Shown here: positions 1 to 49,939 of the stretch, piece by piece
How the letters are laid out: every line of letters begins with the position of its first letter
Position numbering within the stretch: position 1 is the stretch's first letter
From: Parachlorella kessleri
Taxonomy: Eukaryota; Chlorophyta; Trebouxiophyceae; Chlorellales; Chlorellaceae
Direction: 5' to 3'
Length of the DNA stretch: 49,939 bases
Assembly: GCA_001598975.1 (NCBI GenBank)
Contig: BBXU01000910.1
Span: forward strand, 1-49,939
Program-made: the position numbers and the translations under genes
The notes under the pieces: model-generated
Database searches by the model: none
Told to the model about the DNA's origin: nothing
The model's input: only the letters and a program-made list of their open reading frames with translations

Positions 1-172
1 GGCCTAGAGCCAACCAAGCAGTGGTGCGTCCCTTATATGCGATAAATTGACTTGTACCGCAGCTGAAAGAGCGTTCCTGCTACGGGCCTGTGAGCTCTAC
101 TGGCAGGGTGGCCCTCAAGGGGCCACCCTTTTGCACAGCATGTGCCAGAGAAAGTGTGATGCATGCGTGCAG

Positions 173-320
173 GCCATACGCTGAGAAGTATGCAGAGGAC
201 CAGGACGCCTTCTTTGCAGACTATGTGGAGAGTCACCTCAAGCTGTCTGAGCTGGGGGTGAAGTGGGATGGCGAGCCTGTCACCCTGCAGCCCGAGACGG
301 TGTTTGCTGAGGCCAAGTAG
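173..320 (+). CDS. APX: L-ascorbate peroxidase, last exon (partial)
   Basis: This is the C-terminal exon of a class I haem peroxidase that reduces hydrogen peroxide with ascorbate. Only 48 codons lie in the window. The exon follows an acceptor (gtgcag, ending at 172), begins with the last base of a split codon, and ends at a TAG stop at 318-320. The residues [15 protein letters not shown] followed by LKLSELG match the conserved end of ascorbate peroxidases, where the family has a very similar block ending near SELGF. Here about 18 residues run past that point (through [12 protein letters not shown]), so the tail is longer than in the shortest plant cytosolic forms. Bases 1-172 are the preceding intron. 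Haem-binding and catalytic residues lie outside the window, so the compartment (chloroplast, cytosol or other) cannot be judged. Confidence 0.85.
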
Positions 321-1489
321 CAAGGCTTTTTTGAGGCGTTGAACGGCTACTATCAACCGCTTCCATACAGGCTGACCCCGCGCTCAGCTTTGTCCCTTTC
401 AGTCCTCGGTTGTGTTGTTGTTTGGTGGTGGCAGATTGTGGCCGAGTGCGTCCTGGGAGTAGTCGGCGCTGCCCTGGCTGGCTGGGCTATGTGCTAAGGA
501 AGGGGCGAGACTTAGCTGGGCTACAGCCAGCCATTAGTGTGGGAGGACAGCCAAGGCGATGGCTGCACAAATGTATTCACGATAATGATGACGTTGAGCT
601 GAACCCGTCTGCGTCCTGTACTTGATATATCTTCAATAGTTTATGCCTAAGCTGCTGAGATTTAGCTGCTTATTGCTGTTGATGTACCGGTATAAATCCC
701 TCCCACGCTCATATTGCTGCCGTATTCTGTTATGCTCATGCACCATTTTGCAGTTGGGCCACCTCCATATCTGTGTTGGGTTGCGGTTGTAGTTGGCTGC
801 GTTGGCTTGCCCCTTTGGAAAGCGTCAGATGTCGTGCAGTGAGTCTTCTCAGCTTTCCACTGATTGCAGATCGAACTGTCGCATGCAAACTCCTGCCGCT
901 TCGCCACATCACCTGCATCTACTGCGGGGCAACTTTTCTGCTCATTGGACTACACCCGCCCCCTCCCCTCGAGACACAGACACCCGGCTGCTTCTGCATT
1001 CTCTAGTCCGGCCAACTATGTTCAAGATGTGCTTCAGCTAAACTAGTTCATCCTCCAGCCAGACCGTGAAGGCCTGTCCAGCTAGCTCATGTCCAAGAGC
1101 TGGCATTCTTGCAGGAGGTCATGTCACAGTGCCAGTGCGAGCGCTTGGTCTAAGACTGGTCGAAATGTGTAACTCTCGCAGCATGCTAGAGCTGACCAGT
1201 TCCACGCCGGAAGGCCAAGGCCACCTTCTAGGTTTGTAGATGTGCAAGCAGTACTGGCAGGCAAACCAGCATACAGTTGACTGGCAGAGATGAGGAGCAC
1301 TAAATTTGAAGCTTGTTGCCTTAGACCCACCTGTGTGGCCCACTGGCTTATAGGTGTGCCCCTTGATCTGTAGGAACTTGGCGCCGGCGGGGCGCCCATG
1401 CTGACTAGGACCTGTTACCAAAACATCTCGCAAAAGGCTACGCAACGCTCAGTGTTTTCACTATCTTGATCAACGCTTCCGTAACTGTG
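321..1489. other. Ascorbate peroxidase 3' UTR, then upstream region of the next gene
   Basis: No reading frame here resembles a known protein. A TGTAA at 1168-1172 is the only such motif downstream of the peroxidase stop and would give a 3' UTR of about 860 bases. The remaining 300 bases or so would hold the promoter and 5' UTR of the next gene. Short frames on both strands lack family resemblance and consistent splice sites. Confidence 0.4.
1168..1172 (+). terminator. Candidate poly(A) signal of the ascorbate peroxidase gene
   Basis: TGTAA, the usual green-algal polyadenylation signal, on the coding strand and the first one after the peroxidase stop. A five-base motif is weak evidence by itself. 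Confidence 0.35.
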
Positions 1490-4400
1490 ATGGTCAACAC
1501 GAGAGACCCAAAAGGCAAGGTCCTGCTGCTGGGCGCTGCAGGTGGGCTTTGCCTTTCATTAGGTGGTTCGAATAGTGTTGGCAGCTTGGTGTGGGCTTTG
1601 CTGAGACGAAGACCCAGCCTTCAATGCATATTACGCAGCTTGCCGTGCATGCCTGACGCTTCAATACCGACATGTGCCATGATCATGGCTGTGTATAACA
1701 GAACTACAACAGAACTTCCAGGGCCCCTGCTACTGACACAAGAGACCCAGCCTTGTGCCCTGCAGGCCGTGACTTCCACAACTTCAACGTAGTTTTCAGG
1801 GGAGATGGCACGCAGGAGGTCTGCGGCTTCACCGCCGCACAGATACCCAAGATAGAGGGCCGCAAGTACCCAGCCAGCCTTGCAGGTGCCAGGCATGGGT
1901 AGCTGGTCTGCTTGAACATGTAAATAAGTGAAGCTGGAATGCAGTCTACCTTCTGTAGATGTCTCGGCTGCCTAACCTGCCCGACTGGAGGATGGGTAAC
2001 CTGGTGTGTGCACCTGCCCACTTGCTGCAGGTCCCCTTTACCCTGCCGGCCTCCCCATCTGGCCAGAGACCGAGCTGGAACAGATAATCAACGGACACCA
2101 TGTTGACAGGTCAGCCTGGCGCTTCTAGACAACAATGTCTGTTTCCCCCTGCCTGCCTGCTACCGACTGTCCGGGTGTTGTGGTCCAGGCGGTCCAGCGT
2201 TGGTCTTATCACTTGCCTGTAAAACCCAGACTGGCCTGCTAAGCACCCATCAAAACCTGCGCTGTGTTTTTTGAACTGGTGCTAGGACTTCTTTTCCCGA
2301 GTTCCTCACTTACCAAAGCTGGTCTGGGACCAACACATTGCCAGGTACAATGATGCATGCCCGGCCCACCCTCCACCCATGCCCTCCTGCTGTGCATGCT
2401 GTATGGTGCAGGTGCATCCTGTCCTACTCCGACCTCCACCACAACCGCGTCATGGAGCTGGCTGCCCGCTGCCTCGCCGCCGGGGCCCACTTTGAGCTCC
2501 TAGCTCCCGCCGCCACCATGCTGAGCAGCTGCAAGCCCGTCATCGCCATCGTGGCTGTGCGCACCGGCTGCGGCAAGAGCCAGGCCAGCCGCTACGTGAT
2601 ACAGAGGCTGAAGGAGTACGGCCTCAAGTGCGCGCTGGTCCGCCACCCCATGCCCTATGGTGCGTTGCTGTGCCCCCAAGCTGGACAGTGCAAAGCCAGG
2701 TTCAGTGCTGGCTGCCTCACACCAAGAGACTTGCTGCCCCCCTTGTTCCTGTCACCCTCTTGGCTTGCACCAGGGGAGCCTGAGGGCGGGTTAAGGTGTC
2801 CTTCCGTGCACCCTGCCACTGCCTCAAGTCCTAGCTGCTGGCCGCATGCCTGTTTTGTTAGTGTGTGCCCTGTTCCCTGATGCACAGCACGGTTGCCAGC
2901 CAGTCTCAGCCGTCCTCCTCCCCATACTGCCCCTCGGCAGGTGACCTGGCAAAGCAGGCTGTGCAGCGCTTTGAGCGCTACGAGGACCTGGAGGAGCAGA
3001 AGGTGACCATCGAGGAGCGTGAGGAGTACGAGCAGCACATCAAGATGGGCACAGTGGTGAGTGGCGGGGTGGTGTGACTGACTGGTGGGGAGGGTCTTAA
3101 GTATATGCGGTGGCGACGGGTGTGAGAAGAGACGGCAGGGTGGCATGCAGCATGTTATGTGCCCTTGCTTGGGCTTGGAGTAAGGCGGGTTGCAAGGTTT
3201 GTAGGCCAGAGACGCCAGCGGTGCGCCTGGGAACCTTTATCCAGCGCAACACTGAAGAGCCCGGCGGCCCTCACCCACTGCATCCTGCTCCATTGCCTCA
3301 ATGCACATAAGTGCTGTACCGCAAATGCCAGCACCCATCGCAGCATACGGTGCCCCCAATCCTTGTTGGCAGGTGTTTGCTGGTGTGGACTATGAGGCTA
3401 TCCTAAGGGCAGCGGAGAAGGAGGCGGATGTAGTCATCTGGGATGGCGGGAACAACGACACACCCTTCTACAAGCCAGGTAGGGGACCTGTGAAAGCCCT
3501 TAGGGGACTCCTCAGCAATAACATCATGGTTTTGGCAGCACGTTGTGAGACTGCGTCATGTGGCCGTTGGAAAGGGCTAGGCTAGCTGAGCATAGCATCT
3601 GCTCTGCCTGGGTATGCGCGGTGGCTGCCCTGGGCTTACTAGCACATGGCAGCAGTTTGGCCCATCCTGTTGCGTTGGTGGCTTCCTGCTCATAGAGTTA
3701 ATCTCGGCCGAGTGGTTGACATGTGGCCACTTGTAAGACGCACAGTCACATGTGCTGCCACAGATCTGTGGATCTGCGTGACTGACCCCCACCGTGCTGG
3801 GCACGAGAGCAGCTACTACCCCGGTGACGTCAACTTCCGCATGGCTGACGTCATCCTGATCAACAAGGCCAACACCGCGCCCAGGGGCAGCCTGGAGAAG
3901 CTCCAGGAGGCAGCAGGTGGGGCATACCAGGGCACCTGGCACATTGCCGGGCAGGAGAAAGCGTGGCTGAATGGCGGCATGAGGTTGACTGGGTGGTGGG
4001 TACGCTGGCAGACTGAAGTAGACACTTTTGGAGGGGAGAAGCCCTGGAGTGTTTGATGCAAAACTGTGGGTTTGCACCAAGTGACGCATTGGCGTCCTGG
4101 CTATAGCAAGCGCAGCAGCTCAGTTGGGCTCTTCTACTAAATGCTGCCCCAGGCAGGAGACTAGAGAACGCCCAATGCCAGGCATTGCCATGGTCCTCAG
4201 CTGGCGTAAGCGCTTGGCATGGCCTGTGTGTGCAGGTCGCATCAATTCCGGGGCCAGGGTCTATGTGACCGACTCCAATGTTGCGGTGGACGAGCCAGAG
4301 AAGATCCGCGGCAAGCGGGTTGTCTGTGTGGATGACGGCCCCACCCTCACACATGGTGAATGGGGAGCCTACACATCAGGCTGCTGCTGTCGCAGCTAAC

Positions 4401-5976
4401 ACTTCAGCAGACTACTGGAATCCAACATCTGGGAAGCCTTATGACTTCAAGAGGCCCCTCCTTAAGACACTTGCAGGCAGCCATTTTTTCCGCTGGCACA
4501 TGCCACTATCCCGGAAATATGCTGTGACGGTGGCGATGCCAAACACTAGCAAGCTGCTCTGCCTGTCCGCGGGCCATCCTTACCAGTCCCCTACTCTAGT
4601 CTCTGAAGCAGCCACGACTTGCTGGTGTGGGGTGGTGCAGGCGGCATGAGCTACGGGGCCGGGCGAGTGGCTGCTGAGAAGTATAAGGCCGCAGAGATAG
4701 TGGACCCACGCCCCTACCTGGTGGTGAGTCCAGCAGCACCTGCGCGGCTGCGGTGACTGCTATTGTTGCCATCGGCGACAGCTGAACTAGGAGGCTGGTT
4801 GACAGGAGGACAGCATGGGGAAAAGTAGCACCGGGGGGGACCCAACGCAATGCATGGGTGCAGCTACCAATAGGGTGGGGAGAATGCTAGGAGGTCTAGG
4901 CGAGGTGCCGCCCCGGCAGCTGTATGAATGTGTGGTGCTGCTCGTTGGTGTTCTTGCAGGGCAGCCTTCTGGACACCTACCACAAGTACAAGCACCTGGG
5001 CAAGCTAATACCTGCCATGGGCTATTGGCCAGAGCAGATCAGGTGTGGAAGGCCCCTAGGCCTCTCCCTGCAGCCCACAATTCTTCTTTTTCTTCGTCCC
5101 AGGCAATAGACATGCATGAGTACGAACATGCGCAGCTCAGCTAGCCATGCACAGAGCAAAGGTGCGGTTCGACGTGGTGCCCTCATGCATGCGACACGTG
5201 ACCATGTTTGAGGTGCACAGGAACTGGCCCCCTCGCAAGCTGCTAAACCCAAACCGACGGTACTGGCTGCATCCAACTGGTTGCAGTGACCTGGAGGCCA
5301 CCATAGAGGCGGTGCCCTGTGACACCGTCATCATTGCCACGCCCATGAACCTGCAGCGGGTGGTGCGCATCAGCAAGCCCACAGTGGTGGTGAGTCGGCG
5401 GTGGGTAGCCAGGGAGGCACCCCTGAAGCTGGCTGTCCTCGACACTGGCGCAGGCGTTGGGGCTGTGCACGCCCACACCTGTTTGCGGGGGCCCATGCCA
5501 AGTTAGCTTGCAGTGCCCGCCTTTGCTGGAGCCTGCAAGGCTTCAGCTGCCTTGTCTCGAACGGACGAGACCAGCGTGGTTTGGCAGGCGCAGCAGGTCT
5601 GGCTTCATGCACAGACCCATCCTATCTCCACAGCATGCGCTCTTCTGCGTGGCTGCACAACCCATGCGCTGCCAGCGTGCATATCATGCAGGTTTCTTAT
5701 GACGTAGAGGACAGAGAGCCACCCTTCCTGTCGGAAGAGGTGGACCGCTTTGCGGCGCAACACTTCCCAGGCGTCGCCAGGGCAGCCCCGCCCACAAACG
5801 GCAAGCACGCACCAGAGGCGGCCGCCCACCCCACTAATGGCAGCAAGCCCAGCCCTGCTGCCACCAACGGACTGAAGGCAGGCGGCAGCGACACCGCCAA
5901 CGGGGTCAAGGCAAGCGTTCCCCCCAGCAATGGCAAGCACACTGAGCCAGCTGGGGTTGCTGATGCTTGCAACTAG
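1490..5976 (+). CDS. Cyclic 2,3-diphosphoglycerate synthetase / GTPase family protein
   Basis: Twelve exons keep frame throughout and give 515 residues: 1490-1541, 1766-1885, 2031-2109, 2412-2659, 2941-3056, 3373-3478, 3764-3916, 4236-4355, 4641-4723, 4960-5042, 5287-5389, 5692-5976. The protein follows the bacterial/archaeal cDPGS family over its full length. It has an N-terminal GAAGRDFHNFNV block, a P-loop TGCGKS at residues 135-140, then RHPMPYGDLA, a TIEEREEYE block, VIWDGGNND, a DPHRAGHE block, GPTLTHGGM, VDPRPYLVGS and MGYWPEQI. The archaeal enzyme makes cyclic 2,3-diphosphoglycerate from 2,3-diphosphoglycerate with ATP; many bacterial members are called only GTPases. The product in an alga is therefore inferred, not shown. 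Residues from about 448 are a lineage-specific tail with five NG(x)K units. No clear transit peptide is seen: the family domain starts about ten residues after the chosen ATG. Intron-rich structure argues against bacterial contamination. Confidence 0.85.
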
Positions 5977-6438
5977 GCGCAGCCTGACAGATGGGTTTGG
6001 GCTGTCCACAGGTGCCCGCTTCCAACTATGAGGCTGCCTCACACCTCGCCTCTGGGGCTGTGGTCCCTACGGGCAACCAGGGTTACATCTGTATGCAATG
6101 CACCGAGAGATGTCCAACCCCTGTTGTTTTTGCAGCAAATGCACGAGCTTGAGCCTGCCAATCGTGAAACCATTTCTGTATCTTATGCCAATCTTACTCT
6201 GAGCATGCAATGATTTTATGGTGATTGCTGCCTTGCAACTCACGCAGTTTTGGTACACCACTTGTCATGCACTTGGCATGCTCTTGTTATACAGCATGGT
6301 CAGTCAATTGTACATCCCCCGTAGGTGGGTCTTGTCATCCCCAATTGCCTTTGCTACCGTTCAATTTTGCGTGCCGCTGTCCTGCAACAGGCATTTTTGA
6401 GGTCTGGGCACAAATCTTACTGTTGGGTTCTTACTGTT

Positions 6439-6443
6439 TGTAA
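6439..6443 (+). terminator. Candidate poly(A) signal, cDPGS-family gene
   Basis: TGTAA about 465 bases after the stop, and the first such motif on the plus strand after the gene. Confidence 0.4.
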
Positions 6444-6689
6444 GTTCATTGGCGGCCAGATTTTGTCTATTTCAGCTGAAACCTGCCTTGCAGTACCAGC
6501 AGCTTCGTACCTGGCAGGCTACTCAAACACAAGTCTGCTCGTTAAGGCTTCAGAATGTCGTATACTCCTCCTGCATGCCAGTCTCATGCAGGGAAGGACC
6601 ATAGGTGAGCATAATGATCGAGGTCATTGCTTCTTATAACTAGCGGTATGTGCTGCAGCTTCTGCGGTCGGTTTTGCACATATTAGAAT

Positions 6690-6694
6690 TTACA
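6690..6694 (-). terminator. Candidate poly(A) signal, RMND1-like gene
   Basis: TTACA on the plus strand (TGTAA on the transcript) about 390 bases past the minus-strand stop. Confidence 0.4.
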
Positions 6695-7082
6695 ACTTAG
6701 CAATGTCACTTGCTGGTTGTAAGGGTTGACGTGTACCAAAAGGCTGGGGAGCCACCGGCCGTAAGCAAGCAACACAGGGTCCCTAGCGCCCAATTCCAAT
6801 CAGGGAGGGCAATCACAAAGAGACAGCGGCCAAATATAGCCATGGCTAGAAGTACAAAAGAGAAACTGGTACAGCAGCAGGAACACGCAGCAAGCATATG
6901 TCTAGAACCAGCGACGCCCTCCTGGCGTCCATGAGCCCTCCTTGCAGTACCACCCACAGCTTCAAGCCGCACAGGGCTGCAGTAGCCTCGGCGCCTGGAA
7001 AGGGCTGTGTTGCATCTGCACGGCTGCTCTTGCACACCTAGGCTCGGCTCGGCACCATCATCTATGAGGACATGAGTCAAGG

Positions 7083-10000
7083 CTACTCATGTGCCACGCC
7101 CAGTAAAATGCCTGCCAGCTCCCCCAGCCCCACCACTATCTCAATCACGATCAGCCTGCAGGGCAAGCCAGCACCTCCCACGTCAGCAGGGAGGGAGGAT
7201 CTGTATGGCCTGGGGTCCCATGTGAGCAGCAGGCACACGAAGGAATTACAACCATGATACTCTCACCCACAGCAGGGAACTGCAGGTCCTTATGTACTGC
7301 CATGCACCGCAGTCGCGCTAGCTCAGCAAGTACAAGAAGGCAAATGCAAAAGTGCTGGTGTCTTTGCCCCCATGACTCACCAGATGACAACCCACTCCAG
7401 CCTGCACCAGGGGCACCAACACAGAAAGAGAGTGAGAATATTGAAGGCCCAGTTGAAAGGGTGGGTACGTAACCCCTAACAACCTCTAGCAGCCTAACCT
7501 AGAACAAGGAGGGCAGTGTCTTAAGGAGCATCTCGAGCCAGACTGCACTGCTCCTTTTGGGACCCCCCGCCATAGCTATGTCCCCACGGCCTGGCCATGA
7601 GCTTCTTCTGATCGAGGAAGCAGTCACAGTTGGCAGCTGGGCAGTGAGGACCATAAAAGGCAAAGCATTTGACTGGCCCAGAACCACCTGGTTGAAGGGC
7701 AGACACAGAAGCGTTGCCCCAGGGGCCACTTACCGCGCTGTATGGAAGTTGTTCTGGTGGTCCCGCAGCATGTCAAGCATCTCTTGCAGCACCTGGAAGC
7801 GGTTGTTGAGCACCTGCAGGGGGCAAGACCAGTGGCATGCCTTTGCGGACTGCAGCAATGGTTGGAGCATGGCATCATGCTTTGGAAGCGACGCACCTCC
7901 CAAGGGCGGGTATGCCTCATGAGAGCCACAAACACCTTGGCCTGGTGCTACAAAGCTGTGACCTAGGTTAAAGCAGCGGCTGACAAGCCAACAGCCAGCA
8001 GAAGGCAACGTCCCAGGGCGTCGACACCTAATGCCGACATGCTGTAAGACTCATAAGGCTAGCACCCAGCCCACTCACCTCCACTCGCTCGTCGTACTCC
8101 ACATACTCGCACACGCGCTGCAGCAGGGGGACCAGACCAGGGTCGTGTAAGCCTGTGGTAGAGAGCTACGCAGCAGGGAACCAAGCACCCCACCTACCCT
8201 TTCACACCAAGAGTTACAAAGCAGTGAACAGGTCAGGCTTTCCCTGATGTCCCCTAGGGTTACCTACTTCATTACACCTCCCACCTCACTTGTACACAAC
8301 TGCCCTGAACCTGAGCACCTTCTACAAAGGGTGCGCCACCAGCAGTGTGAAGGGCAGCCTAGCCAGCCAGCCAGCCCACCTTGTAGAGGCTCTGCATAGA
8401 ATCAGGGGCGCTCCAGAAGAACTCCGGGGTGTCTAGCACAGTGGAGAGCAGGTTGACGGCGCTCTTCTGGATGAAGACCCGCCCGATCAACTGCGCGATG
8501 TGCTTGCGGGACATCTTCACCTGCAGGCACCTCAAAAAAGGCGAGCCGCGTGAGACAGGCTTAAAGAAGAAGGCCGCCGCAGAAGTGGGCCACCCCCAAG
8601 CCTCCAACTCTCCTTCCAGCACTACAAACCAACGACACGGCGCCGTGCGACACAGCACGTGACGCCCAAAGTTGACTGCTCATGCTTTGTCAGGCTCGTA
8701 GAGTACCTTCATACACCTTAACGAGCTAATGCACCCTGTGGCATGAAACGACGTCCCAGCCCTTCTCGCACACACCGGCTCCTTCACATGCTGGGTAACT
8801 GTAAAAACCAAAGGGGGCCAAGTGTGCAGCCAGCTCCCTTGCGCCTACCCTGCCGGTTGTAGCCAGAATCTCCGGCAGATCTTTGGTTGACTCCACAATC
8901 TCCATCACCCGCTCCTCATACACGCTCAGCTTGGTCGACTGGGCCAAGGCATGCGAGATCGACAGCTTGATCAAGTGATCATTAGCCAGCCGGTAGTTGA
9001 CTGCAAAGAACAGAGACTACCTTCGGTTCTAGGAGAAAAGCCATCATCCACCGCGTCTGACCTTGCCCCCACAATGGGATTCTCAAGCCTTGGGAGAAGC
9101 AACATGGTGGCACGGAACGCAAGGGTGCCAACAATGTACCCTTGTCTCCCTCAGAGACCACACCCTCCCCTTCCAACAGCAGGCACAGCATGCCCGCCAA
9201 AAGAGCTCAGCACGGCACAGCATGGCAGGGCGCACTGGTGATGGTGTCGTTCTGGATGTGGGGCTTCTCGCTGACTGTGTAGTGGAAGGTGAACTCGTCC
9301 ACCTCAATCTCCCTCTGCACACTCAGGCGGCGGGAGCAATAGATGGTTACAAGGCATGCCAGGGGCTTGCACGGCTGGTGGACAGAACAGGACACCAGAC
9401 CAGCTATCCAGGCAACCCAGTGCGGGAGAGGCGCTCAGGGCTCTGAGTGGTTGGCTAGACACAAGGACGGCACATGGCGACAGGCTCGTTTGGACATCGA
9501 GTCGAACTCTAGTACCACGAAAAGCAGCACGATGCACGACTTACAGCTGGTGAGGCCAGGCAACAAAGAGAACCGCCAGCAAAGGCAGCTGATGGTATCA
9601 CCTGGGGTAGAGGGTCGATGAGGCATGGAGTCACTATGTTGCGGATCACATCCCGCTCCTGCTTCTCTATAAGACCCCAGAACGCAATCACGCCCTGCAG
9701 ACATAGCACAGCAGAGAGCTCGAGCTTTCCGCGCGCCTCTGTCTGGCCGTCGCATGCATCTCCCACCAAAACAGCGGTCTAATCATGCATGCTCACCACT
9801 CACATAACTTTCAACAGGCACGGTGCAAGCACCTTCTCTCGAGTGTAATGTCCCACCAGCCCTGCATGAGGAGCTCGATGTCCGGAACCTGTTAAGCTGC
9901 ATACTTAGCACCATCCCCACTCACATAGTCAAAGTAGAACACAGCAGTATCCACCCCTCCATCCTGCGGCAGGCATGTATCACACACAAGATTATTAGCA

Positions 10001-11488
10001 GTGACCTCGGCTTCCACGCTCGTCATCTCTCAATTGCTGCCGCCCCTGCTGGCTCTTCCACCTCCCATGGCCAAGGGATGGTTCCCAGCCGCGGCCCAGA
10101 GCGTCACAGTGCTTAAATAGCATGCTGCTGACATTCAGCACCAGCATCTTGCATACAGAACCTCCCTGCCTGGCCTGCCCACCGCCTGCACCCAGTACAC
10201 ACTGAGCTACCCCAGCACAGCACCGCTCTGCAAGGGCCTACTCAGCTGGGATGGCAGCCCAAGCCCCGCCCCTCACCTGCGCTGTCTCCACCTGCCCATA
10301 CAACACATCTGGGTATTGCTGTAGCAGGTAGCTGCCGCCGCGTTCTCGCAGCCTTAGTTCCAGGGCCTTGCGGTCTATGCTCTCCCCCACGCAGTAGAGG
10401 GTGATCCTGCCCCGCCGCCCCGCGGCCCCGTCAGCGGGCATGAGGTCCTGCCGAGGGAACGTAGCGCAGGTCGGACTTTTCAGCGCGCAGCATGAACCTT
10501 GCAGATCCGCCAGGTGATGCATTACACCGTGTGATCCGCAAGCAAGGTAGGGCTGATTCTCTTCGGTTGATGACAACAAATCGGTCAGGTGATATGACAG
10601 ACACCAAGTGGGCACCCAGCACCCAGCTTTGCAAGCTAACACTCACTCCGATCCAAGCTGTGGAGGGTGACAAAAGCACAAGCCAAATCTTGGTAGGCAC
10701 AAGTCCAGCTCACTGCCCAACACCACACGGAATACATTGACGTGCTTCCTTCAACGAAAGCTGCACTGTTCATTGCTCCTGGCGACCATTTGTACCTCGA
10801 AAATGGTGGGGACCTGCACGGCCTGGTCGCTGGCGGGGGTGCTGCCGTCCCCATGTAGTTCATCTGGCAAGGAGATGAAACGCTCCCTACTCCGCCCTTG
10901 CGTCCCAGGCTGCAACGAGGAAAGGCGGTGTTGGGTTTACTGTGGGAGTGAAGGTATTTAACCATACCTTTTGGGCGCTCAGTCCTTCTCATTGGAGGCA
11001 GGGCAGGAGGGCTGGGTAGGGCACCGCATGTGTCTGTTACAAAGACCCTAGCTTCAGGGCCTAAATGAATTCAAGCATACCCTCTGGGTCGCTTAGTACT
11101 CCTTTGAAAGGAGGCAGGGCAGTGTAGGCACCTGTCATGTGTCTTTCATGAGGCCCTAGCTTAGGGCGCTCACCTGCCCAGGAGCTATCGGTTTTGTAAT
11201 GGCTACTCTTGCAGGCCGTCGCTGGGAAGCCTGCTGTGGCTGGGCTTGTGGCTGCTGCGGCTGCTGCTGGGGGTCGGCAGGCTGTGTGGGCCCGCTCCCT
11301 CTCCTAGAAAGCCAGCTGTTTTGGTTGACCGGAGGAGATACAGATCGCGTCGGCAAGGCTTGATAGCCCAGTAACTGCTGCTTTTTCTTCATCCTGCGTG
11401 AGTTGGGGCTGACCCTGCCTGTTTGATCCCCGTTACAAACAACAGCCGAACATCCAGTGCAATTCGTTGCAAACCTGGAGGAGTGCAT
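7083..11488 (-). CDS. RMND1/RMD1-family (DUF155) membrane protein
   Basis: Twelve exons give 454 residues. In transcript order: 11488-11174, 10909-10796, 10447-10277, 9963-9925, 9694-9602, 9314-9236, 9000-8849, 8520-8380, 8165-8079, 7813-7734, 7401-7381, 7155-7083. Family hallmarks appear in order: an opening YCVGESIDRKAL block, VFYFDYGVIAFWGL, the VDEFTFHYT strand, a SHALAQSTKLSVYEERV block, DTPEFFWSAPDS and the C-terminal LEWVVIWLIVIEIVVG membrane helix (residues about 425-450). Relatives are mitochondrial or organellar inner-membrane proteins supporting organelle translation (human RMND1) or plant root meristem growth (RRG). The start is fixed by a TGA directly before the ATG. The N-terminal 105 residues are rich in R, Q and P and could include a targeting peptide. 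Uncertain points: the intron between 10796 and 10447 could hide another exon, and the acceptor at 8165 was chosen because the stronger-looking one at 8152 breaks frame. Confidence 0.85.
10977..11170. repeat. Imperfect tandem duplication in the first intron of the RMND1-like gene
   Basis: Two diverged copies of a segment of about 80-95 bp lie at roughly 10977-11070 and 11093-11170. Both carry, in order, an 'agt' plus 'ct-rich' start, 'ggaggcagggcag', 'catgtgtct' and 'ccctagctt'. The copies differ by substitutions and small gaps. They sit in the intron between exons 1 and 2. Confidence 0.5.
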
Positions 11489-12671
11489 TCATCCCTTGCA
11501 TACTTAGCGGAACCCTCTGCCAGGCATGCCCATGCCACGCCTGCCAGAGCAGCCCACGCAGGAGCGCGAGTGTTAATAAGTCGCTGAATGCATTACAAAT
11601 ACTACTATCGAGTTACATCCTTTCTCACAGGAAAGAGTGAGTGAGAGATCGCCTTGGTCATAATGAGATATGCCCAACACCTGTGCGTCGTGGTCGTAAA
11701 GGTGTTTGAGATAGCATACAGTTGCAGGGCCCATACACTCTTGCAGGGGGAAAAAGCCCTCGGGACAGAGCGGCAGCTTGACATGGCTGTCAATCTCGTC
11801 TGGGACTTGGCAGACGTTTGGCCTCGTGACCAGCTGGCAACTCGCACTAGGCGACAGGCACCTCGTCGGGACGTGTTGTAGGCAGCCACCCTACCAAGCG
11901 CAAGGGCCTAAGAGGTGATTCTTGCTGTGCAGCACAACCCAGAAGTTGCTGCGTTGGTGGGCAGCCGCCCTACCAGACGCAAAGGCATCAAGCTGACAGT
12001 GCTGATGCTGCACAGTTCCCACGAGTTCGTGAACCAGTAGCAAGGGCCCCACGCCACAAGGCTTGTGGAAGGTGAGGGGGACAGCATGAAGTGCCACCAC
12101 CTCACTGAATACCCACAACCCCCGCCCAACAAGCTCTGCGCTCTTGCACGCTCAGTTTGCGGCTTGGTCAATCTGACAACGCGGAAACTGCTGTCATGGG
12201 AGTGACCCCCGTATACACCAGGGTCATGTTCAGCTCCTTAAACAACAACAGCAGACAATAGACAAACCGAACTCTGTCAGTTGGCCTCCCTACGTACGTT
12301 GAAGCCTTCCCGGGCGTCAGAGTCAGCGACCTTCCCAAGTTGGCACCCAAATACGTGAAACCCACCGTCGCCGCCATGCTTGTATCCAGCGTTGTGTCCC
12401 TGTTATCCTCGATTATATCAGAAGAATCAAGGCGCATATCTGCTCCCAAGGCCTTGCAAGGACTCTGGACGATGGCCATGGCCGAGCTACGGTGAAATGG
12501 CGCACAGCACGACGCAGCAGACTTCAAAAAGCCCCCCGCGGGGCCCCGACTAATCCTAACTAACAAGCCAAATAACGGCCAAAGGACTCTGCTTTCCACT
12601 GTTTGAGCGATGGCGTAGCAGCAGCTGAACGCACTGCACGGGCGTCGGTTGATGCGAACCTGTCCGTCAAA
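11489..12671. other. Divergent intergenic region between RMND1-like and KNL1-like genes
   Basis: About 1.2 kb separate the two divergent start codons, so both promoters should lie here. No TATA box stands out. Part of it (12168-12450) reads on the minus strand as a weak reverse transcriptase-like frame, described separately. Nothing else is recognised. Confidence 0.4.
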
Positions 12672-12680
12672 ATGAAGCAA
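12168..12680 (-). mobile_element. Possible non-LTR retroelement remnant
   Basis: A 170-codon frame on the minus strand contains FTYLGANLG followed by SLTLTP. This resembles the YLG motif region near the end of LINE-type reverse transcriptases. No catalytic FADD/YADD motif, endonuclease or target-site duplication is visible, and the frame overlaps the first exon of the next gene on the other strand. It may be chance. Confidence 0.18.
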
Positions 12681-15600
12681 ACACCCACCAAGGAGATGCA
12701 GGACCCCAACAGGGGCAACCCTGTATCGGTAAGCTGCTACTTGGGCGGTGCACCGGCCGAACGCTGAGACATATGCTGACTGCTGTTTTTGTTAGCGTCT
12801 ATGTTGGCCTCGGCAAAGCTATCGACACTGCTGCAGGCCCTAAAAAGGCGACCACCTTTGTGGGGTGAGGCAGCTGCCTCGCCCTCCAGGCAGCAGCCAA
12901 AGAAGAACAAGTTGGACAGGCGGACGAGGCGCGTCAGCTTCGCACCTGACCCAGAGCTTACAATGATACACCACTTTGAGAAGGTGCGGTCTTGTCCAAA
13001 TTCGTCCCTGCAACTGAAGTCCAGCTCTCAAACGGCAAGTCACGGTATATCAGTGTTGAAACTTGCCTCCAAGCATGGTCTGGAGCACACGCCCAACACA
13101 GATAGGCTCACAGGCTCTGTATGTCTGCAGGATGATATCAGCGGCAACTCGGAGGGCAGGGCAGTGCTCAGTGTCCTAACTGAGCACGACCCAACGACAA
13201 CCGGTGGTGGAGAGTATCAGCCAGGCTTCCTGGGAAAGAGCCTGCCGGACCACAGCCCGCTGCACGGCAGCCATCGAATCCCGCTGGATGAAGCTGGCAG
13301 CCCTGAAGGCATGGACGTCAGCATGGAGATAACCCAGCCTGTTTTGGAGGCACAAGAGGATGGGATGGTGCTTGAGGAGCTGGAGCAAGACCAGCAGCAG
13401 GGGCTGGGAGACACCAGCCGGCCAGGACCTGTCGGCGCCTGGGGCACTGCTGCGGCACCTGGTGAGGTTACAGCGGGCCTTCCTTCCTTTGGGGCTCTGG
13501 TCGAGGAGGATGCCTACGACAGTGGCCTGGAGCTAGAGAACAGACAGCAACAGCTTGAGCCACCTGGCGGTGCTGCCTGGCATCAAGCAGCAGGAGGGTC
13601 AGATATCACCTTGAATGTTACCCAGAACATCACTGGTGGGCTCAGAGGACTGGGGTCATTGGTGGAGGAGGATGAGGAGGCCTATGCGGCGGAGCAGCCT
13701 CAGAGCAGGCCGGCGGAAGATGAGCCCACTGCCACTGCTGGGATGGACCTCACCGTTGCAGCAGGTACTCTTGGCCGCATCATCTAGGGCTCAGCTGAGA
13801 TATTGAAGGGTGTGGAAGACATGGACTTCTCTTGTTGGGGGACGCTAGTCATGAGCTTTCCTATATCAGGGCTTCTTCCAGGTGTCGCCGTGGCAGGACA
13901 ACATTAAAGAGCACCAGCCTCGTCAGTCGAACGTGTTCAATTTTCTGGCTCTGCCTGCACCCTGGAGCACTGGAGCTTGGAATACTGCAGCCATTGGCAA
14001 ATGTTGCGCACTCTTTCTGCAGGTCGAGTGCTGGAGCATTCATACCAGCCAAACCTGCAAGCAGCCCAGCAGCAAGCGCAGGAGCCTGACGAAGCGGAAG
14101 GGGCAGTGCAGCCAAGCGAAGTGGACGCGCCAACAGCTCCAGCTGGGCGGCGCAGCAGCACTGGGGAACAGGCGCGCCAGCAGGCAGCGCAGGTCAACAA
14201 GTGGGGGTTTGCGCCCGGCGGGGAGGACACCCTGGATATCAACCTAGAGCTGCAAGGTCAGGTCCCCGCGCAACCTCATCGCAGCTTGGGTCAGCAGTAC
14301 ATGCCGCTATCACTTTCCTCTGCTCCATAAGCGTTTTGCTTGTGCATACCTTGGGAGCCAGCTTGTCTCGTACTAGACGGCTGCTGCAAAGGTGTTATTC
14401 GTAGACTATTGATTAAGGGTGGCAGGTAATGCGATCAGAAAGGAGTTACGGGTATACTGGGCTGACAGGGTTTGATGCAGCTATGCTCTGTGTCTTGCCT
14501 TGCCTGTGATCTGATATTTGTTTGTGCGGCATCCCCAAGGCTGAGTTGACTAGTCCTGTTGCTTATGGCCGAGTTACTTAGCAGGCAGGGCACAGATAGA
14601 AGGTGAGATAACTGCGCCTGAAGCGTGGATAGCAGTAAAGTTGCTTTTCACCAATTCAGTTCTTTTTGCAGGCCGCATGTTCATGGGCGACCACACCTTC
14701 AATCGCTTGTATGGCGACAATACCACTGGCGAGTCCACGCTGGGCCAGCCGGCAAGTCCACTCTCAGCAGCTGGTCATGCCCCAGAGCCTGACTCACCTC
14801 TGGCTCAGGCAGCGCAACAGCCAGCAGCAGCAGGCCAGCAGCTGACAACTATGCCTGCTGGTCGGCCAGAGGACTCTGTGCAGGCGCCAGAACTCTCGCC
14901 CCAGGGCCTGGGGAGCCCTGCTGCCAGCGCAGGCCAGCAGGCCCAGCCTAACTGGCAGGCACCGGCATTTCTGCCGCCCTATGCCCAGAAGCCCAAGCTG
15001 GCCCTTAGCTCGGTGAGGCTTGATTGATTTGATTTTATTGTGGCTTTGGATGGTCATGTGCAGCAGTTGGCTGACGGCCTCGTGAGCTTGGCATTCCCAC
15101 TTCGGGTTCTTGCTTATTTGCTGCAACGGAGCAAGGATTGTACCAGTAGTACAAATGAAATGAGTTTCGAACAATGTAGTTTTGCAGGACTGGGAAAGAT
15201 TGACCCTTGCAAGTCCAACTATTGCTGCTGCAGGACCATCCAGCTCTGGTGCAGAGCCCAACCAACACTAACAGCACAATGAACACGCTGGAGACCCAAC
15301 GGCTCATGGCGGACGGCAACACTCGGCGCCTTAGCATAAGCTCAAGGAGGGCACCCCTGCAGGTGCAGTTTGGAGTCTAGGAATGCTCAAAATATACTGC
15401 AGGATTACTGGTGCTGCCTAACCCCTTTTGAAGTTTGTTTATACTTGATACAGAGGCCCATGTGCAATTAAAATGATGCATTTGAAGTTCACAGGCTACA
15501 TGAGTCGTACCCAGGCCAAGAACTGGTCCAGAAGGGGGCAGGACAGCCATTCTTTACTTGTAATGCACCATTTTCAACGTTCGGTTATGTCTGGAATCTG

Positions 15601-18600
15601 CATAATTACAGGATGCCACTGGGCATTTGCTCCAAGATGACTTTGGTGACGATGACCTGGGGCTCGATCTACGCCCTGCAACACAGCCGCTCTCGTGCCC
15701 TCGGGAGTCATTGGGAGCAGGTGGGCCGCTGCAAGGAGGGTTAGCGTGATTGGCAGGAAGTTACGTACAGCTGTTGTTCCAAATGTCTAACTCGAGCTCA
15801 CATAAATCCTCCTGCAATATGGCACCAATTGTAGGGCTGAGTCATGTGAAGTCACCTTGTGCAGGGGCTTCTGGGCCCGATGCAACCGTAAGACTGCTTG
15901 TTGACGAAGAACCTGAGGGTAACCCGGTGGACCACAGCGGACCCCTGGCGGGAATAAAGCGCCAGTTAGGCATGTTGAGCCAGGGAAGCCAGGATGAGAT
16001 GGCGGTGCAGCAGCAGCCGCAGCAGGCCACGGAGGTGGAATTGAAACCGCTGGTGGTGCAGGTGTGCCCTCGTCAGCGCACGCAAGATGACTGCATAGTC
16101 AGTTGCTTGCGAGACACTGACACCATGTCTGTGAGCTCACCCAAGGTTGGCTGCAGTCAAATATTTGGAAGCTAAACTAAGGCCGCCTATTCCATCCCTG
16201 CTTAGGACGGGTGCCTGAGGCTGCATCTGGCAAGAGTCCCAAACGACAGTTCCAAATATCAAGTTTGTCCCAACCTGAACCGTGCGTTTCTTGCAGGCTG
16301 CACGGACACCAACCCCGCCCAGGCCAGCTCACAGCTTCGGCATGGCGGACAGCAGCAACCCCGTCACCATGGCGCTTTTGCGAAGTGGCGGCACCACCCG
16401 GCTGCTGCAGGACACTGTGCATGTGAAGCCTGGCCAGCAAGCTCAGAAGCAGCCAGCAGCAGTTGGGGTTGCAGCCGCTGCAGCGGGCCCTACCAGGACC
16501 AGTGCTGGTGGGCGCAGCAATGGCACCACGAAGCTGCTAGCTGACATGACCATGGCGTCCATGGTGGGGGCTAAGCTGCGGGGGCAGCACACAGGTTGGT
16601 TTGGAGGCTGACTCAGGGTGTCCTGGAGTGCAGGTGTCCTGGAGTGCAGTATACATGCTGAGGGATTGGGGACATGCAGCATGCTTGGCATTGGGCGGCA
16701 AAATGAATGAGGAAGTGAAATGTCTGCAAGAGTGCGGGAGCACAGGGGTTGAGCTTGTGTTTGCAGGGCCCTTGAACCAGCGGCGCCTGTCCCAGGATGA
16801 CGAAAATGGTTTGACCGATTACTCCCTGGATGCGTTTGAGGCGCCCCCAGAGCTCCCTGTGGCCCGGCAACAACTGGAGCAGCAGCCAGGGCACGAGCGC
16901 GCTAACCAACCGGAGCCACCTAACCTGCGAGGTGAGAGCGATGGTCACCGAACTATCCCTATGCTCTTCTGGGAACAGAGTGTGGGTGCCCCAGCAGCAA
17001 CAACGTCCTGGGACGTTGCCCCCAGTCCTTCTGAGATGCCTGAGTCTGCGATGCAGTTTCAACCTCAGTACCTAGGCTGATATTCTTTTCTGTGTGTAAC
17101 CAGCGCCACAATCTAATACTAGCTGTTACTGCCAGCTGCATCATTACCAGTCTGCAAGTCTACAAGAACCAGGCCCTTAGAAGCTCACATTCTTCATCTC
17201 GCTGCAGGGTACTCCATGGTCTCTCCTGATGAGAAGGCCTTTGTAATCCCCGGCGGCCCCAAAATTCACCGCACACCGGTGCCCATGAAGCCTTCGACAT
17301 CTCAGCAAAGGCATCAAACCACCCCTCATAGCACACGCAGCATGCATAGCCACTCCCAGCAGGTCGGCTCTGCCAGCCGTCAGCAGCAGGTTACGCCCAT
17401 CAGTGTTGCCCGGCCCTCAGCTGCTGCACACGCTATTGGTGCTGCCGCATATCCTGTGCAAGAGGATGAAACCACGGGTGAGCTAAGGACTACAAGTAAG
17501 TTGGCCATGCAAGCCCCGGAACTGCACTATCTGCAACAATGATAGGGTTGTCAACACCAGCATAACTATAGAACATGGATGTTTGGTGATGTGGGATACT
17601 ATGAGCTGAGTACAAACGTAAGTTCCTTGCAGGCATCCCAGGTGGTCCCAAGCTCATGCGCACCCCGGTGGGCGGCCGGCCTTCCCATGTGCAACACCAG
17701 CATGAGCCACTGGCAGGTAGGAACGTGTTCTGCATGCTTTGTGTCGGGTCTTGTCATATACCTAATTGCATCATACGGCGATCGCATTTGATCAAAACTA
17801 TAGCGCATTTGATCTATTATAGCGCGCCTGATTTCTATACCTCCTGTTCCTTCTGAAGCCTCCTCATATCACACTGTTTTAATCCCGTGGTGTCTGGCAC
17901 ACAGGTGGTGCCAAGACGCCTGTCACTGGGCGGCTGCCAGCTGCGGGCATGCCAGGCAGCGCCATGGCCCAGCACTACCCAGGCTCAGCAGCACGCCCGA
18001 CGAGCGTGGGGCTGGCACGGTACCCTGGCAGCGCGATGGCCACACACCGCCTTGGTAGCCGTGGGATGACGCCCTTGCAGCAGTATCCATCCCAGCCGCT
18101 GCCCATGACTTTCCAGGTGACAATTGTAGCTTGGCTTGGCATCCACATCAGCTTCACGAAGTACCCTGCTGTTGTGATATACTTGCGCTCTGTTAGTCTG
18201 AAGCTAAGGTGGTGCACTCTCGCCTTGAAAAGCTGCCTTGTCACCGCAGGACTTCACCAAGCTGATGGATGTCCAATTTCTGGACAATCTACGACGCGGC
18301 GCTTCCATCAACTATGCCGACATGCAGCGTAACCCTGTGCCTAAGACCTTACAGGTCAGGCAGTCCCCTGGGTTTGGGCAGGAATTAAGTTCACCACAAT
18401 GCAACTTCCCGCCCTCTCTAGTGTGCCTGCCGGGGCCGTGGCAGGCTTGGTGCCTGAAAGACTGTATGGCTAGCGACTTTGATCTCGGGCTGCAGCAACT
18501 CACTGTGTTCAGCGCTAATGCCCAGGACATTTGTTGCCGCTGCAGGAGGCGTACTCGCTGCTGTGCTGCCTGTCGCCCCAGGTCTCGGTGCTGGAGAACG

Positions 18601-21600
18601 GCATCCGCATACTGCAGGAGCTGGTGCAGGAGCGGCGGGTCAAGGCGGCGGATCAAGAGACGTTTGTGGGCCTGCACAATCCAGCGCTGTTTGGGGAGGT
18701 GCAGGTGGGTTTGGGTGCCTGGGCAGGGTCGTCGAGGTGCTTGATTGGGCTGCACTCATGACAGGCATTGGTGTTGAATGCATGTCAATAGCTGCAGTGC
18801 AAACTACGAAAGGGAGGACTAAGCTAGATGAGCAGCCATATGTCCCGGCCTTGAGCTGCTCTGCAGAAAAGCAACAGGTAGGTTATGTGCTGGCTGCAGT
18901 ATGTGGATGAGGAGCGGCTGGAGGCTATCAAGGTCAATGTGGGACTCCTGAAGAAGCTGCTGCGGCAGAAGGCGGTGGCCGAGCTGAAGCTGTACCGCAA
19001 GGAAATGGAGGTGCGCAAGGGTGTCCATACTGCCTGCTGCGTGGTCCGATCATGGCGTCGCTTAGAAGCCAATTGGTTGCATAAGAAGGAAGTGCTCCTC
19101 TTCACTCACGGGTCCCTTCTGACTTGACACGCCTACCTTCTCCAAGGCCAAATGTCTAACTTACTCATGACAGCTGCTTGCACCCAGTCTATTTGGTGTG
19201 AATGTTTAAATTTTGTTCTTGGGTAGAGTGCACTCCTTGTTACAATGCTGCAGGAGGACCGGGCACACCGGCTGATGCGCAACCTGGACCTACTGCAGCA
19301 GGACCGTGTTTTCCTGGAACAAAATGAACAAGCTGCAGTGGAGCTGGCAAAGTCAACACAGGCAATGGTGGCTGAGCAGCTCCGCCGCATGGACTACGAG
19401 GCGCAGGCACAGCAGGTGGGTAACTTGCCCACCCTCTGAAGGGGTGCACGAGGCAGGGCAGCAAGACCAGCTTGACTTGTTGCATGAGGGTTAAAGACTG
19501 GTCAGAGACTTATACATGATGGACCCTAGGTAGGAACCAGCACAATGGTCAGCTAGCGAAAATACTGATCTTCATGCCCGGCCAGGGTTAGCCTCAAGAA
19601 GTTATATGAATGCAGGCTGAAGCTGAGCGGCGGGAGCGTGTCCAGGCGATGCGGGCAGCCCTGCAGGATCAGCAGGAGAGCAACGCACAGCGGCAGCAGC
19701 AGTTGGAGGAGCTCCAAAACCGAGTGAGGGGCCTTAAGGTGGGTGATGCCTTACTTGAAGGGTGGCACCATTGCCCACTGCCTCCTTCTCCCTCGCGCTT
19801 CTGCCAAGGTGGCACCATGCCACCTGTTCAGCTCAGATAACTGCAGCAAGTCCTGGGTTGAAGTCAGTGGAGTTACTGTCTTCTCAACCCTATGGTCTGC
19901 ATGCTTGTGTGCAGCTGAGGAGTTCAACATTGGGCAGGGAACGCGAGGCAGTACAATCCAAGATACAGTCACTGCAGCAGCAGCTATCGGAGACCCAGGA
20001 TGCCGCAGTCGTCGCAAGCCAGTCATCGCCCCAGGCATTGCTGGAGAAGGTGGGTGGCTGTTGATATGTTGCCTCCCTTGCCACCAATGCCCCAACTGTG
20101 GACCGATTGGTTGCATTTGCAGCCTTAAAGCCCCCCAAGCCCCTTGCCTGTCTGCAAATTCATTTCGGACCGCAGCACTGCACTCTGCAATTTTTAATTG
20201 TCTTGCAGGTATTGAGCAGCGAGCATAGGTTGCTTTTGCCGATGCTGCAGAGTGAACAGCTTGAGATCCTGACTGCCTGTGTCGGCTGGCGGCTGGAGCA
20301 ATTGCGGCGAGGTGACGGCAATGCGGAGCTGGTGTTGCGGCTGGCAGACCGCTTCCGCTTGCAGCTATGCATCAGCAATGGCACTGCAACAGGGAAAGTG
20401 TCCCTAGCAGCAGGTGCGGCAATGCAAGCGTAGTTGAAGTGACTGCAGCATGTGCTTCTGATGTCCCTGGACATTCCTCTTGCAAGCTCACTTGTTAAGG
20501 GCTTCCTTTTTGGCTCCCTAGTTCTTCGTGCTTGGCTGACCACTTTCTGGGACATTGTTAGTATAAGTGGCAGGTAGTGCAAACAGGGAGTAGTAGGTGG
20601 GCTGTACTAACAAGGTTGGATGCAGAGTGCGCCTGGTATCATGTTGCAGGTTCTGCCTCGCCGCTGCCAGCAGACCGGCAGCAACTGGCAGCAGACCTGC
20701 TGTGCAGCAGCGGCCTGGGTCAGTTTAGTGTGGACCTTACAAGATCGGGCAGAGAGAAGCTGGCTGCTGCGGTCCAAGTGAGCGGTGTCAGTCTCAGGCA
20801 CCCAGTCTTGCTTGTTGGGTGTTTCTGCATGTGCTGGCCCTCACAGGCTAGAGGGTGTGTCAGTGCATTCCTCATGCTGTGCCGAAGCTGTCGGAAGCAT
20901 GGTCTATTATTTACAGGCGCTTTGCTGCTTAACTCGAGATCTCTGTATCCCTGCAGGCCATCACAACCAGGGTCGGGCGCATAGCAGAGCTTCTGCAGGA
21001 GCTGCATGGGCTTAGGCTCAAGTGCACCACCCTTACGGAGATCTCCTGCGCCCAGGGGGCAGTCCACCTGGCCTTCGTTGACCTGCAGACCGGTAAGGGC
21101 AGAAGTATCACGGCAGTCCAGCTGTCCGCTACATGTTTGATGTATTCTGTCCTTGTTTGAAGTTTACCTTGATGAAGTTCTCCTTGGCAGGGATCCCTGT
21201 ACCAGCGCAAGAGACCCTATCCACACTGTTTGGGTTGCAACCTGCGATGCAGAGGTCCAGTTCTCCCTCGCGCTCAAACTCCCCAGCACCTACCCCCTAG
21301 GTGACATCTCTCATGAGCTCAAGATCCGCAGCAGTGGTAAGTCAAGCTCAAGGCTGCCTGGGCCCTGCTGCCCTGCTGACGACTTACAGCCAGCCACCCT
21401 CTTAGCATGCGATGCAAGCTCGGGCTATGCGATCAGTGGGCCGCCACTGTTGTTCCAGCATGGGACACACGCACAGGACTCTGCTCTGGTGCGGTTTTGA
21501 AGCCCAATTGCGGTACTTACAGGTGGTGGGCACGTGACCGAGGAAGCAGTGGCGGCTGCTGTGGCAGCAGTGCCCCAGGGTCGTGGCAGAGTCAAGGCAG

Positions 21601-22047
21601 TGTGTGCTGTCCTCAGCCAGCTGGCCAAAAGGTATGAATAGAACAACGTGCACCTGCTCTGCAAGGGCTGTTGTGAAACCTGGGGGTTGGGATGATGAGC
21701 ATCGCGTCAATCCACCTGCCAGCGACTGTACTATTGCAGCCGGCAGACCAAAAGTACAGGTGTACTGGTCGATGGTGGCAGGCAATGCAAACAGAGGAGA
21801 CGTTCGGTTTCATTGTACTGATAGGGCTGTACCGACTGGGCTGTATGCATTGATGCTCCATATTACTGGGAGGAGAAGTCACCTACAACCCCCCAAGCAC
21901 CCATAAAGCAAGCAAGGGGCAACTAAGGCCTGGACTGTTTTCTGCAGTGCATCACCAGCGCAGCCCTACTTCCTCCAACCGGCTGTACTTGACCCCCCAG
22001 CGGCAGCAGCAGGTGCCCTGGTGGATGCCAACTTCCAGAACTACTAG
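12672..22047 (+). CDS. KNL1: KNL1/Spc105/Spc7-like kinetochore scaffold
   Basis: Twenty-four exons keep frame and give about 1,539 residues: 12672-12728, 12837-13764, 14023-14256, 14672-15012, 15234-15362, 15612-15720, 15865-16061, 16297-16594, 16767-16931, 17208-17477, 17633-17716, 17905-18116, 18250-18354, 18546-18704, 18900-19010, 19254-19415, 19616-19738, 19915-20049, 20209-20413, 20650-20777, 20957-21092, 21214-21336, 21523-21631, 21948-22047. KNL1 recruits protein phosphatase 1 and checkpoint kinases to the outer kinetochore. Supporting features are a PP1-docking RRVSFA motif (RVSF at residues 51-54), MELT-like sequences MDVS, MEIT and MDLT, and a long disordered Q/P/A-rich middle. From residue 1009 there is an Spc7-type domain (FTKLMDVQFLDNLRRG), then coiled coil to about 1273 and a C-terminal region with an RWD-like strand pattern (VQFSLALKLPSTYP). 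The acceptors of exons 2 and 22 were chosen for frame and are the least certain. Confidence 0.8.
12930..12941 (+). other. PP1-docking RVSF motif of KNL1
   Basis: These bases encode RVSF within RRVSFAPD. In KNL1 proteins this N-terminal motif docks protein phosphatase 1 and is regulated by Aurora B phosphorylation of the serine. The basic residues just before it (DRRTR) fit an Aurora-type site. Confidence 0.7.
13311..13334 (+). other. Tandem MELT-like motifs of KNL1
   Basis: These bases encode MDVS immediately followed by MEIT. MELT-type repeats, when phosphorylated by Mps1, bind Bub3-Bub1. A third candidate, MDLT, lies at 13743-13754. The array is short and degenerate compared with animals. 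Confidence 0.5.
14415..14480 (+). repeat. Dispersed repeat copy 1 (intron of KNL1)
   Basis: A segment of about 66 bp starting ggtggcaggtaatgcgatca and ending gggtttgatgcag. It is about 93% identical by eye to the copy at 36067-36136. It lies in the intron between exons 3 and 4 of KNL1. Confidence 0.65.
16618..16649 (+). repeat. Perfect 16-bp tandem duplication in a KNL1 intron
   Basis: gtgtcctggagtgcag occurs twice head to tail at the start of the intron after the 16297-16594 exon. The repeated 'ag' ends do not change the predicted acceptor. Confidence 0.75.
20565..20636 (+). repeat. Dispersed repeat copy 2 (intron of KNL1)
   Basis: It begins aagtggcaggtagtgcaaac and ends ggttggatgcagagtgcgcc. 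It shares its ends with the copies at 14415, 36067 and 46651 and most closely resembles the last of these in its 3' half. Confidence 0.5.
21773..21850 (+). repeat. Dispersed repeat copy 3 (diverged, intron of KNL1)
   Basis: It starts ggtggcaggcaatgcaaaca followed by gaggagacg, matching the beginning of the same repeat family. The 3' half is more diverged and contains gggctgtaccgactgggctg. Confidence 0.4.
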
Positions 22048-22657
22048 AATCCTCTCTTTGGTGAGCCACAGTTGAAGTTTCATGCTATGTATTAGTCACT
22101 TATCCCCTGCCTGCAGCACGCTATGACCTCCTCTTGGTTGCGAAACAGGAGAGCAGCGAACATGCCCCTTGCACGACTTGGTTCCTCAGACCCACACACA
22201 GCACTTCTTGGGTGCTGCTGGCGAAACATGCCAGCTGTGAAATGTATGATGCCTCCACGCAGGATAAAGACTGTTGAAAGTGCCTGACACGACAATTCCT
22301 TGTCGTGTTCAGGAGGTGCCGGTGCCTCCAGCATGGCATCATAGGTGTTACTGATTGATAGATACCTTGGGCACCAAGGACGACGGCGTGGGGCCCCTTT
22401 GGGCACATGCCCTGGGAATGGACTGTACTCTTATGACCACCTCACTAGTGCTGCTGCTGCTGACTTGCCGAGGTTGCAAATATTTGTGACTTACAAACTC
22501 CATGCAGGTTTCATTTGTGCTTACCGTTTTACCATAAGAATACAACAAATACCCTGCCTTACTTCTGCATACAATGAACTGATTGGTTCGAAGCAAGCAG
22601 CAAGCATAGAGACTTCACTCAAGTCCAATATGCGTGGAACTGTTTGCAAGTAGCCCG

Positions 22658-22662
22658 TGTAA
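22658..22662 (+). terminator. Candidate poly(A) signal, KNL1-like gene
   Basis: TGTAA about 610 bases after the KNL1 stop, in tail-to-tail spacing with the minus-strand signal at 22746. Confidence 0.4.
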
Positions 22663-22745
22663 CTGAGCAAATCTGTAGAAACTTCATAGCTTCCCTGGCT
22701 CCACTAGGCAGCCTACCACTATTGAGAAACACTGAAGCGGTGGCC

Positions 22746-22750
22746 TTACA
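22746..22750 (-). terminator. Candidate poly(A) signal, PhoD-like gene
   Basis: TTACA on the plus strand (TGTAA in the transcript) about 570 bases beyond the phosphatase stop. Confidence 0.4.
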
Positions 22751-23318
22751 TGCCTACTAAGCGGCAGCTCTTGCCCATGTACAAAAATCAGTCAGTGATG
22801 CCTCAGCCACCTCCTGGGGTGGGCAAAATCGAGGCCGCAACAATCAGTTTATACGTTCAATTTGACAAGTTTAGGTGTGTTGGTAAATTCTGTGGGTGCC
22901 TTTGACCAGGCCGCGCCTGCGGCCGTGCTCATGAAGCCGAGGAATCTCTCCATTGATGCTCAAGTACCTGCATGCCAGACCACAGAGCAAGACTGTCTGG
23001 AGGTACAGCTGAGCCACTAGCAGCGTCACGCAAGCCCCTGGCTTCTGCATCTTGCACAGCACGGTCCTGATCTAGTAAGGGCCGCAAGGTTTCACGGTTG
23101 ACGACCCATGTTTGCCCACACCGACACGCTGACCACAAGCGCCACCTCCCTGGCCAGTCTTCAGCTGTTCTGCTGAGCACCAACTTTCCTGGCTGACCTT
23201 CACACGCAGGGGTGCGATGCCATGCACCACATGCTGTGCCGCGTGCCCACAGCTATGTTTGGTTGCTGGCTCCACCCTCCATCCCCCCCGTCCCATGTGT
23301 CCAATGGCACCGTGGACG

Positions 23319-26300
23319 TTAAAGCTTTGTATTGTATTGTATGTGGGCCTGCTGTGCTGCCAGCACCCACCTGGGGACCCTCTGCATCACCCCCCTCACA
23401 CCCGCCTCCACAGTGAAGGCCGCCTGACAGCGGTGCTTGTACTCCTTCTTCCACACGTCCGTCACATAGTGGAACTCAGCATGGAACTTGGTGTGGGTGA
23501 GGTGGCACAACACAAAACCTCGCTCCTGCAGGCTTGAAGGGTGCAGCCAACGTTGGGACAACATGGTGGCCCCCCGTCACGTGCCACATAGAAATTCTAT
23601 GCCGGCAAGGTGCCGTGCCAGCAGTCATTGTACCTCATGCGTATCCACTGCACTCCTGCTTTCTGTCAGACTAGCTTCGATCCCATGGTCTTCATGGCAA
23701 AGTCAGCACCCGACTTATGGGCTGCTCCAGTCATGCCAATGTGGCCTGACGGCCCACAAGCACATCCCAGCAAAGCAGTTGCCTCTCGGCAGGCAAGGGG
23801 CTGTTGGCTGCCCAGCACACCAGCCCCCACCGCACCTTCAACTCCAACCCAAAATCCCTCCAGAAACCGCTGGTTGCCGCACAGGTACTGAGTCACACCG
23901 TTCCCTGCTCACTCACCCGCACGTTGCAGTACTTGAGGGTGTCGGGGTTGGCTGCCTCCAGCGCATCCTCAATCCAGGGGGTGAACAGGTAAAGGGGGAA
24001 CAGGCTGGCCAGCCGCCCCACCTGCAGGAAGAGGTCGGTGTGAGTTGCAAGCAAAGTGGACAAGGGTCCTGATGTGCATGTGGCCAGGACGCGCAGGTCC
24101 ATGCAGGCCGCTAATGCTTATAGAGAGCTGGGGTGAGGTAAGCGGGCGTCCTGTAGCTACTGCACAAAGCAGTGGTGGCGCATCACTAGGAACAGCTGCT
24201 GGCAAACCTGCTCCCTGTTTCAAATCCTAGGGTTGGCCACAGCCGCGCCTTCAAATCCCAGGTTGCCATGACAAGACCTTCGTACCTTGCTTTGGAAGCG
24301 GCAGTAGATGTCCTCCCATGCGCCCTTGGAGGTGATGGCCGGCCCATCAAACTCCACCCCAACCCTGCACCAGTCTCCTCTTGACACACTTGACTATTCT
24401 GGGGACAGCATTCAGTGCGGTCGTGAACTGTTGGGAGTTGCCAGTCAAGAAAATCGGCAGTCAACACATTGGTAACATCGTCCGTGCCAAGTGCACAGTG
24501 TCCGTCCATTAGCTGGCTGGCTGGCTGCAGGCGTACCAGCCCCCCCTGACGTACCGCTGGCCCTTCTGGTTGCGCAGCTCGTGAGCCCAGGCGTTGTGGG
24601 AGTCCCCCGCCAGCACAACAGGGTTGCTGCCGGGCACGGCCAGCGCTGCATAGACCTGCAGCAGGCAAAGCAGCAGGGTCGGTACCTAGGAGCCGGCTGC
24701 TATTGGGGCGGTAGAGTTGGACAGTCTGGCCCAGCGCGACCCCACCTCCACGCCCATCTGACAATCCACATGGTGGTTATCTACACCACTGGGAACCTGC
24801 TCCCAGCTGCCTTCAGGATGGGCGATACTCCGCTTGAGGCCTAGCCGGACACCCTCATGATAGCGCTGCTTCTAGTGGACACAGGAAAGCTCACACCGTC
24901 CATGCCATGGGAAACTGGGTATGATAGGAAGGCTACGGGGGTGCTGCGCACCTTCTCTCGCTCCGCCTGGTACCCATCCCACGCGTCTATGTTCATCTGG
25001 ACAGCATGCTTGCCCATGCCAACATACATCCTGCGCCAGCAAACCCAAGACGCAGTGTGTCACAGCCGAGCCACCCCACCAACCGCTGAAGGCACCAGGC
25101 CTGCTAACAAAACACCGGCGACCGCAAAAAATGCTCCTCGCTCAAGAAGCCAAGAAATCCTAGGGCAAGGTGCGACGGCATCTTTGCTACAGACAGCCGC
25201 AGTTGCTATGGAGAAAACGAGTTTGTGAGCATGGGGCACCCTCGCGGGCAGTACCTGGCGAGCTCAGCTGCTTCCTGCCCGGCTACCTTGGGGTCCATGG
25301 CCTTCTTCAGCGCTTTCCTGCAGCTCATCAACACCCCATGTTACAGCCCAACCCCAAGCATGCCATGAACGTTGGTCGCACACACACCCCTGACCGCTGG
25401 CACTCCCACGAGTGCCTGGCATGCCTGTTAAGCGGAGGTCAAACATACACTTGCTTTCTGGCACCTGCCTGTCTCGCACTCCATTCAGCAGATCGTGCTC
25501 ACCCGGCCACCCATCGCAAGTAGCGTGGTTGCAGCGCCACAGTCTCCACCAGTCTCGGTGCCATGATCTGGCTCATGACGGTGCCGGATACCAGTATCTG
25601 CCAGGGCTGCCCACCCTCCACCGAGTCCTTCACGGCGGCTGCCACCTTGTCAATCTGCTGCTGCCCTGCAGAAGGGCATACAGTCGCTGGCTTGAAGCGC
25701 CTGACGGTGAGTCAAGTGCCGGACAAGGTGTTCTCAACATGCAGTGACCGCGTATTGCTACTGACCGCCTACCGTCATAGGCAACAGCGGTGCGGGGCAC
25801 TGATGGATGTGCTGGCAGCAACAAAAAAAGAGTTGCTGCAACAGGAGATGACTGCAGTAAAGTGCCAGGTGTGCTCCGCCTTACCTATAATCTCCCTGTC
25901 TGGGTCCTTCATCTCAGCCAACAATTTCGTCTTGGCCCTCTTAATGGCCTCGTCATCCCACTTCTTCACATCCTTCTGGGCTGTCTCCTTGTAGAAGTCA
26001 GTGTCCGGCATGTTGATGTGGTGGTCTCGCCGGCTCAGCCGGTTCTCCACCAACATCTGCTTAGGGCCACACAGCAGTAAGGCATCGACCCGCCATCCTG
26101 GGTTATAAGTGGTCCTTCATAACAGTGGCATGCATGGCGTGCACGCCAGTCGAAGCCCAGCATGTCTCTTGGTGACTTGTTCATAACTCAAGTTATCACC
26201 ATCACCTCTGGTGGGCGCCACGCAGCTGCACCGAACCCGAAACCTAGACGACCTTGGATAGGGCTGCCTTGGCGCCCTTGAGGGCACTGACGGGCGCATC

Positions 26301-29129
26301 CCCTCGAACAATCCTTTTACTCGATGCGTGTTTTAGTCGCCAAAAAGAACGGGCAACAAATCTTGGGCAGAAAGAACCCCCCAGCGAACCTGGCACCGCC
26401 TCGCTGCCGCTTGTACCCCCTTGCTGCCATTTCTACTAGAATTCAGCAACGTTCTTTCTACAAAGCAAAATAAAGAAGGAGCCGTGGACATCATAGCCAG
26501 CCTACCAGCGTTGCTAAGTCCCCAAAGCTAAAGCTCCGCTGCGCTTTCTGCGGCGACCCCGCTTCCTCCGGCGGCATCCCCCGGATGGGCACCCACTCTA
26601 GAAATGCCTGCAGGGGGGCGGCAGTAACGGCCTGACCAGTGGTAGCTCCTGCACAAGTGCTGCCAGGAGGCGACGCTGGCACCGCTGTCTTGCACATGGG
26701 GGGGTTGCGCAAGGCCTCCTGAGTTAGGACACAATGCAGGGTTATTACAGTTGCTATGTCAATGCCCAGGTGCTGAGTCATGAGACTGCTAGCGAGAGAG
26801 TGCTGTGGGCATGCCTTGCCAGCTGCACCGCACCCCAGCCATACACAGCAATCAGCACATGAGCCCTGTCTGCAAAGGGAAGTCAGCACTATTGAGCCCT
26901 CCTTCACAGCGAGTGTTACGAGCCCCACTGGAGTTTGCCCCGCAACCTACCTGCACTCCCGCCAGCTTGCGCTTGGAGAACTGTTGTGGTGACTCCTCAG
27001 TCTCTGTCGCCCCCTTGGTGTAGGCCTCGTCAGCCACCTCGTGGTCGTCCCTGTCAAAGGCCCCAGGGTTGGATCGAGTTGAGTCCATGTACATCCCATT
27101 ATCCAAACAGGACACCACGTTCAGTGTGTCTGCCCTTGCTCTCATTGGCATGCCAGTCATAGCAGCCGTACGTTCCAGCTTTAATATTTACGAGCCCACA
27201 GATTCTGCCTTGACTGGCTGGGGTGCGATACGATTCGACCTGCTTGGGTGATGCAGACGTACGCCACCCCACAAGCCCTGACAACTCTGTGTCGCCTTTT
27301 CCGGAGTATCACTCATATGGCGCCATGTATCAAGGCATGCAAAGGAATGCATGCCTGGGTTGCCGCGCTTCCGCCACACACTGCTTTGGTGCATGCCTTC
27401 CGCCCTGGATCTACATCCTTCTCGTCGGCCACTTCTCCCTCCCACCCTCGCTCCCCTGGCTCACTGCCTTACCAGATGGCTACCATAGGCAGGCGTCGGT
27501 GCAGCTCCTGCAGCGCTGGGTCTGTGCGGTAGCAGGCATAGCGCGCGCGGTAGTCTAGGAGGGTGTGGCACTGGTTCTTGGGCCGCAGCCCATGCCTCGC
27601 CTGAAACTGCCTCCCCGGATAGTTGTACTTCTCATACTCATATATGTAGTCGCCTGCGGCAGGCAGCACCACAGGCCGGGCGAGGCAGCTTGGCATGTAG
27701 GGCGCACCAGGGCTGTGCTGCCATCTACTCTGCTTTCTTGGGCTGCATAGTGGGTGCGTCCTGGACGGCTTGGGAATGCGGTATGGGAGGAGGGATAGCT
27801 AGCTGACATGCCTCCACCCGTTACTGACACACATGCAGCAGACCTGCCTCCATCAAGAGCCATCCACCAAGCCCGCACGACTGCTAATCTACACTGCGCT
27901 TGTGCACCGAACAGGCCCGCAGGTCCAGATTCCAGAACCAACCCAAAGATGGCAGGGAGGCAACCTGCCGATCACGGCGGAGGAACCTGCCTCCAACAAC
28001 AAGTCCAGGTACGCTCCAGCCCCACCGCTGCCGACTCTCACATCGAGACCCTATGAACAGCCCAGCCTAGCAAGGATGGGTGACCACCCACCCACCGCAG
28101 TGCACCACCAGGTCCAGGTTGTCCACCTTGGACACCAGGTCGTACACGTGGAAGTAGCCCCAGCCCCAGTTGCTGCAGGAGACCAGCGCAAACAGCATCT
28201 CCTCCAGGGGCCCATCGGCAGTGGTCTTGGTCCGCCCCACCGGCGACGCAAGCTTGCCGCTGGAGAAGCGGTAGTAGTAGTGCCGGCTGGGCTTCAATCC
28301 CTGCACCAAGGCTAGACAACCATGGCAACTGCAGTGTCCAAACATTTCCGTCCTGGGGTTTGTCTTCAGTGCCCGACTGCTTTGTGTACAGCTCACGCTG
28401 CTTGCGTCCAACCCTTTGTAGATGGTGGCAAGCACTACGCAGAGGCGAGGTGGGGGTGAGCTTTATGTTCAGGGCTGGAACATGCCACCATAGTGTTGGT
28501 CACTGCACAGTGGGTCCAGTCCGGGCAGCGCTTCATTGCTCACCGTCACGTCCACACAGACAGTGTGGTCCCTTGCGGCAGCCGCAGCCTCAGTTCCCCT
28601 GAAGGCATGTCAAAAGGGGCAGCTCGTTCAGCACAGCCTCAGCTGCAGCAACCCTAACAAGCCAGCGTCAAGTGCAGCCCCTGCAAATACCCTGCAGAAA
28701 GTAGGAAGGTGTGCGTAGCACGACAACCGCTGGTCAGTGAGGCCACTGTACTGCAGAGCGCAACCTGCACAACTACCACAGGTCCCTTCACAGAGAGTGC
28801 CTTGGCACGCAGCGCTTTGCTGCTGGTCAGCACCTTGCGAGCACTGTGGTGAACTCCTCGCTCTCAGATATTTGCCAGTCTACCAGGACTTCAGCTTGTG
28901 GGTCTGGCACCGTGAACCTCGTCCATATGAGGACTGAGTTGGGTGTGGGATCGAAGGAGGCCACCCCGTGCTTAAAACCTGTTCGTGTAGTACCAAGGCT
29001 AGACTCCCCACCTGCGCCCAAACAACTTGCGCGCAGAGCTGTGAGTAAGCACGCATCAAGAACAGGTAATACGCCAACAAAGGATGAAGAAGCGTACGAT
29101 TTCAGCACCGGCAAAAGTGAGTGACGCAC
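23319..29129 (-). CDS. PhoD-type alkaline phosphatase
   Basis: Fourteen exons keep frame and give 672 residues. In transcript order: 29129-28834, 28598-28544, 28300-28096, 27653-27473, 27050-26951, 26718-26506, 26056-25885, 25665-25503, 25317-25255, 25030-24952, 24655-24555, 24364-24286, 24021-23917, 23525-23319. PhoD enzymes are metal-dependent phosphomono/diesterases that release phosphate from organic esters, often outside the cell and induced by phosphate starvation. Visible family motifs are GVASFDPTPNSVLIWTR near residue 55, HCGDYIYEYE (D187), WDDHEVADEAY (246-256), a FLEWVPIR block, and GDSHNAWAHE (D527, H529), followed by the partial repeat FDGPAITSKGAWED. The first 40 residues contain a hydrophobic run that could be a signal sequence, but this is not certain. 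The last exon runs to TAA without a further intron; its final 20 residues have no family match, so the end could differ. Confidence 0.85.
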
Positions 29130-29941
29130 TTGAGACCTCCTTCCCCGTGCTGAAGCATCGTAGCATTTTCGAGTCTAGCAAGCAGGTATTCAGCTACGAA
29201 GGCAGATCATGGGGCCACGGTCCACACACTAGCCAATGCGTCGAAGACTAGCTTATGCGGCTGCGCGTTGCTTTTGCCTTGAGGCCAGAAGGAACTGGTG
29301 GGGAAGCTAAGTCGAAGGTTGGGCACAAAATTGCCGCTTGGAGGCTTTCAAAACTCAAATGTGCTTGGAATGGTGGTACAGGCTGAGAGGGGGCAGCTGG
29401 GAGGCTGGATCACCTGTGCATGTTCGCCTTGTGATATGTTGTTGTCCGCACCCTCATGCTGTGGTTTCAACAGGATGCAACAGACGGGCAGTAATGTAAG
29501 CCAGAGCGCCTCGGGTACGTTGACGTCACCAAGAGAGGGCCAGTGGTTGCCAAGAGCATCGCAAACAGGGCAACCGACCAGCTCTGCCGCAGAGCTGGGG
29601 GCGGCCCCCAGCCCCGACTGCTCCCTGCCACTCTGCACTTGTCACGATGAAGGGGCGCCTTCTAGCCACTGCGGTCTACAAGTTTCAAGAGGCGAGAGCT
29701 TCATGGCAAGCAGCGGAGCTTACAGATATGTTCTCCACAGCCCCACCTGCCAAACCTGGCAATGCTAGGAAAGGTGCAAGCCTGTGGTGTGAAGATCAAG
29801 CCCCTCAAGAGATACATTCATACCAAAATGTATATAAAGGCACCTCTAGTAGGATACGCAAGCATAGCCACCACAAAATGCAATGTCATCTACAGCCCAG
29901 TACACTCGCCACAATGCGTCCGTAGAAAAAGCGCTATACCA
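29130..29941. other. Upstream region of the phosphatase and 3' UTR of VTI1
   Basis: TTACA at 29720-29724 is a candidate end for the VTI1 transcript (3' UTR about 220 bases). The remaining 590 bases to the phosphatase ATG should hold its promoter and 5' UTR. A plus-strand frame at 29298-29768 has no family resemblance. Confidence 0.4.
29720..29724 (-). terminator. Candidate poly(A) signal, VTI1 long form
   Basis: TTACA on the plus strand, 220 bases beyond the stop of the membrane-anchored VTI1 exon. Confidence 0.4.
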
Positions 29942-31956
29942 TCAAGCGATCTTTGCCCACAGCACCAGCCCGATGCCACCCACAAGCAGCAGGATGATCC
30001 CCCACATGATAACCTTATGCTGGATGATGCGCCGTGACATGCTGGAGAGTATCTGGCGCGACTTGGAGATGTTGACGTCCACCCCTTGCAGCGTGTCGCG
30101 CGAGTGGAGGATTGTCTCCCGCTGTCGCTGCAGGTCTGAAAGGATCTGCACACCCAGCTCCTGCATGCAAGCAAGGGGCGAGGCCCGCAGTCAGGCTTGA
30201 CCATATCTGGATCACAGTAACAGACCAGGACATGAGCTGGCAGGTCAAAGCCTAGGCAGCCGACTACTGCCGGCTTACAAAACACTCCCACAAACACCCG
30301 GGCCACAAAGTTCACAGGCTGTGCTGCGCCTGTGCCCAGCCTCCTCCTTCGGAGGCCGTCGACATGCCCAGCTGTAATAGCTGCGGCAGCGAGGCCTGCA
30401 GACGCTGCTTTGGGAGAAAAGTAAGAATAAGCACATGCTGGGCATGCCTAGGCCTCCTATCACGCCCCCGGTTGCCGCAAGTTGCAAACCTAGATGGAAG
30501 GCACCCCTTCTGCACTTTTGCAGGGGATCATTGAACTGGCGGAGGGTTCCTGCGCCTGCCCACTGCCCGCTAGAACCGCCACCATTTGCCCATCTTTCTT
30601 AGCAAGCTGTCCGCCTGCCCAGCGCTGTCGCTAGTCTGCTGGGCCTGCTGCCGTGCACGCTGTATGACCTCACGTTGCCGCTGCAACTCTGCCAGGACAG
30701 CGTTTCCGGTTGCCTGGGCAGGGAAACGCCATGGAAGGCACACCAAGTCAGGCGGCCCCATATTACCCGAGAGTTTGCTGTGCTGGTGGATGCCGCAACA
30801 TCGCTTGATGACCATGCAGCCAAGTTGGTAAGGCTCCATGGCAGCCTTACGCATGTCACGGCCGATGGCTAGATAAAAACCCAGTCTCCAGACCTTGGCT
30901 ATAGCGTGCGACATGCTTCCCGTCATTGTAGCTGCTGCTGGTACTTGACCCGTACAGAGAACCCCCACACACAACCCCTACTGACTGACTGGAGGGAGGG
31001 CCTATACTCATACGTACCTGCCTAAACAAACACCACCTGCCTGCACTAACACAACCGTACGGAAGAGCGTCACTACTTGGACCGTGTTCCAGACATGACG
31101 CGCACCTCTGTTTCAAGTAGCTGCTGCCTGCCCTGCTGGATGCGGCTGCCAGTCTTTTCCAGGCGGTCCGTGGACTGGAGCAGCCGCTCCCTCTGCCCCG
31201 CCGATGTCTGATAGTAGTCGTCGCCCAGCCCCAGCTCGGCCCTGCAGTAGGGTGAGCACAAAATCCCAACGCTTGGAGCACAAAACTTGCCGCCTTCAAC
31301 AACGGGGTCTTGGGGCTTCACATGCTGGCCTCCACCATTACGACCTTCCTGTGTCGAACCCAGTGCGAGGATTGCAAGGTTTGCGCACCTTGTGTCTGCC
31401 CCTGACGCTGCTGCCTTCTTGGCATCTTCTCTGAGCTTAGCCAAATCCCCCTTGTACTCCTTCACCTTGGCAAGCATCTGCCGCGACTTGTCTGGGGAGA
31501 AGCTGCGTGCTTCCATGTCCATGCGCTGTAGCTGCATAATAACAAGGATAGCAACGAGGGATGAGTTCTCAAGCTTAAAAGTTCTTGCACCAGCACTCCC
31601 CCGCTCGTTCAGGATATGCTTTGTTTCTCAGTTTGGTCTCTTGGGACTCGGTAAGTACTCAAGCAGGCGGGGGTGCTTCTCCCGGCGGGGCTCCAGGTCA
31701 AAAAGCTCCAGCCGGGCCCTCCTTACCACTTGCTCTGCTTGCCGCACATCTGCCTCCAGTTCCCGGCCCTTGGCGCGTCTTTGCTCTGCATAGCCTTAAC
31801 TACCCCACTGTGAGCAGCCCAGGGAACGGGCCTAGGGGAGGCACTGATCACCAACTTGCCTGCTGTCAGCGCTGTCAGGCCCTGGATTTTGCGACTGATA
31901 TCCGTGGATTTGCTGCAGTACTCGTTCTCATACTGGGAGAAGAGCCCGTCGGCCAT
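29942..31956 (-). CDS. VTI1: VTI1-family Qb-SNARE
   Basis: Five exons keep frame and give 219 residues, the usual VTI1 length: 31956-31852, 31783-31727, 31531-31389, 31241-31106, 30160-29942. VTI1 proteins pair with other SNAREs to fuse vesicles in Golgi, endosome and vacuole traffic. The N-terminal three-helix part starts MADGLFSQYENEYC and contains LQRMDMEARS and KVKEYKGDLAKL. The linker region has QRERLLQSTDRLE and ends with LLETE. The last exon carries the SNARE motif (ELGVQILSDLQRQRETI, DTLQGVDVNISKS, MSRRIIQHK) and a C-terminal membrane anchor, about residues 198-215 (IMWGIILLLVGGIGLVLW). An alternative last exon lies inside the final intron and is described separately. The gene is head to head with MED20, 337 bases between start codons. 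Confidence 0.92.
30275..30279 (-). terminator. Candidate internal poly(A) signal after the alternative VTI1 exon
   Basis: TTACA on the plus strand lies between the alternative terminal exon (ending 30570) and the anchored exon (starting 30160). This is where a separate 3' end for the alternative transcript would be expected. Confidence 0.35.
30570..30713 (-). CDS. Alternative terminal exon of VTI1: SNARE-like motif without membrane anchor
   Basis: This segment lies in the intron before the anchored last exon of VTI1. It is preceded by an acceptor (tgcccag), begins in the same phase as that exon, and is open for 47 codons to a TAG stop. Aligned without gaps to the start of the anchored exon it shares G3, L7, L10, the block LQRQRE (10-15), I17, R21 and Q25, with similar heptad hydrophobic positions. 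It ends ADSLLRKMGKWWRF, with no transmembrane helix. Joined to the shared exons it would give a 194-residue soluble form. It is best read as a duplicated exon used as a mutually exclusive end; it could also be a decaying duplicate that is never spliced in. Transcript data would decide. Confidence 0.6.
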   Translation of the reverse strand, partial: ATGNAVLAELQRQREVIQRARQQAQQTSDSAGQADSLLRKMGKWWRF

Positions 31957-32149
31957 TGTGCTGGAGACGGTGGGGCAAGGAAGAGCTACAAAACGTCCAG
32001 CCCTGGCAGGGAGCTGAGAAGTGAAACTGTCCGCACAAGAATAATTGCAGATCTTGTCACCCGGGCCAGCACTTATTCTAACCTGCAGGTGCCCTCTTCA
32101 TTCAGTCAGCCCTTGTGGCGGGCCCAGGACTAGCGTGCTTTGGAACACC

Positions 32150-32171
32150 GTGGCACCATGCATGGTGCCAC
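32150..32171. promoter_or_regulatory. Perfect 22-bp palindrome in the VTI1/MED20 divergent promoter
   Basis: gtggcaccatgcatggtgcc followed by ac reads the same on both strands and has no central spacer. It lies about 190 bases upstream of the VTI1 ATG and 120 upstream of the MED20 ATG. It could be a binding site for a dimeric regulator or a cruciform; nothing in the sequence shows which. Confidence 0.35.
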
Positions 32172-32293
32172 CACACTAGCTACAGCCTGCTCTCTTTACA
32201 TTCCTGTTGATAGACTGGTAGTCTTTTAGAACTTTGGGAGATTCTCCAGACTTCGAGTAGCAGCTTACAAGTGATGATCAGGGATACTACTCG

Positions 32294-33782
32294 ATGACAG
32301 TCAGAAAGTAGGTATCTTTCTTGGGATCCTTGTTCACTCTTCCCTGACTTGTGTGTGGCAACCTGTTAACCGTACCTATACCGCAGGCTTCTCTACTGGA
32401 CAGCTGCTGAGGGCGCAGGCTCCCGGCAAGCGTTTGAAAGCCTCGTCAATGTGCTGTTAGCCCTACAGGCCTCCAGCCCAGCGCGCTGTGCAGTTCACTG
32501 TTCCACTTTCCGGCCGCTGCAGGTGTGCTCTCCTGTGCTGAGCTCCAGTGAGCTGATGACCAAGTGCTCAGTTGTGGCGGCCGTCGCTTGCTAGGCTACG
32601 GAGTAGCTGTCTCACGCCGGCTGGCTTGGCTCTGCAGGCAGCTGGGACTGATGACCTGCAGAGGCCTGCTGACCCAGCGGTTGCCCGGGACCTGTGCTCC
32701 GTGACCTTCAGCGACCAACCTCACAGCCTTGTCCTAGTCACCAGGTGAGCTCACTGAAGCCCGGAGGTTGGCCGGCTGCCGCCTTGTTACCCCAACGCCT
32801 GCTTGCCTGCCTTTAGCAAGATGGGCTTGCAGTTAAACACCGTTCCTGTCACATAGCAGCGGTCCCTCTAAGCTGAGGGGCGTAGCCTTCATACCTGCCA
32901 AGGCCGTTGCAGGAGCCAGCGCTCGGTGCTTGAAGGTGACAGCGAACTCCAGCAGCTTCTGGACAAGCTGCGGCTGTACCAGCTTAGAGCCACTCTGCAG
33001 CTGGAGGTGAATGTACCATCAGGCAATGGAGCTGGATGAGGCAGGTACCTTATGTGGAGCAGGTGAACAGGTGTTCACTATGCGCGAAGTTTGCTCCATC
33101 GGTGCATCATGAGCGCTGAGTGGGGCCATTTGGCCAGGGAGGTGTGCTGAGTGTATCCCTTGCAAATGCAGGGACTTAGGTATGGCATTGGCGACTTCAG
33201 CGTGAGTGTAGCCAGGGCGATACAAAAGCCACTGGAGGAGTTCCGAGGCATCGTGCTGGACGTCGCCTATCACCCACTTGACAGCCTTGCAGCGGCAGAT
33301 CCCATACTACAGGTTTGCTGTGGCCTAAACCTGCTACTGTGATGCGGCACTCGCTTTTGAAGATATGCTATCGGTGCTGGGACGCGTGCTGTTGCCTCAC
33401 TCTTCCTGGGAGCAGGTGTTGGAGGAGGCTGCTGCACTCGCAAGGGTTTCAGCGCAGAACTTTTGCTCCTTGCCTGCACAAGTGGCATTGCCATTGCCGA
33501 CCGCTCAGCAAGAGACCTTTTCTCCTTGCATGCCTGTCTGGCACCTCGCATTGCAAGAACTACTCGATTGTCGGGGTCCCTCTGAGGCTTTCGTAATAAT
33601 GCTAAATGTAGGATTTCTGTTCTGTGCTGCTGGAGGAGACTGCTGCAGTGGGCGCAAATATACGAGTTGCTGGCGCGGGAATGGAAGGCTTTGGCTTGCC
33701 AGAGCGTTATAGTCTGCAGCACGCTGCAGTACAGTATGTGCAGCTCATGGTACAGCTGTTGGGGGAGGGGAGCAAGCAATGA
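32294..33782 (+). CDS. MED20: Mediator complex subunit 20
   Basis: MED20 is a head-module subunit of Mediator, which links activators to RNA polymerase II. Exons: 32294-32307, 32387-32522, 32638-32744, 32913-33006, 33172-33312, then about 33363-33415 and about 33639-33782. The first is a 14-base exon encoding MTVR plus part of a lysine; a TAG lies upstream in frame. Family features in order are LLYWTAAEGAGSRQAFESL, an LVLVTRSQRSVLE strand pair, LRLYQLRATLQLE, YGIGDFSVSVA, FRGIVLDVAYHP, and a C-terminal LPERYSLQHAAVQYVQLM block matching the family end. The first five exons join cleanly. The sixth reads naturally (MLSVLGRVLLPHSSWEQ) only in a frame that the visible acceptor at 33361-33362 does not provide, and that intron would be only 50 bases. 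That junction is unresolved. Confidence 0.75.
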
Positions 33783-33864
33783 CGAAGTTCTTGTCCACCT
33801 CTGTGGAAAACTGCATTGGCTGCGTCTTCACTGATAATTCCCAATTTTTTTATACCTGCCTGGG

Positions 33865-33869
33865 TTACA
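33865..33869 (-). terminator. Candidate poly(A) signal, tetraspan gene
   Basis: TTACA on the plus strand, about 210 bases past the tetraspan stop. Confidence 0.4.
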
Positions 33870-33900
33870 TGCATTCATTGCAACGCTGCGTGGAAGTACC

Positions 33901-33905
33901 TGTAA
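33901..33905 (+). terminator. Candidate poly(A) signal, MED20
   Basis: TGTAA about 120 bases past the MED20 stop. Confidence 0.4.
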
Positions 33906-34078
33906 ATGCTCGATCAGGCGACCCCAGGTTGTCACAACATTGAGAACATTGACCAACACAGAACATCATAGTAAAACGCGTATAGTACACTGACATAGGG
34001 CACTGCTAGCACCAAATACGCAGGTCCCCGGTTCACTCTGATAGCTGACATTGTTGGCAACAGGGCAGGCAGGGCCAC

Positions 34079-35160
34079 CTAGACAGTGTTGAACTGAGGG
34101 CCTGTTGACGAAAGGGTTGCAAAAGAGGGCCCAGAGTTAACGAGCTCGGCTGTTAAGTTGTATTGCAGCGGTTCCTTAGATGTCTCCCGCTTCTGAGGCA
34201 GCATGGCAGCCACCTGCGTAGCAGACATGCACTTGCTGATTAGATTCTGGCTTGCTGCTGCGGCTGCTTGCCATTGGTCCGCAAAGACTACTAGCTAACA
34301 CTCAAGCATTTTTGTGAGCACCTGCTACCACATGTCCCAAAGCAAGGCCTCACCTCGCCACCAAAGTACAGGATCATGCACATGTTGCAAAGCATGCAGA
34401 GGATAGTTCCAACGAGGTTGGCGGCTGCAGAGTGCGCCAGAGCGCCATCATACTGGCTGAACGTCTGGTGGGCAATGTTGGCACCAACCATTTCCAGGGT
34501 GGTCACCATGGCCAGGAAAATCTGTTGCAAGGGTAAGCGCACCCGTGTTAGGAGCAGGACCGTATCTGCCATGTACTGGGTAGATGTGATGCAAGGGCAT
34601 GCCAGTGCGGTGATCATCAAGCAGTCAGACGACTCGGCCACCGACCTGCTTTGTGATCACCAACGAGTCCCGCCGGAAGCACTGGGCTGCACTGAGAAGT
34701 ACCAGGAGGAAGAACTGGAAGAACGTCTCCCACCAGATGAGACTGGTCGTGCTTGCGCTTGTGCAGCCATCCTCCACCACCCAATAGTCTGTTCCCCCGG
34801 TTGTCTTATCGAGAATATCGCTTACTTTTACTGTCACGGGACCATCTGCATATCAGCACAGCCAACCCCACTTGCTGCCGCTCGGCGCAGCCTTAACGCT
34901 GCTCTGACTGACCCTGGGCAGCTCTTGCTAGACCAGCAGGTGGTTGAACAAGCTTCTGGATTGGATTGACTCACATCCACCGCACTTGGCCTGCATCCCG
35001 GCAATCCCGCCTAGCTGAACAATCCACCTGCGAAACACAGACAAGAGTTATTTCCAGGGACCTTCTTACTTGTAGGCCACAGCAGGAGAGTCAGACTCGC
35101 TTACCCAACCCAACTAAAGGCAAACATAAGCGAATTGACGACAGCTCCAAAGCTGGGCAT
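34079..35160 (-). CDS. Unrecognised four-helix membrane protein
   Basis: Five exons keep frame and give 198 residues: 35160-35105, 35027-34975, 34830-34646, 34521-34354, 34213-34079. A TAG in frame 21 bases upstream supports the ATG. Four hydrophobic stretches are visible: residues about 5-30 (VVNSLMFAFSWVGWIVQL), 67-90 (SLIWWETFFQFFLLVLL), 99-115 (IFLAMVTTLEMVGANI) and 127-152 (ANLVGTILCMLCNMCMIL). A loop of about 35 residues between the first two contains an aromatic and acidic patch (DYWVVEDGCTS). The C-terminal 45 residues are polar. The layout is tetraspan or MARVEL-like, but no signature of tetraspanins, CASPs or synaptophysins could be confirmed, so no function is assigned. Its 3' end overlaps that of MED20. 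Confidence 0.7.
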
Positions 35161-36066
35161 CTTGCGTGGAGCGGCGGGCTATGCTGAGGAGTACAAGGCG
35201 AGCCGGGAGGCGAGATAGGTAAGTTTCAGCTGGAAAACAACCAATATTCACAGGGCTGCACCGCTTCTAGGCGAGCAAGGTCAAGAGCCCGGCGCTCTTA
35301 TGTGCACATCACGCAGCAGGCCCGCACGCGCGCCAGCCGTTGCAGTGGTCGTGTTCACACCTAGCAGAGATAACATGAGAGGGATTCCCTGAGCTCGCTC
35401 GGGCTTGGGCGGCTCTTTGGCTTGGACTGGGCGTAGTAACCCAACACAATCAGGGAGGGCCATGTAAAAGAGACTTGCCTGCATAACACGCATACTGTAG
35501 GAGGGGGGTACCGTCGCCTGTCGTGAAGTTTTAGCCGCGGGGTGATCCTGGTTGAGCTGCACCCAACTCCTTTCTGACAGCTGCTTACAGGGCAGTCACG
35601 AGCCACTTGGCTATCAGGAACCTCAGGCACAGGGCACTACTGACAGCCCTGCCAGATTCCAGTCAACCCTGTGCCTGACACTGCATTGTTACGGAGTAGA
35701 TGGGGGACGCGCCCGCGCGCGGCCCCTATTATACTGAGTATTGTTTTCGACCAAACGGAAAAAATAATCAGTCCAGCCGCCACTCTTTGGACCGTGCTCG
35801 CGAGCGGTGGGGCCGTTGTTGGGAGGTGTTGTTTCGGTGTTAGAAGGGCCCGGTCGTGAGCTCGGAGCATGCTGTATGTGGTTGAACATTAACAGCTGTG
35901 CAGCGAGCCCGGGCCCTTACTCGGACAGATGCTGACTCAGCTTTCGTCGGTGTTGGGCCAGCTTCTAACATCTACTCCGTTGGGCCATGCGCACCCGTGC
36001 GCAGGCCGAGAACACTTGTATAAACTTCTGGATGGCTACTTGCATCTAGGGTTCCCAAGCTGTACC

Positions 36067-36136
36067 AAGGGTGGCAGGTAATGCGATCAGAGAGGAGTTA
36101 CGGATATATTGGACTGACAGGGTTTGATGCATGCAG
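36067..36136 (+). repeat. Dispersed repeat copy 4 (intergenic)
   Basis: It starts aagggtggcaggtaatgcga and ends gggtttgatgcatgcag. It differs from the copy at 14415-14480 by only a few substitutions and an inserted 'atgc' near the end, which suggests fairly recent dispersal. Confidence 0.65.
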
Positions 36137-37425
36137 TTTTGCCCTGTACTGTACTGTACTGTCAAGACCGGCGTATATTACAAGCAAGGCTACCACACTT
36201 GCACGCTTGGGGTCGTTGGATCGCAAGAGACAGAAAGAGACGAATGCACGCGCACGCAAAGGGGCCAGGTTCATAGTAGGCACAAAACCAGCTGCGCAGC
36301 TAATCTTCTGTGGAGGTGCCAAAACTTGAACAGCAAAGAAATATTTTTCACTGCAGACAACGCCCGGTGTGATTAAATGTCAAGGCCTATGGAACACACC
36401 CAAGTGCACGCATTAATCAGTTGCCCAGGCCTAGCACGCCTTCCCTTCCCGCTCACAGTTTTAAGGAGCTGTAATATGGTGCTCAGAGAGAAACGCCAGA
36501 CGAGGACTGAGGAATTCTAATAAGGGCAACAACCGATTTCGAGGCATTATGCGGTATCTCATGGCTCTGCCTGGAAACAGCATTGCCTAGCAGCCTGCTA
36601 CTGCTCATGCACACTCCCGACGTATTCGACAGACGCAAGGGTTATTCGAGGCGCCGACAAAGCAAAACTGACATCAACATGTGCAAACAAATCGCGAGTG
36701 ATTCCAAACAGGGGCAAATGCAAAACCAATACTACGCGTAATGGCAGTGGCCGACCAAGTGTGAGCGAGTGACAGGCTGTCAACACTGCAGAATGTCCAG
36801 CAAGCCTTGCAACACTAGCAGAACTTGCCGGCGAAATTATCATAGGGACGAAATGCAAGCTCAAGTGCAGCAAGTTGTGTGGGGCGTCAGCAGCTTAAAA
36901 AACACGGCACCCCGCGGGGCTGTAGGAAGCGGGGAGAGAGTGGGAACGGTACATTCAAAACAGTTGGCCGCTCGGTTCACACACGCACACCATACATATA
37001 CACGCACGCACGCTAAGCAAGCAGGGAACGAGAAAAGAGGGGAACTAAATTGCAGGGATGCCGCAAGGGGCTATCATGGTGCCCTTGAGACCGGTACCCC
37101 CGACAGTGGGGCCAGGCAGCCAGCAAGCGCGCGCTCGGCAGGAGGAGTTAGTGGGGCGCGGCCAGCCCCTCCCCTGCCACGCGGCACCGCTGGCGCCAGC
37201 GTCCTCAAAAACCCTCAAGTGCTACCGGAAAGCGACAGGAGAGAAGTAAGTATAGATACCCATGCCTGCCACACATTGTTATAACGTTCTTCAAACCACC
37301 CGGGACCCCGATTGCAACCGCAGAATTCCTGAAACAAAGCGATATGAGACGCTACTACAACTAGCAGGAACCCTCGTCTTAGGTAGGTATCTTAAGAATC
37401 CAGGGCGGCCGAGGGGGGCAAGCCC

Positions 37426-37465
37426 ACTGCCAAGCCGGTAGAATAACTGCCAAGCCGGTAGAAGA
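37426..37465 (+). repeat. 20-bp tandem duplication
   Basis: actgccaagccggtagaata is followed directly by a copy differing at one base. It lies just beyond the stop codon of the KH-WW gene, in its likely 3' UTR. Confidence 0.7.
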
Positions 37466-37602
37466 GAGAGTGGGCGGCCCCGCGCCAGCATCGGGCCGGG
37501 CCAAACAGGCTGCAGTTCGCATGTTATCAGTTTGTCGGGAGCCGTTTTGGCTGGGAGAAATGCGCAATAAGTGCTCCAAAACTGCGTGGCACTGCCTGGT
37601 GC

Positions 37603-40600
37603 TCACTTGGCGGTGTTCTGCATGCCGTTGGCCCCCGTTGACCTGGGGGCGGGGGGAGTCAGCGTAGACTCGCCCGTCAGCTGGTTCACATAGTACACCA
37701 GGCCCTGGGCATCGGCCACCTGCAAGATTGGGGAGAGGCCAGGCACCAGGTAGTGGTTCAGGCCTTGACAGAAAACAAAGAGGTTAGCAGGAAAGCTTGC
37801 AAAGTAACCCATATAGAAGCTTGCAAAGTAACCCATATAGAAACCAACTACAAAGGCTCCCCAGACGCTTGCTGGCAGCATCCCGTTCCAGACTGAATGC
37901 GAACTGCCCTGCCTTACCCAAGCAGCACACAAGGGAGGGACGCAGCTCCCAGCCCCCAATCACTTCCAGGCAGGCTCCAACTGCCTAAGAAATCCCAGCT
38001 ACACACCTTGGACCAGCCCGGCGGCAGCTGGGAGGGTACAGGGCCCGTCTCGTTGGTACTCAGTCCGCCCATCTTGGTGGCCAACGCATCTTCGGCAGCC
38101 GGGCCTAGTCCGGTGCCAGCCATGGCACTGCCAATCGCGCCAAACCGCCCCAAGGGGGAGCTCTCCCCGCTGGTGGTGGACTTGAGTGAGGTGGCGGGGT
38201 TAGAAGCGGGGGTAAGCGATGTAGGCTTCAGGGGCGAGGTACGTCCGCTGCCTGCAACACCAGAAAGATAAGGTCAAACGCAATGGATAAAAAACCCAAT
38301 ATTGCCAATTAAAATCAGCACAAATGCCTGCGCACAACATCTCTCCTCGTCCCCTCCAGTCAACTCCCGTCATATATGTTTCATCCCTCCCAAAAATAGT
38401 GCCACCAACAGTATCAAGGCATTACACGCAATGGAAAGGGGTTCCTTGCCCCAATTTGACAAAAAGAGAACCCGACCCAGTCACCCACTCTGTCCCCGCT
38501 CCATGCAAGTTACACCCCACTTGCCCTCCGACACACCTGAGACAGGGGACGAGGCCGATGAGGGGGAGGTGCCCAAGAACGAGGCGGCCGCGTTGGTCCC
38601 CTGAAGCAGGCCCGTCAGCGTGGAAGCGGGCTGAGGGGGAGCGCTGCTTACTGGCACAGGCGGCGGGGTCATGCCCGGGCCTGGAGGGCTGCCAACTGAG
38701 CCGGCAGAGGAGATGGGGCGAGAGCTCATGGACTGCGGCCTGCCGCCGGCAGCCAGCATCGCGCTCAGCATGCCCTGGCTGGCGGCATAGGGCGACCCAA
38801 CTGGCGGTGAACCAGCGGGCACACCCTGCAGGCTGCCGGGGGTGCTCGTGCCGGCAGCGCCTGCCTGCGCAGCCATCATCAGCGCGGCCGAGGGCGGCAG
38901 GCCCTGAGGCGACGAAGACATGCCCTGCAGGCCCACACCAGCGTCGCCCACACCGCCCTGAGGCGCGCCGCCCAGCATGCTGGCCTGTGCCAACAGCGCC
39001 TGCAGGGTGGCCGGGTCCAGGCCTGAGAGGTCAGTGCCTGAAGGTAGCTGCGGGGCTTGGGGCGCCTGGGGCAGCTGCACACCGGGGCCAGGCTGCTGCA
39101 TTTGCGGCGCTGGCATCTGAGGGCCCCCTTGTCCGGCCAGCTGGCTGAGTAGCTGTGCAATGAGTGCATCTGCACAGGGAAACAAGGGTGGTGTGTAGAT
39201 GATCCTCGCAGTGTGCCTGGCAATGCCTTACCATCAAAGCTAATACAGTCGCACGTGATAGCTCTGGCTCTGCAGGTGGAGCTGCGCGGCTTGAATACAA
39301 GCTAGCTGGCTTTCACAACACAATATTCTGCTGTCCGAACGCAGGCGCAATGAGCCACTCACCATTGCCGCCCCCCGGCTGCTGCGGGGCGGGGGTGCAA
39401 ACTGTTGCATGCCAGAGGCAGCCTGGGGTGCGCCCCCCGTCTGTGCCAGTAGTGCAGCCAGTGCATCGGAAGGCAGACCTCCGCCAGGGGCTGCGGGGGG
39501 CCGCATGCCCGGTAGCGGGGGTGTCATGACACCAGACGGGGAGGTGCGCATGAGGGAGGCTGATAGTGTGTCTTCGGGGTTGTACACCTGCGGCGCAATA
39601 TGGAGCAGCCCGACGTTGGGGGCCAACAAGACAACAGTAGAAAGCCAGCTTCATGCCCGTGCAAGCAAGCACCTGCATTCTCAACCTAAGGCAGCTCACT
39701 CAAGTCAAGCTATGTGTCTCTGAACAGACAGTAGCTAGCACCAAAACCCTCACAACTTATGCAAAGAGCATTGCCTTGCGTAATCACGGCAGGCCAACCT
39801 ACGCACCTGGGATGGAGGTACGAAGCCGTAGCCCTGAACATAGACCGGCTGCGGCTGGCCAAACTGGGCCATACTGCCCTGGGTGCCAATAGCAATCTGC
39901 CGCAGCATCGCAAAGCCTTTGAAGGTGCCACGCACGATGTCATTTACCATAGACACCGCCAGCTGCAGGCTCTGCGGGCTGCCGGCTATTGTAACGCGGG
40001 TAGGATCGGTGGACTGGTCTATCTGCAGATGGCAGTTCACCAATACACAAAGATTTTAACCACGCGTTCACGAAGGCAACCCACCAATTCCAACAAAACT
40101 CATACATCTCAGAGCTGTGCCAACGGAGCAACAAAAGCCACCACTGACCACCCATGTTCAGCTGGCCAGTACAGCCCCATGTTCAACTGGCCAATAACAG
40201 CCCCTTACATAGCTCTCAATTATCCCCAACTGCCCACCTCCCTCGTTCCTTCCTAGCTCGCATGCAACCTTTCTGGAACCAGGAAGGTAACCCCTAACAC
40301 CAGGCCCAAGGTGCCAGCTTCACAATCTTTCAAGACTGAGCGGCCCACTGCCCTAGTGGGTTTGCAGAATTGCAAGCAACTCACCTGTATCATGGCGCCA
40401 GTGTACTGCTGCAGGGCTTTGATGGTCTCGCCGCCCTTGCCGATCACACGCCCCACCATCGACTTGGGGCACTCCACCACTGCTGTCTGCTTGGGCAGCA
40501 TCTTAGCCCCCAGTAGCTGCACCAGCTGCTGCAGCTGGGCCTGTTCCATACCGCCAGACGTGCCAAGGCTGGCAGGGGGTGGTGCTGGGGGATCAATGCC

Positions 40601-40648
40601 GTTATACTGCGCAAGCTGGTGGTTCAAACCCAGCGTGACGGCCTGCAT
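37603..40648 (-). CDS. KH and WW domain RNA-binding protein (CHLAMY1 C1-like)
   Basis: Six exons give 560 residues: 40648-40385, 40022-39807, 39587-39363, 39152-38537, 38251-38007, 37719-37603. A KH domain spans about residues 55-120, with the RNA-binding GxxG loop at 70-73 (VIGKGGETIK). A WW-type module closes the protein (residues 516-546: LPPGWSKVADAQGLVYYVNQ, then LTGESTLTPP). Its second signature tryptophan is replaced by leucine. Between them lies a long disordered stretch rich in G, P, Q, S and A. Combining KH and WW is characteristic of the C1 subunit of Chlamydomonas CHLAMY1, a clock-linked RNA-binding complex, but C1 has three KH domains and only one is seen here. A TGA directly precedes the chosen ATG; however, the ATG is followed by 'cag', so it could be part of an acceptor and the gene could begin further upstream. 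The exon 4 acceptor was chosen for frame; 39169 is stronger but breaks frame. Confidence 0.72.
37793..37840 (+). repeat. Perfect 24-bp tandem duplication in a KH-WW intron
   Basis: aagcttgcaaagtaacccat followed by atag occurs twice head to tail in the intron before the last exon. Confidence 0.8.
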
Positions 40649-41735
40649 TCAACTCGTAATGGTGTCGCCTATATAGCAGAGCCCACTGCGCCGGCCACAG
40701 CAGTCCTGCACCACAGGGGACACCAAAGGGAAACGCTGTGTGATGACATATACAACAAACACAACACCAGAGCCCAGCTGGCCACCCAGGACCGCACACA
40801 GAAGAAGGAGCTGGCTCACAACGCTACGGGTGCCGGCAGAGTAACGGCAGGGTAACGCCATGACGGCTCACCTGCTAGAACCTCCTCAAACTCCTACCTG
40901 CCACACGCCTTAACACCCGACACCGGAGCGGCTAGGACCTCACCAGCAGACTTAAACCCGCTCTGACAGACTATTGTCAGCCTAAGAAACTTTGAACCAA
41001 GGCCAGAACCCTCGGGAAGAGCAAGCGCGTCGAGGCCGCTGCCCCTCATCACTTACAAATACCGCTCTCCGGAACGTTTAGCCCAGCTCAGGAACAACTC
41101 CTTGGCACACGACACACACAAGCAAGGCCCAAAAGCCGCCAAACAGAAAAACATCAAAAACTACCTTGCGATGAGTAAGCCACAGGCTCAACGCGGACGG
41201 AGACCCTTTGCTACTGACAAAGCCTAACCTCTTCCAAGAGCCAACACGCTCCTACCTTGTCTGTGCAAGCTCCGGAGCAGCAAATGGTAGACGAGGTTGC
41301 GCTACTACACGTCCGTCAGCTTCCTCGCAGAGCCTTGAGGCTTGTACAGTATAATGAGAAGCAAAGGAAGGCAGGAAAGCAAACTGTATGTCGGTGTGAC
41401 GAAATGTTTTCCTGACAAGCCGGCACACGTCAGCTGACCCGGGAGAGGGGTCACACGCCCAAAGCCACATGCGCATGTGCATGCGTCCGGGCCTCCCAGG
41501 GGATCTGAACCGATGTGCACAGCCATGGTGTGATGCCTGGACCTCTGATATTACGATTAAGATTAACCTGACGAAGCCATGACTTTCCTTCTGTCTGCCT
41601 TTTATCCATCGGCGCTGGGTGCAAAAGCTTGCAAGCGACGATGCACGCCGTCTCGTAAGTTGCTAGCTTCAAGCCAAGGAGGCACCCTAGGTACGGCATA
41701 TATATATATATATAGCAAATGTCAAAGCCTTGGAT
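40649..41735. other. Divergent region between the KH-WW and deaminase genes
   Basis: This interval should contain both promoters. No second or third KH domain (no GxxG loop) is visible on the minus strand. A run of alternating TA lies at 41700-41714, about 20-35 bases upstream of the candidate deaminase ATG. No coding segment is recognised. Confidence 0.35.
41700..41714 (+). promoter_or_regulatory. (TA)n tract, possible TATA element of the deaminase gene
   Basis: About seven TA dinucleotides immediately upstream of the candidate first exon at 41736. It could act as a TATA box or simply be a microsatellite. Confidence 0.25.
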
Positions 41736-42443
41736 ATGTTCTTCGCTGGACGTAAAGGCTCTTCAGTTTCTGCCAGTTAGCTGCGCTGTTGGTATATGGC
41801 GTAGTGTGGTAGTAGTAGCCTGGTCACACAGCTGCACAACTCCCTACTGGGGACAAGACCTGCCCTACCTGGCCTGCGCCAAGTGTTAGGTTACCTAAAC
41901 CTAGCTTCACCAGCTAGGGAGAAGTTGGGCAGGTGGCAGAGCGGGTCCTACCGTCTGCGCCTCCCCGCAGGCGGAGCTGCCGGTGTGTCCAACCCAGCTG
42001 TGTCTGAGGCTGACCGGCAGTATATGCGACGGGCGCTGGAGCTGGCGGCAAGGGGGCTGGGGAAAACCTACCCCAACCCAGCTGTTGGCTGTGTTGTTGT
42101 GGCTGACAGCGGGGAGGTGGTGGGCGAGGGGTACCACCCCAAGGCAGGCCTGCCGCACGCAGAGGTGTACGCACTGCGTGCGGCAGGCCAGCGTGCTCGA
42201 GGGGCCACAGCGTACGTGACGCTTGAGCCCTGCAACCATTACGGTCGCACGCCGCCCTGCAGCCAAGCCCTGGTGGCAGCGGGCGTGCGAAGGGTAGTGG
42301 TGGGGGTGGGCGACCCCAACCCCCTGGTGGGCGGGAACGGGATTAAAACGTGCCAGGCTGCTGGAATTGAGGTGGCAGTAGGCTGTGAAGAGGAGGCATG
42401 CTATGAAATCAACCGGGAGTTTATGCAGCGCATGGGCGGATGA
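41736..42443 (+). CDS. Diaminohydroxyphosphoribosylaminopyrimidine deaminase (PyrD, deaminase domain only)
   Basis: The main exon (41971-42443) encodes the zinc-dependent deaminase of riboflavin synthesis, which deaminates the pyrimidine made by GTP cyclohydrolase II. The signature is complete: HAEVYAL (zinc histidine and catalytic glutamate), then LEPCNHYGRTPPC with both zinc cysteines. The fold starts at YMRRALELAARG and includes GKTYPNPAVGCV. The protein stops after NREFMQRMGG, where plant PyrD continues into a degenerate reductase-like domain. The upstream end is uncertain. The exon has a good acceptor (ctccccgcag), and a 16-base first exon at 41736-41751 (MFFAG plus one base, donor gtaaag) joins in the right phase, giving about 162 residues. 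That leaves no obvious transit peptide, although plant riboflavin enzymes are plastidic, so a different first exon is possible. Confidence 0.8.
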
Positions 42444-42482
42444 AAGACTGGGGCAGGGGGCGTACTGGTAACCAGCAGACAT

Positions 42483-42487
42483 TGTAA
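42483..42487 (+). terminator. Candidate poly(A) signal, deaminase gene
   Basis: TGTAA 40 bases after the deaminase stop. It leaves about 140 bases to the stop of the convergent JmjC gene. Confidence 0.45.
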
Positions 42488-42630
42488 GTTGAGGTGAGAC
42501 GCTGCCCCGTGGGAAGCGGGGCGCTTGGGGTATGACTCATCACTCTTGGTTGTTTCCGGCGCCCGAAAGGCGTGCGCACAGATAGACATATTAAGTGTCA
42601 TCCTGACAGTAAGCGTTAAAGTCTATCAAG

Positions 42631-45600
42631 TCAAGCAAATTGGGCATGCAGCACACCAAGCTCAGCCTTCAAGACACCTCGGAGCGCCTGCTCCGCAAAC
42701 TGCTGCTTTCTGCTCAGCATCACGGCCAGCAGGGCCTCCCTGTCGGCTCCGCACACGCTGTAGATGTGGTCGTAGAATGCGGCAAAGTTTTGGTGAGCCC
42801 CCTCCAGCCCTGCAGGAGGAGCAGGGGTATGGCAGGTGAGTAACCGCCGGCGTGTGATGATGGTGACATAGTTGAACACCTCTTTGGAAGCACTTAACTC
42901 CGGATTGTAGGGGGCAATGGGACCATCACAGCTGCAAGACCAATGACTCTTGCCAGCATGGTGATCATGGTGACAAGTGCCGTTGGTGGCGGGCCTGCCA
43001 TGTCTGCAAGCGGCGGCTAACAAAAGCAGGGATGCCTGCTTATTGACGCAGCTGGCACCCGCCACACTGCTGTCTGACCCCTTCCTGTCACTTGCATTTT
43101 CATCTTAACAGCAGCACAGAGAGGGCAGGGCAAGTCAAATCAAGCTCACAGCTGGAATCCCGTCCTGTACGTCCAGCTCAACTCTTACACCATAATCGCA
43201 CTACCTGCCACCCGTGCTAATCACAGCTGGAAGCCACACTGGGAAGCTCAAGCACCCCTGCCAGCAACCACCTGCGGGCAGCCGCAATGCCAGACTCTCC
43301 AAGCCCATCCGCCTCGCTAGCTGACACAGATGCCAACCAACAAGTGTGCTCCAAGACACCATCCCTGTGGCAGGCATCCAAACATCAGCATGCTCGCCAG
43401 CCGAGGCCACCGGGGTAGCAGGCCACTGCAGTCCCCGCACCACTTACCCAATTTGGCTGCCTCCTGCTCCTCTGCCTGCTCCAGCCTTGTCAGCAGCATC
43501 TCCCATGCTGCCGGGCTCAACCCCTCCAGAAGGAGCCACCGCAGCGCACTTGGAGCCTGCTCCCGCAGAGCCAGCAGCACCCGGGCAAGCCGCGGGCCGG
43601 TGGCGCTCGCTGTTAGCGGCTGGGAGGCCCCCACCGCTGGGGCCGGGGGTGCTGTTGCTGCCGCCGCTGTTGGCGGTGCTTGACAAGCGTCCACTGCCGG
43701 TACCGCTCCACTGCCACTGAAGCCGCGGCCCTGACCACCTGTGCCGCGGGGAGCACAGCTTGGTAACCGCGGCGCCTCTGTTGGATTGTCGCTCCCACTA
43801 CTCTGCCCTGCCAAGCTAGTGCCACCGGCTGAAGGCTGCACTGCTGGTGCTGCCTGCTGGTCGTGTCCGGCTGCCTGGGTTCTTGGAAGGTCATCAGATG
43901 GTCGCACTTGTGGCTCAGCTGCCAAGGCTGCGATCAGACCCTCGGCGACATGCTGTGCCTGCTGTGCATGCCCAGAAGCAAACCGCATGCGGCTCTGCTG
44001 TTGGCAGGCTGTATGGCCCTCCCAGGGCTCAGCATGCTGCCGCTTCCGCCCTCGCAGACTGACTGCACCTCCTTGCGGGGAAGCTTGCCCACCTTCACCC
44101 CTCCCACACTGACACTCCACACTGGCTGGCCCCGGTGCTGCCTCGCCCACCTTGCCCGGCGAGCTCTCTTTTCCTGCTGCAGCTACGGCTGCTAGGCTGA
44201 CGATTGCCTGGAGCGCCGCCTGCTCTGGAGCAGAGAGTCCCCCTGCCAGCCACCCCTCTGCCACAACACCGTCCCCAGCACCCTGCCCCTGGGACCGGCA
44301 CCCGGCATCAGCCTGCTGCCCCTCAACGGCATTATCATCATCATCATTAATATTAGGTGCATGCACTGGTGCAGGCGCGGTTGTGCCTGCCGCCCGAAGG
44401 CAAGCCGGCACAGCTGTGGGAGCCCGCGGGAGCGCCTGTGCGATCAGGGCTAGGTCTGCCGGCTCCACGGCTGCCAGCCGGCGCTGCTTCTCCTGCTCAA
44501 GCAGCGACTGCGCCAGGCGGCGGAAGTAGTACCTGCACCGGCAGCGGCGGTACTAGTTGTGCAGTGCCGCTTAGCATGGCTACCGGCGGCCCCTCACGGC
44601 CACTGGCCCTCCTGCTGGCCGGCATGCATGGACGAGGCTTTTATTACAGCAAGCCGCCAGAATCCCAGGCAAGGACCGGCAGCACTGTGTGTTACGAACT
44701 GACAATGTCAGGCATGGGAGCAGCACAACAGCTGTCGCTGCTTGAGGACAGCAGGAGCCGAGCTCCAGGGCAGCACCCCCACCTGTCCATGCAGCCGCCC
44801 ATGGCGCGGGCGAGGTCGGACTCCCACCAGAAGTTGACAGCCAGCGTGCCCTCCTCGCTCTCCACCTGGTGCCACCACCCCTCGGGGATGTACAGCCCAT
44901 CGCCTGGCTGCAGCAGGTCGGGGGAGGGTTGTCAGGAGGGGCAGACATGGGTAATGGTACTGCTACCTAGCCGCTGCTGGAGAGATGGAGGGCCAGATCA
45001 TTCTCGTATCTGGGAAACCTGGCTCTGAAAGAGGCTCACTGCCAGGAGGAGGCGTGCCAAGGGGACTTGCGAGCATAGCAGCATCAAGCTCAAAATCCGT
45101 GCAGAGCTTCAACTTGAGGGCTGCCACAATAATCAACCCGGCAGCAGCAGCCCGACCCCAGCAAGCCCACCCACCTGCAGTGAGAAGGTCTCCAGCAGCC
45201 CAGGGAGAGCCTTGCTCAAGGCTGGGAAGCGGTCCGTGTTGAGCGCCGCCAGGTCAGCCGGGCTGTGGTTGGCTGACTCGTGATAGATGGGCTGTGGGGC
45301 CAGGAGAGGCATGGCTGACGGCGGCACCAGGCGCACGGTTTTACAGCCCTGGGCGACTACTAGCAGGTTGGAGTAGGGGTCGTAGTGGAGGCTGGACTGG
45401 GACCGCCTGCGGGCAGTGGTCAGTCGCGGCTGGCTGGGTGAGGAGAAGCAGTTGGCGGCAGGAACTGGGCCAGTAGCTGGGTTGACTGGGTGGGCATGCA
45501 TGCCGAGAGCAAGCAGACAAGCGGGCACATGGTTCGTGACGGGGAAGCCTCCCAAGCAGCGATGCAGCCTCCCTGGCAACTTCCCTACATGCCTCTTGGT

Positions 45601-46495
45601 TCTTCCATGGAGGAGACAAACGGATAGCAGATGATGCAAAGCAGGCACAGCAAGGCCGGTCAGGCAAAACAACAAGTGCCTCACCTGGGGCTGGCCCAGA
45701 AGTTGACCTGGCTGACCCCCATGTGGTGTAAGAGCTGGGGAGTGTCAATGTCAGCTAGCAGGCCACGCAGCGGGCCAGGCTGCAGGCCTTTCCTGTCACT
45801 GCCGGGAACACATATGGGGCACTGGGCCAGGTACGCAAACAGCTGTGAAGGGCCCTTTGGGTCCAGGCCTGGAGCTGCGCAGTCTGGCACAGTGCCAGGT
45901 CGCATGGGAGACGGCTGGGGAGACCCTGCAAGGTCGAGCGTCCCTCCCAGGAACTCTGCAAAGCTGCACTCCAGCAGCATCAGGTGTTGCATGTCGCCCA
46001 CAAAGCGCTGCTGTCGGGATATCATCACCTGCACGTCACGGGCTTGTCAACCTGGGGCCCTGGCCAACCCAGGCAGGCAGGGTGACGACATAGACCATGC
46101 CCAGTGCCAGCGGGGGCAGGTTCTATGCAGACAACATCGTAGGGCTGAAGATACCTTCCGTGTTGCTGCTCACCTGCACCCTAGCAGTGCCGCAGAGGTC
46201 TGTAAGGCGACTGAGGCCTGCTGGCCCTCTCCACAGCTGCAGGGCAGGCCAGTGCCCAGCAATGCCTGCACTCAAAGTCATCACCGCAGTTCAGGCAAAA
46301 ACTGGCTCCAAAAGCCACACCCAACCGGAAAGCCGGCTGCTGCCACACGCAACGAGGCGTGCGAGCCCAACCTGGCAAGAAGACGGGATCCTGCCCCAAG
46401 GCCACATCCTCCACTTGTGCGCCAACCATGTCGTGCAGCGTCACACCAGACCAATGGATTGTGCCTGCTTGCATAGACCTGTTCGGCTGCCACAC
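42631..46495 (-). CDS. JmjC-domain 2-oxoglutarate/Fe(II) oxygenase (JMJ32-like) with long C-terminal extension
   Basis: Exons that join in frame: 46236-46174, 46028-45685, 45406-45175, 44907-44783, 44532-43448, 42809-42631 (675 residues plus an unresolved N-terminus). The core resembles plant JMJ32 (At3g45880 type): [11 protein letters not shown], an [10 protein letters not shown] block, a long D/P-rich insert, VNFWASP, the iron ligands H and D in [10 protein letters not shown], a [10 protein letters not shown] block, the third ligand H in [12 protein letters not shown], and AVNFWWES followed by [11 protein letters not shown]. Members hydroxylate or demethylate proteins such as histones. The 1,085-base exon then adds about 360 mostly disordered residues rich in A, Q, G and P. 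The first exon is not settled: a candidate ATG at 46493-46495 starts a frame reaching [14 protein letters not shown], but its donor leaves the wrong phase for the next exon. Confidence 0.75.
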
Positions 46496-46516
46496 ATGTC
46501 AAATGATGTGGGTGCG

Positions 46517-46560
46517 CCCCCCCCTACCCCCCCCCCCCCCCACCACCACCACCACCACCA
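46517..46560 (+). repeat. Poly-C tract and (CCA)n microsatellite
   Basis: Two long runs of C interrupted by 'ta', followed by about six CAC/ACC triplets. It is a simple-sequence repeat upstream of the JmjC gene, and sequencing error is likely in such a tract. Confidence 0.85.
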
Positions 46561-46650
46561 AGCTTGGTGTCACAGCCTGAGAAGAAGAAGAGATGCCGTG
46601 GACATGCGCAGGGGGCTGCTCCATGAGTTCCAATATATTGGAATTGGTAT

Positions 46651-46702
46651 GGGTGGCAGGTAGCTGGGCTGTACCAACAGAACTGGATGCAGAATGCGCC
46701 TG
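46651..46702 (+). repeat. Dispersed repeat copy 5 (shortened)
   Basis: It begins gggtggcaggtag, then ctgggctgtaccaacagaac and tggatgcagaatgcgcc. It matches the copy at 20565-20636 but lacks about 18 central bases. Confidence 0.5.
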
Positions 46703-46986
46703 AATCGTGCCTTGAACTGATTAGTATACCATGAGCATACTTGCTATTGCCATACATGCAACTCCTCCCCTAGTTCCTCATTGCCGGACTGGATGTGGCA
46801 CAGGAAGCTTGCCACCACAGGGATGTCAGCATGGAGAGAAGCAGCGCAAAACTGGAGCCCTTTCATACAGCAGGTGCTGGCAGCCGCCGGGGAGGAACTT
46901 GTCAAGCAGTTGACCCAAAGGATGGGAGCTCAAGCTCTCTTTTTACTCTCAATGCCGCTAGCCCACGCGATTTGCCTATGTCCATG

Positions 46987-46991
46987 TTACA
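46987..46991 (-). terminator. Candidate poly(A) signal, CP12
   Basis: TTACA on the plus strand (TGTAA in the transcript), about 395 bases past the CP12 stop. Confidence 0.4.
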
Positions 46992-47384
46992 CAACAGTAG
47001 GTAATCTTCTCGTGGGTTGCTAAAAGAATTTCTGAGCATCAAACAGCACTGGAACTTGCACAGGCTAGCAGTGGCGATAGATACACTTGGCGGCTTGGCT
47101 TGCCGATACACAGCAGCAACAACAACGGACGCCGGTGCGATACACTGGATCATTCAAACTGAAGATCAGACATGCCGCTCCCATCACGCAGGCAGCGCAG
47201 TGACGACGCCGAGTACTGCCCGCCCCGGCTGCCGTGGCCTCAAGGCCCACTACCCTCCATCTCCCACCACTGCTGCCTCCGCTTGCACAGTCGGGATCAT
47301 GGTACAAGGAGCAAGCCCTGGCCGCCATTGCAGTTCCGCATACAGGAGGTCTGCTGGCTGGCGATGCGCCGTCAAGCCGCCTCT

Positions 47385-48856
47385 TCAGTCGTCAAACACC
47401 CTGTGTGACAAAGGCAGAGAGGCGGTCACTGGTGCAGGGCAATATGAAACATGCATTATGATACCTGTCCCACGGCAACCGCTTAAGGAGATGGTATAGA
47501 TAGCTGGAGGCGAAACCTAGGCACATAATCCTTTAACTGACAACTCAGGTCACAAATTACACCTTCAAAGCCAAGTATGAAGTACAAGTTGACCTGAAGT
47601 GGTCAGCTCTAGACACAGGGCAACCTTGAACCGACTTTCCAGAAGCAATTCAACCTCATGCTTGGGAGGCGTGCAAAATGCCTTCATGTCTGCTGCCTAG
47701 CAGCAATTAACAATGTCCGCGCCCTCCAGACAAAACTTCAGCTACAGGACAAAAACCCTCCTACGCCGCCTTCACCGTGGTTGGCCAGAATAGTCACCAA
47801 CCAGCGCAAGATGCACGGGCCCAAGACTGTGCCAGCATCCTGGCAGGCTGGCCCCGCTAACGACCCACCTGCACTCGTCCGCGTCGGGCTGGTCCTCGCA
47901 GTACTTCTCTGCAGCAGCGTGGCAAGTGTCAGACAAGGTCATGGCAGCCCCACAGCCAGCAACAGCCACGTCGACCACATTGCACTACAAACTGAGTGAG
48001 CGAGGCGCTCTGTGCAAAAGCCTACACCACCCCACCAAGAAGACGCATGTCGCACATCAGGTTTTGTACTACAGGCCGCCAGGCTCGCACACACCCAAAC
48101 ACAACTCCACCAGCCCGGACTAATTCGGAACTGACAGGCCCTGCCAGCAGGGTGCATAGCCACTTCCTCAAATCCAGCACTGCACCCACCAAGGGGGTCG
48201 ACAGAAGAGGGGTTGGCCTTTGCAGCGTCCTTTGCATGGGAGGCAGCAGCGGACAGCTCCTCAACAGTGTCCCAGGCGGCAGCGCTGCAGGCAGGAGTGA
48301 GCCAGCCGGTAACTCCTTTCCAACATGAAACACACTGCTGTGATGCCTGCCAGCGGCTGCCTAGCAACCCTAGCCTGCAGCCTTAGGCTTCGCAAGGTTC
48401 CTGAGTGCGGCGTCACGGCGGCCGTGGGGCCTGAATCGACGCCCCCGCTGCCCTCGTCGCAACCTCGACAGCACATGACGATCCATCCAGAGTAAAGCCA
48501 TGATCTGATGCCCATTTGTGTCGACGTCGGTGCCACCAAGGTGGCAGACATGGCCGAGGCATGAAACACTCACCACTCGCCAGTGTTACCACCAGCGCAC
48601 CTGCGCGCAGGAAAAGCAAAAATAGTTGAGGCAAGGCGTGCCTGGACCGAAGGAGGACTACCAAGGCCAGGCAGCACATGGAACTTGGTGTCTCTTACGT
48701 CTCCTCGGCGTCCTTAATAGCCTCCTGAATCGCAGACTTATCCGGGGCCGTCCCCCTGACAAACACCAGGCGGGGCTTAGCCTGGGCAGCTAGTGGGCGC
48801 CGGGCCACCTGGCTGGGCTTGGCAACCACCACGGGCTTGGACACAAGGGACGACAT
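47385..48856 (-). CDS. CP12: Chloroplast CP12, regulator of the Calvin cycle
   Basis: Five exons keep frame and give 111 residues: 48856-48699, 48600-48574, 48284-48190, 47908-47869, 47400-47385. CP12 is a small, mostly disordered protein that clamps phosphoribulokinase and glyceraldehyde-3-phosphate dehydrogenase into an inactive complex in the dark through two disulfide loops. All hallmarks are present: a transit-peptide-like start rich in S, V, K, R and A (about residues 1-35), the first cysteine pair in CAGGNTGEC (54 and 62), the core AAAWDTVEELSAAA, and the second pair in KYCEDQPDADEC (97 and 106) ending with VFDD. The exons are tiny. Exon 2 (27 bases) carries only the first cysteine loop. 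The last exon (16 bases) encodes VFDD and the stop. It is head to head with PYG7, another photosynthesis gene, with 239 bases between the start codons. Confidence 0.95.
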
Positions 48857-49095
48857 GCTGCTTAGGAAGCCAAATCTATGGAATTCAGAAACAGCGGCCG
48901 TCCAGAGACCATGCGCTCGTGGCTACCTTGTACCCAATCCAATCCGGGGACAAACAGCGGGCCTTAGCATGCTGAGAGCTCAGCTTGCAGGCCGAGCTGT
49001 CATCCTAAGATCTCCAAAGCAAACCGTTTGTGTTGTGCACAAGACTGCTCATACAGCACGTCCCACACATATTTGGTGCACCCCCAGTGTTAGAC
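48857..49095. promoter_or_regulatory. CP12/PYG7 divergent promoter region
   Basis: The 239 bases between the two start codons must carry the 5' ends of both genes. Both products act in chloroplast photosynthesis, so shared light control is plausible. No specific regulatory element was recognised. Confidence 0.4.
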
Positions 49096-49902
49096 ATGCA
49101 GCGCCTTGCTCGCATTTCGTGCCTGGACCCTTCTTGCAGAGGCTTGAGGCTCAAGCAACGCTTCATGGCACACCATCTCAACTTCCTGCGCCCCCTGGGT
49201 CTGAAAGCACCCCTTTCAGTGCCAGGTAAGAGTTGGAAGGGAGTTCGCAGAAGGGGAGGGATGTTGGGAATAGACACTTACTGGCCTTTTACTGGTGTCG
49301 TGGTGCCTTTCTTCTACTAGTTGAAGAAAACCTGCTCAGCGCTGAAACACTTGACTATGTCACACGGTGGTTGAAGGCCCTGCAACAGCTCCTGGTATGC
49401 AGTGCCGTGCCCACAGCGCCACAGCAGCAGCTGCCAACGGTCCTCCGTCGCAGCAAGAGCTGCGGCAGCGGCAGCAGCAGCGGAGCAGCTTGCCGATCTC
49501 CTAGCAAGCAGCAGCAGCAGCAGCAGCGGTACAGCAGGGGCGGCGGAGCTCCTGCTTGGGCAGCCGCTGTCCACACCCGCCGCCCTGGCCGCCGCCGCAG
49601 CGCAGCCCTTGTTTGACCTGGGGGAGGGGCTGGAGACCCCCGTCCAGCTGCTGTACCTTGTCTCCCTCCTGGGCTTCCTGGTGGTGGGCGCCTTCCTGGT
49701 TGTGCGCCAGGTGCTGATCCGGCGGGAGCTGGAGGAGGCTGCCAAGGTGCTGGGGGAGCGGGTGCGCGCCAACGAGGCGACCGCGGAGGACTACTTTGAG
49801 CTGGGCGTGATCCTGCTGCGCAAGAAGCTGTTCACGCAGGCCACCAAGAACCTGGAGCGGGCCAAGAAGGGGTGGGAGGGGGAGCCGGAGGAGCTGGCGC
49901 AG
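49096..49902 (+). CDS. PYG7: PYG7/CGL71-like photosystem I assembly TPR protein (5' part)
   Basis: Two exons are visible, 49096-49225 and 49403-49902; the gene continues past the window after a donor (gtggga). Residues LLYLVSLLGFLVVGAFLVV form a membrane helix. It is followed by RELEEAAKVLGERVR, then the first TPR helix pair (AEDYFELGVILLRKKLFTQA, then TKNLERAKKGWEGEPEELAQ), which closely matches plant PYG7/Ycf37 and Chlamydomonas CGL71. These thylakoid proteins help assemble photosystem I. The N-terminus (MQRLARISCLDPS) is basic and serine-containing, as in chloroplast transit peptides. ATG at 49165 is an alternative in-frame start, but 49096 gives the longer targeting sequence. Before the helix there is an alanine tract and a serine run encoded by an AGC microsatellite (49509-49529). 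The exon 2 acceptor at 49402 matches the phase of exon 1. Confidence 0.85.
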
Positions 49903-49939
49903 GTGGGACACACAGACGCGGCGCGGGGTTGGGGTGTGG

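Follow-up and report, generated by a model that had tools for sequence, protein, structure and literature searches.

Does the VTI1 gene of the green alga Parachlorella kessleri encode, in addition to the membrane-anchored Qb-SNARE, a second protein that lacks the anchor, and if so, what would such a protein do? The question arises from two competing last exons that the original prediction placed in one gene within a window of 49,939 nucleotides (the whole stretch of contig BBXU01000910.1 that was analyzed). VTI1 is regarded as a SNARE that is anchored at all times, and the relevant part of a review states that all Vti proteins contain a membrane domain (PMC9197314). If green algae have conserved an ending without the anchor, an essential fusion machine would be shown to be regulated by exon choice, and the soluble Qb made artificially for reconstitution experiments would have a natural counterpart.

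Two last exons in a single VTI1 gene

The window contains one VTI1 gene, located on the minus strand and consisting of four shared exons and two alternative last exons. Translation and splice sites place exon 1 at 31860..31956, with the start codon at 31956 and a GC donor; exon 2 follows at 31727..31785, exon 3, delineated by translation, at 31389..31531, and the last shared exon, exon 4, at 31106..31241, encoding the N-terminal part of the SNARE motif and ending with ...LLETE in phase 0. The alternative last exon (30570..30713) encodes SNARE layers −3 to +8, the tail MGKWWRF and a stop, with no transmembrane helix; the anchored last exon (29942..30160) encodes the same layers followed by a transmembrane helix and a stop. 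Splicing via 30713-30570 yields an open protein of 192 amino acids and splicing via 30160-29942 yields one of 217. An AG acceptor precedes both last exons, which are both in phase 0; the acceptor of the alternative exon is pyrimidine-rich, and the exon is open over 47 codons and carries its own stop. The second terminal exon, as originally predicted with its own acceptor, shared phase, open frame and stop, is thus borne out by translation and splice sites alike. Homologous exons of equal phase, each with its own stop, are one feature of alternative last exons, and this is the arrangement found in the window. The frame of the alternative exon is open for 88 more codons upstream of the acceptor (30570-30977; a stop-to-stop frame of 135 codons). 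Intron 1 is a GC-AG intron, with the donor CAG|GCAAGT at 31858-31859.

The pentamer TGTAA, a possible poly(A) signal, occurs once after each VTI1 stop and nowhere else on that strand between 29300 and 32199. One copy, at 30275..30279 on the minus strand, lies before the anchored exon, as had been noted, and could serve the alternative 3' end; because about 0.24 occurrences are expected per 290 bp, it is a weak signal. The other copy, at 29720..29724, lies after the anchored stop and is a similarly weak candidate for the anchored 3' end.

The public P. kessleri protein (P0002) is identical to the anchored isoform except that exon 2 is omitted; it has only the anchored end, the alternative last exon is absent from the model, and P0002 is probably mis-annotated. 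Among the best candidates scored, a search of the genome with the alternative isoform produced a match at the VTI1 locus only, and a search with the V-SNARE_C family recovered both VTI1 last exons together with matches on three other contigs.

The alternative exon encodes SNARE sequence

Taken alone, the 47 amino acids of the alternative exon match Pfam V-SNARE_C with 29.9 bits (cut-off 27.1, E 6.9e-7). The complete alternative isoform is recognized both by V-SNARE (PF05008), the N-terminal domain, with 72.8 bits (cut-off 25.9), and by V-SNARE_C (PF12352), the Qb SNARE motif, with 43.5 bits (cut-off 27.1), the latter match beginning within exon 4. As read from the translation, this isoform ends with MGKWWRF and includes no long hydrophobic stretch that could form a C-terminal transmembrane helix, such as is present in the anchored isoform. 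SNAP-25 has two SNARE motifs; the alternative isoform contains a single V-SNARE_C stretch, and a SNAP-25-type Qbc-SNARE was ruled out.

The two last exons align in a fixed, gap-free register, and the shared positions originally listed are correct: 13/47 residues are identical, a value that was equalled by 3 of 200,000 shuffles of the alternative peptide. Compared across 44 codons, identity by codon position is 43, 50 and 32 percent, which is suggestive only. When a profile of 10 other alternative endings, with the window excluded, was run against the 1512 stop-to-stop segments of the window, the alternative exon ranked first (E 1.8e-17) and the anchored exon second (E 2.6e-15). An exon duplication that gave rise to a competing anchor-free 3' end is well supported, since other chlorophytes have conserved this ending.

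Anchor-free endings form a separate class

Endings were counted from 180 proteins: 112 plus that of the window are anchored, and 12 plus that of the window, chosen by eye, are anchor-free. The other 56 were dropped as truncated, running into introns, failing the search pattern or duplicated (P0152 repeats P0108). The anchored set takes in P0161, whose sequence continues into an apparent intron and has no true anchor, as well as P0005, P0030, P0053 and P0122, which were counted as anchored by the last copy of the motif.

Several comparisons separate the two kinds of endings. Exon residue 35 is D, E, N or Q in 11/11 anchor-free endings, including the window and setting P0142 and P0155 aside, versus R or K in 113/113 anchored endings. 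In profiles from which the window was left out, the alternative exon scored 63.2 bits with the anchor-free profile versus 28.0 with the anchored one, and the anchored exon 54.9 versus 89.8 bits. The alternative exon is also closer to the alternative ending of Nannochloris (24/43 identical residues) than to the anchored exon of its own gene (13/43). In a tree of the first 43 exon residues (78 rows, namely, 13 anchor-free endings and 65 anchored ones remaining after thinning), a split supported at 97.4/85 (SH-aLRT/UFBoot) separates 11 anchor-free endings from all other rows, and one at 98.7/88 separates 10 of them, without P0151; inner nodes are weak. All seven anchor-free proteins submitted to Pfam (P0003, P0013, P0047, P0142, P0151, P0155 and P0160) passed both VTI1 domains.

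In place of the membrane helix, all 13 anchor-free endings carry 5-9 residues that include 2-3 aromatic and at least one basic residue and no acidic ones; within the anchor-free class, the tail takes the forms WWRF, WFF and WLPF. In P0142, which is a transcriptome entry, the tail ends with RWFW and in P0155 with RWIW; these tails follow ARKAL or ARKVL. By residue 35, profile and tree, in which they are nested within the anchored group, these two endings are of the anchored type, so that the similar aromatic and basic tail apparently arose independently, a second time and by another route. P0161 is related to P0155 (76/92 residues of the N-terminal part) and runs into its apparent intron just before the position of that tail.

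These comparisons bear on the simplest alternative, that the exon is a decaying relic of the duplication with no present use. An identity between the duplicates as low as 13/47 could be expected of such a relic; however, greater proximity to the Nannochloris ending than to the sister exon, a class score more than 35 bits above the anchored one and a frame open over all 47 codons are difficult to reconcile with decay, and we regard this possibility as very remote.

Distribution in other green algae

The protein search with the alternative isoform considered the best 120 of 180 matches, and the profile search with the alternative endings the best 120 of 426, scoring only the 7992 candidates that shared most words; the absence of a species from these results is therefore uninformative. 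Annotated anchor-free endings were found in a Nannochloris protein (P0003, ...KKMGRWWRF) and in a Volvox africanus protein (P0047, ...NRRTRWFF), and further ones in six metagenome or SRA sequences (P0013, P0060, P0062, P0108, P0121 and P0143), among which P0060 is nearly identical to P0003 across the ending. The frame is kept in the relatives seen as proteins, a view in which only open frames are visible.

In P0060, P0062, P0108, P0121 and P0143, the alternative ending follows the exon ending with ...ETE and an apparently intronic open stretch, matching the order found in the window. In P0013, the shared part passes straight into the alternative ending, as would be expected of a spliced cDNA, and P0155 likewise appears to derive from one. 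A search with residues 141-192 only, under a strict word filter, returned two proteins from four candidates, P0013 (E 3.0e-9) and P0121 (E 0.083). The best match of the protein search with the alternative isoform, P0001 (a 3199-base contig, 85% identical), has the shared exons joined and then reads into the apparent last intron (ETEVS), as if this intron were kept in the RNA.

The N-terminal part of the V. africanus anchor-free form is identical to that of the anchored VTI1 of V. reticuliferus in 142/151 residues, so that it most likely belongs to the same gene as the anchored VTI1. The Nannochloris and V. africanus forms are presumably splice forms; among the matches listed, an anchored protein was identified for neither organism. 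Among the sequences compared, both full last exons were found within one gene in the window only. A tblastn search for DNA of relatives in viral contigs (50 and 48 pattern stretches) found no relative.

Coccomyxa sp. Obi and Raphidocelis possess separately annotated anchor-free proteins (P0151, ...SRWLPF, and P0160, ...RRAKWFFG) as well as annotated anchored VTI1 (P0009 and P0133). The N-terminal parts of P0151 and P0160 match the compared anchored VTI1 proteins in at best 41/86 and 52/93 residues, which suggests that the two anchor-free proteins come from separate genes. This may allow a clean comparison of the putative splice form in P. kessleri with its separately annotated counterparts in Raphidocelis and Coccomyxa.

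Unproductive splicing is common, and the stop of the alternative exon lies upstream of a further exon, as it would in a poison exon whose inclusion introduces a premature stop, triggers mRNA decay and lowers the amount of VTI1, the peptide itself being irrelevant. Yet the class, a stop that falls within residues 46-50 and the aromatic tail recur in 13/13 endings, separate annotated proteins with this ending exist in Raphidocelis and Coccomyxa, and TGTAA, albeit weakly, marks the region after the alternative stop. The retention of class, stop and tail together argues against a poison exon as well as a relic, and we consider the former quite improbable.

SNARE layers and the question of inhibition

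We assigned layers in a register that we take to be that of yeast Vti1p. The zero-layer Q (exon residue 13) is present in 13/13 anchor-free endings; most layers are occupied by L, L or M and similar residues, with L or V at +7 and M or L at +8, and layers +3 to +6 vary. In the window, the alternative exon has A, T, A and A at +3 to +6; Q occurs at +3 in P0013 and T at +5 in P0108. Judged by these residues, such layers would favor impaired zippering.

Weak layers +3 to +6 are what one would expect of an inhibitory SNARE, that is, an anchor-free form that fills the Qb place, locks its partners in dead-end complexes and damps endosome or vacuole fusion. There are precedents for such a function: plant i-SNAREs and a soluble dominant-negative variant of SYP21 that blocks traffic have been described (PMC3627133, in the part pertaining to these proteins), and synaptobrevin without its membrane region gave no support to lipid mixing (PMC7815645, in the experiments cited here). 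In the endings of Nannochloris and Volvox, however, both +3 and +5 are still L or I. Furthermore, loss of the anchor does not necessarily abolish the function of a Qb subunit. The relevant comparison is reconstituted yeast vacuole fusion, the Qb of which presumably is Vti1. In the reconstitutions described in the pertinent sections of two studies, soluble Qb lacking an anchor sustains HOPS-dependent fusion provided that R and Qa carry theirs (PMC6994237, PMC8143792). Because an anchor-free yeast Qb is active in this setting, the alternative isoform could be a working, detachable Qb, and by analogy a fusion-competent, detachable form appears at least as likely as inhibition. We consider pure inhibition possible but less likely.

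The tail bears on whether the protein is soluble, as originally proposed. The absence of a membrane helix stands; complete solubility is less certain, given the conserved aromatic and basic character of the tail, which makes peripheral membrane contact plausible. Synaptobrevin-2 similarly has a tryptophan pair, W89/W90, shortly after the SNARE motif, which, in the portion of the study that deals with it, is located at the membrane interface, gates force and depends on the membrane helix for its placement (PMC7815645). In synaptobrevin-2, the membrane helix follows this pair, whereas the alternative VTI1 protein ends there. Since, according to the same study, the tryptophans are sequestered from the membrane once the membrane region is deleted (PMC7815645), the alternative tail may not bind membranes alone.

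A proposed detachable Qb-SNARE

Taken together, these observations lead us to favor, with a probability of roughly 55%, a conserved alternative last exon that makes a peripheral Qb-SNARE, rather than a relic, with a fusion-competent or modulatory role more likely than a purely inhibitory one. Under this model, splicing to the distal exon yields ordinary anchored VTI1, and splicing to the proximal exon would yield the 192-aa VTI1, which has the whole N-terminal domain, an essentially complete SNARE motif and a tryptophan/arginine tail in place of the helix. The proximal form, if made, would sit on membranes only peripherally, with its tail at the lipid interface, would be brought there by its SNARE partners and by tethers, and would supply a detachable Qb subunit to the usual endosomal and vacuolar Qa-Qb-Qc-R complexes. 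How much VTI1 is anchored and how much detachable would then depend on exon choice. In its broader form, to which we give slightly less than an even chance, the model holds that chlorophytes keep an old anchor-free VTI1 class, supplied by exon choice in certain lineages and by a separate gene in others and reached twice independently, which owes its reversible, peripheral action as a Qb-SNARE to the W-rich tail and which tunes endosome and vacuole fusion by swapping anchored for detachable subunits.

The alternative isoform shares the N-terminal V-SNARE domain, the V-SNARE_C region, the zero-layer Q and the gene itself with VTI1 (Vti1a,b; VTI11-14), a Qb-SNARE, and differs in that the membrane domain is absent. 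Splicing that swaps the C-terminal half of the SNARE motif is known from syntaxin 3; syntaxin 3 is a Qa-SNARE, not Qb, and, unlike the alternative VTI1, the animal proteins syntaxin 3A and 3B both have the membrane region. A role unrelated to membrane fusion, such as a nuclear or a scaffolding one, has been suggested for a truncated syntaxin 3 isoform and could be extended to the anchor-free VTI1; here, however, unlike in the truncated syntaxin 3, the SNARE motif and the zero-layer Q are retained, and such a role seems improbable to us.

Exon 5 of SNAP-25a/25b, as described in the pertinent part of one study, is a comparable case of exon duplication within a SNARE gene, there with mutually exclusive use (PMC2581893); however, the two SNAP-25 forms reportedly differ at 9/206 residues (PMC5552776, relevant section), with no swap of the protein ending. 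Peripheral Q-SNAREs of the Vam7 and SNAP-25 type function despite also lacking a transmembrane helix, the vacuolar Qc being so described in the section concerned (PMC8143792), and belong to other subfamilies than the alternative VTI1. One study names zebrafish vti1a as one of ten transcripts that contain a cryptic last exon (PMC7997972). The literature on anchor-free VTI1, soluble SNARE forms and algal SNARE splice forms, surveyed mostly by listing entries, yielded no anchor-free VTI1, and the portions of PMC4028247, PMC3123573 and PMC12230059 that were covered contain nothing on it. Within this literature, the swap of a SNARE ending (syntaxin 3) and exon duplication (SNAP-25) are already known, and the anchor-free VTI1 ending appears to be new.

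Alternative and anchored exons joined in annotated proteins

Because some annotated proteins join both exons, the two may not exclude each other in every species. A truncated alternative exon is annotated in frame with the anchored exon in P0122 (Chlamydomonas incerta), P0053 (Picochlorum) and P0030 (Trebouxia), and in P0005 (Botryococcus), the two are joined with an unrelated stretch between them. The truncated exon in these four proteins comprises about 23-26 residues and lies upstream of the anchored exon. The joined exons may be prediction artefacts or real cassettes. In C. incerta, proteins with (P0122) and without (P0137) the truncated exon are annotated under one locus name.
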